From assembly GCA_019654215.1 (NCBI GenBank), contig BPDI01000005.1:1-64000 (forward strand): DNA of 64,000 nt. The letters are read 5' to 3'. The first letter of the stretch is position 1, and each line of letters starts with the position of its first letter. The translations under genes were made by a program, and so were the position numbers. Under the pieces are notes generated by a model, which ran no database searches, was not told the DNA's origin, and saw only the letters and a program-made list of their open reading frames with translations. Positions 1 through 64,000 of this stretch are shown here, piece after piece. The stretch comes from Gammaproteobacteria bacterium (GTDB lineage: Bacteria > Pseudomonadota > Gammaproteobacteria > Pseudomonadales > Pseudohongiellaceae).

Positions 1-1917
1 ATTCCCGGGTTCGTTGACTATATCGCCCACCCTTCTTGAGACCTATGTGACTGCGGCGACGAAGATTTCGCGGATGGCGGTGGGATATTGGAACTCGCCT
101 ACCGAAAGCGTGTACATCAATAGAACGGACATTTCCCCAGAACATGCAGCTAGAAAGCATGCCCTTCGGTACTCGAGGAGGCATGGCCGTCACTCATGTA
201 TTTCCGGCCGATGGTGACTACACTTTTACGGTACGTAATCTAGGTGTAGGTACATACATTCCCAATGAACAATTCGAATTTAGTATCGATAGCGACAGAG
301 TCCATTCCTGGATTTACAGCGGCATGGGTGCGAATGCTGGAATGGATTCGGCTGCGGACGGACAACTCGAAGTTACACTACCGGTGAAAGCCGGGACGCG
401 CTTGGTGGGGGCTACCTTTGTGGCGACTAACTACCGCCCCAGCCTGGATGTGGCTCAGCATTTTGATCGCAAGTCACTTGAGAACGGGAGAGTTCGCGAA
501 TTGAGCAATTACCCCATCATCGGAGCGCTCCGGATAGAAGGTCCATTTAACTCAATAAGGCCAGTCGATTCACAGAGCATGCGCAAGGTTTTTTCCTGTC
601 GACCCTCCAGCGCTTTAGAAGAAGGCCCCTGCGCTGAGGAAATTCTCACAACTCTGGCGAGGCGCGCCTACCGCCGTCCCCCATCTTCAGAAGACTTAGA
701 AACTCTTATGGCTTTCTATGACGAGGGGCGTGAGATTGGGACATTCGATGATGGTATTGAGATGGCGCTTCGCCGGCTGCTCGCAAGTCCCCAGTTCCTA
801 TCCGAGTGGAGCGTGAATCGGCCGAGTGGTTGCCTGGCCAACCTTACCGTATCAGTGATTTGGAATTAGCCTCTCGGTTATCATTTTTTCTGTGGAGTAG
901 CATACCTGACGACGAACTGCTCGGTGTAGCCGCTGAAGGTAGACTCAGCGATCCTGTCGCGTTGCAGCAGCAAGTTGAGCGCATGCTTGCCGATCCCCGG
1001 TCTCAAAGTCTGGTCAAGAACTTTGCGCAGCAATGGCTTTACCTGCGCAACCTCGAGACCACTGCCCCCTTTGCAAAACCCAGTTTCCAGATTGGGACGA
1101 TGAGCTGAGACAAAGCTTCGCCCGAGAGACCGAACTACTTTTCGAAACTATCATGCGCGAGGACCTCAGTGTGCTGGAGATGCTAACGGCAGACTTTACC
1201 TTTCTGAATGAGAGACTGGCTATACACTATGGCATTCCAAACATTTACGGCTCTCGGTTTCGGCGTGTTGAGCTTGGCCCGGAACTGGACTATCGTCCCT
1301 GGTGTGCTAGGTCACGGTAGTTTTCTTCGACCACTTGGGTACAGAATTACCGCACATCGCCTGTTAAACGAGGCGTCTGGGTATTGGAAAACATCCTTGG
1401 AACACCTCCACCTGAACCGCCGCCGAATGTGCCCGCTCTGGAAGAAACCGAGGCGGAAGGAGCGGGGCGTACCCTTACGCTGCGCGAGCAGATGACCCGT
1501 CACAGGACCGAGGAACCCTGCGCGAGTTGTCATAAGCTCATGGATCCAATTGGATTTGCCTTGGAAAATTTTAATGCCGATGCCCAGTGGCGGACCCACG
1601 ATGGTGGGGACGAGGGAAACTTGATCGATGCAACTGTAGAATTGTTCGATGGTACACAGGTCAATGGTCCGTCGGAATTGCGGGCTGCTTTGCTTAAGTA
1701 CTCCCCGCAGTTTGCCCGTATGGTGACTGAGAAGATGATGACTTATGCTTTGGGTCGGGGAGTTGAGTATTTTGACATGCCAGTCGTGCGCTCGATCGTG
1801 CGCGAGGCTGAAAATGAAGAATACAGTTTCTCTTCGATCTTAATGGGTATCGTAAACAGCGACCCGTTCCAGATGCGAACTAAATCTGGAGAGATGGTTG
1901 CCAATATAGAAGAATAA
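1..1917 (+). CDS. DUF1592/DUF1588/DUF1585-type (planctomycete-type) protein, 5' truncated by window edge, several frameshifts
   Basis: ORFs 14-217, 144-869, 806-1108, 1033-1320 and 1384-1917 read as consecutive pieces of one protein (FGTRGGMAVTHVFPADGDYTFTVR; LASRLSFFLWSSIPDDELL; NERLAIHYGIPNIYGSRFRRVEL; RTEEPCASCHKLMDPIGFALENF), typical of this family. Confidence 0.85.
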
Positions 1918-1963
1918 AAATTTGGTATAAAATAGAATCCAAGGATCGGAATTTTGTAGGAGG

Positions 1964-3307
1964 ATGATCATGTTCATTACGAAGAAGCATATCCCTCGTC
2001 GTACCTTTTTGCGCGGCACTGGTGTAGCTCTTGCGCTGCCGCTACTTGAAGGAATGATTCCAGCGCTAACAGCTCAGGCCCAGACAGCGGCTGCTCCGGT
2101 AAAACGCTTCGTGGGTATCTGGCACCCCCATGGCGTAGCACCGGGATACTGGAGTCCGGTAGATGAAGGAAAAGATTTCGAGTTTTCCTTCATTACCAAG
2201 CCTCTCGAGCCATTCCGTGACCGCACTGTACTGATCAGTGGCCTCGATTCTACGGCCGCATTTTCCACAACTGAAGAGCCTGGAGGGAACCATGCTCGGG
2301 GTGCCGTTTTTCTATCAGGCATCCGCCCAAGGCGGGATGCAGTGAGCCCATATCTTGGAGTTACCATCGATCAGCTGATCGCCCAGAAGTATGGGCAGGA
2401 TACGCTGCTGTCCTCTATCCAGCTCGGGATTGAGGATGCCAGCCACAATAGCGGCAATTGCAACTGGGGATACAGTTGCGCCTACACGAATTCAATTTCC
2501 TGGCTTAATCCAACGACGCCTCTACCAACGGAAGTTAATCCCCGAATTGCTTTCGAGCGCATGTTTGGCGATGGCCTGAGTGCCGAGGAGCGGCGGGCGG
2601 GACGTTTGCAGAGTGCCAGTATTCTGGACTCTGTCACTCACGAAATTCCTCGTTTCAAGAAAAATCTCGGATCGGGTGATCAGGCTCGACTCGATGACTA
2701 CTTGACCAATGTCCGTGAGATAGAACGTCGGATCCGGACCGCGACCAATAATGCGGCTGCCGAGGTTTCCGCGGAAGTGCCGTTCGGTATACCCGAGAGC
2801 AAGGACATTCATTTCAAGATCATGTACGACCTTATGATCCTGGCATTTCAGGCGGATATTACCCGCGCCGCGACTTTGATGTTGGGGCGCGATCTTTCTG
2901 GCACCACCTTCCCGGAAGCGGGATTCATGGGTGGTTGGCACGGAATTTCCCATCATGGTGATATACCGGCGAATAAGGCGAACTACGCTCTAGTAAACCG
3001 ATATCATGTTCAGAATTTGGCGTACTTTGCTGAGAAATTGCAAAACACCCCAGACGGTGATGGTAATCTGTTGGATCATGTTTTGATCTACAAAGGCAGT
3101 AATATGGGGAACTCGCACCGGCACGCCCACGAGAAAGTGCCGACCATTCTTCTCGGTGGCATCGACGGAACGTTCCCTGGCAATCGCCACCTTGTGTTTC
3201 CGGACAACACTCAACGCTGTGCAAATCTACTCTTGAGCATTCTGCATATGTATGACATTGAGGCGGATGGAATTGGTGAGAGCTCCGGAACGGTGCCCCT
3301 AGTCTGA
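1964..3307 (+). CDS. DUF1552 family secreted protein with Tat-like signal
   Basis: 447 aa ORF; PRRTFLRGTGVALALPLLEGM leader; FVGIWHPHGVAPGYW and directly downstream of a DUF1592 gene, the usual pairing. Confidence 0.88.
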   Translation: MIMFITKKHIPRRTFLRGTGVALALPLLEGMIPALTAQAQTAAAPVKRFVGIWHPHGVAPGYWSPVDEGKDFEFSFITKPLEPFRDRTVLISGLDSTAAFSTTEEPGGNHARGAVFLSGIRPRRDAVSPYLGVTIDQLIAQKYGQDTLLSSIQLGIEDASHNSGNCNWGYSCAYTNSISWLNPTTPLPTEVNPRIAFERMFGDGLSAEERRAGRLQSASILDSVTHEIPRFKKNLGSGDQARLDDYLTNVREIERRIRTATNNAAAEVSAEVPFGIPESKDIHFKIMYDLMILAFQADITRAATLMLGRDLSGTTFPEAGFMGGWHGISHHGDIPANKANYALVNRYHVQNLAYFAEKLQNTPDGDGNLLDHVLIYKGSNMGNSHRHAHEKVPTILLGGIDGTFPGNRHLVFPDNTQRCANLLLSILHMYDIEADGIGESSGTVPLV

Positions 3308-3315
3308 GGCCGGTA

Positions 3316-3921
3316 TTGTCAATGAGACCCCAGCTCGTGCGAGCGGTTTTTTGTTTGGCTATTGCGGCGGTCATTTCCACGGTTGCGGTTCCAACTGCGG
3401 CGCAAATCAACAATGCACGAGTTGCACGACCCGAGGTCACCCTTCCCACAGGTCCGGCTCGGGAAGTGATCCTAAGAAGCTGCACCTCTTGCCATGGGAT
3501 TGATGAATACGGTTACTATGCTCTGGATCGCAGTGGCTGGGACGACATTGTAGAGAGGATGAAGACAGCCAAGAGTGGTTTGGTCGAGGGCGCAGTAATT
3601 AGTGACTCGGATAAAGCCGTATTACTAGACTGGCTGGTGGGGAGCTTTGGTCCGGAGACGACACCTTTCCCGCGGGAGTATGTGCCTAGAGTCCTTTCGG
3701 AAGCGGATTTCCTGGTGGACGAAACCGCTGAGGCCAAGCTGGCTCGAACCTGCGAAGGTTGCCACAACATTGACCAGGTACTGGATAATCGTGCCAATGA
3801 AGAACAGTGGCGCGCGACTCTCCTCGACATGGTCGGGCGCGGCGCGGCGTTGCCTATAAGCGACATCGAACCTCTAGTCGAGTGGTTGACACGCACAAGG
3901 GGCTTAAACCCAACCAATTAA
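3316..3921 (+). CDS. Secreted diheme cytochrome c-like protein
   Basis: 201 aa; signal peptide; two CxxCH motifs (CTSCH, CEGCH). Confidence 0.8.
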   Translation: MSMRPQLVRAVFCLAIAAVISTVAVPTAAQINNARVARPEVTLPTGPAREVILRSCTSCHGIDEYGYYALDRSGWDDIVERMKTAKSGLVEGAVISDSDKAVLLDWLVGSFGPETTPFPREYVPRVLSEADFLVDETAEAKLARTCEGCHNIDQVLDNRANEEQWRATLLDMVGRGAALPISDIEPLVEWLTRTRGLNPTN

Positions 3922-3941
3922 AAAATCGAGAGGCGCTTTTT

Positions 3942-5702
3942 TTATTCTGAAGTTGCGGAATTTGCTAAAGGAAGAATTCTGCCTTCGTGCACGGTCCCCC
4001 AGATTGCTATATCTCCAATGTCTTTAGGTGTTGTTTCCAAAGGGTTCTCCAATAATACTGTAAAGTTAGCGAGTTTCCCGGGCTCGATTGAACCCACTTC
4101 TTCTTCCATTCTCAGCGAATAGGCAGCGTCTAGCGTAACAGCTCGCAAAGCGCGAGCTGGACTTATTCGCTGGCTTGGAGCTGGCAGGTTGCCATTGACT
4201 GTAATTCGGTTAATGGCATCAGACATTAATCTAAGTGGCTGTCCGGAGGCCATAGGGGTATCCGCGTGCAGAGAGAATAGTATGTCCGCTCGCACCAAGT
4301 CGCCCAGTCGCACCATTTCGTGAGATCGCTCTGGTCCAATTCCTACCTCGCTGTAACGATCGGCCAGTACGATAGGATAAAACGGATTGGCACTGACAAT
4401 TGCACCTAATTCTTTAAGGCGACTGACTTGATCTGGCCGCGAAAATCCGAAGTGCACAATGACGGTACGATGATCCTGGCGAGGATTACGATTCATGTTT
4501 GTTTCAAGGTTCTCTAAAACCATGTCCAGCCCAGCGTCACCATTTTGATGCACATGGATCTGGTAGCCAGCATCCCAATATATTTGAAACGCTGATTCAA
4601 AAATTTCGGGGTCCATGAGCCACTCGCCATGATGACCATCTAGATAACCTTCGCTCATCTGCATGAGCTGGCTGAACATTGCGCCATCTGCAAAGAGTTT
4701 TACTTGCTTGGGAATAAATTGGGTCATGCCTTGCGCCGTCGCGTACATTTTTTCGGTTTCGGTTATTACCTCTCTAGTTGAGTCATAATTTATGAATGAT
4801 CTTCCGTCCGCTATGTAGTACATGCGAAAAGGTGTATTTTCATCACCAAGTACCTGATTCTGAGCTGTTATAAGGGCGGGAGAAACTATCCCGCCGGGCT
4901 CAGCTACGAGAGTAGTTCCAGCTGCATGCCAGTACTTTTCTAGCTGTTCTAGAGCCGGCAGATACCGCTCTGGGTGAAAAAGGTTTGCGAAAACTCGAGG
5001 AACAATAAGGCTCTGGCCTTGTTCCCAGAAATGTCCTTCTGCGAGATTGGTCTGGTCTCGAACTGATTCCGGGGCACTGTCGATAAGAGATTGATCAATG
5101 CCAAAAAATTCAAGTGCCGCTGTATTATGGATCTGTTCATGAATTGATCTTTGTAACACTACAATTGGAATAGTATTGCTAATCGCATCTAGGTCGGCAC
5201 GGGATAATTCACCATGAAATAGCTGGTGATAGCCCCAAGTATAGAATACTTGATTCGAATCTGCGTGCTGCCTTACTAATGTTCGCAAGCGCTGCCGGTA
5301 TTCGGATGCATCTGCAGCACGACTGATGGTTTTGTCAGGCAAAACCCAATCTTCAATGGATAGAATGTTAGCAATAAATAGCAGGCTTGCCAGCCAGGCA
5401 TGCTCATGCTGATTAATTAGCCCCGGGATAATCACGAGATCATTAAAACGAGAACTAATTGTTAAGCTTCGGCCAGCTAAAAATTGGCGAACTTCATTCA
5501 ATGTGCCAGTAGCAATGATTCGATCGCCCTGCACTGCTATGGCTTCAACTAGTGGTCGATCTTCATCTAGAGTAATGATTTCTCGAGCCGTGTATACAAC
5601 GATATCATCAGGCTCCTGCGCAATTGTAGACTTAGCAAACACAATAAAAGTTATGCAAAAGTAAACAAGTACCATTAATAAAGAGTTTGTCAGCTTTGAC
5701 AT
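3942..5702 (-). CDS. Amidohydrolase family 3 (YtcJ-like) secreted protein
   Basis: ORF 3942-5789; better start at internal Met (MSKLTNSLLMVLVYFCITFIVF signal); QEPDDIVVYTAREIITLDEDRPLVEAIAVQGDRIIATG, LINQHEHAW, HVHQNGDAGLDMVLE, SIEPGKLANFTVL. Confidence 0.88.
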   Translation of the reverse strand: MSKLTNSLLMVLVYFCITFIVFAKSTIAQEPDDIVVYTAREIITLDEDRPLVEAIAVQGDRIIATGTLNEVRQFLAGRSLTISSRFNDLVIIPGLINQHEHAWLASLLFIANILSIEDWVLPDKTISRAADASEYRQRLRTLVRQHADSNQVFYTWGYHQLFHGELSRADLDAISNTIPIVVLQRSIHEQIHNTAALEFFGIDQSLIDSAPESVRDQTNLAEGHFWEQGQSLIVPRVFANLFHPERYLPALEQLEKYWHAAGTTLVAEPGGIVSPALITAQNQVLGDENTPFRMYYIADGRSFINYDSTREVITETEKMYATAQGMTQFIPKQVKLFADGAMFSQLMQMSEGYLDGHHGEWLMDPEIFESAFQIYWDAGYQIHVHQNGDAGLDMVLENLETNMNRNPRQDHRTVIVHFGFSRPDQVSRLKELGAIVSANPFYPIVLADRYSEVGIGPERSHEMVRLGDLVRADILFSLHADTPMASGQPLRLMSDAINRITVNGNLPAPSQRISPARALRAVTLDAAYSLRMEEEVGSIEPGKLANFTVLLENPLETTPKDIGDIAIWGTVHEGRILPLANSATSE

Positions 5703-5850
5703 GATTCTATCTTTCAGTCGTTTGAGAAAGAATGAAACGTATATCTGAACTCGAGCTTTGTCCAGCTTTACAAGAAAAGGAAGCTTCAAGGTAAATACTG
5801 TAGAATTTCAATATTAACCAGTTAAGAATATAAAAAAGAGATCTAAAAAG

Positions 5851-6297
5851 GTGAGTGTTTACTTGTCAAGATTTAATATTCCGCTCTTCAAGTTGATTGG
5901 AATAATCGGTATTTCAATTTTTGTCCTTGAGGCTGTTGCTCAATCTGTTTCTCCAATCTGGTCGGGTATCTATAGTGCGGATCAGGCGGACTATGGTGAA
6001 TTGGTATACCGGGATGAGTGTGCCGAATGTCATCGGGAAGATTTGACCGGGCAGGATATGTCTCCGTCGCTTGTTGGTATAGGTTTTACTTTCAAATGGG
6101 AAGGAAGAAATCTACAGGAACTTTATGCATCCATGCGTTATGGTATGCCGCAAACTGCACCCGGTAGCTTAAGCAATAGCCAGTATGCTGCGCTAACAGC
6201 TTATGTGCTCGCTAAAAACGGCTTTCCAGCAGGGGAGTCCGAACTAAGCTCGGATGAAGATGAGCTAGTGAAAATTTCGATTACTAACAATCCTTAG
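5851..6297 (+). CDS. Secreted cytochrome c (class I-like)
   Basis: 148 aa, GTG start, signal peptide, CAECHREDLTGQDMSPSLVG heme motif. Confidence 0.75.
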   Translation: MSVYLSRFNIPLFKLIGIIGISIFVLEAVAQSVSPIWSGIYSADQADYGELVYRDECAECHREDLTGQDMSPSLVGIGFTFKWEGRNLQELYASMRYGMPQTAPGSLSNSQYAALTAYVLAKNGFPAGESELSSDEDELVKISITNNP

Positions 6298-6373
6298 TAA
6301 ACCCTTTTTATCAGAGCCAGCCCACCTTATTATTATTTACTATTCTTGAATCTTCATTATAAAACCTTTGATG

Positions 6374-8134
6374 CTACGGCAATGAAAATACAAATAAGTT
6401 ATTTGCAAAGGTTGGCCTGTACTCTGGTGTAATACTCAGAAAGCTTGCAGTCGTCGCCGCGCTGCCAGTGGATACAGCGACATATTGTTTACCCTCGGCA
6501 CTATAAGTGATGGGGTAACCCGTTACAGGAGAGCCAAGATTAACTTCCCACAAAACCTCTCCCGTTTCTTGATCGTATGCTTTAAATCTACCATTGGTGT
6601 CTCCACCGAAGAGTAGTCCGCCGCCAGTTGCAATTAATGAGCCGGTAGCAGCGCGTTGTTCATATTTCCATGCAGTCCGACCGGTTTCGGCAGAGATCGC
6701 ATATACTGTTCCTAGATTACTTTCACCTTCAGCAATTTCATGGCGCACACTCATGGCATAGATTCGATGTGATGCGCTTGGATCGTCCGTTATTAGAGTC
6801 GGCATGCACATGTTGCGCAACGGATAGTACATAGTGTTGGTTTGCGGACTATATGCTCCGGCTTCCCAATCTTTTCCCCCATGCATGTTCGGACAAACCG
6901 TTGCAAATTCGCCCATCTCCCTGAAAGTTAAAGAGGGGTTAATCGTAACTCCTCCTGATGCACCGTCGATACTATCTATCACATTCTGAAAAACAGTTTC
7001 TCTTGCCCATAAAAACTCACCAGTCTCTCTGTCCAGTGTATAAACTAAACCTGTTTTTCCAGGTATACCTGTCATTACTTTGCGCTCTTCGCCAGGGGTA
7101 ATATCGGGGTTAATCCAGGAGACAAAGTTTGGGTCTGGTGTCACTGCAGTATTTACTAACAAACGTTCAAAGGGGTGATCTAGGTCCCAATTATCATTGA
7201 GATGCTGGTAGTACCAATTGATTTCACCAGTGTCTCCATCAAGTGCAAGTGTTGAATTATGATAAAGGTGCTGATTTTCTACGCCGCCTAATAAGAATTT
7301 TGGCGCTGGGGATGTTACAGAGGTCCCGATAAAGAGAGTATTAAGTTCTGGGTCATAGCTGGGTGGCATCCAGGCACCGACATGTTTGCGTTCTTCGAAA
7401 GGCACGTCGCCCCAGGTTTCATCCCCCGGCTCTCCTGGGGCAGGAATTGTACGCCGTCGCCATAGTTCAGCACCTGTTTCAGCATCATGGGCAGTAATAA
7501 CGCAAGCATCGGGGCCGGCGATAGGGCGACAGCTTCTACCACTGAAAACTTTTCCATTTCCAATAATTGGTCCGGCGCCCTGAATTGCGGGATGAGTGTT
7601 GTAATCTAAAACCATTGTTTCCCAGACTTGCTCGCCAGTTGCAGCGTTGAGAGCAAACAGGTGGTCGTCAACTGAGGTGTCAATTATCAAATTTTGCCAG
7701 ATAGCTATATTTCGATTGTTAGTAGAAAGATAACCGAGACTTTCGCGAGCAGCCTCTGGGACGTCGCGACGGTGTTCCCAAATTAAATCTCCTGTTGCGG
7801 CGTTAAGTGCTTGAATTACATCGTTAGGATTAGGCATAAATAATATGCCATTGTAGGCAAGTGGTGTGCCGGTTTGACTGCCTTCTGTTAAGGCACGAGT
7901 CCATACCATCCTCAGATTAGTGACGTTTGATTTATCAATTTGATCTAATGGGCTGTAGCCCCAACCGTTTTGGGTTCTGCGCCACATCAACCAATCCTCA
8001 TCAGGAGGATCACTTAGCATGCCGTCAGTAACGCGCGGAAAAGATAATTCTTCTAGTGAACTTAATTGCGCGAGTACTGGCGAAAAAATTAGAAACGAAC
8101 TGCAAAGTAAGACGAGATTTATAAATCTTTCCAT
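6374..8134 (-). CDS. PQQ-dependent methanol/ethanol-type dehydrogenase
   Basis: 586 aa with repeated beta-propeller motifs (ALNAATGDLIWEHRR, AHDAETGAELWRRR, YDQETGEVLWEVNLGSPVTGYPITYSAEGKQYVAVSTG). Confidence 0.9.
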   Translation of the reverse strand: MERFINLVLLCSSFLIFSPVLAQLSSLEELSFPRVTDGMLSDPPDEDWLMWRRTQNGWGYSPLDQIDKSNVTNLRMVWTRALTEGSQTGTPLAYNGILFMPNPNDVIQALNAATGDLIWEHRRDVPEAARESLGYLSTNNRNIAIWQNLIIDTSVDDHLFALNAATGEQVWETMVLDYNTHPAIQGAGPIIGNGKVFSGRSCRPIAGPDACVITAHDAETGAELWRRRTIPAPGEPGDETWGDVPFEERKHVGAWMPPSYDPELNTLFIGTSVTSPAPKFLLGGVENQHLYHNSTLALDGDTGEINWYYQHLNDNWDLDHPFERLLVNTAVTPDPNFVSWINPDITPGEERKVMTGIPGKTGLVYTLDRETGEFLWARETVFQNVIDSIDGASGGVTINPSLTFREMGEFATVCPNMHGGKDWEAGAYSPQTNTMYYPLRNMCMPTLITDDPSASHRIYAMSVRHEIAEGESNLGTVYAISAETGRTAWKYEQRAATGSLIATGGGLLFGGDTNGRFKAYDQETGEVLWEVNLGSPVTGYPITYSAEGKQYVAVSTGSAATTASFLSITPEYRPTFANNLFVFSLP

Positions 8135-8360
8135 AGCTTCACTCTATTTTGAGGATAATGAATTGATATGCTCGGACTAGTAGAAGTCGTCGCTAAGATC
8201 CCACTTTAAGTCCCCGATTAAACTGCGATTCAGGTAAAGACCAAAAAGCGTATCCTTGGCTGACTCTAAGTATCTAACTCAAGAATAACTTCCGCAACCC
8301 CTGAAGAAGTGTGAAATTGAGGAATAGGGATGATGGCGATTGCTATTAATCTCGTGAATG

Positions 8361-9135
8361 TTATCCGGCGGTAAGGCCACCGTCAGCCAAGTAAACCCCG
8401 CCATTGCAGAAGCTTGATTCATCCGAAGCAAGAAACAAGGCAAATTGTGCAATTTCCTCATTTGTACCGTATCTCTTCATTGGTATTAGGCCGGTTACGA
8501 AATCTCGGATTGCTTCTGGCTCATTAGAATTCATTTGTTCATGCAGCGATTTCATCATTCGATTGTCTATGGGTCCCGGAGCGAGCGCATTGAAGCGTAC
8601 ACCTTCTGATGCAAACTCCAAGCACGCGGTTTTCACCATTCCACAAACGGCATGTTTACTAGCAGAATATGGACACAAGCCGGCGAAACCCACTACACCG
8701 CCACCTGACGAAATTGCAACAAATGAACCGGATCCTTGAGCAGCCATTACTGGGGTTTGCATACTTCATAAGCAACCAGACGCCTGTGACATTAACCTCT
8801 AGCACTTCGTTAAACTGTTCAATTGTATATTGAGTTAATGGTTTCGATAGGCCTTCAGTACCACCAATAGCAAGAACAGCGTCAAGTGTCCCAAATTTTT
8901 TTATGGAGGATTCTATTGCTAGCGCAATGGCGGCTTCATCTCGAGATTCCGCTTCTAGAAATAAAATGCTGTCTTCTGCCCCAAGCTCTGTTTTGAGAGA
9001 TTCAAGCTTCACTTTATCTCTACCAACCAGTGTCAAATTTGCACCATTGGACTGGAACAATTTGGCGGTGGTTCTCCCGATAGATCCTGTCGCGCCAGTA
9101 ATCAAAACATTCTTGCCATCAAGTCTCATTTCCAT
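8361..9135 (-). CDS. SDR-family oxidoreductase, frameshifted
   Basis: ORFs 8659-9135 (GKNVLITGATGSIGRTTAKLF) and 8361-8762 (YSASKHAVCGMVKTACLEFASEGVRFNALAPGPI) join if TTT at 8756-8758 loses one base. Confidence 0.88.
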
Positions 9136-9233
9136 AGAGGTAGCTCACTAATTTGTACACAGAAATACATGACAGAAACCTTTGGCCTCATTCAAATAAA
9201 ATTTGCTCTCTAGTTATAGCAAAGCTGGAAGGG

Positions 9234-9856
9234 CTAGTAGTCATCAAAATACCCTTCGATGGGTATCATCAGGTGAGCATATTCATTTCCCTGCCACATT
9301 ACATAGGGCTCGCCGTCGTTAAAATCGGAAGGAAATAAGTCCAAAGATGATGGGTCTTGAGGCATCAGCATAATGTGTGGTCCGGATTCTATCCAGTTTC
9401 CCGGAGCAGCGTCCTCCTCATTAAAAATAAAAGGTTGGGTATTGTCTTCACCCATGTCTCCATGAGCCATCCAGATATAGGCATCTCTTGAGAGGTTCGG
9501 CATTTCTCCACCGACATAAGCCTGAACCCAAGCCATGCTGACTTCATCGGCACATAGTGGCATCGCTTCATGAGGCGTGGTCCAACCAGCCTCTGGCATA
9601 TTCCTTGGATTGGCGGCTAAGCAAGTCCAGCCATTACTTCCTTGCCGAATGACAGAACCATCGTAGCCCACGATAGTGGCACCATCGCCGATAAATTCAG
9701 GAGCGCACTTGAGAAAGCTGCTATTTGCCACTCTTCAGAAAGCGGGTCACCGGTTATGGAATTTTGTTCGACACAAGAGGTAAAAAGTACAAGCAGCGCT
9801 ATGAAGATAAAAGCAGGACGGACTCTTGCCGCAAAGATTTCTGTTGAAATTTTCAT
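9234..9856 (-). CDS. Hypothetical lipoprotein, frameshifted
   Basis: ORF 9617-9856 has lipobox-like LLVLFTSC; ORF 9234-9731 continues the same protein in another frame. Confidence 0.6.
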
Positions 9857-10119
9857 GATGTCAAGCTTTCCTCTATTAGTTTAACGATGAATTGCATCCG
9901 CTCATTTTAAAAAATCGATATTAATATTATTCAGAGCAAAGGTCAGTTACTTGGGCCAATAGCACAAAATAGTAATACAAATTAATTCCTACCTTGCCAT
10001 GCCTATAATTGCTTTAAGAGTCTAGACCTGTGCTATTTATTTCTCTGAAACCTATATTAGTCCACCCTGAAAATAGTATTGCCTGAGTTCGACTTCTCGT
10101 ATAGCTCTGGGTTTTTCTC

Positions 10120-10609
10120 TCTCAACCCTTTTTAGCTTTTCTTTCGCTGCTGTAGGATCAAGGATTTTTTCTCAAACCATGTTACGAATTCTTCGTCTCG
10201 AACATTACTCCAGAATTGCCATACACGACCCCCGATGGGAGACCTAAAAATGCCGGTCTTAGCATATGGACTCTCATATCGAGGTGTTTTTTCTCAACAA
10301 ACCCTGTTTAACTTTATCGTAAACATCAAATATGTCTACCAAAAGCATAATTGTGAACCAGGTTACCCTGGATTTTTCGGTATCCTCAAGATCCTCCGCA
10401 GCCCAATCTTTAGCAATAAATTCAGAAAATTTTTTGTCTTTAGCGGTATTAAAAAAGCGATCGTAAAGTCGATGAGTAAGTCCATGGCCAAATTGCGCCC
10501 TGGTAATCATATTTGTTTGCCGGATTTGTGCAGACAGGTAGATAAGTGTGATAAGTGTTGCTATCGCTGCTATAAATTCTCCTAGAGAACCAAAATCTTG
10601 AAAACTCAT
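10120..10609 (-). CDS. Hypothetical membrane-anchored protein, frameshifted; 3' end approximate
   Basis: FGSLGEFIAAIATLITLIYLSAQIRQTNMITRAQFGHGLTHRLYDRF; removing one base of T6 at 10287-10292 extends it to ...LLRKTPRYESPYAKTGIFRSPIGGRVWQFWSNVRDEEFVTWFEK. Confidence 0.55.
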
Positions 10610-10876
10610 GTCTCCTCCAGATATAAACCGTCATTTTTGATTAGTGGTTCCCATTTAGTAGCATATTTAACAGAACAAGTGGTGATTTTATGCTGTTTTA
10701 ATTCATGGTTATTAGGATTATGTAGAGAGTTTTCATTGGACTTACTAAGCGCGTGCTGAGAAAGGGGTCAGATCTAACCCCTTTATGATTATCTTCATTG
10801 AGACTGTTAAGATTTTCCTAATTGACTATTTTGATTGCCTCAATATTCTCAGTACTTTGATGTAAATGCAGAAGAT

Positions 10877-12935
10877 TTATCTTTCCGCGGAAATTGCCTG
10901 TTGCCTAATGTAATGCCTAATCGCTTCCAGTTCCTGGTCAGTCAACTCAGGATGAGCAGGCATGGCCCTTGAAATGAAAGCCCCATCTCGGACAACCGAT
11001 GCAAAGGTCTGCTGATCTAATGGGATTTGGGAAGCTCTCAAGTCTGGTGCCATTCCTGCAGCGACGGCATTTGCTCCATGACAAAAAGCGCAAAAGCCTT
11101 CCAAATACAAAGTGCTTCCAGCTTCCGCCAAATCTCCGTCTAAGGTAAATCCCGTATCAACTAACGGTGCAGGAAAGTGAGGAGGTGGTTGGGAGGGTAG
11201 CTCTAGTTCACCTCCTAAAGTAAAAGTCACCAGTCTTCGGTCATGGACACCATAAGCCCAGCCTAAAGTTATACCATCTCTATCAAATCCGGCAGCGCCA
11301 GCTCCTCCCCAGCCAACCAATACCGATAGATATTGTTTGTTGCCTATTTTGTAAGTAATTGGAGGTGCGGAAATTCCTAGCCCTAGGTCAATGTCCCAGA
11401 GCATATCTCCGGAACTTGCATTGTAAGCAACCAAGTGCCCATCAGCGGTTCCTTGGAAAACCAGATTACCGGCCGTCGTCAAGGTTCCGGCGTTGTACAT
11501 ATGCGGATAATCAACTTCCCATCTCTGTTCCTGCGACACTGGATCCCAGGCCTGCAGTGAACCGGAAATTTCAACATCTAAATCACCACTCCAGTCCACG
11601 GCAAAATTTGCTTCAAATTCTCCAGCGGCAAAGTCTCGGGCATAGGCTTGATCATCATATTCCACACCCCATCGAATGGTCGGAATATAGACTAGTCCTG
11701 TCTCTTCATTGTATGACATTGGATGCCAACTATGGGCGCCGAGAGGCCCAGGCATAATTTTGGCACTGCTGTTATTGTAGCGGGCACCTTCTATTTCTAC
11801 AGGCCTCCCTGTTGACATATCAATATGGCTAGCCCAGGTTGTTTCAACATAATTTTCCGCCGAGATGAGTTCACCATTCTCGCGATTTATGACGTAGAAA
11901 AAGCCATTTTTAGGTGCATGCATTAAAGCTTTTATTGTCGAGCCATTGATTTCTAAATCGGCCAAAACAATATCCATAGTCGAAGTGTAATCCCAAGTAT
12001 CTCCGGGAGTAGTTTGATAATGCCAGATGTATTCGCCGTCATCTGGGTCTAAAGCAACTACAGAGCTAAGAAATAAATTATCTCCTCCATCCGGGCTTCG
12101 AATAGCGGCGTTCCATGGTGATCCATTTCCGGTTCCAATATAGAGGGCATCCATTTCCGCATCGTAAGTAAATCCGTGCCAGGTGTTGCCACCGCCGCCA
12201 TGTTTCCACCATTCACCGGTTCCAGGTTTCCGCTGCCATTTCCATTGCTGAATTTTCAAAACCATTAGCCGGGTCACCAGGAACAATATAGAATTTCCAA
12301 GCTTCTTGTCCTGTTTCTGCTTCATATGCAGTAATAAAACCTCGAGCAGGGCCGTTCTCTGTTCCGCCATTGCCGATAACTACTTTGCCTTTAAAAGCCT
12401 TTGGTGTTCCCGTTATGTAAAGAGGCGCATCAATTGAAAAAGTTCGTGTTATCCATATTTCTTCGCCAGTCTTATAATCCAGAGCAAACAATCGACCGTC
12501 CCAAGTAGCTCCAAATACCTTGTCGCCATAGAAAGATAAACCTCTGTTATGGACAAATCCCACTTTCTTTCTATTTCCAACTTCTTCTGCAACACGGGGA
12601 TCATAGGTCCATATAATTTCTCCAGAAACAGCATCTACTGCGCGGACAATATTCATGGTGCCGATGAAGTATAAGATGCCATCTATCACCAAAGGAGTGG
12701 AGACTAGGCCCACGTCGTTTGGTAAATCAATAAACCACTCAACCCCAAGTTGCTGGACGTTTCCATCATCTATGTCTGTAAGAGGCGCATATCGCGTCTC
12801 ATCATGACCTCTGCCATATGCAAGCCACTGACCATCTTGGTCAACATTAGCGATATCTTCATCGTTTATCTGGGCTAAAACAGTGCCACTAATTGTCCAA
12901 TTAAAGACTATTATGAGAGAAAAAATGTATTTCAT
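10877..12935 (-). CDS. PQQ-dependent dehydrogenase with C-terminal cytochrome c domain (quinohemoprotein), frameshifted
   Basis: ORFs 12213-12935 and 10877-12370 join near 12220 to read [37 protein letters not shown]; C-terminal CAFCHGANAVAAGMAPDLR heme site. Confidence 0.9.
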
Positions 12936-13344
12936 AGTGGATTGTCCTTATTACTTAATGTTCCGCTGCGAAGTTTCGAGAGAATTGGTTTGTGGATTAG
13001 GACTGGCTTAATTTTGTCGATACTTTAATAGAAGTCCTACTGCTGTAATTCGAGTTATTCTTGGGCCAACCCCTTAAAAAATTGACTAATAATCTTAATG
13101 TGAGAGTCACCGATTCTTGTGAATTGTAAAAGTCAGCCAATGAATTTTTTTACAAAGAAAAGGTAGAAAAAGAAAATGATTAGTGCGCTAAGTGCGCGAA
13201 TTGTGTATACAGTGTGTTTTCATTGACGTATGACAAAAGTGAAATTTAATTGTAAAAATTGATCGCAGAATAAATAAGAAAAGGAAATAAAGACCATGAA
13301 TAAAGTTGATATTCAAATTAGGAGCATAATAAGGAAATAAGAAG

Positions 13345-15279
13345 ATGCGTCACAGCGTTCTAAGTATTTTGAATTATTTGATCATTATTTTCTTCTCTCT
13401 TTGCAGTTCCAATAAGCCTTTTGGCCGAAGAACTCAAAACATTTGAAGGGCACGCGTACGAGGTGGTTAGCACGCCCATGTCTTGGGTAGCGGCAGATGC
13501 ATTTGCAAAAAGCAAAGGAGGAGCACTCGTCAAAATTGATTCGTTTCAAGAAAACTTTTTTGTAAAAAATTTAATGTCTTCAACAGAAACAAGCGCAGCT
13601 GATGGTGGAGGATCAAACTACTTTTGGATGGGCGCCACTGACATCACTCAAGAGGGTGATTGGACTTGGAGTAACGGCGAAAAATTAAATGAAGCTTCAG
13701 TGTCGGGCAGACCTCTCTGGGGTAATGGTCAAGGTCATGGTGCTGGCTATAGTGAGCCAGATAATTTCAATGACATGCAAGACTGTTTAGCAATGGGCGT
13801 AACCGGCTGGCCTACAAGCAACCCCGGGGTTTTTTATGGCGCTGCTGGCCAATGGAATGATTTAAATTGCAGCAACTTACTGAGTTTTGCCATTGAATAC
13901 ACCGTAGATGCATCCTTTAGTAACAATATCCTTCATATAGACAATCTTAAAGTAGGAGAACAAACCTATTGGGCAACGTTATTCCTGGAAGAATGTGAAG
14001 CCATATGTTTCAAAATCATTGATGCGGGAGATACTAACTACCCAGTAACTAAAATATTTAGTGAGTTTTTCTGACAATGTCCTGACACTCGAAAGGGTAA
14101 GCGTTGGAGATTCAGCCTATTATGTAGAATTAGAACTAACAAATCCTTCCGATCTGATATTCCAACTTAAAGCAGGATCTCTCACTAGATCGCTAACTTA
14201 TGTTCCTGCAGATACGGATGCATGGGTTAAGGCGGAGCCGGAAGAGGTTGGCTTAAAGAGCTCAGAGATTCAGAAGGCTATCGACTACGCATTCGCCGAA
14301 GGTCAAAATACTCAAGGGCTAGTCATATTGCGGCACGGCGCTATCGTTGCAGAAAGATACGCAATCGGTTCGGATAAAGACACTATTGCGACATCATGGT
14401 CGATGGCAAAATCATTCGTTAGTGCGTTAACAGGAATTGCCATAGAGGAAGGGTTTATCTCGTCGGTTGATGTTCCAGCTGCTGACTATGTAACACAGTG
14501 GGCAGGAGATGATCGCAAGAATATCACTTTAAAAGACCTCTTGTTGATGTCATCGGGGCTCTATGAAAATGGTGATGATGGTCCGGTGATGTACGTCGGT
14601 TTGCAAGATAGCGATGGCAATTACATACAAGATAGTAACGGCGAATATCAAAAAGTAAATAACCTACAATATTCCATCAATCGAATAGTTAACCCCGATA
14701 GGGCTCGTTGGCTAGGAGCAGGCTATACCTGGAATTACTCAAATGCAGATACTCAAATAATTGGACATATCATCGAATCTGCTAGCAATAAATTCATTAA
14801 CTCATTCGCAGAGGAGTTTTTATTTTCAAAGATTGGTATCTCTGCTGATTGGTGGACTGATGGCTTTCACAACTATATGCATTATTGCTGTTTAGATATG
14901 ACGACTCGAGATTTTGCAAAATTTGGGCTGTTGTTTGCCAGAGATGGGAAAAAGGGGCTCAGAGCGAATCATTTCAGAAGATTGGGTGCTTGAATCGACC
15001 GCGCCTACGATCACCATAACAGAGTCATGGCAGATCGGTTATGGTTACCAATGGTGGCCAGATAGATCTGGTGATTGGTATTACGCTGTCGGTAGCAGAA
15101 AACAACTTATTTATGTACACCCAGGTCTTGATATTGTAGCTGTAAGGAATGGTACTTTAGAGTTGATAGGCAATACTAAGCATAGGCGTGGTGATTCATA
15201 TCACTTAACTCAATTTCCTGCTTACTGGGACAATGTAGAGTTTTTCCAGTACATAATCGACGCAGCAAAGATTAATTAA
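13345..15279 (+). CDS. Secreted C-type lectin / repeat module / serine beta-lactamase fusion protein, three frameshifts
   Basis: ORFs 13421-14074, 14061-14993 and 14914-15279 join by one-base edits at T5 14066-14070 and A5 14949-14953; signal peptide upstream in a third frame (LFAVPISLLA); lectin-like WMGATDITQEGDWTWSNG; beta-lactamase SxxK (SWSMAKSF). Confidence 0.75.
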
Positions 15280-15348
15280 ACCTCCGGAAAATAAAGGGGC
15301 CACAGAAAAATGCCATACTCTAATTTTTACCATGACCCGTTGTTGACC

Positions 15349-15641
15349 CTAGAATTGTTTCTCTACTGTCAAAAATCTGAATATGGGCTCTTCACTTAAA
15401 TATTTTGCAAGGATGGCAAGCGTTCCATCTTCTTCTCGCCATGCTAGGTAAGCGTCATATTTTTCTTGAGATTCCCACTTGCTTACGGCATCCACTGCAT
15501 TGGGCTCCCCTGCAATAGAGCACGCATTAAGCTCACTGCAGCCGTCATAGTTTCTGGTATCTGGAAGTAGTCCATAAAACCATTCTATAAATTCTTCTCT
15601 TTTTTCCGGTTTAACTTTTAGTTGTAAATTAACAATTATCA
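15349..15641 (-). CDS. Antibiotic biosynthesis monooxygenase (ABM)/quinol monooxygenase-like protein
   Basis: MIIVNLQLKVKPEKREEFIEWFYGLLPDTRNYDGCSELNACS...VSKWESQEKYDAYLAWREEDG. Confidence 0.72.
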
Positions 15642-16195
15642 TAGTTGTCTCACTGCATAGTTTTAGGTTGGGGGAAAGGCATCGCTGTATTTTCCCCAGG
15701 CCCGACATTATTAACTAATTTCACGTCTAATTCCTAATTCGCAAAAATTCTGGCTTTTTGGTTAACCAATTTGGTTTTTTGCTTAATGACAAAGGTGTGA
15801 CACAGAAAAGTTAATTTCGATATTTGTATCAAGTCGCATGTCGAATTGGTGAATTTGTTAACCTATTATCGCGATCTTTGATTGGGATTCACATCGTCTT
15901 GCAATAAAGAAAATCAAAGTGTTGTTATGTTCGTTCATTCTATTCATCGCATTGGAATAGGCTCTTAGCTCACTAACGTTTTGTTACAAAATAGATACAA
16001 TTAAACTCATTTAAATATTTGGAAGTACTGTAGTATCGCCAGCAGCTCTTTATGAGCGCTTAAAAACAACTAATTAGTAAATAAACTAATTGTCTAGGTA
16101 GTTTTATCTTGTTTCGAGTCGGAAGCTTTCAGTGGTAATTACGTATTAATGTTTTGATGATATAAATAAAACTAGTAATAAAAGGGAATGATTCA

Positions 16196-16592
16196 ATGGC
16201 TAAAAAACTTAAAAAAGTTGAGCAAACTTTTTCAGTTCGTGCACTAAAGGCGAAACAGAGTCTTAAGTTGTCCTACGAAGAATTAGCAAACAAGTCAAGG
16301 ATCGATATTAATACACTTAAAAGAATATTTGGTGCTAAACAGCCGGCTCGGTTACATGAAGCTATAGCGATAGCCGATTCCTTAAAAACAACGGTAAGCT
16401 ACCTCGTAGACTACAAAGATACTAGATACATGCTAAGCAAAACTCGCGTTTTGTTTCGAGTGGCTAAAAGCTGAAAAAGAATCAAGAGAAAAGGAAGTTG
16501 CTTTTTTGCATAGTAAAGAAAGAGAGCTAGATGACCATATTGCGTATTTCACTGAAATTTTAATGAACATTGATACCTTCAAAGAACACTAA
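16196..16592 (+). CDS. XRE-like helix-turn-helix protein with C-terminal helical tail, frameshifted
   Basis: ORF 16196-16474: KLSYEELANKSRIDINTLKRIFGAKQPARLHEAIAIADSL; frame change near 16455 continues WLKAEKESREKEVAFLHSKERELDDHIAYFTEILMNIDTFKEH. Confidence 0.6.
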
Positions 16593-16948
16593 AAATCCCT
16601 GCAGTTTTATCCCGATTCTTGTCGAGTTCTTGTGACAAACGACTTTGCCTTCTATCGTGCATAAATTGCACTAAATCACGCTCCAACTTACTAGCTTCCT
16701 ATTACATAGTTCGCTAGTTGACTTTCATAGTTAGCTAAAATGATTGATGCTGATCGGCCGGATTCTGTGCAGTACACAATTACAAAATTTAAATCTTTAA
16801 CTTATAGAGAAAATTTACTTTTTATCAAAAGACGTTTTCTCTAAAACTTAGTTTGTAACAAAACGCAGCTACTTCGGTTACGTGAGTATGCAAGTGCTTA
16901 CCACATTAAAAATAGTTATTTAGGTAAATTTAAGGAGTATTGATCAAT

Positions 16949-17674
16949 ATGAAAAAAATAATTTTGGGGTTTTCCTTTTTAACACTGAGCTTGGGATCTC
17001 TATTAACGCAGGCTCAAGACTTGCAGGTTCCTGCAGGTAATGTAATCCGAACGGCAAATTGCGTAATCAACGATGATAGATTCAGCTTTAATGATGTCGT
17101 TGAAAGAGCCAGGGCATTAGAGTTTGGTGAAAATGATCCTGATTCTATTTTTTTTAGGAGACCTATTTATTTATCAGCTGACTATAATTGGGATTTGCAA
17201 ATTGCTTTGTACTACCCGAGCTATACAGAAATGGTCGAACGGCGCGTAGCTGCTGGTAATAACGCTTATGGGCGTCTTCCTATTTCTTGTGATGCGGCAC
17301 GGGTTGTAAGAAGCGTTCCCATTACTGATCCTGCAGCCGCTGGAGACATTGAAAACCAAACTGCGATGCTGACGCGTTTTTGTTCATATACCGACAGCTC
17401 TTCGCTCGGATCTGCCTACAGCAGATTCAGAACTGCTGCAGAAAACTTTTCTGACGCCGGGAACGATGTACTCATGTCAATTTGGCTACCAGGCCTTGGC
17501 GGACCTTTGGAAAGGAATTGGGATTTTGTTTTGTCGGAGGTCGGACCGGAAGTGACGGAGCGATTGGATATGTTTGCCAATGGCTACAGGCCTTTCAGAA
17601 ATAATGCCGAGCCTGCATTCTCATGCAATAGGCCCTCAATGTGGGTAACGGCTCCTATCCTTCAAACAAACTAA
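16949..17674 (+). CDS. Hypothetical secreted protein, paralog A
   Basis: Signal peptide MKKIILGFSFLTLSLGSLLTQAQ; NCVINDDRFSFNDVVERARAL...YYPSYTEMVERR shared with the next gene. Confidence 0.65.
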   Translation: MKKIILGFSFLTLSLGSLLTQAQDLQVPAGNVIRTANCVINDDRFSFNDVVERARALEFGENDPDSIFFRRPIYLSADYNWDLQIALYYPSYTEMVERRVAAGNNAYGRLPISCDAARVVRSVPITDPAAAGDIENQTAMLTRFCSYTDSSSLGSAYSRFRTAAENFSDAGNDVLMSIWLPGLGGPLERNWDFVLSEVGPEVTERLDMFANGYRPFRNNAEPAFSCNRPSMWVTAPILQTN

Positions 17675-17700
17675 AAATAATTGAACTTGAGGTTTTAAAC

Positions 17701-18417
17701 ATGAAATTTAAATTACTTACCCTTGCTTTTTTGGGAGTTCTGGCAACACCCGTTTTCAGTCAGACAAACAATATCGTCGAACGAACTTTTGCCTGTAGCA
17801 TAAATGACGGTTACACAATGGGGGATGTCGTAGAGGTAGCGCGGAACTTTGCATGGCCCGAGGATTCAGCTCCAGGAGTCGTTATTTTTAGATCTGCAGT
17901 AGCAGTGGCAGGAGAATTCCAAAATGATTGGGATTTCATTTTTGCGTCCTACTATCCTAGTTACGCTGACATGGTAGAGAAGCGTGGCGTATTCCTGAAC
18001 CGCTCTGGTGGTACAACTGGAACCACATTGTCTGAAGTGGCCACCTGTGGTGATCGCGTACGAATCTCTAATATGCGATTTGCTAGCGAGAGTGGTGGGG
18101 GTGGTTCGGAATTTACCCTAGGAGCCTCATATGTATGCGATCTTAATGGCACTACACTTAACGATGCGCTGGATAGGGCAAGGGCCGGCGAACAAGCCTT
18201 TGGTTCAGGTGCACGTGCTGTAGTTACTAGCAGAGCTTTCGGTGGGCCAGCAATTCAATTTAACTCGCAAGTAAATATTCGATTCAGCTTTCCCAGTGCT
18301 GCTGATTTCGGCGCAGGGATGGACTCTATTCAACAAAATACCCCGCCTGCAAATGCGATGACTTGTGGCGGCGCGTCGATGTGGGCTCAATATTTAATCC
18401 ATTCTCGAAACAATTAA
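17701..18417 (+). CDS. Hypothetical secreted protein, paralog B
   Basis: Signal peptide MKFKLLTLAFLGVLATPVFSQ; ACSINDGYTMGDVVEVARNF...YYPSYADMVEKR. Confidence 0.65.
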   Translation: MKFKLLTLAFLGVLATPVFSQTNNIVERTFACSINDGYTMGDVVEVARNFAWPEDSAPGVVIFRSAVAVAGEFQNDWDFIFASYYPSYADMVEKRGVFLNRSGGTTGTTLSEVATCGDRVRISNMRFASESGGGGSEFTLGASYVCDLNGTTLNDALDRARAGEQAFGSGARAVVTSRAFGGPAIQFNSQVNIRFSFPSAADFGAGMDSIQQNTPPANAMTCGGASMWAQYLIHSRNN

Positions 18418-18466
18418 CTAAAGAAGATTAAGAAAACACTATAGTGTAAATTTTTAGGAATAAATT

Positions 18467-18877
18467 ATGGCATTAGGCGAATTAATAAATGAAGAAACCG
18501 GCACAATCACAGGCGTTAGAGTCTTGCCTGCTACAGCAGAAGGAGCTAACTATGAAGTTTGTTTACGAGCTGAGGGCAGCCTTAGGGGCTCCAACTATGT
18601 AACCAATTGGACTTACACTCAAGTAGAGAGGAAAGATGGGACTATCTATGGCCACGGTGATGGAGTATGCAAGACAGAATGTGGTCAAACCCTGTATCTC
18701 AAAGGAGCCGGTGCGGCCAAAGCCGTTACGGAAGACGGCGTTGTGTATTACAAAGTTATAAATCATTGGTACACGGAGTCAGAGAAGTTTGCGGATCTCA
18801 ATGGTGCAGCTATGGCAGGCGATTATGATGTCAATGCTGATGGAACAACCATAGCTAAAATGTGGATTCTAGAATAA
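18467..18877 (+). CDS. Conserved hypothetical protein
   Basis: 136 aa ORF, intact, no signal peptide; MALGELINEETGTITGVRVLPATAEGANYEVCLRAEG. Confidence 0.55.
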   Translation: MALGELINEETGTITGVRVLPATAEGANYEVCLRAEGSLRGSNYVTNWTYTQVERKDGTIYGHGDGVCKTECGQTLYLKGAGAAKAVTEDGVVYYKVINHWYTESEKFADLNGAAMAGDYDVNADGTTIAKMWILE

Positions 18878-18890
18878 GGCATCGAAGATA

Positions 18891-18945
18891 AAGGCGTCAG
18901 AGTATAAAAGGGCAGCTTGCACTTTGCTTTGACGTCTTATTTTTC
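18891..18945. terminator. Possible bidirectional hairpin between convergent genes
   Basis: AAGGCGTCAGAG / CTTTGACGTCTT imperfect arms with G:U-type mismatches and following ATTTTTCC. Confidence 0.35.
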
Positions 18946-19003
18946 CTTTTTACAGGAAAGCCGGGTAAGTGCTAACTGAATTGGAAATCGATGTTCATGC
19001 CCA

Positions 19004-20620
19004 TTATCGATAGCACATGATGATGCCAGTAAATTGCTGAGCGGCTTCAGCTATATCAGCAATACTTTGATCGGCCGATTCGCCAGCACTGGTTTCATAA
19101 TTGATGTTGTTAGTTTCGAGAAAAGACGTGGCGATGTAATCGCGGATAGCGAAATTCAGGTTTTGCACATCAGTGCCGCGTTGCTCCCGGAAAAATTCAT
19201 CGTTGGCTGTTTCTACCACAACGCCCATAATTTCACCGCTGCGATTCATTACCGGCCCACCACTATTGCCTGGCTGAATTTGCGCAGTCATTTGCAGGCG
19301 ACTAAGATCATCATCTAATCCGCTTAACGCGCTAACAATACCGTTAGTCAAATTCCCTTGGGATGATAGGTCTCCCGCCAGTGGAAATCCAAAGACGATA
19401 ACTTCATCTCCCAAGCGTACTGATTGCGTGCCGCTGAATGTTGCTGGCGTAGTTGATATATCAGCACTAAGAAGGGCCAGATCAGTAGCGGCATTACTAG
19501 ACAGTACCGTAGCATCTACAGCTGCATTGCCACGGATTTGGAAGGTCTGCCGCGCGCAACTATCAATCACATGATGGTTAGTAAGAATATGTCCTTCAGC
19601 ACTGACAACAAATCCTGTTCCGGAACCAGCCAGTTGCATCCCGCCCGATTCGTTGAATGGTTCAGAGCTATTGCTAGAAGAGCCATCCCATGGCGCACTC
19701 AATTCTGTTATGTAAAGTTCGACTTCCGAGAATGCATCGCCCTCTGAATAAGTGCCAACCCAGATGTCATAGATGCCTGCTTCCGGATCTGAAAAAGCTA
19801 TACCTGGATTTGTGCCGCTATTGCCGCCAAAATCATCATTGCAATGCCAGTCACCTGTTGGGCCATTAATTATCAGAGTCGTATCGATCGAACTCTCTGC
19901 AAAAAAATTCAGTCCATAATCTGAAGGATTCGAAAAATCCAGTTGCAAATCCGGCGCCGAGCTTACATAACCTGCACAATTTTCTATTGTACTTGCATCC
20001 ATAGTGCCGCCGGCACTGATGGTCAGTTGGTAAGGATCGGGTTCGAATAATCCAGCGAGATCAATATTGCCATAGTTGGCATCCAGCATAGGGTCAATAT
20101 TCGTGCTTGCACTACTATCATTTGAATCCCACGGCGCGCCAAGTTCTGTTATGTGCAGGTTGGCGGATTCGAAAGCCTCACCTTCACTATATGTGCCCAC
20201 CCAAATATCGTAAATACCAGCATCCGGTTGCGAAAAAACTACACCAGGGTTGGTGCCACCGGCTGAATCAAAATCATCATTACAATGCCAGTTGCCCGAG
20301 GGATCATTGACAATCAAAGTTGTGTCCGTGGTGCTAGTAACAAAAAAGCTGAGTTGCAAAGATGGATCTGAAAAATCAAGTTCTAGATCCGGAGCATCAG
20401 AGATGTAGCCACTACAACCGCTTACTGCATCAGCATCTAGAGAACCACCGGCGAGAATCTCTACAGTGTGAGGGTCAGGGGTGAAAAACCCACTTAACTC
20501 GATTGAACCAAAAGTTTGCTTCTTCTGCAATGTTTTGTGCGTGCGCGAAAGATGCTGTGATAGCTGCTGAAACAACAATCCCTGTGGAAAAGAATGATGA
20601 AATGGTGTTTATGACACTTT
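19004..20620 (-). CDS. Secreted trypsin-like (DegP/S1C-like) serine protease with duplicated N-terminal PPC-like domain; 5' end frameshifted and approximate
   Basis: GTGFVVSAEGHILTNHHVID, TDLALLSAD, QPGNSGGPVMNRSGEIMG; two copies of an about 130-aa module; signal peptide FSTGIVVSAAITASFAHAQNIAEEANF recovered if A4 at 20510-20513 is A3. Confidence 0.85.
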
Positions 20621-20795
20621 ACCTGCTAAGCGAGCCTGAAATAGGTATAAATATAGGACGCTCAATATAATGAGATACAAAAATCTAAACAAGTTAAGAC
20701 CACAAATAATTTGTGAATGCTAATCCAGAAAATACTTCCGCAAAGCCCCGGAAATAGAATAGAGTGTGGGTTTTATCCAGTTGGAGGAATCCCTT

Positions 20796-22226
20796 ATGAA
20801 GCGCCTTGCTATCGCGTTCCTTTCAATTTTCATCCTGCTCCCTCTGAAGGGATTAGCGCAACAAGAAGAAACATATGATTACTGGCAACACCAGCGTGAA
20901 ATGGTGCACCGCGGCCAGCACGCCATATTTATGTGCAATGGCCTATTCACATCCAATAGAACACTTGATCAACTGTATGATTGGGAGTTGGAATTTTTTC
21001 GAGATCCTATTGGAAGTCCCGATGGCGGGGATTACAACGTAGATTGGGATCGGCAAGCAGTCGAGATTGGCGCGCCTGGAGCTGTACCTGTAATGCGGGC
21101 AGCATTTAGAGAAGGTATAGGCTGTGTGATTATGCCACCTGATCAGGATCTTGATGATATTGATCGCCTTCCCGAACTTACCTTGCCATATCCTCCCGGT
21201 GATGCTTCAAGAATTGCTTGGCCCGATGGCGATTTGATTGAAGATTCAACTTCGCCAGGCAATATCGATCAGGCTGCATTGCAAGCTGCTTCTAACTGGG
21301 CCTTCGATCGTCCTTCCGATGAACAGCAAACAGTTTCATTGTTAGTGGTTTATAAGGGACAAATCGTTCACGAGCGTTATGCCGATGGCTTCGACATGAC
21401 TACTCGTACTCGAACCTGGTCAACGGCAAAGAGTATTGCATCAACGCTGATTGGTATGTTGGTTGACGATGGGCGCTTAGAGTTAGATGAGCCACTGGGA
21501 TTCGATTGGCTTCCTGCTAACCGGTCTCCAGAAACTGATCCAAGAAACGAAATCACCTTGCGCAATGTTTTACACATGAGCAGTGGACTTGAAACGATTG
21601 ATAACCGCGGATTGGAGTACGCAATTGGTTCAGGCATGTCCTATTGGGCTGGTGCGAGTTCAGTAGAAGGCGCAAGAAGCCGAGGACTCATTCGTGAACC
21701 TGGTACTTACTGGGATTATGAAAACTATGACACGTTATTGGGAGTCTATGCTATGAAGTTAGCATTGGGTGGCGAACGTGAGTATGCAGAGTTTCCGCGT
21801 AAAGCTCTTCTGGACAAGATCGGTATGCGCAACACCTTAGTTTCTGCGGATAGATTCGGAGATTTTGTTCTCAGTAGCCAGGTATACACTAATGCAAGAG
21901 ACCTGGCACGTTTCGGTATGCTCTATTTACAAAACGGACTTTGGAATGGCGAACGCATTATTTCCGAAGAATGGATCGACTTCGTAAGAGAGCCAGCACC
22001 TGCGAGCGCTGAAATTGGCAACATGTATGGTGGCCAATGGTGGTTAGTGCCAGATAACAGAGACGACGTTCCTAAAGATGCTTATTCGACTTCTGGAAAC
22101 CGTGGCCAATTTACAATTGTAGTTCCAACCCACGACTTGGTAATCGTAAGACGAGGACTCGATTATGGTCGGCAAGGATTCGATCGTTGGAGTCTGACTC
22201 GAGAAGTGATCAAAGCGATAAATTAA
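20796..22226 (+). CDS. Secreted serine hydrolase, beta-lactamase (class C-like) family
   Basis: TWSTAKSIASTLIG (SxxK), YWDYENYDTLLG (YxN-like), intact 476+ aa; SD TTGGAGGA upstream. Confidence 0.87.
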   Translation: MKRLAIAFLSIFILLPLKGLAQQEETYDYWQHQREMVHRGQHAIFMCNGLFTSNRTLDQLYDWELEFFRDPIGSPDGGDYNVDWDRQAVEIGAPGAVPVMRAAFREGIGCVIMPPDQDLDDIDRLPELTLPYPPGDASRIAWPDGDLIEDSTSPGNIDQAALQAASNWAFDRPSDEQQTVSLLVVYKGQIVHERYADGFDMTTRTRTWSTAKSIASTLIGMLVDDGRLELDEPLGFDWLPANRSPETDPRNEITLRNVLHMSSGLETIDNRGLEYAIGSGMSYWAGASSVEGARSRGLIREPGTYWDYENYDTLLGVYAMKLALGGEREYAEFPRKALLDKIGMRNTLVSADRFGDFVLSSQVYTNARDLARFGMLYLQNGLWNGERIISEEWIDFVREPAPASAEIGNMYGGQWWLVPDNRDDVPKDAYSTSGNRGQFTIVVPTHDLVIVRRGLDYGRQGFDRWSLTREVIKAIN

Positions 22227-22272
22227 AACAGGTGCATACTTAAATAAGAAAGAACGAGTGGAGGATAGGAAA

Positions 22273-22920
22273 ATGCTTGATAAAAAGTATTTTGTGGCTA
22301 TGTGCATATCAGCAACCCTGCTTCTTAGTGGGACTTCTGGTCTCTTTGCCCAAGAAACAGCATTACCTCCACTTGATGAAACTCGCATTGACCGAGTACA
22401 AAAACCCTGGACTGCAGCGGAAGCATCAATTCTTGCTCCCCGAGAGAATAACGGAAGAGTGCTTGGTGTATGGTCAACTTGCGCTAACGCGCCAGCTCTT
22501 TGTAATGCCTGGTTACAATTTACCGATTACCTACTGCAGGAGTCCACCTTACCGATTCGTGACCGTGAGTTATTGATTCTACGAATTGGGTATCTCAATC
22601 AAGGTGCTTATGAGTGGGCTGCCCATCGCGGACTCGCTCTAGCAGTAGGAATTAGCGAAGAAGAGCTAAAGCAAATTACTGTTGGCTCTGCTGATCCTGG
22701 TTGGAGTGAATGGGATATGACACTTTTAAGAGCTGCTGAAGAGCTTCACAAGAATGCTTTGATCACAGATGAAACTTGGGGAGCACTTTCAGCTCGTTAT
22801 ACCAAACGCCAAATGATGGAAACAGTCTTCACGGTAGGTCAGTACAATTTGGTGGCGATGTATCTGAATAGCCTTGGCGTTCAGTTCGAAGAAGGCTGGA
22901 TTGGGCCTCCAATCGATTAG
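22273..22920 (+). CDS. Carboxymuconolactone decarboxylase-family secreted protein
   Basis: LPIRDRELLILRIGYLNQGAYEWAAHRGLALAVGISEEELKQITVG. Confidence 0.87.
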   Translation: MLDKKYFVAMCISATLLLSGTSGLFAQETALPPLDETRIDRVQKPWTAAEASILAPRENNGRVLGVWSTCANAPALCNAWLQFTDYLLQESTLPIRDRELLILRIGYLNQGAYEWAAHRGLALAVGISEEELKQITVGSADPGWSEWDMTLLRAAEELHKNALITDETWGALSARYTKRQMMETVFTVGQYNLVAMYLNSLGVQFEEGWIGPPID

Positions 22921-23176
22921 TTCATTAAAAATCATTCAAATGCGGGAGAATAATAGAAATCAACGCACCGAGGTAGCGCGTTGCTGAGTTGTTCCAGAAT
23001 CCGGGTAATTTGGCCAAGTAGCAGGATGGATTCAAAATTAACAACTACTAAGTTTCTACTAATGGTGACACTTGCCTCGATTCTCTCTGCTCATAAAGAT
23101 TAGTTAGACCTTGCGTAATTCGAGTGATACTTTAACTGTCATTCTTAGTATTTTTGTTAAATTGGGATTGATATAA

Positions 23177-23773
23177 ATGACTCGAATAAAGATCATGGTA
23201 AAAATAGTTTCTCTTTCATTTGCTTCCTTTCTTGCTTACTTCTCCTTCGCCCAAAACAGCGGGTGGATAACACTTATTGATGGCACCGAAGGAATGGACA
23301 ACTTCAATATAGTTGGCGATGCAAACTGGCATACTGATGCGTCTTCAATTCGTGCCACTGAAGGCAGCGGAGCTTCCTGGTTGGTCACCAAAGAAAGCTA
23401 CAGCGATTTTGTTCTTCGTGTTGAGTTCTGGGCCAGCCATGATGCAAATAGCGGCATTTATATGCGCTGTCAGGAACCTACTCAAATTACCGATCGCAAT
23501 TGCTATGAAGCAAACATATTTGACCAGCGTCCTGATCTTTCTTATGGAACCGGAGGTATTGTCCACGTCGCTGCTGTTGAGGAACCCTATCCAAAGGTTG
23601 GGGATAAATGGAATGTTTATAAGATCACTGCAGATGGTGATCATTTGTTAGTTGAATTGAATGGCGATGTAACTGCAGATGTTAGAGATAGCCAGATGTC
23701 CGAAGGGCCTATTGGTTTGCAATGGGGAAGAGGAACACTGCGCTTCCGTAAAGTGGAGATTATGGAGCTCTAA
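23177..23773 (+). CDS. DUF1080 / 3-keto-disaccharide hydrolase-like secreted protein
   Basis: WITLIDGTEGMDNFNIVGDANWHTDASSIRATEG...SDFVLRVEFWASHDANSGIYMRCQEP...NCYEANIFDQRPD. Confidence 0.85.
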   Translation: MTRIKIMVKIVSLSFASFLAYFSFAQNSGWITLIDGTEGMDNFNIVGDANWHTDASSIRATEGSGASWLVTKESYSDFVLRVEFWASHDANSGIYMRCQEPTQITDRNCYEANIFDQRPDLSYGTGGIVHVAAVEEPYPKVGDKWNVYKITADGDHLLVELNGDVTADVRDSQMSEGPIGLQWGRGTLRFRKVEIMEL

Positions 23774-23786
23774 AAATTTAGTAAAA

Positions 23787-23820
23787 GAAAAAGGCCGACT
23801 AAATAAACCGGCCTTTTTCC
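23787..23820. terminator. Bidirectional intrinsic terminator between convergent genes
   Basis: AAAAGGCCG-ACTAAATAAAC-CGGCCTTTTT stem with T-tracts on both strands. Confidence 0.8.
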
Positions 23821-23840
23821 TTGAGAACTAAATACTTCAA

Positions 23841-24725
23841 CTAGTACTCATCATATCCTTCGGTGAACTCAATACGTACACCGCGTGGATCGATGATGTA
23901 GGCAATGTTTAAATCAATTGCTGGAATCTCACGGTATGGCACCTGAAATTCAATGCCAGCGGCTTCAAGGCGGCGGCAGAATTCTTCCAGGCCATCAATT
24001 TCAAAACCGATATGATCAATGGCAGTACCCTGGGTCGCAGCGCGATCTGAGCTGCCACCACCAAAACTTAAATTCATCCCTGGAACATTAGTGGTCGTTG
24101 CAATAGCTCCACGAGGTCGGACTTCAAGATTGAACACTTCGGTGTACCAGGCTAATAATTCTTCATGCTCTGGTGTATTGAAGTGAATATGGTAGCCGGT
24201 CACTTCCTGTTGCAGCCCCTGGTCTTCCTGCAGTTCAACCCGCGCACCATTAGGAAAATCGACAAAGGCATTAACCTGACCTTCGGCTCCGATGAAAGTG
24301 TCTCCAGTAAATCCGTTTGGTGGACTCGGAAATTGTTCAGCCCATAGAGCAGTAGTCACTGGCAACCCATCGGCGCGCCACTTATCTAGAAACATTTCCA
24401 TGTTGCGAACTTTGACACCAAAATGATCCATGGCAGATTGGCTGGAAGGCATAGTTGGATCACTTGGTGATAATGCAACTAATGTATTGTTAAGTACGAT
24501 TGCCGTGAGCAGCGGATCACCATTTGCATTCTGACCTTTTCTAACAGTACGGCCACCAAAGTGATCTTCAAGAATTTGTATGTGTCGATCCATATCCGAC
24601 ACATTTAAATGGACGTGGCCATAGGTCAGTCCATCACCATTGAAACTCGCCAGCATCTGACTATAGGCAGAAACAGATAGTAAGCCAGTTAACGCGAGTG
24701 AGAAGAGTGCTGAGAAAATTCGCAT
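23841..24725 (-). CDS. VOC-family (glyoxalase/bleomycin resistance-like) secreted protein
   Basis: YGHVHLNVSDMDRHIQILEDHFGG; HIHFNTPEHEELLAWYTEVF; IDHIGFEIDGLEEFCRRLEAAGI. Confidence 0.88.
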   Translation of the reverse strand: MRIFSALFSLALTGLLSVSAYSQMLASFNGDGLTYGHVHLNVSDMDRHIQILEDHFGGRTVRKGQNANGDPLLTAIVLNNTLVALSPSDPTMPSSQSAMDHFGVKVRNMEMFLDKWRADGLPVTTALWAEQFPSPPNGFTGDTFIGAEGQVNAFVDFPNGARVELQEDQGLQQEVTGYHIHFNTPEHEELLAWYTEVFNLEVRPRGAIATTTNVPGMNLSFGGGSSDRAATQGTAIDHIGFEIDGLEEFCRRLEAAGIEFQVPYREIPAIDLNIAYIIDPRGVRIEFTEGYDEY

Positions 24726-24948
24726 TTCATTCCTCCGAGTTTTCATTCTTATTTCAAGTCATTATTACCTACCCACCGAGCATAAAACTATTGCTTTCTC
24801 TAGTCTATGCATGGGCAATTCTTTGGCCTTGATAAACCATTGTTCAGGTCGGGAAAGCGCCGTAAACTCTGATTCTTCGGGAATTGTAAATTTGTGTGTC
24901 ACTGTCTAAATTCTCAGTCAACTCGCAGATAATCACTAGGAAAAACGC

Positions 24949-26100
24949 GTGAAGCTATTTGGCAAGATATTCTTCTTAATTGTATTTAACACGATCTACG
25001 TGAACAGCACGGCCCAGGGTAATTTTCCACGGGTGACAGTTGAGCCATTCGGCACTTTAAATGATGGCAGAGATGTTCAATTATTCACGCTCAGAAATAC
25101 TGCAGGAATGACAGTCGAGATTATCGATCTCGGAGGAACCATCGTAAGTCTGCATGCAGCTGATGCGCAAGGTAACTTTACTGATGTGACAACTGGCTTC
25201 GATAATCCACAGCGCTATTTTGACGGTGCCGGTTCTGCTGGGGCCATAGTTGGACGCTATGCTAATCGAATTGCGAATGGACGATTCATTCTTGATGGTG
25301 TTGAATATTCGTTAGCGCAAAATAATGGTGACAATGCAATCCATGGAGGATTGCTTGGCTTTGATAAAAAAATCTGGGAAGCTGAATTTTCCGCTAGAGG
25401 CGATGCCGCGGTATTGGAGTTAGCTACTGTCAGTCCAGATGGAGAAGAAGGTTATCCTGGACGGGTCGAAGTTACAGTTACCTATACTCTTAACGATCAG
25501 AGCCAATTAGTTATTGATTACCTAGCGACAACCGATAAAGCAACAGTGATTAATCTAACTAACCACGCCTACTTTAATTTGGACGGGCATGATGCAGGTT
25601 CAATTCTTGATCACGAAATCAAGATCAATGCTGATCGGTTTACTCCGGTTGATAATGAGTCGATTCCTACTGGAGAAATTGCAAGTGTTGCAAATACTCC
25701 ACTTGATTTTCGCAATGCAAAACCTATCGGTCGGGATATCGAGTCTAGCCATCAGCAAATCCAGTTTGGTTCTGGTTTCGATCACAATTTTGTAATCAAT
25801 CATGAAGGACCTGGAGCTGTGTCATTAGCTGCTTCAGTTTTTTCTGCAGCCTCTGGGCGAACTATGAATGTCTACACTGATCAACCCGGCATGCAGTTCT
25901 ATACTGGCAACTTTCTGCGGGGCAATCTCATTGGCAAAGATGGTAGACCCTATGAACGACGTTTCGCCTTTTGTTTGGAAACACAGCACTACCCCGACAG
26001 TCCCAACAAAGCAGGATTTCCCTCAACTGTCTTGCGACCCGGAGAGCGCTACGAAACTAGTACCATCTATGAATTTGGGTCGCGTCCTATCGACAATTAG
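24949..26100 (+). CDS. galM: Aldose 1-epimerase
   Basis: VGRYANRIANGRFILDGVEYSLAQNNGDNAIHGG; NLTNHAYFNLDGHDAGSILDHEI; FCLETQHYPDSPN; GTG start. Confidence 0.93.
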   Translation: MKLFGKIFFLIVFNTIYVNSTAQGNFPRVTVEPFGTLNDGRDVQLFTLRNTAGMTVEIIDLGGTIVSLHAADAQGNFTDVTTGFDNPQRYFDGAGSAGAIVGRYANRIANGRFILDGVEYSLAQNNGDNAIHGGLLGFDKKIWEAEFSARGDAAVLELATVSPDGEEGYPGRVEVTVTYTLNDQSQLVIDYLATTDKATVINLTNHAYFNLDGHDAGSILDHEIKINADRFTPVDNESIPTGEIASVANTPLDFRNAKPIGRDIESSHQQIQFGSGFDHNFVINHEGPGAVSLAASVFSAASGRTMNVYTDQPGMQFYTGNFLRGNLIGKDGRPYERRFAFCLETQHYPDSPNKAGFPSTVLRPGERYETSTIYEFGSRPIDN

Positions 26101-26205
26101 ATTGCATTGAAATCGTTACGAAAACTTACAATCTAATCGTCCTAAGCCCTCGGTTTCATTAGATTTTTGAACGCTTAGAATTTAATATAACAGGAGACCT
26201 TTTGG

Positions 26206-26388
26206 GTGGTTACCGGCTACTCGGCTGAGGGAATTGACGCAGAAGCCCTAAAGCAGGGGCTGAACAGAGAATGGCCACAGCTACATAAAAAAAAGAAAAA
26301 TACAGGAGTTCCTATAGAAAATGAATTCTGGGAAATTACTCAAGCCAATTTTGGTGCTGACAGCGTTATTTGTTTCCATGCATAGTTT
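26206..26388 (+). pseudogene. Coding-like fragment overlapping the start of the DUF1549/DUF1553 gene
   Basis: CAGGAG SD-like then GTG; reads VVTGYSAEGIDAEALKQGLNREWPQLHKKKKNTGVPIEN before overlapping the downstream gene out of frame. Confidence 0.3.
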
Positions 26389-29300
26389 TGGGCAAGCTAA
26401 CGACTCTCCGACTTATACCGAAGATATTCTCCCGATTTTTACGAGCACGTGTTTGGATTGTCATGGTCCAGATGAAGCACGGCGCATGCTTAATCTGCGC
26501 CTAGACACTCAAGATTTTCTAAGAAGCCACATAGTTCCAGGAGATCCAGAAGCCAGCTTGATCTTTCAGCGCATAACAGTGGAAGACGGCATTCGAGTTA
26601 TGCCCCCAACTTCTAGTGGCAGAACTCTCACCGCTGAACAAATTGAAACTGTACGCCTGTGGATCGTTAGTGGCGCGGAGTGGGGGACAGAGCTGACAGG
26701 AGATGAAAGAGCAGAATTAGAACAAGCGGCTGAACGACAGGTAGTATTCGCAAGAGAGGTGCGACCGATACTTTCACGCAATTGTTTTCAGTGTCACGGC
26801 CCCGATGATCAAAATCGGCAAATGGGATTACGGCTCGATAACCCAGAAGGATTTGCCGGTCACCCTGGCGCATTCGGTGGGCCGGCAGTTATTCCGGGTA
26901 ATGCTGAAGACAGCTTGATGTATCAACGCATCACTGCTGAAGCGGAATCGTTTCGTATGCCGCGGGATCGGGAAGCCTTAACTCCAGACGAGATCGAAAC
27001 GATCCGCCTTTGGATAAACCAGGGAGCGCAATGGGAAAGTCATTGGGCGTTTATTCCACCAGAACTGCCAACTTTACCAAATACCAGTAATCCGAATTGG
27101 ATCAAAAATTCTATCGACAATTTTTTCTTAGAACGACTCGACCAGGAAGGATTATCTCCTTCTGTTGAAGCAGATAAGGCAACTCTCATCAGAAGGGTGA
27201 CTTTAGATCTTACTGGTCTTCCGCCGACACTCGAAGACGTAGATGCGTTTCTCGCAGATAACTCCCCTAACGCTTACGAAAAAGTCATAGATCGTTTACT
27301 GCAGTCGACCCGTTTTGGTGAGCGTATGGCGGTGGACTGGCTGGATGCTGCCCGTTATGCCGACACTAATGGTTACCAAACCGATGGTGAGCGCACCATG
27401 TGGCGCTGGCGTGACTGGGTAATTAATGCCTTTAACGACAACATGCCTTTCGATCAATTTACAGTCGAACAGCTAGCGGGTGACATGTTGCCCAATGCGA
27501 CATTGGATCAACGTATTGCCACTGCATTTAATCGCAACCATAGTCTGAATGCCGAAGGCGGTATCGTTCCCGAAGAATTTTTAATCGAATACGCAGTAGA
27601 TCGAGTTGCAACAACTTCCACTATCTGGTTGGGATTAACAATGGGTTGCGCCCGATGTCATGACCATAAGTTTGATCCATTACAACAGAGAGAGTTTTAC
27701 GAATTCTCTGCCTTCTTCAATAACATCGATGAACGAGGCAAGGGATTTAAATATGTAAACTCGCCACCATTCATTGCCGCACCAACAAATTCGCAACAAG
27801 AGCAACTTGATGAGTTGGATGGCAGACTAGCCCAAGCGCGGGTGGAATTCGCTGCAATGGAAGAAGCAATTGAGTTAGCACAGGAACAGTGGGAAGACGC
27901 CTTGCTCGGTGCCACTGATATCGATGCAGAAGTGGACTGGAATCTTAGAGATGGCCTGGTCGTGCACCATCCATTGGATGGAGATATTTCTGGAGTGCAT
28001 GCCGGTAGCTTGGCTGAAGCAACGCTAGAAAATGGTCTTCCTCACTTCGTAGATGGCCGCATCGGTGCAGCCGCTAATTTCGACGGCGAGCGCTACATTA
28101 CTGCAGGCACTTCTCCAAATCTTGGTTACGAAAATGAGTTCACACTCTCTGCCTGGGTCTTTCCAACCACTGACACTGGCGTAATTTTTTCGCGAGCTAA
28201 CGAAGGTGACCAGGGTGAAGTAGGTTGGGGAATTTATCTCGAAGAGGGCAAGCTGCGTCTTAATCTTACGACAAGGGTATTAGATGATGGAGTTGCAGCG
28301 GAAACAATTCACTCGGTCCAGTTAAATCGTTGGCAACATATCACTGCCACTTATGATGGTTCGAAGACACCGGGAGGTATGCGAGTTTATATAGATGGTG
28401 TAAGTCAGGAGCTTGAGGGATTGCTCGATCTGGTTGGCAACAGGTTGCCTCAACGCTATCCGCTTCGCATCGGAGCCAGTGGCTCATCTAAACCAAACTT
28501 TCAGGGTAATCTCGATGATGTGCGCATTTACGATCGGGTGCTTACACCAGAAGAAGTAGCGGTGCTTGCCACTGTAGATTCGATTTCTCAAATCGCTCGC
28601 ATTGACAGCGCAGATCGAACGACAGCGCAATCCGATAAAATGCGCTTAAGTTTCCTTAATCAATATGCATCGCCGGATATTCGCGCTGCCTATTCAGAAG
28701 TGAGAGAGCTTGAGCGGGAACGCAAACATATGTGGGATGGATTCCCAACGGTAATGGTGATGGAAGAAATGTTTCCACGCCGTCCAACTTACCGACTTAA
28801 TCGCGGCGTTTATGACGCACCAGCCGAAGAAGTTTTCCCAGGAACGCCTTCTATTCTTCCGCCCATGCCTGATGGCGAAAAGAATCGACTGACCTTTGCT
28901 AACTGGTTGGTCAATCCTGAAAACCCACTTACCAGTCGTGTGGCAGTAAACCGTTTCTGGCAATCGTACTTCGGCTCCGGTTTAGTTAAGACGGCAGACA
29001 ACTTTGGTTCGCAAGGTGAGTTTCCATCTCATCCCGAATTGCTGGATTGGTTATCAGTGACATTTCAAGAGTCTGGCTGGGATATTAAAGAAATGCAGCG
29101 CTTAATTGTGACAAGTGCCACCTATCGACAATCTTCCGCGGTCACGCCCGAAATGGCAGAGATGGATCCGGAGAATCGATTGCTTTCTCGTGCCACGCGC
29201 ATGCGATTACCGGCGCAGATGATTCGTGACCAGGCCTTAGCAATTTCTGGATTACTAACGGAACGGATCGGAGGTCCATCAGTGGGTCCATACCAGCCGG

Positions 29301-29820
29301 ACGGACTCTGGGATGACATAGTAGAGCGCGGCCAGGAATATCGACTGTCTACGGGTGATGATTTGTATCGTCGAAGTCTGTACACATTCTGGAAGAGAAC
29401 GCGACCGGCGCCTGCCATGATTACCTTCGATTCATCGACGCGGGAAACCCATATCGTGTCGTCAACTCGCACGAATACCCCGTTACAAGCACTGAATTTA
29501 ATGAACGATGTGACCTATGTCGAAGCGGCCCGTGCATTGGCCCAGCGTGCGATGCAGCAGGGCGAATCGGCAAATGACAGTCTGGTGATATGTATAGACT
29601 CGCCACCGCCCGCGAGCCGAATGCTAATGTGCTTTCCATACTCGCCGGTGCTTATTCCATGCATTTGGAAGTGTATGAATCCGATCGGGCAGCCGCACTG
29701 CAACTTATTTCAGAGGGTGAGTCCCCCCGTGATGAGACTTTAGATATTGCGGAATTAGCTGCCTATCAGATGGTAGCCAGCTTAATAATGAATCTGGATG
29801 GAACAATAACCAGGGATTAA
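26321..29820 (+). CDS. PSD1-type cytochrome c / DUF1549 / LamG / DUF1553 protein, 3' frameshift
   Basis: Two N-terminal CxxCH (CLDCHGPDEARR, CFQCHGPDDQNR); DUF1549 RVTLDLTGLPPTLEDV; CARCHDHKFDP; LamG-like insert FTLSAWVFPTTDTG...DDVRIYDRVLTPEEV; DUF1553 RVAVNRFWQSYFG; C-terminus continues in ORF 29590-29820. Confidence 0.93.
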
Positions 29821-29824
29821 AACT

Positions 29825-31275
29825 ATGAACCCAGTTGATGATCGCAAACAACAGTTAACGCGTCGTAGTTTTTTAAGTTTGAGTAGCACCTGCTTAGGTG
29901 CGGCCGCGCTAAATTCTTTACTTGCACAAGATAGCTTTGCTCAAACCGGTCAGGCTTTTGGCGGCCTCTCAGGATTGCCTCACTTCGCACCTAAAGCGAA
30001 ACGTGTCATCTATTTGTTTCAGTCTGGTGGACCTTCACAGCATGAACTTTGGGATTACAAACCCAAGTTGAAAGACTTGGTTGGTGAAGAACTTCCCCTT
30101 CGGTTCGCGGCAATCAGCGGGTAACTGCGATGACATCAGGGCAGTTAAGTTTTCCTCTGGTTCCCTCGGTTTATGAATTTGCGCAGCATGGTCAGTCAGG
30201 TGCGTGGGTCAGCGAGTTAATGCCTCACACGGCAAAGATCGTAGACGATCTGGCTTTTATTAAAACCATGCATACTGAAGCCATTAATCATGATCCAGGT
30301 ATTACTTTCTTTCAGACTGGTGCTCAACTTGCTGGACGCCCAAGTATTGGCGCCTGGTTAGATTATGGTTTGGGTAGCATGAATCAAGATTTGCCTTCGT
30401 TTGTAGCTATGGTTTCCATCGGCAGCGGTAATGGGGGCCAACCACTGTATGACCGACTATGGGGAAGTGGGTTTCTCCCCACCCGGCATCAAGGAGTAAA
30501 GTTTTTAGCGAGTGGTGACCCGGTTCTTTATCTATCAAATCCACCAGGCGTGAATAGTTCAACCCGTCGCCGCTTTCTCGATGATTTGGTGCGATTGAAT
30601 GAGCTAACTCAGGAAGAATATGGTGATGCGGAAACCAGAACGCGAATTTCCCAATACGAAATGGCGTATCGCATGCAAACATCCGTACCAGAACTCAATG
30701 ATTTATCCGATGAATCACAAGCAACCTTGGATCGTTACGGCCCTGATGTTTTGAAACCAGGTTCTTTTGCCAGAAATTGTTTATTAGCGCGACGTCTGGC
30801 TGAAAGAGATGTTCGTTTTATTCAGTTATTCCACCGTGGCTGGGATCAACATACTCGCTTACCAAGTGGCATTCAGAATCAGGCAAGAGACGTAGATCAG
30901 CCTCAAGCAGCGCTGGTACAAGATCTGAAAGAACGCGGCCTGCTTGATGACACTTTAGTAGTTTGGGGAGGTGAGTTTGGTCGGAGCGTTTATTGCCAGG
31001 GCAAGTTTACTGAAGAAGTTTATGGTCGCGATCATCATCCACGTTGCTTCACCATGTGGATGGCTGGCGGAGGAGTAAAACCAGGTGTCACCTACGGTGA
31101 AACCGATGACTTCTCTTACAATATTGTGCAGGATCCTGTACATGTGCATGATCTTCATGCAACCATATTTCACTTGTTAGGAATAGATCACACAAGACTT
31201 ACTTATCATTATCAGGGTAGGGATTTTCGCTTAACCGATGTTAGTGGCAGAATTATCGAACCTATTCTAGCCTAG
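29825..31275 (+). CDS. DUF1501 family secreted protein, frameshifted
   Basis: [21 protein letters not shown] leader; [21 protein letters not shown]...; [29 protein letters not shown]; frame restored by one extra C in 30095-30098 giving [19 protein letters not shown]. Confidence 0.92.
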
Positions 31276-31414
31276 TTATCAAAGAGCAAGTCTATAACCA
31301 CAGCATTGGAAAACGGTGCTGACTATTCCCTCTTGTAGCCTTACTTCCTCGCGTTTGTTAGCCTAAGCCATCGCTATTGCTGATATGGAAATATTGAAAA
31401 TTTAGGTTAATAGA

Positions 31415-32019
31415 ATGAAGCGTATCGAATTGGAGGGTCCAGACCCTCACTTTATTGGCTGTTGGAATTTAGAGCAGGATTCTCTTTGTGATGCGCTGGT
31501 CGAATTTTTTGAAACGCACCAGGATAAACAGGAAGCAGGAAAATCTGCCGGCGGTGTAGATCTTGAAGTCAAGAATTCTACAGACATCACCGTTCATCCT
31601 CGGATCTGGAATCCGATGAGTACAAAGCTATAAGAGAATACATAGACCGTCTATTTGATTGCTTTAAAGATTACACCAAGCATTTTCCCTTTTCTGGGAC
31701 AGATCATGCCCAATACGGATATGGGGTCTTTCAACTTTCCAAAAATATTTTCCCCGGTGGCCATTTCAAATTGCCTCACAGTGAACGCACCTCGATCCAA
31801 AACTTTTTTAGAATACTTGCCTGGATGAGTTATCTGAATGATGTTGAAGACGGCGGAACTACGACATTTACTCAACAAAAAATTGAAGTAACCCCAGAGA
31901 AAGGCAAGACAATGATCTGGCCTGCGGAATGGACTCATGCCCATGCTGGGAACCTTGTTAATGTGGGTGAGAAATACATAATTACCGGCTGGATGCATTT
32001 TCCCCACGAAGTCAGATAA
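31415..32019 (+). CDS. 2OG-Fe(II) oxygenase-like (prolyl 4-hydroxylase-like) protein, frameshifted
   Basis: FFRILAWMSYLNDVEDGGTTTFTQQKIEVTPEKGKTMIWPAEWTHAHAG; frame change near 31600. Confidence 0.7.
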
Positions 32020-32078
32020 ACTGATTGAGTAAATCAAAAAGTCGTAATTTTTTATCTAATCTGCAGTTTAAATTTTTC

Positions 32079-33592
32079 ATGAACGATTCCAAGATTAAAA
32101 ATATTGTGATTCTCGGCGGAGGAACCGCGGGATGGATGGCCGCAAATCTTTTACACAAAAAATGGCAACATCTTGGAATTCAAGTCACGGTCGTTGAGTC
32201 ACCAGACATTGGAATTATCGGTGTGGGTGAAGGTTCCACTCCACTATTAAAGGTATTTTTCGATTCGCTTGATATAGAAGAATCAGAATGGATGCCGGCA
32301 TGTAACGCTACTTATAAGAATGGTATTAGTTTTGTTGATTGGTCTACGGTTGCCGGATATGAAAGCTATTTTCATCCATTTCCAACCAGTCTGGATTTTG
32401 CGACTTTTGGTTTTCTCTATAAGTATTCCACACTCAGAAGACAAGGACTTGATTTATTAGCCCATCCGAACCGCTTTTCGTTGCTGGCTAATCTAACCGA
32501 AAAGCGATTGGCGCCACTTCCAGCCGAAAGTTTCCCTTTCCATTTTCAATACGGTTATCACTTCGATTCCGTGTTGATTGGCAAATTTCTACGCGAACGC
32601 GCTAAAGAAAAAGGGGTTAATCATATTGAAGCCACTGTAGAGAGTGTTGAACAACATGACAACGGCGACATAAAGTCTTTAAAACTTAATACCGGAGAAG
32701 AATTATCAGCGGACTTCTTTGTCGACTGTTCTGGATTCGCTCAATTCTGATTCAGAAGACTTTGAAAGTTCGCTTTCTTCCATTTGCAGAAAACCTTTTT
32801 AATGATTCTGCAATTGCAGTACCTACAGAAATCGATCCAAACCTGCCTTCAGAAACTATTTCCACAGCATTGTCGAATGGTTGGGTATGGAAAATTCCTC
32901 TTACTAATCGTTTTGGCAATGGTTACGTGTACAGTTCGCAGTACACAACTCCTGATGAAGCAGAAACAGAGCTCAGAACACATTTGGGAATTCTTGAAAG
33001 CGACGCGGAAGCGCGTCACTTAAAAATGAAAGTCGGTAGAACAGAACAAACCTGGTGCAACAATTGTGTGGCAATAGGGCTTTCCCAGGGGTTCATTGAA
33101 CCATTTGAAGCCACTGCTCTGCAGTTCGTTTACTCAACTATCGATGAGTTCTCAACTGCATTCGAAGAAGGGGATTTCACTAATCAATACCAAGAAGATT
33201 TTAACGACCGCATGAATAAGAATTTTGAAGGCATTCGCGATTACATCGTCTTGCACTATAAGGCTAATTCGAGAATCGATACGCAATACTGGATCGATAA
33301 TCGAGAAAACCAGAATCTCTCAGACAACCTCAAAGAGATGCTGAATGTTTGGTATGGCATCGAAGATTTGGAAGCCGCACTGACCCGCCTCAATATTGGC
33401 CAGTATTATTCACAACGATCTTGGACCTGCTTGCTTGCCGGCGTGGGTATATTTCCGCGTCAGGAAAATTTATCAGTAGCAGATGAAGCCAATAGGCTGG
33501 CAGCGCAGTCTGACCTGGATTATGTTGATAAGTTTATAGCCGGTTGTTCTTTAAATTTTCAACCCCATGCAAGAGTGCTCGTGAGTGACTAA
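32079..33592 (+). CDS. Flavin-dependent tryptophan halogenase-family protein, frameshifted
   Basis: NIVILGGGTAGWMAANLL FAD motif; GWVWKIPL (WxWxIP halogenase motif); QGFIEPFEATALQF; frame restored near 32741 by one T giving GFASILIQKTLKVRF. Confidence 0.9.
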
Positions 33593-34061
33593 ACCTTCCA
33601 AATCAATCCAAAATTGAGTTTTGCCCATCAATTAGATCGTATTTCCAGTGAGATCATTCAATTAGCAGAGATCATGGTTTATTTTTAGCACTGCCAACTA
33701 TTAATTTGAGCGCGATTTTTTTTTGTTTTTATGAAATCCTCATATTTCGGCGGCCTAGAGTTGTTTTTTGCTTAAAAAAGTTACTTTTTGTAACATATTC
33801 CTTAACGAGCATTCGCTCGATATTTATTGTCACAGATTGTCATAATAACGCTTGACTGATAAGTGAACCGGTGATGTTATTGCAGGCTAGTAAGTCTGTG
33901 TGTTCGGCGCAGTTGGCCCTTTGGAATCGCAAATTCTAGAAGATTCGAATGCCACAAGTTACTGGATTACAGGCTCTTCTAGCTGCATTTCTTGATCTTG
34001 CAGCATCGATGCTAATTAAAGAAAAATAAGTAGTAAAAATATCAAGAGAGAGGAAGTTTTT

Positions 34062-37024
34062 ATGCATTTTAATAGAAAAACCGGGATACCCGGTTTTCAT
34101 AAAAAATTGCTTAGTACGGCGATATCGCTATCGATTATCCCAATTTCTGGGTCCGTGCTAGCACAGGATGATGATGAGATTGAAGAAGTCATCGTGACCG
34201 GTTCTTTTATCCGGCGCACCGAAGGCTTTCAGTCCGCATCTCCCTTGACGCAGCTTACCCTAGAGGATATTGCTGCTGAGGGTACACCTAACATGGGTGA
34301 TGTTATACATAACCTGACTTTTAATCAGGGTTCGTCGATATCATCCAATATCACACCAGGCTCAGGAGCCACTGAAACCTCGATTAACCTCCGTGGACTC
34401 GGTGCCGGCGCTACACTCGACTTGGTCGATGGTAAGCGCGTGATAGATGGCAACGTAAATCAGATGCTACCGCAGATAGCTATTCAAAGACTCGATATCG
34501 TTGTGGATGGAGCTGCAGCTTTATATGGTTCAGCGGCGGTGGCTGGAGTTGTCAACTTCGTACCCATCAAATCCTACGATGGATTTAAGATGGAGATTTA
34601 CAACCTTCAGTCTGACAAGAGCGACTCTTACCAGGAGCAAATGTACAGTGCCATATGGGGTGGTGACTTAGGTGGATGGGATATCGTTACAGCTGGACAG
34701 TGGCGAGACAACTCTAACCTTCTATGGGCAGACCGTCCTAACTTATACAACGCTGGATTTAACTTTTCATCTTCAGGTAACCCAGGTCAGTATGCTGTGC
34801 CTAAGCGGGATGAAAATGGTGTATTAACTGGGTCGACCGCGCGAACAGGTGACCCAGGTTGTACTCCTGTTGATCAATGGAAGACCCAACTCGGGGAGAC
34901 CGACCTAATCGTCATGGTAACTTGCACCCACTGAACAATACTTGTTACATGGACTTTGGTCAGTGGTGGGAATTGAATCCTGCGAACCAACAGGGTGTCT
35001 TCTATGCTAATGCCGTTTATGAGGTTAGCGACGACCTGAGTTTCAACGTTCAGCTCAACTGGAATAGTCTGACCTATAAGGGCCAGAATTCAGCCGCCAA
35101 CCCTGGTGGCCGGGTTGACGAGTTACCACACTTCGAGGTGAATTGCCTGGTAATCCATTCCGTGCCCAGGATGCAAACGGCAACCCATTATTCGCACGTG
35201 ATTTAGACGGCGATACTTTGCCGGATAGGGATGCGAATGGCCCCGTCATACTGGATCCAAGCGGTATCCCATTTAATGAGGACGTGAAATTCAGTGGTTG
35301 GCGACCATTTGGTAAATCCCAAACAGTATCTTCAGGTCATAACGGGAAAAGGCAGCTTCCCTGGTTTCTATCGGGAAAGAAGCTTCCGTGTTGCATTCGA
35401 TACAATGTTCACAGTGCCATATGTTGAAGGCTGGGACGGTATGGCTTCACTGATGCATACGGAAGAAATTACATTGTCTCGCCAGAACAACCAGAGCTTT
35501 CCGATGATATCTCAGGGGCCCGAGTTGTGACACGTTAGGCCCGGCTGATGAGTGTTTTAGCCCATGGGCTGTTAACCCTAATGTGCTTCGACCCACACAA
35601 ACTCGCAAGCAGTCGCGGATTCAATATTCCCGACTCAACTTTTGAGAAACCGTACCAATTCGACCTTGTCTACTTTTGACTTAGTTCTGAACGGCGAAGT
35701 ACCGTTGGGTAATTTTGAATTACCTGGCGGACCGGTTGGGATGGCAATAGGTATGCAAAAGCGTTGGAATGGTTTTGACCATATTCCAGCTGCGCTTTAC
35801 CAAAGTGGCGATTTGTACAATGGTCAGCAGGATTTGCCTGCCAACGAAACTCGCTCAGTAGATGCTTGGTTTATTGAGGTAGCTATACCTGTTCTAGATA
35901 ATCTCGAAATTACGGCCGCTAGCCGCGATACGAGATATTCAACAGGCCAGAGTTCAAAGGATCCGAAGTTCGGGATTACTTACAGCCCGATGGATTGGTT
36001 GACGGTTCGTGCCACTAAGGGTACTGCTTTCATCGCACCAGGTTTGAATGCCTTGAATGCTCCAGAGCGATGTAACTTGTCCAATATTGACGATCCAATG
36101 TCCTCGTTCTTCGCATACGCTCGTCGCTGTCAGGCCGGTAACCCTTGGTTACAACCTGAGACGGCGGATACATTGAGCTGGGGATTCACGATCGAGCCTA
36201 TCGACAATCTGCGTATCGATCTTGATTGGAGTCAGACTGAGTTCACTCAGCGTATTGTGAGTATTGACCCGCAGCAGTTATTGGATCTCGACTACTTCAA
36301 CTGGTCTAACGCGACTGGGATAACTGGTAGAGAGCCGACAGTAGCGGAACTTACAAACTGGGTTGCTTCAGGTAGACAGGATCCACGTATTGTTCGTGCA
36401 TCAGGTGACCCGACGCAAATTATGCGGGTTACGGTTGGTCAGTCCAACGCGGCGGCTAACAATGTGGAAGCCTATGACTTGAAGGTTAGATACCAGTTTG
36501 ATCTGGGCTTAGTAGGCCTAGAAGACATCGGTACCTTTACCGCGCAGCTGAATGCTACCAAGATCGATCTTTGGGAGTATCAGAAGTTTGCGACCGATCC
36601 AATGAGTTCGCCTCTTGGCAATAGAAACCGCTTCCTAGGTGAAGCGCCTCCATTGCCTGAAGTGAAGGCCAATTTCCGAATCGGCTGGGTAAATGGTAAT
36701 CATAGTGCTTCTATGGTTGCTCGCTATACCGATGAGCTTAGCTATGATGGCTACAACTGGAGTAGTGGTTTCTTCAGCTACTTCCCGTACTTTACGCCAC
36801 TCAATCCTAACGAAAGAGACAAGTTACGCGCTTACACAGTTGCGGACCTTGCTTACAACTACCGCGGACTGGATTTTATGGGCACGAATGTAGATTTGAC
36901 ATTTGGTGCTCGTAACTTATTCGATCGTCAGCCTCAGCGAGTCAATGACTTCGCTGGTATGGAATCGATCCTATATGATCCGCGTGGGCGTTTGCTCTAC
37001 GGCAGGGTATCCATAGAGTTCTAG
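34062..37024 (+). CDS. TonB-dependent receptor, multiple frameshifts between about 34880 and 35640
   Basis: EIEEVIVTGSFIRR TonB box/plug; SINLRGLGAGATLDLVDGKRV; GSAAVAGVVNFVP; C-terminal DLTFGARNLFDRQPQRV..RLLYGRVSIEF. Confidence 0.92.
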
Positions 37025-37053
37025 TAATAATTTAGAACTGTCTTAGAAAAGAG

Positions 37054-37088
37054 CGGCCTCTTCGAATGAAGGGGCCGTTTTTTTTTTG
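37054..37088 (+). terminator. Intrinsic terminator downstream of the TonB-dependent receptor
   Basis: CGGCCTCTTC-GAAT-GAAGGGGCCG followed by T10. Confidence 0.85.
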
Positions 37089-37203
37089 GCATTTTCTGGA
37101 TTGATAAAACAATGCCGAGATTCAACTGCATTGTGTATGACTAACTCGACAACTGTCAGGAAATACCAGAGATTACTTGCAGAAAACTTATAGGATTTGA
37201 AAA

Positions 37204-38037
37204 CTAATAGATATAAACAGTCCAAGCATAAACTTGGACAGACTTCTCTAGCCGATTTATATCGAGATTAAATGCAGTGCACACCGCGTAAAACTCTTTA
37301 CCATTATCTGCTGCAGTGACTGCAGGTTTTAATCTCTTGCGCACATTCGTACCAACAACCTCTATTACTTCAAGCAAGTTACTAGGATCATCGAAGTAGC
37401 AATCATTTTGAACTCTCCCTGCTTCATACACAACTAAACCCGCATTCCACACATTCTTTGTTTGTTGTAATAAGTCATCGTCAAAGACAAATTGAGTGGT
37501 ATATGGTGGAGGGCCTACGAAGGCAAGGTAAGTTTCACCATTGTAGTTTGGTCTGCGGTAATCTCTGCTGCTTACGGTTACCACTGAAAATTCAACTGGC
37601 CCTTCCATTAAAAGGTTAGCCTGTAACTCCAGCGCATAGAATCGGTCTCTAAATGCTGCGGCATCACTATCAATTTCTATAGAATTGCTTGTATAGGTAG
37701 CTGAGCTCAAGTCGCTTGAAACAGTTAGTGTGTCAAGACAGCTGTCCGGAATTTCAGTGAATTCTGCAATAGGTTCTACTAACTGAAAGCGCTCATTACC
37801 GGGCTCTGTATTTGATAGTAGAAAATTAAGGGCGTACGCAGGCGCCAGATCTGGAAGAGCATTGCCATTCTGGTCTTTTAAAACAGCACAGGGAATTCTG
37901 AGGGTTGAGGCATCGCTATCGAATTGCGATCTTGCCAGGCCGCTCCAGATATCGCTTTGGGCGCTGACTACCGAAGCAATAAGAAGTGTGCCTACGCTAA
38001 TACTTGCAGCTTTTATGAAACGCATAGACTTATTCAT
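37204..38037 (-). CDS. Hypothetical secreted protein
   Basis: 277 aa, signal peptide FIKAASISVGTLLIASVVSAQ, intact ORF. Confidence 0.6.
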   Translation of the reverse strand: MNKSMRFIKAASISVGTLLIASVVSAQSDIWSGLARSQFDSDASTLRIPCAVLKDQNGNALPDLAPAYALNFLLSNTEPGNERFQLVEPIAEFTEIPDSCLDTLTVSSDLSSATYTSNSIEIDSDAAAFRDRFYALELQANLLMEGPVEFSVVTVSSRDYRRPNYNGETYLAFVGPPPYTTQFVFDDDLLQQTKNVWNAGLVVYEAGRVQNDCYFDDPSNLLEVIEVVGTNVRKRLKPAVTAADNGKEFYAVCTAFNLDINRLEKSVQVYAWTVYIY

Positions 38038-38258
38038 TCGTATTATATTGTTCAGTAGTACGACAACCCTTTATTTGACCATCGAAGCGTTTAATTAATG
38101 GACCCAGGATTAATTGTATACGAATTTCAGGCTCGCATTTTCAACAATTGTTCCCAAAATGTCTAAGAGACAGATTAGCAAAGGTTCGCAAAAGAAGGAG
38201 CGATCGGGTGATTATCTTATCAAACAGTGTTTGGTTTAAACGCTTGGTCTACCAAAAA

Positions 38259-38744
38259 TCAGTTATCTAACTCTTCGAGACGAGATTTTAAGTCTTCCAA
38301 CACAAGTAACGCTTCAGCGAAACCGGGGTAGGTTTCTATTAGCTCAGCATAGATCTGATTCATGTCCTCGGTTTCCTGTATTACAACTGCGCTTAAGTCT
38401 TCGAGCTCTGCTATTCCTGCAAATCCATTAACTACTTCCTGAATATTTTGGTTTCGTGCTCTTGTCCAGAAAACCGGTTCACATACACGCTCTGGAATAA
38501 GAGTTCCAGTGAGAGCGACTCTGCGACATACTATGTCTAGTTCAGGATCACCGTTACGCTCGTTGTAAAAATCATAAATATCATTCTCGACTCGAATAAT
38601 CTGTTCTCTTACAGCTCGTTTAGAAAGCTCTCCAATAACAATGATCTCCTCGATCTCTGTCTCGTTCTCATCTTCGTTGGTTGCCTGAGCTACAGATATC
38701 GAATGAATTAACAACATAGAAATAATCAGAATCAACTTTTTCAT
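38259..38744 (-). CDS. Hypothetical secreted protein with TonB-box-like N-terminus
   Basis: 161 aa; MKKLILIISMLLIHSISVAQ signal; TEIEEIIVIGELSKRAVREQI. Confidence 0.65.
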   Translation of the reverse strand: MKKLILIISMLLIHSISVAQATNEDENETEIEEIIVIGELSKRAVREQIIRVENDIYDFYNERNGDPELDIVCRRVALTGTLIPERVCEPVFWTRARNQNIQEVVNGFAGIAELEDLSAVVIQETEDMNQIYAELIETYPGFAEALLVLEDLKSRLEELDN

Positions 38745-38931
38745 GGCTTGCTCGAATCCTTCTCTATTCTAGATGGTTGTACACATTATAAAGGGAATGA
38801 CATTTCTGGAAAATAAAGTAACCGTATTTGTAGGCAACCCATCGCACTTCCAGAGCATAGAGCTCGTGCTGCTTTTTCGAATCAATGTTAGTCTTTCAAC
38901 CTACGCAAACGGCTTAATGGTATAAGCGCTA

Positions 38932-40074
38932 GTGTCACAAAATCAATGGGCTACATATTCAGGACAACAACTTGCTGCTTCCTTCGCACAGGAAGCGGAC
39001 GCGTTCGGTGCAATTGCCATGAGCCCTGGGTTTGAAAATCTACTTACTCAGTATCATGATTACGATAGCTTTTTAAAGACCCTAAATAATGATTCTAACC
39101 GCAAAAGAAGTGTTGATACTTTGCTGTCGAACAATGGAATCATTGACACAGCTATCCCTACGCAAGAATTAGCTCAGATTTTCTGCCAAGCACAAATTGC
39201 AGCTTGCGCAGAATTGTTCAATGGATGGCGGATAAATAGTTCCCAATTTAGTCGTGAAGGAATACTTGCACTGGCGAAGCAGGGTAGCGAGGGCTTGGTT
39301 AACATTCCTGCAATTCCCATTGATATCCGGCCCGATCAATATAGTGAGTCACAGAGACAGCTTCTTAATGGAGTAAATGTGATTCAAAATATTGATACGG
39401 TAAGGATAATGCAGGTACTTAAGTTGTTGGGCCTAATTACTTGTCATGCGGACGAGACTCACCAGCTTTCTCTAGGAGTTGGTAACGGTTACCGAGATCT
39501 TTTTGGAATTCATCTTACTCCACGAATTACCACGGAGCGGGACGCTTCCAGCACTAACTTTTATTTTGAAACAATTGAGAAACGAGCAGCACACACAGTT
39601 CTTATCGATAATGACCCAGTGTATAAATCTCACTTTGACACTTTGAATCGAGAAGAGGGTGGCCGAGTTTTGGCCCTTAACAACGATGCCGATCTGGCAT
39701 TCAAGCTTTTAGAAATCGAGCAAGAAGAAAGTAATTTGATGCGGCGTAATATGGTGGCATGCTTGAGACTTGATTATCGCATGATCCCTGACGAAGAAAT
39801 TTTTCTTCGGTCGACATACAAAGTAATCGATGAAAAAGCAGATCTTATTATGACAATTGGAGCAGGAAATAACCTTGAAGAGTTTGAAGGCAGATTGAAG
39901 TGTTTTGATAATTTATTTTCAATTTTAACGGAACGAGAATTAAAACCCGTTCGCATTTTATTACACGGAAAGGGTTCTGCAGCTGAACAACGAAGCCAGC
40001 CGAATTTTGGGCAATTAGCTTATGCCAGCTATCAAATTTTATACTGTAAACTTGATCGTGCTTGCCTAAAGTAG
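38932..40074 (+). CDS. Hypothetical protein, possibly Rossmann-like
   Basis: 380 aa intact ORF; LSLGVGNGYRDL and HTVLIDNDP segments. Confidence 0.6.
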   Translation: MSQNQWATYSGQQLAASFAQEADAFGAIAMSPGFENLLTQYHDYDSFLKTLNNDSNRKRSVDTLLSNNGIIDTAIPTQELAQIFCQAQIAACAELFNGWRINSSQFSREGILALAKQGSEGLVNIPAIPIDIRPDQYSESQRQLLNGVNVIQNIDTVRIMQVLKLLGLITCHADETHQLSLGVGNGYRDLFGIHLTPRITTERDASSTNFYFETIEKRAAHTVLIDNDPVYKSHFDTLNREEGGRVLALNNDADLAFKLLEIEQEESNLMRRNMVACLRLDYRMIPDEEIFLRSTYKVIDEKADLIMTIGAGNNLEEFEGRLKCFDNLFSILTERELKPVRILLHGKGSAAEQRSQPNFGQLAYASYQILYCKLDRACLK

Positions 40075-40275
40075 AAATGAATCAAAGCCATTTCTAAATT
40101 TCAGTGCCTTTAAAAATCGTAGATTCTATATTTTTACTGTCTTTTATGAGGCCTGCCGGATCGGTGTTATTTTGGGGAGTCTGCGCCGTGAATGCCCCGC
40201 GCTTTCAGCGCTATGGACTAAGCTGCTAAAGACTTCTATTCTTCTTCTTTCTTTGTAGATATAGACTCATACGCA

Positions 40276-41286
40276 ATGGCAAATGGCAAACCCAATTACC
40301 CTTCTCAGGGCGAAATTTCACGGCTGTACAATCTGTGCGATTCGGGAGATTTTATAGGCGCAGAAAATTTCTGTAGAAAACTTCTTGCGAACTTTCCGGC
40401 GGCTCCCGAAGTTTCAAAAATTCTTGGGGTGGCTCTGGGCGCTCAGGGGAAAACCCAGGATGCTCTCAATATTTTCAGCGAAACTATAAGGTCAAATCCT
40501 GACTATCCCGATGTCTATCTTAATTTTGGTCTATTGCTCAATTCTTTGGGCCGGCGTGAGGAGGCGATTGAAAATTTCAGAAAAGCTGCAGAGCTTGATC
40601 CTGAATGGGGGGATGCCCAGAACAATCTGGGAGTGATGTTGCAGAATCAGGATCGACATGAAGAGGCTTTACCCCATCTTGAAAAGGCCATTAAGTTAAG
40701 TCCGGAAAATCCTGCTTCATATTTTAATTATGCAAATTCATTAAAAGTGCTCGGAGAAAACCAAGAAGCGCTGAAAAATTATAATCAGGCCGTTAAACTA
40801 CACCCATCCTTTCCTGTTGCATTTAATAACCGTGGCAACCTATTGGAGAGCATGGGGAAGATCGAAGATGCTAAGCGTAGTTTCTCAAGGGCGATAGAAC
40901 TCGATCGAAACTATGCACGCGCCTATAGCAATAGGGGGATTGCTGAGAGAAAACTGGGCAACCATTCAAATGCCTTAAGAGATTTTAGTAAAGCTTTAGA
41001 GCTCGAACCCTGGCAGCCAGACAACCCGAATCAGGACAGCAACTTTCAGTTCAGGATGTATATTAACCTCGGAGATATTTATCTATACCTTAAGGAGTTT
41101 AATAGAGCACTGGAAGCATACGATAGAGCTCAGGAAATAGAACCAGATAATCAAGACATTCTTGGATTTAAGAGCAATGCAGTAGCTGGTCTGGGCAAGC
41201 TTGAAGAAGGATTACAACTAAGGCAACAATCCTACGGCATGGTCTCATTTGATCGTACAAAAGGTGTCTCGATAATTCGAGGATAG
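40276..41286 (+). CDS. TPR-repeat protein
   Basis: Repeated 34-residue units (PDYPDVYLNFGLLLNSLGRREEAIENFRKAAELDP etc.). Confidence 0.93.
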   Translation: MANGKPNYPSQGEISRLYNLCDSGDFIGAENFCRKLLANFPAAPEVSKILGVALGAQGKTQDALNIFSETIRSNPDYPDVYLNFGLLLNSLGRREEAIENFRKAAELDPEWGDAQNNLGVMLQNQDRHEEALPHLEKAIKLSPENPASYFNYANSLKVLGENQEALKNYNQAVKLHPSFPVAFNNRGNLLESMGKIEDAKRSFSRAIELDRNYARAYSNRGIAERKLGNHSNALRDFSKALELEPWQPDNPNQDSNFQFRMYINLGDIYLYLKEFNRALEAYDRAQEIEPDNQDILGFKSNAVAGLGKLEEGLQLRQQSYGMVSFDRTKGVSIIRG

Positions 41287-41425
41287 CTTAAGATTAATTG
41301 GCCAGAATTATTGCAATTGATAGCAAGCTATTCGCGATGAGCGGTTTAAAGTGAGATTGAAAGTTTGTCACCTCATGGGCTTAATGATCTTTGCGCGGTT
41401 GCTGATTCTCTAGAGAGCTAATGTC

Positions 41426-41598
41426 TCATTTTTCGGATTGGATGCTTTGATCCTGGTCAGGTATTTCAGCAGCTTCTCTAGCAATTGCCTGTCGCTGGGA
41501 GTACAGCATTTTCCAGGCTTCGAACCGGTCAGGCTCAGAACTGACTAAGGGCTGGGCCATAACCATAATTTTGTAGGCGAAGTTGGCGCTTGAGACAT
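41426..41598 (-). CDS. Putative 57-aa small protein divergent from modA, absent from the supplied ORF track
   Basis: ATG at 41598-41596; with one extra base in the T4 run 41569-41572 it reads MSQAPTSPTKIMVMAQPLVSSEPDRFEAWKMLYSQRQAIAREAAEIPDQDQSIQSEK*. Confidence 0.5.
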
Positions 41599-41618
41599 AG
41601 CGATATATAAACTATTAT
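41590..41618 (+). promoter_or_regulatory. Candidate sigma70 promoter for modA
   Basis: TTGAGA (41590-41595) - 17 nt - TATTAT (41613-41618); predicted start of transcription falls at or next to the modA ATG. Confidence 0.55.
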
Positions 41619-41632
41619 ATATCGCTATGTCT
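41593..41632. promoter_or_regulatory. ModE-type operator, perfect 17-bp inverted repeat with 6-bp spacer
   Basis: AGACATAGCGATATATA-AACTAT-TATATATCGCTATGTCT; core CGATATATA-N6-TATATATCG fits the ModE box pattern CGnTATATA-N6-TATATAnCG as I recall it; modABC and modE are adjacent. Confidence 0.88.
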
Positions 41633-42394
41633 ATGGATTATAAACAGTTTTTTAGGTGGATACTCTGCTTAGCAGTGATAATGCCCGTTTCCACAGTTGC
41701 TGCAGAAGCAACAGTGGCCGTGGCTTCCAACTTCACCGCTCCGGCTAATCAGTTGGTTGAAGAGTTTGAAGCGCAATCGGATCATGACGTCAGATTGGTA
41801 TTTGGCTCGTCTGGAAGATTCTTTGCTCAGATTTCAAATGGCGCACCATTTGATCTGTTTTTCTCCGCCGATCAAGAAAAGCCACAAGAACTAATTGAAA
41901 GTGGGTTAGCAATCGACGATTCACTCTTCACATATGCGCTCGGCGTTTTGGTTCTCTGGTCCCGTTATGAGCAATTGATTCAAACCTCACCAGCGGTACT
42001 TAGTTCTAATCAATTTAACAGACTAGCAATCGCCAATGCTCGACATGCTCCTTACGGAGTTGCTGCTGAAGAAGTGCTGAGTAATTTAAATCTACTTGCT
42101 GATCTGCAATCGAAATTAGTACGAGGTGAAAACATCGCCCAAACTTTTCAGTTTGTTTTTACCGGCAATGCGGAATTGGGATTCGTAGCTAAGTCTCAGG
42201 TCTACCAAGATAACAACTTGATTTCAGGTTCGGCATGGCAGGTCACTGAGGATTTACATTCGCCCATAAGACAGGATGCTGTGTTGCTACAACGAGCTAG
42301 CACTAATGATGCTGCGCTAGAATTTTTGTCCTTTGTAAGAAGCAATCGTGGTCGTTCTATCATTGAATCCTATGGCTACGTAGTAGGTGATTGA
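41627..42394 (+). CDS. modA: Molybdate ABC transporter substrate-binding protein
   Basis: ATVAVASNFTAPANQLVEEFEAQSDHDVRLVFGSSGRFFAQISNGAPFDLFFSADQEKP. Confidence 0.95.
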   Translation: MSMDYKQFFRWILCLAVIMPVSTVAAEATVAVASNFTAPANQLVEEFEAQSDHDVRLVFGSSGRFFAQISNGAPFDLFFSADQEKPQELIESGLAIDDSLFTYALGVLVLWSRYEQLIQTSPAVLSSNQFNRLAIANARHAPYGVAAEEVLSNLNLLADLQSKLVRGENIAQTFQFVFTGNAELGFVAKSQVYQDNNLISGSAWQVTEDLHSPIRQDAVLLQRASTNDAALEFLSFVRSNRGRSIIESYGYVVGD

Positions 42395-43091
42395 TATGGG
42401 ATTCAGTGAAGCCGATGTAGCCGCAATACTCCTGACACTGCGATTAGCAACAACAGTAACCATCTTGCTGTTATTTTTTGGAGCACCATTAGCGTGGTGG
42501 CTTGCGCGTACTTCATCTCGATTCAAAGGGCCAATAGGTGCGCTAATTGCACTTCCACTAGTGTTACCGCCAACAGTGCTGGGGTTTTATTTGTTGATAG
42601 CACTTGGTCCTAATGGGCCAATTGGTCAGCTCACTCAATCCCTGGGGCTAGGTACATTGGCATTCAGCTATTCCGGTCTAGTGATTGGATCAATTTTTTA
42701 TTCACTGCCATTTGTAGTGCAGCCATTGCAAAACGCTTTTGAAGCAGTCGGTGATCGACCCTTAGAAGTTGCTGCCACACTGGGTGCCGGCCCGGTAGAT
42801 CGGTTTTTCTCAATAGCACTTCCCATGGCGAAGCCTGGATTTTTCACCGCTGCCGTTCTGGGGTTCGCGCATACCGTTGGCGAATTTGGTGTAGTGTTAA
42901 TGATCGGCGGAAACATCCCTGGTGAAACACGTGTTGTGTCGGTACAGATTTATGATCATGTAGAAGCACTTGCCTATGATCAGGCCAATCAATTAGCGCT
43001 ATTAATGATTATTTTTTCCTTCCTGGTTTTACTTTCTGTCTATGGCATGCAAAAGAAATCTCACCGACAGGTATTGAGGTTTAGCCCATGA
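42387..43091 (+). CDS. modB: Molybdate ABC transporter permease
   Basis: LPLVLPPTVLGFYLLIALG; EVAATLGAGPVDRFFSIALPMAKPGFFTAAVLGFAHTVGEFGVVLMIGGNIPGETR. Confidence 0.95.
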   Translation: MIDMGFSEADVAAILLTLRLATTVTILLLFFGAPLAWWLARTSSRFKGPIGALIALPLVLPPTVLGFYLLIALGPNGPIGQLTQSLGLGTLAFSYSGLVIGSIFYSLPFVVQPLQNAFEAVGDRPLEVAATLGAGPVDRFFSIALPMAKPGFFTAAVLGFAHTVGEFGVVLMIGGNIPGETRVVSVQIYDHVEALAYDQANQLALLMIIFSFLVLLSVYGMQKKSHRQVLRFSP

Positions 43092-44198
43092 ATGTCAGCA
43101 ATCCTACAGCCAATCAAATCAGAGTGGCTATAAACCACGAGCTATCGGAACGAGGCGGGCGCGCCTTTAACTTGGAAGTAGATCTTGATCTTCCCGCCAA
43201 AGGAATAACGGCAGTGTTTGGTGAGTCCGGTTCCGGCAAGACCACTTTACTTCGGTGTATAGCAGGGTTGGAAACAAGCTCCCGAGGAGAAATTCAAGTT
43301 AGAGATGCGGTCTGGCAAAGCGAAACAGATGTTATTCCTCCTCATCAGAGACGTGTGGGCTACGTGTTCCAGGAGTCGAGTTTATTTCCCCATTTGAATG
43401 TTAAGAAGAATATCGCCTTCGGAATCTCTCGTTCTCCTTCGCTATTGGACTCACAGCGCTACGATCAGATCATCGAACTCATGGGATTAGCACCACTATT
43501 GCAACAATACCCTGACCAATTGTCGGGGGGTGAACGACAGCGCGCGGCGATAGCCAGAGCTTTAATTATTGAGCCTGACTTACTTTTAATGGATGAGCCT
43601 TTGGCTTCATTGGACATAAAGAGAAAACAGGAGATCTTGCCTTACCTGGAGTCAGTGCATGAAAAATTAGATGTACCGATAATTTATGTTACCCACTCCG
43701 TCGACGAAGTGGCGCGTCTTGCTGACTTTTCTGGTAGTGCTGCAAGAAGGCAAAGTCATCGCCAATGGAGGATTGAAAGAAGTTTTATCGGACATAGAGC
43801 TTCCACTACAACTGGGTGAGGAAACCGGTGTTGTGGTTGAAGCCGAGGTCAAGGAGCGCGACAGCGACTGGAATTTAATACGGGCGACCTTTGAGGGCGG
43901 AGAATTGTGGATTAAAGATAGCGGAGATGAAATTGGACACAATATCCGTATTCGTATACTTGCTCGGGATGTGAGCCTGGCACTTAGCGAGCATTCAGAC
44001 ACAAGTATTATTAATCGTCTACGAGTAAAAGTAGAGAAAATTCAGGATATCATTGATCAATCAATGTTGTTGGTAAGTCTTAAAGCTGGCAATAGCAATA
44101 TCATTGCCCGTTTGTCGCGCCGATCAGCTCATCACTTAAATATAAATGCAGGCATGGAAGTATGGGCGCAGATTAAAGGTGTAGCAATATTGCGTTGA
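43088..44198 (+). CDS. modC: Molybdate ABC transporter ATP-binding protein, frameshifted
   Basis: Walker A GESGSGKTT, LSGGERQR signature, Walker B LLLMDEP; C-terminal TOBE part in ORF 43686-44198; joined by T4 to T3 at 43727-43730. Confidence 0.94.
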
Positions 44199-44199
44199 G

Positions 44200-45003
44200 T
44201 TAGTCTGCCATCAAAATAACACTAGACGCCTTAAACAGCGCACAGGCCTGATCACCTTTCTTTAGTTTTAGCGTGCTCGCACTTTGATTGGTAATGATGC
44301 TACACAGAGTTTTTCCATCGCCAAGATCTATAATAACTTCACTGTTAACTTTGCCTTTAACAACATTGCTGACTTTTCCAATAAGTTTATTTCGGGCACT
44401 GGTTGCTACGTCCAATTCTTTGCTGAGAATAATCCAGGAAGACTTAATCAGAGCTATAACATAGTTACCTTTTTTGAATTTCATTTTTTGTGAGCTGTCA
44501 TTAGTAATATGTGCCACAATCGATGCTGAGCCACTGATCTTAAGTACGACTTCGGTATTAACAGCACCGCGAACCACCTTTTCAATTAATCCTCTAAACT
44601 GATTTCTTGCACTAGACCGCAAAGCATTACTCCTTAGAAAATTGGCAAGATCACCCATCGAATGCAAACTGGTTCCCAGTCTGTCCACATAGGCAGCATG
44701 CTCATCTTCTAGTTCGATAAACCCTAGCAAGATGTCTCGGCCGAAATCGGTTAATTTCGTGCCACCCCCTTTGGCGCCCCCTTTAGATCTTGAAACTAGA
44801 GGCTTATCGGATAGATTATTCATCGCATCGATGCGGTCCCAGGCAGTTTTATAACTGATTCCAACCCGTTTTGCTGCGGCAGTTATGGATCCGCATTCTT
44901 CTATGGCTGCCAATAATTCGAACTGGGAATTAGAAAACGACTGCTGGTCAGCGTCCAGTAGGAACAAATTAGCTTTTAGGGTAGAAGCCTTCTTTCTGGG
45001 CAT
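44200..45003 (-). CDS. modE: Molybdenum-dependent transcriptional regulator ModE with two TOBE/Mop domains
   Basis: AAIEECGSITAAAKRVGISYKTAWDRIDAMNNLS; two tandem Mop modules (RNQFRGLIEKVVRGAVNTEVVLKI; RNKLIGKVSNVVKGKVNSEVIIDL). Confidence 0.95.
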   Translation of the reverse strand: MPRKKASTLKANLFLLDADQQSFSNSQFELLAAIEECGSITAAAKRVGISYKTAWDRIDAMNNLSDKPLVSRSKGGAKGGGTKLTDFGRDILLGFIELEDEHAAYVDRLGTSLHSMGDLANFLRSNALRSSARNQFRGLIEKVVRGAVNTEVVLKISGSASIVAHITNDSSQKMKFKKGNYVIALIKSSWIILSKELDVATSARNKLIGKVSNVVKGKVNSEVIIDLGDGKTLCSIITNQSASTLKLKKGDQACALFKASSVILMAD

Positions 45004-45154
45004 GAATCAATAGCTCTGTTACTTCCTGTCAAATTGTACCTCAGCGGCATGAATCACTCACCGTCACTTTTTTCGACGTAATAATTGACGGTTTAGCTGG
45101 CCAATGGCATAAGGGGGATAACTAAATCGACACAGGAATATCAGGAATAACAGA

Positions 45155-46073
45155 ATGAAGAATAACCTCTTGAAAGGTGGACTAATCGCAGTGCTGGCCG
45201 TTGTATTAGCGAGCATAGGACTTACCGCGGCTCAGCAGCGTCCAACCCTCACGCCGGAACAATTAGAACGGCTAACGATCAGGCCTATACCTGGAAAAGA
45301 AGGCATGTACCTCATGCCGGGTTTCGATGGTGGTTTATCAGGTGGCAATATCGCAATTCGGGTGACAGATGAAGGCGTAATTCTCGTCGACAACAAATAT
45401 TCTTATAGCTACGAAGATATAATCCGTCAGGTTGCCAGCATAACTGATCAACCAATTCTATATGTCTTAAACACTCATCATCATTTCGATCATGCCGGCG
45501 CTAATGCCTCTTTCATGCCTAGTGCACAGGTAATCGGTCATGAAAATGTAAGGGTGAATATGTTGCGAAACGTTGGGCCGAGTGCTTCTCCCGATGGCGC
45601 ACCGCGCATTACTTACAACGATAAAACGTCAGTACATCTTGGTGATGCTGAAATTGAGGCGTTTCATTTTGGTTGTGGTCATACCAATGGTGACTCGGCA
45701 ATTCTATTTACCGATCAACGTACGATTCATACCGGTGATTTATTTATTTGGGGAGAACGCATGGATGGTAGCACTCTCGCGCCATTTATTGATTACGGCA
45801 ATGGCGGCCTGCGCTAGTGACTGGGTGGCAACACTGGACCAGATTCTGGCATTAGATTTTGACACTGTCGTACCTGGCCATGGACCATTATTGAGGAAAG
45901 CAGAAATCAGGATTTTCCGGGATAAATTTGAGCGGATGATTTCGCGAATTCGTACTTTGATTAATTCTGGAACGAGTAGAGATGACATCACCAGTGACTT
46001 GGATATTTCAGATTTAAACTGGCCATTAGCACCGGATCGCATTCAAGCAATTTATGACGAGTTAACCCAATAA
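45155..46073 (+). CDS. Secreted MBL-fold metallo-hydrolase, frameshifted
   Basis: LNTHHHFDHAGAN (HxHxDH), HFGCGHTNGDS, DTVVPGHGPLL; ORFs 45155-45817 and 45573-46073 join near 45800. Confidence 0.9.
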
Positions 46074-46095
46074 GAAACACCAAGAAGTAGATGTT

Positions 46096-46461
46096 ATGAG
46101 AGTTAGAGTCTTATTTTTCATTGCGCTTGTTCTTCCTCAATGGATATTGGCACAAGCATCATTAAGACCCGATGTTCCCATTGCAATTGTCGGCGGTATG
46201 TTACTGGATGGTTATGAAACTGAACCCGTTCACGACTCGGTCGTTGTATTTGAAGATGGGATAATTACTGCTGTTGGTGAACGCTAATCGCCTTGTTTCT
46301 GCAAGCATACACATATGCATATCGATTTAATCGGCCCTGGCGAGTACGACGACTATTACGCCTTTCTCAATGAAATGGAAAGACTAGCGGAAGCAATGTC
46401 TATTGCATTGAAGCAGATGATGCGCGGCGGTGTCGTGACTGAGATCGGCCATGCGTTCTAG
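46096..46461 (+). pseudogene. Amidohydrolase remnant with internal deletion and truncated 3' end
   Basis: N-terminal VAIVGGMLLDGYETEPVHDSVVVFEDGIITAVGER then metal-site-like HMHIDLIGPGEYDDYYAFLNEMERLAEAMSIALKQMMRGGVVTEIGHAF and a stop. Confidence 0.6.
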
Positions 46462-46474
46462 TATTTTGAACTCA

Positions 46475-47828
46475 TTAGAGAAGTAGATGCCCGATTAACA
46501 CTGCGATCGGTAGCGAGATTAGCGTACGTAGTAAAAAGATTTGGGCTATGTCAAAAAATCCGAGAGGGATTTTCGATTTAATAATTAGCGCACCTACTTC
46601 AGACATATAGATCAGCTGAGTCACGGAAACAGTCGCGACGACGAAGCGAGTAAGTTCACTACTAATATTTACTCCCACCAAGGCAGGTAAATACATGTCG
46701 GTAAATCCAACCAGCATTAATGGCGCAGCTGTTTGAGCTTCATCTAATTGAAACAGATTAAGGATTGGTGCCACTGGTGCACCCAGCCAATCGAATACTG
46801 GTGTGTACTCCGCAAGAATCAATGCCGTGGTTCCTAAACCCATCACTACCGGAATAAGGGAGAGCCAGATCTCGGAAACGTTGCGCCCAATTCTTTGTAA
46901 AAGTTCGGTTGGGCTAGGCGCATTAGAAGCACGTTCCAGCGCCTGATTAATCGCGATTGGCAACAGTCTAACTCCTGGCTTTACAGATCGACTGTCGTCG
47001 TCGGCGGTGCCATCGATAAAGTTATCAGGAATATGCTTCAGCGGTGGCAATCGAGGAGTGACTAACGCAGCGACAAAACCAATCACAATAATGGAGAAGT
47101 AATAAGGAACAAATAGATGGCCGAGACCAATGTACTCTATAACCACCAGAGAGAAAGAAACCGATACCACCGAAAAGTTTGTGCAAATTACCGCAGCTTC
47201 TCGAGCAGTGTAGAAACCGCGTTCAAATTGTTGCGAAGTAATGAACACGCCGACAGGTCCTGAGCCCATCCAGGACGCCATGGCATCGATCGCAGAGCGC
47301 CCGGGCAGTCCAAACACTCGATAAAAAATGCGGCTCATCATCACACCAATAAATTCCATTAATCCGAAATCTACCAGCAGTGGTAGAAATATCGCGCCTA
47401 TTCCGAGATAGGTCATGGTGATAGGAATTAAATTACCCAGAGTAGTTCCGCTAGTGGCAACGCCGGTTAAGAATTCAGGGCCAATCTGAAAAATATAAGC
47501 GGTTGCTGCGATGGCGCCGAACAAACGCATGGTGAACCAGAAGGGATGGTAGGGTTAAGTGATCGGATAAATAGCTGAGTTTCTTTTTAGTACTGATGCT
47601 TATTGCGAACAACAGAGTCAGCAACACTGAACTTACAATAAATAAACCAGCGAGATGCACCAGTTGTGCTTGGAAATTGTTGATAAACAAATCGCCAAAC
47701 CAAGCCATGCCGATCGTGACTTGTCCATCAACAACCAGAGGCGTTAAGAAAAACAAAACCCCAACTGCGGATGGCAGAAGAAAAAGTAGCCATCGGTTTA
47801 AGGGAGGTTGTTGTGTAATTTTGCTCAA
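46475..47828 (-). CDS. YjiH-like / nucleoside-recognition (Gate) domain membrane protein, frameshifted
   Basis: Multi-TM; SMxSRIFYRVFGLPGRSAIDAMASWMGSGPVGVFITSQQFERGFYTAREAAVICTNFSVVS; ORFs 47475-47828 and 46475-47530. Confidence 0.82.
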
Positions 47829-47832
47829 CGAC

Positions 47833-48898
47833 TTATCTCATTAAAGCCAGGCAATCGAGAAGTTGTTCCATATCAGCATCGTCACCAATGGTTATGCGCA
47901 AGTGGTTTTCTAATCCTAGAGCCTGAGCTTGGTCGCGCAAGATGATTCCATGGTCGGAAAGATAGTCGAAAGTTTTTTTGCTATCTGCAAACTTCACCAA
48001 TAGAAAATTGGTTACGCTGGGATAAATTTTTTCGACAAATGGCAATTCATTTAATTTCTTTTTGACAGATTTTTTAGTGGATAATATTCGATCCCGCTGT
48101 GTTTCCATAAATGATACGCCTATATCACTGAGGGCGTTTAACGCGATGCGAGCACTTGGATCCGGAATAGGGTAGGGAGCGATAAGCTTTGATAGCAATT
48201 CGATAACATCAGGCTGCGCTAACACAAAACCGATGCGAACCGGGTGCGAGACTAAATGCCTTGGACAGGGTTCGTAATATAACGAGGTTTGGTACTTTGT
48301 TGATATCCAGGGCGAACGACTCATTCGGCGTAAACTCAATATAAGCCTCATCGATTACAACAAAGGCTTCATCTTTAAAATGATCGGCGATGGAAACGAC
48401 ATCGCTTCTTTTTAAAAGATTTCCGGTTGGGTTATTTGGATGGCAAAGGAAAACAAGTTTTGGGTTTTTCTTAATCGATTTAAAACTATTGAGATCTAGA
48501 CTAAATTCCGGCGCAATTAGCGGCACATTTTGAATCTCGACCTGGTGAGCCTCAGCAATAAACCCATACATCGCGTAAGTTGGAGGACTAATTACGATAC
48601 TGTCCTGTTTAGGTTCACAAAAAGCACGAATCAGTAAATCGATACCTTCATCGGCCCCTCGGGTGGTAAGAACATTGTCTGATTGGGTGTGTGCGTAGAG
48701 GCCATATTTTGTCACTAAATCGCCAGGCAAAAAATCTGGATAGCGTTGCCAGGTTTCTTTCTCGGGCATTTCATAGGCTGGGTAGGGAGATTCATTAGCA
48801 TTGAGATAACTGTTGCCAATGCCACCGATTCTGCGCGCCGATTGATAGGGGATGAGGTCCTTGATTTGCCGTGCCGCAAGTTTATCCGCTAAACTCAT
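47833..48898 (-). CDS. hisC: Histidinol-phosphate aminotransferase (class I/II), frameshifted
   Basis: GIGNSYLNANESPYP; FLCHPNNPTGNLL; VVIDEAYIEF; ILRTLSKAFSLA; ORFs 48209-48898 and 47833-48351. Confidence 0.88.
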
Positions 48899-49173
48899 TT
48901 TGCTCCTGATAAAGTCTTATTAACTACACTAGCAAGGCAAGCATAAGGGCTAAAGCTTGCTTAATCCATCCTCTATTTTGATTTCGATTGACTACACATG
49001 GAAATCACAGATTCTTGCCAGTAGGCTTCTAAATGGTGTTCTTATTGCCTGGTTTAGTAGCAAGAGTTCACCATGATCTATGAAGTTCCACTCCCTGTTT
49101 CGACGCTAGGTTGGCGAAGGACGCTTACCGGAACAGGTCGCTTTTCTCTTAAAGGAAGTGGTTTAATGACGAT

Positions 49174-49653
49174 ATGAGCGCAAAAATTTCACTTCTCAGA
49201 CTCCTAATAATAGTGCTGGCTGCCGCAGTACTAATCGGGCTTACGCTTCATACCAAAAACAATGTCGTGGCTCAGGAAGCATCGCCACCAATGGCTGTCG
49301 ATTTAGATGCTGTTGAATGGAGCCCACCTGGTGGTGGTAATGGCACGCCACTGGGTTTGCGGACTGCTCGCATGGGTGTGGATCCTATTAGTGGAGGTGT
49401 GACTTACTACGCGATGTTTCCTGCGGGCACACACTTCGATACCCACTGGCATACATATGATGAGCATGTCGTGGTAGTCAAAGGGCAGTTAAGCATCGTA
49501 CTAGGTGATACTAAGCACGACTTAAAGGTTGGCAGCTATGTACTTATTCCCGGAAAACTGAATCATGCTTGGGACATTCCAGCGGGTGGCAGTGAAGCCG
49601 TCATTCTGGTGAGCCGACGCGGTCCTGCCGACTTCCATTTCGTCGAAGAATAG
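49174..49653 (+). CDS. Cupin-domain secreted protein
   Basis: FPAGTHFDTHWHTYDEHVVVVKGQLSIVLGDTKHDLKVGSYVLIPGKLNHAWDIPAGG. Confidence 0.85.
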   Translation: MSAKISLLRLLIIVLAAAVLIGLTLHTKNNVVAQEASPPMAVDLDAVEWSPPGGGNGTPLGLRTARMGVDPISGGVTYYAMFPAGTHFDTHWHTYDEHVVVVKGQLSIVLGDTKHDLKVGSYVLIPGKLNHAWDIPAGGSEAVILVSRRGPADFHFVEE

Positions 49654-49870
49654 TGGACAAATAAAAGCATGATTTATCACTCTCTATGACACCTGGTTAT
49701 AAACTGTTGCTTATTGTTGTAAATTACAATTTGTTGCATCTAATCAATGGTTTACGCCGCTGCATACAGCACTCTCAACGGAATTGCTGTGGACTTTAGA
49801 AGTGAGGACCCTTAACATTTCATTCCTGTTTGGCTTAGCAAAATTTTTCGAAATTCCGGGGGTTCAGAGA

Positions 49871-51015
49871 ATGAATACACCGTTTAAAAACACAAAAGTA
49901 ACGTTGGGTTTGGCACTGGGGGCAGTGATTTCTACTTCTGTTCTAGCCCAATCTGGCAGCCTGCGCAGTGAATATTCCGACCTGGCGGATTTGTATAACG
50001 CCTTGGACGTGACTCAAGCAGGTATCTATGATGCCATGGCGACATCAATGCGAGTCCTGATTCTCAGGAAGGGCGCATGGAACTCAAGATGCATCTGGAC
50101 ATGATGGCAGAGGCTGATGGTCACGGTGGCCATGGTGGTATGGCGATGGAAATGCCTATGGATGGTCTCTTCGGCGAGTTAGAAACTGAAGCTCGAATTA
50201 TCCTGGGTGGCGGTTTGCGAGAATCCCATTCCGATAGTGATGCCAGTGAAGCATTTGGTAACTCTGAAGCGCTGACGGTTCATGCCGGCATGGTTTTGGC
50301 TCACGGCCGCAGTTTCGAAAAAGCCCTTTGGGACATATATGCTGACGAATCTACCAGCATTTACCAGAAGCAGTTAGCGACCAATGAAGCGATTCGCGAA
50401 TACCTTACTTCTGATGCACAGCACGCAGTTTCCACTTCGCCTAAGTCAGCAGAACTTTATCTCGATCATACTTATGCCAATGCGTTTCGCATGGGTTATC
50501 CAAAGTTAAGTGGATTGTTGTATTCAAACCAGTGGTTGCAACTTGCTTCATTAGAAGCAATTATCATTGGACAGGTTGATCCTCAGTTTGCGGGTCGTGT
50601 TCCTGTGACTTTGGAACGATACTGGAACAAGGTTGGTTCTGACACCGGTATGACTATGTTCCCGGCTCCTTCGGAAATGCCAAGCGCGCCGGCAATCACA
50701 CCCTCGCTTTACAGCCAGTCACCAATGGCAGCAGTGATTATTGATAATTTGAATATGCTTGAGTCAGCACTGGCTGATGTTATCGCTTATCCAAATTTGC
50801 AGGATCGTGAAACTATCATCGATCAGGTAGTTAATCAGTACACTTCTGATGACATGTATGTTGCAGAAACTATGGATTATTTGCTGAATGCATTACGTGG
50901 CGGGATCTTCAATCAGGGTGGCCCTGCAATTGGAGAACTGTCTCGTTCAGAACGTAACCGTACTCGTGATGCGATGAACATGAATCACGCGATGATCATG
51001 TCAGCGCCTCAGTAA
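49871..51015 (+). CDS. Hypothetical secreted protein with His/Met-rich segment, frameshifted
   Basis: MNTPFKNTKVTLGLALGAVISTSVLAQ signal; MELKMHLDMMAEADGHGGHGGMAMEMPMDG; ORFs 49784-50104 and 50077-51015. Confidence 0.65.
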
Positions 51016-51055
51016 TCCGCTTTAAAAGCGGAGATTTCTACAGCAACGCAGCAGA

Positions 51056-51090
51056 ACTAAAAAGCGACCACAAGGTGATCGTTTTTTATT
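51056..51090 (+). terminator. Possible intrinsic terminator
   Basis: GCGACCAC-AAG-GTGATCGT arms (one internal mismatch) followed by T6. Confidence 0.5.
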
Positions 51091-51154
51091 AACAAATTCT
51101 CGAATTTTGAGAAGTTTATTCTGCCGCTCTGGATTTGTTATGATTGTTTCATGC

Positions 51155-52855
51155 TCATAACAAATTTTCTTCCAACTGCTTCACCGCATAATCGCAAGCC
51201 CTAGCAGTAAAGGCCATATAAGAAATTGAGGGATTCTGACAGGCGGCGGAAGTCATGAAAGCACCGTCGGTAATAAACAGATTTGGTACATCGTGAGCTT
51301 GACACCATTTATTTAAAACGGAATTCGATGGATCATTACCCATTCTCGCGCTGCCCATTTCATGAATTCTGTTACCAGGCACGGTCAGATTTACCGGATT
51401 GGAATTGATGTCGGTACAACCTGCAGCTTCTAACATGGCGACAGCATCTTTGCGCGCTTCTTCCAACATTGTGTGTTCATTCTCACCGTAACTTACATCA
51501 AATAGTGCCTGCGGATTACCCCATTTATCAGTTTTGGTTGGATGTAGGGTTACGCGGTTATTGGGATTTGGCAATTGCTCGCCAAAGGCGCCGATGTTGA
51601 TTCGCCATGGCCCCGGAGCCTTATGAGCCTCTTTAAATGATTTGCCGATTCCTGCTAGTTGCCCGCCAGCATTACCTATCGGTGATGCGCCGCCCTGATA
51701 ACCAAAGCCACGGGTATAGGGTTTATCATTCTCGGTAATGTTGGCATAACGTGGAATGTAGATGCCACCGGAAGGGCGCCTGCCGAAAACTTTTAAATTA
51801 TCGAAGCCATGCATAATGCCGTTGGCTCCGGCACCGCTAATGTGGTCCATTAAGTTGCGACCAATTTGATCGGAAGTGTTAGCGAGGCCGTTTGGAAATG
51901 CTTCTGACTTTGACTGCAAAAGAATCATTGCCGAAGCTATTGCAGAAGCGTTTAAGTAAACCAATCGTGATGTGTAGGTGCGATGCTCATTAGTTTTTGC
52001 ATCGACTATGCGTACTCCACTAACTCTATTCGTTGCTGGATCGTAATCAAGAGATTGCACGATAGCGTTATGCACGATGGTCATGTTGCCGGTGCGTTCT
52101 GCCGCTGGGAGAGTTGCGTGTAAAGATGAAAAGTAAGCTTTGAAAGAACAACCAAAGTGGCAACGGTTTTGTGATTGGCAATTAGTTCTACCTAATGCTC
52201 TCTGTTCTTCAGTAACCTGGGTAATGTGAGCAATTCTTGCAGCAATGACATTACGTCCCGGGAATGCAGTTTCTATTTTAGACTTAAAAGATTTTTCTGC
52301 ATCGGTTAATTCGAATGCTGGTTGATAAACTCCGTCGGGAAGTTGTTCTAAGCCATCGTTGTTTCCGGCAATACCGGCGAACTCTTCCACATAGTCATAC
52401 CAGGGCTTGATTTCGTCATAGCGGACGGGCCAATCGATAGCCACGCCTTCTTCTTTATTGGCGGCAAAGTCCTGTGGTCCCATGCGGTAGGATTGTCGAC
52501 TCCACATGATGGATCGACCCGCAGTGTGGTAGCCACGCAACCAATCGTATTGAGTTCCTTCCACTGTTTCATAGGGATGTTCGTCATCCTTCACCCAGAA
52601 ATGCTTATTGGATTCTTTTACGGCATAGGCGACGCCGGGATATTGTCGGAAATAATGCTTTTCTATTTCATCTTCAGATATGCGATCGAGATTTTTTTCC
52701 TGCCAGGGACGAAGCTGATCAACGTAATCCCGCTCCGGTTTTATTTCGGGTCCCCGTTCTAATACAAGCACCTTCAGACCGCGTTCGCATAATTCTTTAG
52801 CGCTCCAACCACCACTCATGCCAGAGCCAACTACGATTGCATCAAAATCTGTCAA
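51155..52855 (-). CDS. GMC-family FAD oxidoreductase (gluconate/sorbitol dehydrogenase large-subunit-like)
   Basis: DAIVVGSGMSGGWSAKELCERGLKVLVLERG; AGRSIMWSRQSYRM; NRIHEMGSARMGNDPSNSVLNKWCQAHDVPNLFITDGAFMTSAACQNPSISYMAF. Confidence 0.93.
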   Translation of the reverse strand: MTDFDAIVVGSGMSGGWSAKELCERGLKVLVLERGPEIKPERDYVDQLRPWQEKNLDRISEDEIEKHYFRQYPGVAYAVKESNKHFWVKDDEHPYETVEGTQYDWLRGYHTAGRSIMWSRQSYRMGPQDFAANKEEGVAIDWPVRYDEIKPWYDYVEEFAGIAGNNDGLEQLPDGVYQPAFELTDAEKSFKSKIETAFPGRNVIAARIAHITQVTEEQRALGRTNCQSQNRCHFGCSFKAYFSSLHATLPAAERTGNMTIVHNAIVQSLDYDPATNRVSGVRIVDAKTNEHRTYTSRLVYLNASAIASAMILLQSKSEAFPNGLANTSDQIGRNLMDHISGAGANGIMHGFDNLKVFGRRPSGGIYIPRYANITENDKPYTRGFGYQGGASPIGNAGGQLAGIGKSFKEAHKAPGPWRINIGAFGEQLPNPNNRVTLHPTKTDKWGNPQALFDVSYGENEHTMLEEARKDAVAMLEAAGCTDINSNPVNLTVPGNRIHEMGSARMGNDPSNSVLNKWCQAHDVPNLFITDGAFMTSAACQNPSISYMAFTARACDYAVKQLEENLL

Positions 52856-52883
52856 AACTGATTCTCCTGTTGTGTGCTTATTC

Positions 52884-53402
52884 TTATATTTCTACACTGG
52901 AATCCCAACGACCTGGAACTGCTACCCATTCCTGTTCCTGCAGGCGGCCCTCTTCCGATGCGAAGTAAGCTTGAGTAATGAGTCCTTTCCAGGAGCGATA
53001 GGCACTGTATTGAGAATTACGCCCATCGAATGCCCGGGCATCGAGAGAGGCTAAGCGAGATTCCGCAGTTGTTTCGTCAAGTTCTACAAAGTCTCTACCG
53101 AGTTTCATGCTTAGATCGCGAAGGTTTCGATGTTGATTACGCTGAGTATCAGCATTGGCCCACTCAGCCATTAAGCCATCGAGAAAACCGGGTACGTTTA
53201 CATCCAAGGCGCCAGGTGTATCGGTGCGGGGAATGATTAGATCACTAACTCGAGATACTAGTTGTAGTTCTTCATCGGAGAAAAAGCGCATGACTCCAGC
53301 ACTTGATGGAACGATCTGCACTGCACCGCTGCAGGCGGAGAGCAGGGAAGCACCACCAATGGAAACGATCATGCCTTGTAATATGTCACGACGGGTATGC
53401 AT
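52884..53402 (-). CDS. Gluconate 2-dehydrogenase subunit 3-family protein
   Basis: HTRRDILQGMIVSIGGASLLSAC leader; FFSDEELQLVSRVSDLIIPRTDTPGALDVNVPGFLDGLMAEWAN; next to GMC gene. Confidence 0.88.
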   Translation of the reverse strand: MHTRRDILQGMIVSIGGASLLSACSGAVQIVPSSAGVMRFFSDEELQLVSRVSDLIIPRTDTPGALDVNVPGFLDGLMAEWANADTQRNQHRNLRDLSMKLGRDFVELDETTAESRLASLDARAFDGRNSQYSAYRSWKGLITQAYFASEEGRLQEQEWVAVPGRWDSSVEI

Positions 53403-53785
53403 AGTTTTTCTCGTCAATATTTATAACAGACCGTAAGCATATGAGAAATCAGATGATCTGAACAGAGACTACGTGACAAGAAAAACTAACTAGCGATATA
53501 GCGCTTCATGCTGGAGCGGACGAGGTTGGAATTTCTGCGAAGCAGAAACGTGAAAATGAATAGACAAGCCACCTAATCCAGAAGGCAACACATTTCTATG
53601 AAAAAGCTTCATGATAGAACTCTTTTAGTCTTTTGAAGAAAGGCCAAAAGTGGAGATCTGTATTAATCAGAAAAGAATTTCTAACCAAATAAAAAGGCCG
53701 ATAAGAATAAATCATACCAACCTTTGAACTTCTGTGACTTAAGCACAAATCTTGCAGATTTGTGCCCATCTGTGTGACGCTCTTT

Positions 53786-53815
53786 GCAAATAGGTTTCTT
53801 AAGAAACCTATTTGC
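53786..53815. repeat. Perfect 30-bp palindrome downstream of monooxygenase copy C
   Basis: GCAAATAGGTTTC-TTAA-GAAACCTATTTGC. Confidence 0.85.
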
Positions 53816-53850
53816 GTATCGCTAGTGAGTTTTTGCTGTGCAGGGACTCT

Positions 53851-55200
53851 TTAATCTTGGCCTGCTAGTGAACGCTGCTCACTTTCACGGCGCTCAGCAA
53901 CTAGCTTTTCATAACCCTCTTGATCGAGATGGGTGATTGCTAACCACGCGTGAGTCATTTCATCACCAGTGCGGCTGCCACCATATACCCACTGATCAGG
54001 ATCCGGATTGTTAGGATTATCGGCAGTGTTGTCGTACCACTGCTTCAATACTAGAACTGCTCCTGCTGGAATCAATGGAGCAACATCTGGCTCATAGATA
54101 TGGCTGTGATGCCAAGTCGCACTCCAGTTTGAAACTTGGCTGATCGCTTCTGTACGTCCAGTTTCCGGATAGAAGATTTCCAGCGAGGCCGCATTCATTC
54201 GAAGGTGGCCATGAGGCTGGAAGCTATCAAGACGAATAGGGTGATCGAATGAATGAAAACCCTGAGTCATTTGATAACCGTTAGGAGGAATCACTAGGTC
54301 ATCCTGCTCTTCGATTCGATAAAGAGCGAGGTCTTGCTTGTAGATATTTCCGCCGTCTTCATAACCTTCGTCGTGGAACCAAAGGCCAATCTCAACAACG
54401 TTATCTTCAATCATCTCGCCTTGTGCAGTTGCACCAACACCCCCTGGATACATGTGGATGCTCCATTGGATTTGTGCGCCGGCTGGAATGGTTCGGCAAA
54501 CACCTTCAGGAACCATTTCGCCCCATTTACCCATTGCGTATTCGGTCAGCATGCCTTCCCTTTGTAATTCACCTTCTTCGTCTTCCATCCATACAGAAGA
54601 GTTGGCGTGGTGAACAACAGCAGCGGCATCACCTCGAGGCTTTACTTGAACCGCCTTAATACAGCGATCTGCAATAATACCTGGATCAACAAACTCATTG
54701 CTCCACAGGTCATTGCCGCTTGCAGGAATATCGTAGGAGGTAGAAGGAACGATTAAATCTGGCTGGCCTAACTGCGCAGCAAAGTTCCACTCTCTTGGAT
54801 CTCTTAACTGATAAGGAGGAGGTGAACTATCTGGTTCACCTAATGGCGCACCTTGCTCAACCCAGGCAACTATCTGCTCGATCTCTTGCTGCTCCAAGCG
54901 CCAGTCACCGATTAAATTCTGAATGCCAATGCCTTCGTCATAAGCATATGGAGGCATTTCTTTGTTCGCTACTTTATAGGAAATCAAAGGTGCCCAAGGA
55001 CGAACCTGGTCATAGGTTTCGAATTGCATAGGTCCAATACCACCTTCCTGATGACATACGACGCAATTCTCATTGATGATTTGCCCGATCTGATCATTGT
55101 AAGTCAGTTCATGAGCTTCATCTTGAGCATGAGCCTGAATACCTAGTAGGGCGATTATTAAAACAAAAAGACTGCTAGCAATTCTTCCAATAGCTCTCAT
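53851..55200 (-). CDS. Secreted cytochrome c + copper type II ascorbate-dependent (PHM-like) monooxygenase protein, copy C
   Basis: CVVCHQEGGIGPMQF; VVHHANSSVW; IHMYPGGVGATAQGE; QPHGHLRMNAASLEIFYPETGRTE; WYDNTADNPNNPDPDQWVYGGSRTGDEMTHAW. Confidence 0.88.
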   Translation of the reverse strand: MRAIGRIASSLFVLIIALLGIQAHAQDEAHELTYNDQIGQIINENCVVCHQEGGIGPMQFETYDQVRPWAPLISYKVANKEMPPYAYDEGIGIQNLIGDWRLEQQEIEQIVAWVEQGAPLGEPDSSPPPYQLRDPREWNFAAQLGQPDLIVPSTSYDIPASGNDLWSNEFVDPGIIADRCIKAVQVKPRGDAAAVVHHANSSVWMEDEEGELQREGMLTEYAMGKWGEMVPEGVCRTIPAGAQIQWSIHMYPGGVGATAQGEMIEDNVVEIGLWFHDEGYEDGGNIYKQDLALYRIEEQDDLVIPPNGYQMTQGFHSFDHPIRLDSFQPHGHLRMNAASLEIFYPETGRTEAISQVSNWSATWHHSHIYEPDVAPLIPAGAVLVLKQWYDNTADNPNNPDPDQWVYGGSRTGDEMTHAWLAITHLDQEGYEKLVAERRESEQRSLAGQD

Positions 55201-55568
55201 ATTTTTCTCCTTTGCCGTTCTGGCTGGGCCCCAGATCCTGGAGCAGTCTTACTGTGGGTTTCGCAGCAGGGATGCGTTTTTCAAACAAGGTTTAAGTTTA
55301 CCTTTTTAAATTGTAGGTAAAAAGAGGGGCCGGTGCCATCAATACACCTCATTTTAGGCGCTAAGGTATAAAAAAGGCCGTGAGAATTGGCTCTCCGTGA
55401 GTTTTACAAAATGTATTAGTGTTATCCTAAATGTAATTGCGTCGGAATTACATTTGGATACTCAAAGCTGGGAGCATCTGAGGTTAAGGGGGGGCTCTTT
55501 TCTCCTGCCCTAGGAACAGGAGGAAAAGCGGACATCTGTGAGATAGAAAGAAGCGCATAACCAAAGAA

Positions 55569-55600
55569 AAAGGCTGGGAGATCGAAATCTGCCAGCCTTT
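55569..55600 (-). terminator. Intrinsic terminator of copy B
   Basis: Minus strand AAAGGCTGG-C-AGAT-TTCG-ATCT-C-CCAGCCTTT followed by TTCTTT; UUCG tetraloop. Confidence 0.75.
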
Positions 55601-55676
55601 CACCTTTATGTTCTTCGCGCATTTCTGTTCTAGAAATGCGCTCGTTCTGAAGAAAACCTATTGTGCATCCCTGTGA

Positions 55677-57031
55677 TTAATCTTGTCCCGCTACTGATCG
55701 TTGTTCTCTTTCTTGGCGCTCAGCAACTATCTTTTCATAACCCTCGTCGTCGAGGTGAGTTACAGCAATCCAGGCGTGGGACATTTCATCACCAGTTCTG
55801 CTGCCTTCATAAACCCATTGTTCTGGATCAGGGTTATTTGGATTATTAGCTGTGTTGTCGTACCACTGCTTGATCACAAGTACTGCGCCAGTTGGAACTA
55901 ACGGAGCAAGATCTGCATCATAAATGTGGCTGTGGTGCCAGGTAGCACTCCAGTTAGAGATCTGACTTATTGCTTCAGTGCGACCAGTTTCTGGATAGAA
56001 AATTTCCAGAGATGCTGCGTTCATGCGCAGGTGACCATGTGGCTGGAAGCTATCGATTCGAACTGGGTGATCAAAAGAGTGAAAGCCCTGAGTCATTGTG
56101 TAACCGTTTGGAGGAACGATTAGCATATTGTTCTCGTAACCTTCACGCATTGGATAAGCTTTTAGGTCTTGAGTGTAAGGCTCATTAGTTTGCTCGAAGT
56201 TGTCGTCGTGGAGCCAGATACCCATCTCAACTACGTTGTCTTTAACGGCCTGACCTTGCGCTGTTGCGCCAACGCCACCTGGATACATATGAATGTCCCA
56301 GAAGATTCTAGAATTAGCTGGCATTTGACGGCAAACCTCTTCAGGAATTAATTCACCCCACTTGCCCATCGCATACTCAGTTAGTTGACTGAAATCCTCA
56401 TACTCGCCAGTTTCTTCGTTAAGTACTTCGATAGAAGGATTGGCGTGGTGAACACAGCGCGAGCATCTCCACGAGGCTTAACTTGCATGGCACGAATACA
56501 CTTACCTTCAGTTAGACCAGTTTCCACGTAGTGCTTGTGCCATAGGTCATTACCACCGGCCGGAATATCTATAGGAATAGAAGCGATAACCAGACTCGGC
56601 TCACCAAATTCTTCTTCGAAATTCCAGGCTTCTAAATCAGGCAAGTCTACAAGAGGAGGAGTGATGTCAGCTGGTCCAATTGGTGATCCATTGTTTACCC
56701 ACTGAGTAATGGCATCGATCTCTTCCTGGGCAAGGCGCCAGTCACCTTCAAGGTCCTGGATACCAATGCCATGATCGTAGGCATAAGGAGGCATTTCCCG
56801 GTTAGCTACCTTCAGTTGAATTAATGGTGCCCAAGGACGAACTTGGTCGTAGTTCTCAAATTGCATGGGACCAATGCCGCCTTCGCGGTGGCAGACCACG
56901 CAATTTTCGTTAATGATTTGCGCCACATGAGTGTTGTAAGTGACCTCATCGTCTTGGGCTTGAACGCTAGAGAAGCCCAAGACTAAAAGGGCTGCGCTCA
57001 TAAAGCCTAGAACTTGTCGCATCGATTTCAT
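55677..57031 (-). CDS. Cytochrome c + PHM-like monooxygenase protein, copy B, frameshifted
   Basis: ORFs 55677-56369 and 56381-57031; one lost base near 56450-56456 sits in the VVHHAN codons; CVVCHREGGIGPMQF; QPHGHLRMNAASLEIFYPETGRTE; TGDEMSHAW. Confidence 0.87.
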
Positions 57032-57296
57032 TGTTCTATTCCTCTTTACAGGGATTGAATTGGACCAATATTACCGCTTTTTGGCATTCACTAGGAACGG
57101 AAAATCTAAATAAATTGTAATTATTAAGAATGGAAAAAGCCGGTAGAAAGAGATTTTACTAAGCGTAATCTCACTAGTGAACCAGCAGCTAAACTGCTGG
57201 GAGTGTAAGATTTAAAGGAGCTCTTTGTAATAAAAAGCGGTGATCTGAACAAATCCCAAAAATATTGAGTATCTGCAATTTATATTTCTAAAAGGC

Positions 57297-57333
57297 GTAA
57301 AAAAAGACCAGCAGAGTTGCCTTTGCTGGTCTT
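57297..57333 (-). terminator. Intrinsic terminator of copy A
   Basis: Minus strand AAGACCAGCA-AAGGCAACTC-TGCTGGTCTT followed by T-rich tract. Confidence 0.8.
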
Positions 57334-57372
57334 CTTCGAAACTAGTGCTAGTTAGTTTTTCTTTGGAAAAAA

Positions 57373-58720
57373 CTAGTCTTGTCCAGCCAAGCTTCTTGCT
57401 TCTCTAGCTTCGCGCTCTTCAACGACCTTCGCGAAACCTTCTTCATCGAAGTGAGTGACAGCAATCCAAGCGTGAGACATTTCGTCTCCAGTGCGGCTAC
57501 CGCCATATACCCACTGATCAGGGTCAGGGTTATTTATATTGTTTGCTGTGTTGTCGTACCACTGCTTGATAACCAATACCGCTCCCGTTGGAATTAGCGG
57601 GGCTAGGTCTTCATCATAAATGTGGCTGTGGTGCCAAGTAGCGCTCCAGTTGGAGATTTGGCTGATCTGCTCAGTGCGCCCGGTTTCTGGGTAGAAAATT
57701 TCCAGAGAAGCAGCGTTCATGCGCAGGTGGCCATGAGGTTGGAAGCTATCAATGCGCACTGGGTGATCGAAAGAGTGGAAACCCTGAGTCATAGCATAAC
57801 CGTTAGGTGGAACAATCAGTTCGCCATTCTCATAACCTTCACGCAATCCGTAAAGACGAAGGTCTTGGCGATAAGGGCTTTCCGCAACTTCGTACTCTTC
57901 ATCATGGAACCAGATTCCCATTTCAACCACGTTATCAGTAATTGCTTCCCCTTGTGCAGTAGCGCCAACGCCACCAGGGAATAGGTGGATGTCCCAGTAT
58001 ATGCGCGAGTCACCTGGCATTTCCCGGCAGACACCTTCTGGCATCAACTCACCCCATTTACCCATAGCGTATTCAGTTAACTGACTGAAACGGTCGTAGT
58101 CACCAGTTTCTTCGTTATAAACTTCCAGTGTCGGATTAGAGTGATGAACAACCGCACGCGCATCGTCGCGGGGTTTAACTTGCATTGCTTTAATGCAGCG
58201 CTTTTCTGTAAGACCAGTTGGAACATGGTGCTTGTGCCACATGTCATTTCCGCCAGCAGGTACATCGATTGGCATCGATGCAATAACTAAATCCGGCTCA
58301 CCAAGCTTTTGGTTCGAAGTTCCAGGCATCAAGGTCTGGAAGGATTGGAGCTGGCGGAACAATATCCACAGGCCCTAGGGGCGAACCGTTATTAACCCAT
58401 TGGGTAATAGTATCTATCTCTTCCTGGGCCAGGCGCCAATCGCCTTTGAGATCCTGAATACCAATACCGTGGTCATAGGCATACGGAGGCATTTCACGGC
58501 TAGCTACCTTCAGTTGAATTAATGGTGCCCATGGGCGCACTTGGTCATAGTTCTCAAATTGCATTGGGCCAATGCCGCCCTCACGGTGGCAGACCACGCA
58601 ATTTTCGTTAATGATTTGTCCAACGTGCTCGTTATAAGTAATTTCTGCATCCTGAGCAAGAACCCCCGTGGATAGGGCGATCGCGCCAATTCCGAATGCA
58701 ATTTTTTGCACTAATTTCAT
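57373..58720 (-). CDS. Cytochrome c + PHM-like monooxygenase protein, copy A, frameshifted
   Basis: ORFs 57373-58362 and 58298-58828 join if T4 at 58307-58310 is T3 (WNFEPKLGEPDLVIAS); CVVCHREGGIGPMQF; AVVHHSNPT; QPHGHLRMNAASLEIFYPETGRTE; TGDEMSHAW. Confidence 0.88.
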
Positions 58721-58910
58721 GCTCTTCTCCTCAATTAGAGAGTAATGGGCAAACAACTGAAAAATGATAATTTTGAGAGGTGAAAAAGTCCACCAAATAC
58801 CTATCATTTCATCGATTCTTTGCAACAAATTGAAACAATCGGAATGCCTAAAAATACTAGCCTTGACGATTAATACAGTAGTTTATCTGCAGTTTTCGGT
58901 TACCCAAACA

Positions 58911-58941
58911 AAAACGGCCGATTCAAAGAACCGGCCGTTTT
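58911..58941 (-). terminator. Intrinsic terminator downstream of the 58958-59904 gene
   Basis: AAAACGGCCG-ATTCAAAGAAC-CGGCCGTTTT 10-bp perfect stem; T-tract on minus strand. Confidence 0.85.
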
Positions 58942-58957
58942 CGAAGATGCTAAATTC

Positions 58958-59904
58958 TTACTCTACAACTACTCGTTGATAGACGTTAGTCCAGCAACAC
59001 TGGTCGCCATTCGAGCTGTCAGGAGCCCGATGGACGTCAACCTTGGTCCGAATAAGATATTCGCCTGGTGCCGAGAAAGTAGCATATACACGAGCTACGC
59101 CAGAAGGCCCATCAATTGGAGCCTGATTGGAGGCTGGCTCCCGGAAGAAGCGAAAACGAGGGTTGTCTTCTTCATAAGGATTTTCAGGAACTTCAGTATC
59201 TGGGTGGCGGGTAAATTCTACAGTGCCGCTATCGGGTCCCTGATGCAGAGAAAACTCAGATCCCATCTGGATTGGTTCCTCGAAACGAGGATCTTCTGGA
59301 TCTCTTTCTGCTGGATCTGTTGCATTAACCATAATTTCTGCGGGAATGCCGACTTGAACAGGGTTACGCGGATAGTCGCCGACCTTTGGGGATATAAACC
59401 CGCTCGCTGCGCGCCATCTTCACCGAGTCCAACAAGAGGCTGCATAGCACCTTGCGGGCGAGGAAGGATAAAGTCTAATTCATAGGCAGAGGATCCATAG
59501 CGACCCGGCACCCTAAGTGGCTCACTATCGCCAGTCTTCAAGTACCACCAAACGTCTATTTCACGTTCATCTGCAGCAACGGTAACGGTGAAAGCCCCTA
59601 CTGTTCTCCCGGCAGGGAAGTGGGTAGGTTGATTTCCATCAAATTTAGCTGGCTCCATGTAATTGGCTTCACCGATAGGAATGTCCATTGGCTCATCGTT
59701 TCTATTGATAATGCCGTATGAGTAGCTGGCCGTGCCGTCAGGATTCGCAGTCCAACCTTCCATTACAGGAATAAGAGGCAGGCCACCTGGAGGTGCTAAA
59801 CTTAGAAAGCGGGCGTTATCAGTCGACTGCGCTTGAACTGTTAATGCCGCTGAAGCAAATAGTCCGATTAGCGCTGCAGCGATATGTTTAGTCGAAATTC
59901 GCAT
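58958..59904 (-). CDS. Hypothetical secreted protein with C-terminal QCCWTNVYQRVVVE, frameshifted
   Basis: ORFs 59218-59919 and 58958-59332; frames join near 59385 as LFKVGDYPRNPVQVGIPAEIMVNATDP; signal peptide, good SD. Confidence 0.72.
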
Positions 59905-60133
59905 TGAATGTATCTCCAATTTAAATCAGGTTTGCTTTGACTATTTTCCATCGAACAAACCAGTGGTTTTCGAAGTTTGCGACGGATTATCCTTTTAATC
60001 AGTTGAATCTATCTCAGCAGGGAGGCTAGGATAACGGCCAATTTCACCCGCGTCCAGTTATGATGCGACTTAAATAGTGACCACATGTTTTTGTTTTTTT
60101 ACAAATTGTTACAAGTTTTTCGCTAGCGTGAAG

Positions 60134-61829
60134 ATGAAAGAATTAAGTCTATTTTCTATCTGCATTTTTACTGCATTTATTTACTCATCGAGTAATGCTG
60201 CGCTCGATCGCGTTGGCGATTTTGCATTGTTAGATTACGCGGGTGAATTTCATCAATTGAGTCGCTATCGCCATCGACAAGGACTAGTCGTAATGGCTTA
60301 CGATGAAAACTGCGCGGCCATGACTAACCATGTAAATGAATACCAGTCACTCGCTAATGAATTTACAAAGCAGGGATTGGAGTTTGTTTTCCTGGATTCA
60401 CTGGACCTGGGTAGAGATGCATTTGTAAATAGCAATTTAAATTTGCCGGTTTTGGAAGATGAAGGTCAATTGGTTTCCGAATCACTCGGCATTCAAAACG
60501 CGGGAGATGTGCGTGTACTAAATCCGGAAAGACTTTCTATTTATTATCGCGGATCTGTTTCCAACCAATTAAGAGAAACACTTCAAGGAGTGTTAAACGG
60601 ATCAGTAAGCGATACCGTTTCAACTGCTATTGAAAGTTGCTCCATTACCTATCCGGTAAAAGAAATACATTCTCAAACACCTCCAAACTATGTCACCGAT
60701 ATTGCCCCTATAGTTATTGAAAATTGTGCGGGGTGTCATCGTCAGGGTGGAGTAGGTCCATTTGCACTGGATAGTTACATCATGTTGCTGGGTTGGTCGC
60801 CAATGATTCGCGAGGTGATTCTGAATAAGCGCATGCCGCCGATGCAGGTTGATCCCTATATTGGTCATTCAGATGACGCCCGTTATTTAGATGCGGAAGA
60901 AATGCAAACTCTGGTGCACTGGATCGATGTCGGAGCGCCCCAGGGAGACGGTGATGCGGATCCATTAGAAGAGCTTGCAAACAGTATCGATCTTGAAGCA
61001 AGGGAAGAATGGGATTTTGGCGAACCGGATTTTATCGTTACGGGCCCGAGTAATGATGTGCCGCCAACGGGAGTTTTAGATTACGTCTACGAAAACGTAG
61101 ACTTGCCTTTTGATGAAGACAAATGGATTCGAGCTATTCAATATCGTGCTGGAGATCCATCGGTACTTCATCACTTAATGACTTTCGTTACCGAACCTGA
61201 AGAAGATTTCTGGGGGCCGGAACGTAACGATTTATCCGTTTCAAGAAGATTTGTTGCGGGTTATTCGCCAGGCAAATCGAATGTTTTTGAGTTTACGGAA
61301 GGAACGGGCGTCTTTATTCCAAAAGGCCATGGTCTTTCGATGCAGTTTCATTATGTAACTAACGGACAACGCACCACCGACGTAACCCAAATAGGTTTGT
61401 ATTTTAGTGAAGAAGAAGGCTTACAGGAGCAATTAGTGCAGGCGGTCTCTTCGCGGTTCACGCTTCCGCCTAATGCCTTCAATCATGAAATGCATGCGGA
61501 ACATGTCTTCGATGAAGAAGTTGTGATAACTGGAGTGCGTGCCCGTATGAACTATCGCGGGAAGAAAATGAAGTTTGCTATCGAAGAAACTAATGGTGAG
61601 TTGCGAGAAATATTTAGTGTGCCAGCTTATAACTACGGGTGGCAACCTCACTATATTCTTGGGCAACCGGAAGTCTTAACCCGCCGGGACCAAGGTGCAT
61701 GTCATTGGGGCATTCGATAATTCAATTTCAAATCCGACCAACCCAGACCCAGAAAAAGAATTAACTTTCGGATTGAATAGTTGGGACGAAATGTTTACGG
61801 GCTACTTCACTTACTACAAATCACCTTGA
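60134..61829 (+). CDS. Secreted redoxin-like + cytochrome c + PHM-like monooxygenase fusion, 3' frameshift
   Basis: N-terminal DRVGDFALLDYAGEFHQLSRYRHRQGLVVMAYDENCAAM; CAGCHRQGGVGPFAL; SVLHHLMTF; frame change near 61680 continues PAGTKVHVIGAFDNSISNPTNPDPEKELTFGLNSWDEMFTGYFTYY. Confidence 0.83.
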
Positions 61830-61846
61830 AGATCTTCTCCAGCTAA

Positions 61847-62821
61847 ATGAGTGAATCTGCTTTTATCCGCGCGCAGGCTGAACTGCACCATGCCTTTTTG
61901 TTGGGATTGCAGTTGATGGTTTCTTCAAATAAAGAACCATCGGTCATTGAAGATTGGATGTTTCGCTTATTCAGGCGTCAACACGAACAAAAGTTTCTAT
62001 CTAGTTTCGAAAAACTTGGTCTCAGCAATCTTTCAGATGCGGTTGCCTGCGCTAAGTACCATGTGGTCTCTAATGCCATCGGTGGCGTCGGCGTGGAATA
62101 CATGTATGAATCGGATCAAAAAGCCTGGGTCAGGTTTCGTTATCCCCGCTGGATGTATAAAGGACCAACGATTTGTGGTGTGCCCAATGAAGTTTGTCGT
62201 GGATTCTTGAGAGGCTGGTATGCCCACAATGGCGTATCGTTAAAAAATCCGCGCCTGGGTTTCGTCTGCGTCTCTGAAGACATGACCGGAGAAATTGGCT
62301 TTTGCGGTTACTTTAAAGAGTATGATCACGAGCTAGGTGAAGATGAAAGAGTAGTTTTTGCGAAAGATGAAATTCCACCTCCCTATAAAGAGGAAGAACA
62401 ACCAGAACCGCCGACCGATCAATGGAACCAAGAACGCCTGGAAAAGGCTAACAGAAATTATGGTGTTGAATTCATTCGCAACTCTCTCATTGAACTAATG
62501 AAAGTTATAGGGAAGGAGGAGGCTCTGAAACTTGGCTGCCGGGCCGGAAGGTTAATTGGACTTCAGTACTATCAGGAAACCAGAAAGATTGTCGGCGCTG
62601 ACGATGGTGATCTATATTCGGCAGTTGAATATTTACAACGAATGTTTGCCGGTATGGGTGACACTGTTAAAATCAATGCAGCAGAAGATCAATCGCAATA
62701 CCTAATTCTCCATTCAAATCTTCGAATTCTACGAGATTTAGAGGCAGAAGAAAGAGACATTGTGTTGAAGTTGTTGGCAAGAAATCTGGCAGGGCGCAAT
62801 GTCTTCTTGTCGTCAGCTTAA
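61847..62821 (+). CDS. Conserved hypothetical protein
   Basis: 324 aa intact ORF, no signal peptide; no family confidently recognised. Confidence 0.6.
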   Translation: MSESAFIRAQAELHHAFLLGLQLMVSSNKEPSVIEDWMFRLFRRQHEQKFLSSFEKLGLSNLSDAVACAKYHVVSNAIGGVGVEYMYESDQKAWVRFRYPRWMYKGPTICGVPNEVCRGFLRGWYAHNGVSLKNPRLGFVCVSEDMTGEIGFCGYFKEYDHELGEDERVVFAKDEIPPPYKEEEQPEPPTDQWNQERLEKANRNYGVEFIRNSLIELMKVIGKEEALKLGCRAGRLIGLQYYQETRKIVGADDGDLYSAVEYLQRMFAGMGDTVKINAAEDQSQYLILHSNLRILRDLEAEERDIVLKLLARNLAGRNVFLSSA

Positions 62822-63168
62822 ACAGTTGCAGTGGGACGTGGATGGAGACCAGGTCAACTGGACTGTAAGCAATCTCACCCGGCGTTAGTGGGATAGAGAA
62901 GAAATCTCTGTTAAGAACAAAAATAACCCACAAACTATTTCACCTACGATCGGAACTGCTGTTGGGATCTGAAAAATATCAGCTTCTTCAATAGTTCGCT
63001 CACGTCAAAATCCGCTATGAATGTTCACTCGCTCGCCCGGTCTGTTATCCTTCAGCGCGGCTCATTGTTTCGACTGACAATTTAACCAGTAGGGCGAACT
63101 TAGAATTAATCTGTCGCTAAAAATAGTTAGTGAGTCTTTATTGAGCGAGGCAAATCAATAACAGCGTT

Positions 63169-64000
63169 ATGGTTGGTAACGAAAAAGAGCAGATTTATTA
63201 CGGCTGGAAGATAGTTGCTGCACTACTTTTTCTGCTTACCTTTACGAGCGGTTTAAGTTTCTATAATCATGCGATCTACCTAAACGCACTGGCTACTCAG
63301 TCAAACTTCGACGTCAGTACAGCTTCTACAGCGGTCTCTATCTTTTTTTTAACTGGCGGTGTCATGGGATTATTCGTCGCCAGGTGGGTGCAGGAATATG
63401 ATCCACGAATCTGTATAACTGCTGGTGCCATAATTTCTTTCATGTCGCTATCTTTGCTCGCTTATGTTTCCACAGTGTGGCAGCTGTTTCTTGTTTACGC
63501 TTTTTTTGGCACCGGCTTTTCCGCTTCTTCCCTCATACCGGCAACAACGCTAGTTACCAAATGGTTCCATCGACGCAGAGCGATGGCTTTGTCAGTTGCA
63601 TCTACTGGCTTGTCTTTAGGTGGGGTAATTCTCACGCCGTTGTCGGCAGTGATGGTTGAATCTTTGGGATTCAAAATTGCTGCACCTTTAATTGGAGTAA
63701 TTTTTTTAGTAGGCGTGGTACCGGTTGCCTGGATGTACTTAAGGGAGAGTCCAGAATCTATGGGTTTACATGTTGATGGAGATCTACCTGAGAGTATCGA
63801 TGAAAGTGTGACATCAGACCCCCCTCAGGTAATCGAAGGCGGTATTACTTTTAAAGAAGCCAGGCGTCGCAAATTTTTCTGGGGAGTAAGCCTGGCCTAC
63901 ATTTTCCTGATGGCCGCTCAGGTCGGTGGCATCGCCCATCAATATGGACTAGCGCGGGAGCTGTTAACGGAGGCAGAAACGGCAATTGCTGTCGCTATAC
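63169..64000 (+). CDS. MFS transporter, 3' truncated by window edge
   Basis: Open frame from ATG 63169 to the window end (not in ORF track because no stop); YYGWKIVAALLFLLTFTSGLSFYNHAIYLNAL, KWFHRRRAMALSVASTGLSLGG. Confidence 0.9.
   Translation, partial: MVGNEKEQIYYGWKIVAALLFLLTFTSGLSFYNHAIYLNALATQSNFDVSTASTAVSIFFLTGGVMGLFVARWVQEYDPRICITAGAIISFMSLSLLAYVSTVWQLFLVYAFFGTGFSASSLIPATTLVTKWFHRRRAMALSVASTGLSLGGVILTPLSAVMVESLGFKIAAPLIGVIFLVGVVPVAWMYLRESPESMGLHVDGDLPESIDESVTSDPPQVIEGGITFKEARRRKFFWGVSLAYIFLMAAQVGGIAHQYGLARELLTEAETAIAVAI

Follow-up and report, generated by a model that had tools for sequence, protein, structure and literature searches.

A C-type lectin domain fused to a beta-lactamase-family serine hydrolase in a genus of Pseudohongiellaceae

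Serine hydrolases of the PF00144 superfamily are abundant, and their natural substrates are rarely known; D-Ala carboxypeptidases are among them. The C-type lectin fold does not always bind sugar: it may have lost that ability, or have protein or ice as its ligand. Domains of the wider family often lack one of the two disulfides. Enzymes that combine a carbohydrate-binding module (CBM) with an esterase exist in polysaccharide degraders. The described systems that come closest to the locus reported here are, on the lectin side, DC-SIGN, langerin and the lectins of bivalves and, on the enzyme side, family VIII carboxylesterases and NylB-type hydrolases. Among bivalve C-type lectins, those with EPD are mannose binders, one of them accepting galactose as well, mostly with Ca2+ (PMC12842671). 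The third motif of family VIII carboxylesterases is WGG or Hxx (PMC7092541), and that of NylB is the Gly-led GIGI (PMC12073871). A literature search for a lectin plus hydrolase architecture returned nothing relevant.

Gene anatomy and reading frames

We analysed a 64,000-nucleotide stretch from the genome of an uncultivated gammaproteobacterium of the family Pseudohongiellaceae (GCA_019654215.1, contig BPDI01000005.1, positions 1 to 64,000; hereafter the window). Three overlapping ORF pieces are present at 13382/13421-14074, 14061-14993 and 14914-15279, and we confirmed that positions 13345-15279 are a single gene spread over three frames. The hydrolase runs on into the third piece, which aligns with the C-terminal end of an intact relative. 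A signal peptide is followed by Lectin_C, two modules of ~43 aa and a beta-lactamase/family VIII-type serine hydrolase domain, with the following features (counts refer to intact fusions in related genomes):

13345..13432, + strand: start codon and predicted Sec-type signal peptide, with a frame break at ~13388 (sequence; intact relative)
13433..13906, + strand: C-type lectin domain (Lectin_C, PF00059; Pfam E=1.2e-13, own-genome search E=9.8e-14)
13754..13762, + strand: EPD, putative Ca2+/sugar-site motif (E and D invariant in 18/18)
13853..13861, + strand: WND, putative Ca2+ site-2 motif (W and N invariant; D in 17/18)
13907..14035, + strand: module copy 1, ~43 aa, without a Pfam name (hhalign against copy 2; the module model matches 13907-14071)
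14052..14201, + strand: module copy 2, with a frame break at ~14066 at its start (hhalign against copy 1; module model)
14223..15276, + strand: beta-lactamase/family VIII-like (NylB-like) serine hydrolase domain, with a frame break at ~14946 (PF00144)
14400..14411, + strand: SxxK (SMAK), with Ser as predicted nucleophile and Lys as predicted general base (both invariant in 18/18)
14736..14744, + strand: YxN motif (YSN; Y and N invariant in 18/18)
15091..15099, + strand: third motif position (GSR, with invariant Gly and no KTG, WGG or HxG; fusions and alignment with GSYGQ of 4gb7)

A scan of one genome per species yielded a single relative: the gammaproteobacterial MAG JAPPOG010000011.1 encodes the entire protein in one intact ORF of 642 aa (L002:278-2206). 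The aligned protein starts with MRLCVLSILNNLIISSLFFAVPVNLLA, a predicted signal peptide, and the hydrolase piece of the window is 91% identical to it. At the nucleotide level the two genes are 87% identical, and the alignment revealed one-base length differences at ~13388, ~14066 and ~14946. The original prediction had put the breaks down to single-base changes in homopolymers. Their single-base nature and approximate positions held up, and the two later breaks lie within or next to short homopolymers, but the first falls in a T/C-rich stretch.

We considered whether the family is genuine and the window copy a recent true pseudogene, with three frameshifts in this strain. The deposited sequence does contain stops, and among the 19 copies the window's is the only broken one. 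However, a codon-by-codon comparison with the intact relative gave a dS of 0.49, a dN of 0.07 and a dN/dS of 0.14 along the gene, showing that the gene is under purifying selection and the protein is kept by selection. Unrelated conserved genes of the window are similarly split, namely those for an aminotransferase (47833-48898), a tryptophan halogenase (32025-33592) and a ModC-like ABC ATPase with a TOBE domain (43088-44198). Because of the low dN/dS and these split genes, we favour sequencing error over a pseudogene; the latter is improbable also in view of the breaks being single-base length differences, two of them at short homopolymers. The three-ORF split most likely results from an indel error in sequencing or assembly. 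The assembly itself is 72.9% complete, in 71 contigs.

Other parts of the window deserve mention. A PQQ dehydrogenase gene (10877-12935) has frame breaks as well, and the frame-split conserved genes at several sites point to indel errors throughout the assembly. At 53851-58828 three similar genes stand in tandem and appear to be recent duplicates; all three have a haem-like CVVCHxEGG motif, and two are frame-split.

Lectin and hydrolase domains

The lectin domain in the first piece scored 52.1 bits against a curated Lectin_C cut-off of 22.6. Along with the E and D of EPD and the W and N of WND, the Gln that follows EPD and one Cys pair are invariant in 18/18 fusions. The domain resembles DC-SIGN, langerin and the bivalve lectins in its Lectin_C match, its EPD and WND motifs and its one conserved Cys pair. 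Unlike them, it is bacterial, is fused to a hydrolase and has a long insert between EPD and WND; of the canonical two disulfides, the inner Cys pair alone is invariant and the outer pair is absent. A single-sequence structure prediction of the intact relative had a pLDDT of 35 and was not used.

Sugar binding is often lost in C-type lectin folds, and the Asp of WND is missing from one fusion (L030/L048). It is conceivable, then, that the lectin is a protein-protein, ice-binding or structural domain, and that the substrate of the enzyme, as with a DD-peptidase, lies in the periplasm or the cell wall; the D-Ala carboxypeptidases of the hydrolase superfamily would fit such a role. The EPD/Q/WN set, however, is otherwise invariant among members that are about 50% identical, a pattern not easily accounted for unless there is a Ca2+ site, and we regard this alternative as unlikely, though worth keeping in mind.

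The beta-lactamase fold with SWSMAKS that was originally proposed was borne out: PF00144 (curated cut-off 27) matched the second piece with 49.3 bits (E=5e-13), with SxxK at 14400-14411, and the intact relative with 64.1 bits (E=1.7e-17). All 18 fusions keep the catalytic Ser and Lys (SxxK), the Tyr and Asn (YxN) and the leading Gly of the third motif. The closest solved structures are Lsa45 (8dc1), a class C-related serine hydrolase (8rlj) and 6-aminohexanoate-dimer hydrolase (4gb7); the last matched the family profile with E=6e-21 and is homologous along the whole domain. SxxK and the catalytic Tyr are shared with the NylB type (4gb7, 1wyb) and with 8rlj, whose hydrolase domains are homologous to that of the fusion. 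Like NylB, the fusion has a Gly-led third motif and not KTG, and in this, as in the homology along the domain, it agrees with the NylB type. The NylB-type enzymes and 8rlj are stand-alone proteins of ~390-420 aa, whereas in the fusion the lectin and the double module precede the enzyme. Family VIII carboxylesterases (EstB, EstM2) likewise have the PF00144 fold, SxxK and Tyr, but in the fusion GSR stands in place of their WGG or Hxx (PMC7092541).

Could the protein be a true beta-lactamase that confers antibiotic resistance? It has the SxxK and YxN motifs, and beta-lactam hydrolysis is known for a few esterases of family VIII (PMC7092541). However, GSR replaces the KTG third motif of class C enzymes, the NCBIfam class C models scored 11-15 bits against cut-offs of 415-850, and the closest solved relatives are of the esterase/amidase type. 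We rejected this identity on the missing KTG and the low class C scores, and consider it extremely improbable.

The duplicated module and the origin of the fusion

The two copies of the short module, as had been claimed, are related to each other (hhalign of copy 1 against copy 2, 97.2% probability, E=3e-11), and no Pfam family covers them. A profile of the paired module matched in 66 of the 137 genomes of the family. There it accompanies leucine-rich repeats, NHL or SBBP propellers, sortilin/BNR repeats, PSCyt3, YHYH or a hydrolase, and it sits either N- or C-terminally in these proteins. Judging from sequence, secreted proteins carry the module as a mobile accessory. The duplicated ~43-aa module (window 13907-14201 and L110-L144) is a candidate new domain family.

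A domain search found Lectin_C in 22/84 genomes of the genus. The intact fusion, 642-686 aa long and with the lectin-module-hydrolase order, is present in 18 of the 84, the window's broken copy excluded; one of the 18 (L050) is identical in sequence to L002. A search of relatives gave full-length matches to the intact protein in eight further species, at 51-56% identity. The original prediction of one protein running from signal peptide through lectin and two modules to hydrolase would have been contradicted by separate lectin and hydrolase genes; in 18 species of the genus, both domains lie in a single open frame. With a lectin-module profile we detected no fusion in a sample of 392 genomes of the order, nor in one of 399 genomes of the phylum. 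Lectin_C occurred in 10 of 369 genomes sampled from the class, including the window's own, and the other nine lacked the hydrolase on the fetched stretch. No plasmid record covered at least 80% of the fusion. The architecture is thus restricted to the genus within the order, class and phylum samples, which are samples and not censuses. It had been described as not a common one, in agreement with the lack of any fusion in the sampled genomes outside the genus.

A tree built from 63 hydrolase domains placed those of the fusions in one clade (support 100/99), and the simplest reading is therefore that the fusion arose once. We also considered an origin from a module plus hydrolase ancestor. Such a protein, in which the module is joined to a serine hydrolase and the lectin is absent, is encoded at L126:1215-2663 (- strand), but its hydrolase belongs to a distant clade; because of this distance, we take it as an independent combination of module and hydrolase, and rejected the ancestor. 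A second PF00144 serine hydrolase without a lectin lies in the window 5.5 kb downstream of the fusion gene (20766-22226), and it too falls in a different, distant clade. The gene neighbourhoods differ among most carriers and gave no operon logic or substrate hint; in one sub-clade an MFS transporter adjoins the fusion gene.

The lectin subtype is also found, at ~50% identity, on 1079-residue and 421-residue proteins of the genus. The 1079-residue protein (L031:81-3320, - strand, and L055) has a weak match to reprolysin-like metallopeptidases and carries, besides the fusion's lectin subtype, bacterial Ig and PKD domains. The presence of the subtype on a putative metalloprotease and on the 421-aa protein fits what would be expected of an exchangeable recognition unit.

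Proposed action of the fusion protein

From the conserved Ca2+-site and catalytic residues we infer that the lectin targets the hydrolase. The signal peptide would export the protein, and the C-type lectin domain would bind a glycan through Ca2+ at the EPD/Q/WND site. The double module may serve as a stiff, beta-rich spacer or for docking. Hydrolysis of an ester or amide bond, on or near the bound glycan, would fall to the C-terminal Ser-Lys-Tyr domain, possibly with the chemistry of a family VIII esterase or a NylB-like amidase. We hold it to be probable, on balance, that the gene encodes an exported protein of ~640 residues in which a Ca2+-dependent glycan-binding lectin keeps a Ser-Lys-Tyr esterase/amidase near its substrate, and that the split in the window is an indel error. 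The original prediction was right on the architecture, and probably also on the cause of the split and on the general logic of the protein.

A more specific version can be put forward only tentatively: the lectin may recognise one particular glycan, such as an algal or host polysaccharide bearing acyl groups, from which the NylB/family VIII-like enzyme may in turn strip acyl or amide groups. CBM-esterase enzymes share this design, with a sugar-binding domain that keeps an esterase on a polysaccharide, but both their lectin fold and their hydrolase fold differ from those of the fusion.

What is new here is a genus-restricted domain architecture built of known domains, not a new kind of system. 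The conserved fused lectin offers a handle on the enzyme, as the surface that the enzyme targets might be identified by probing a glycan array with the lectin domain; if lectin and enzyme do act on the same glycan, lectin specificity would point directly to the hydrolase substrate. The fusion shows secreted bacterial enzymes making use of C-type lectin domains as exchangeable units of recognition, and its study brought to light an unnamed module that is widespread among secreted proteins of the family.
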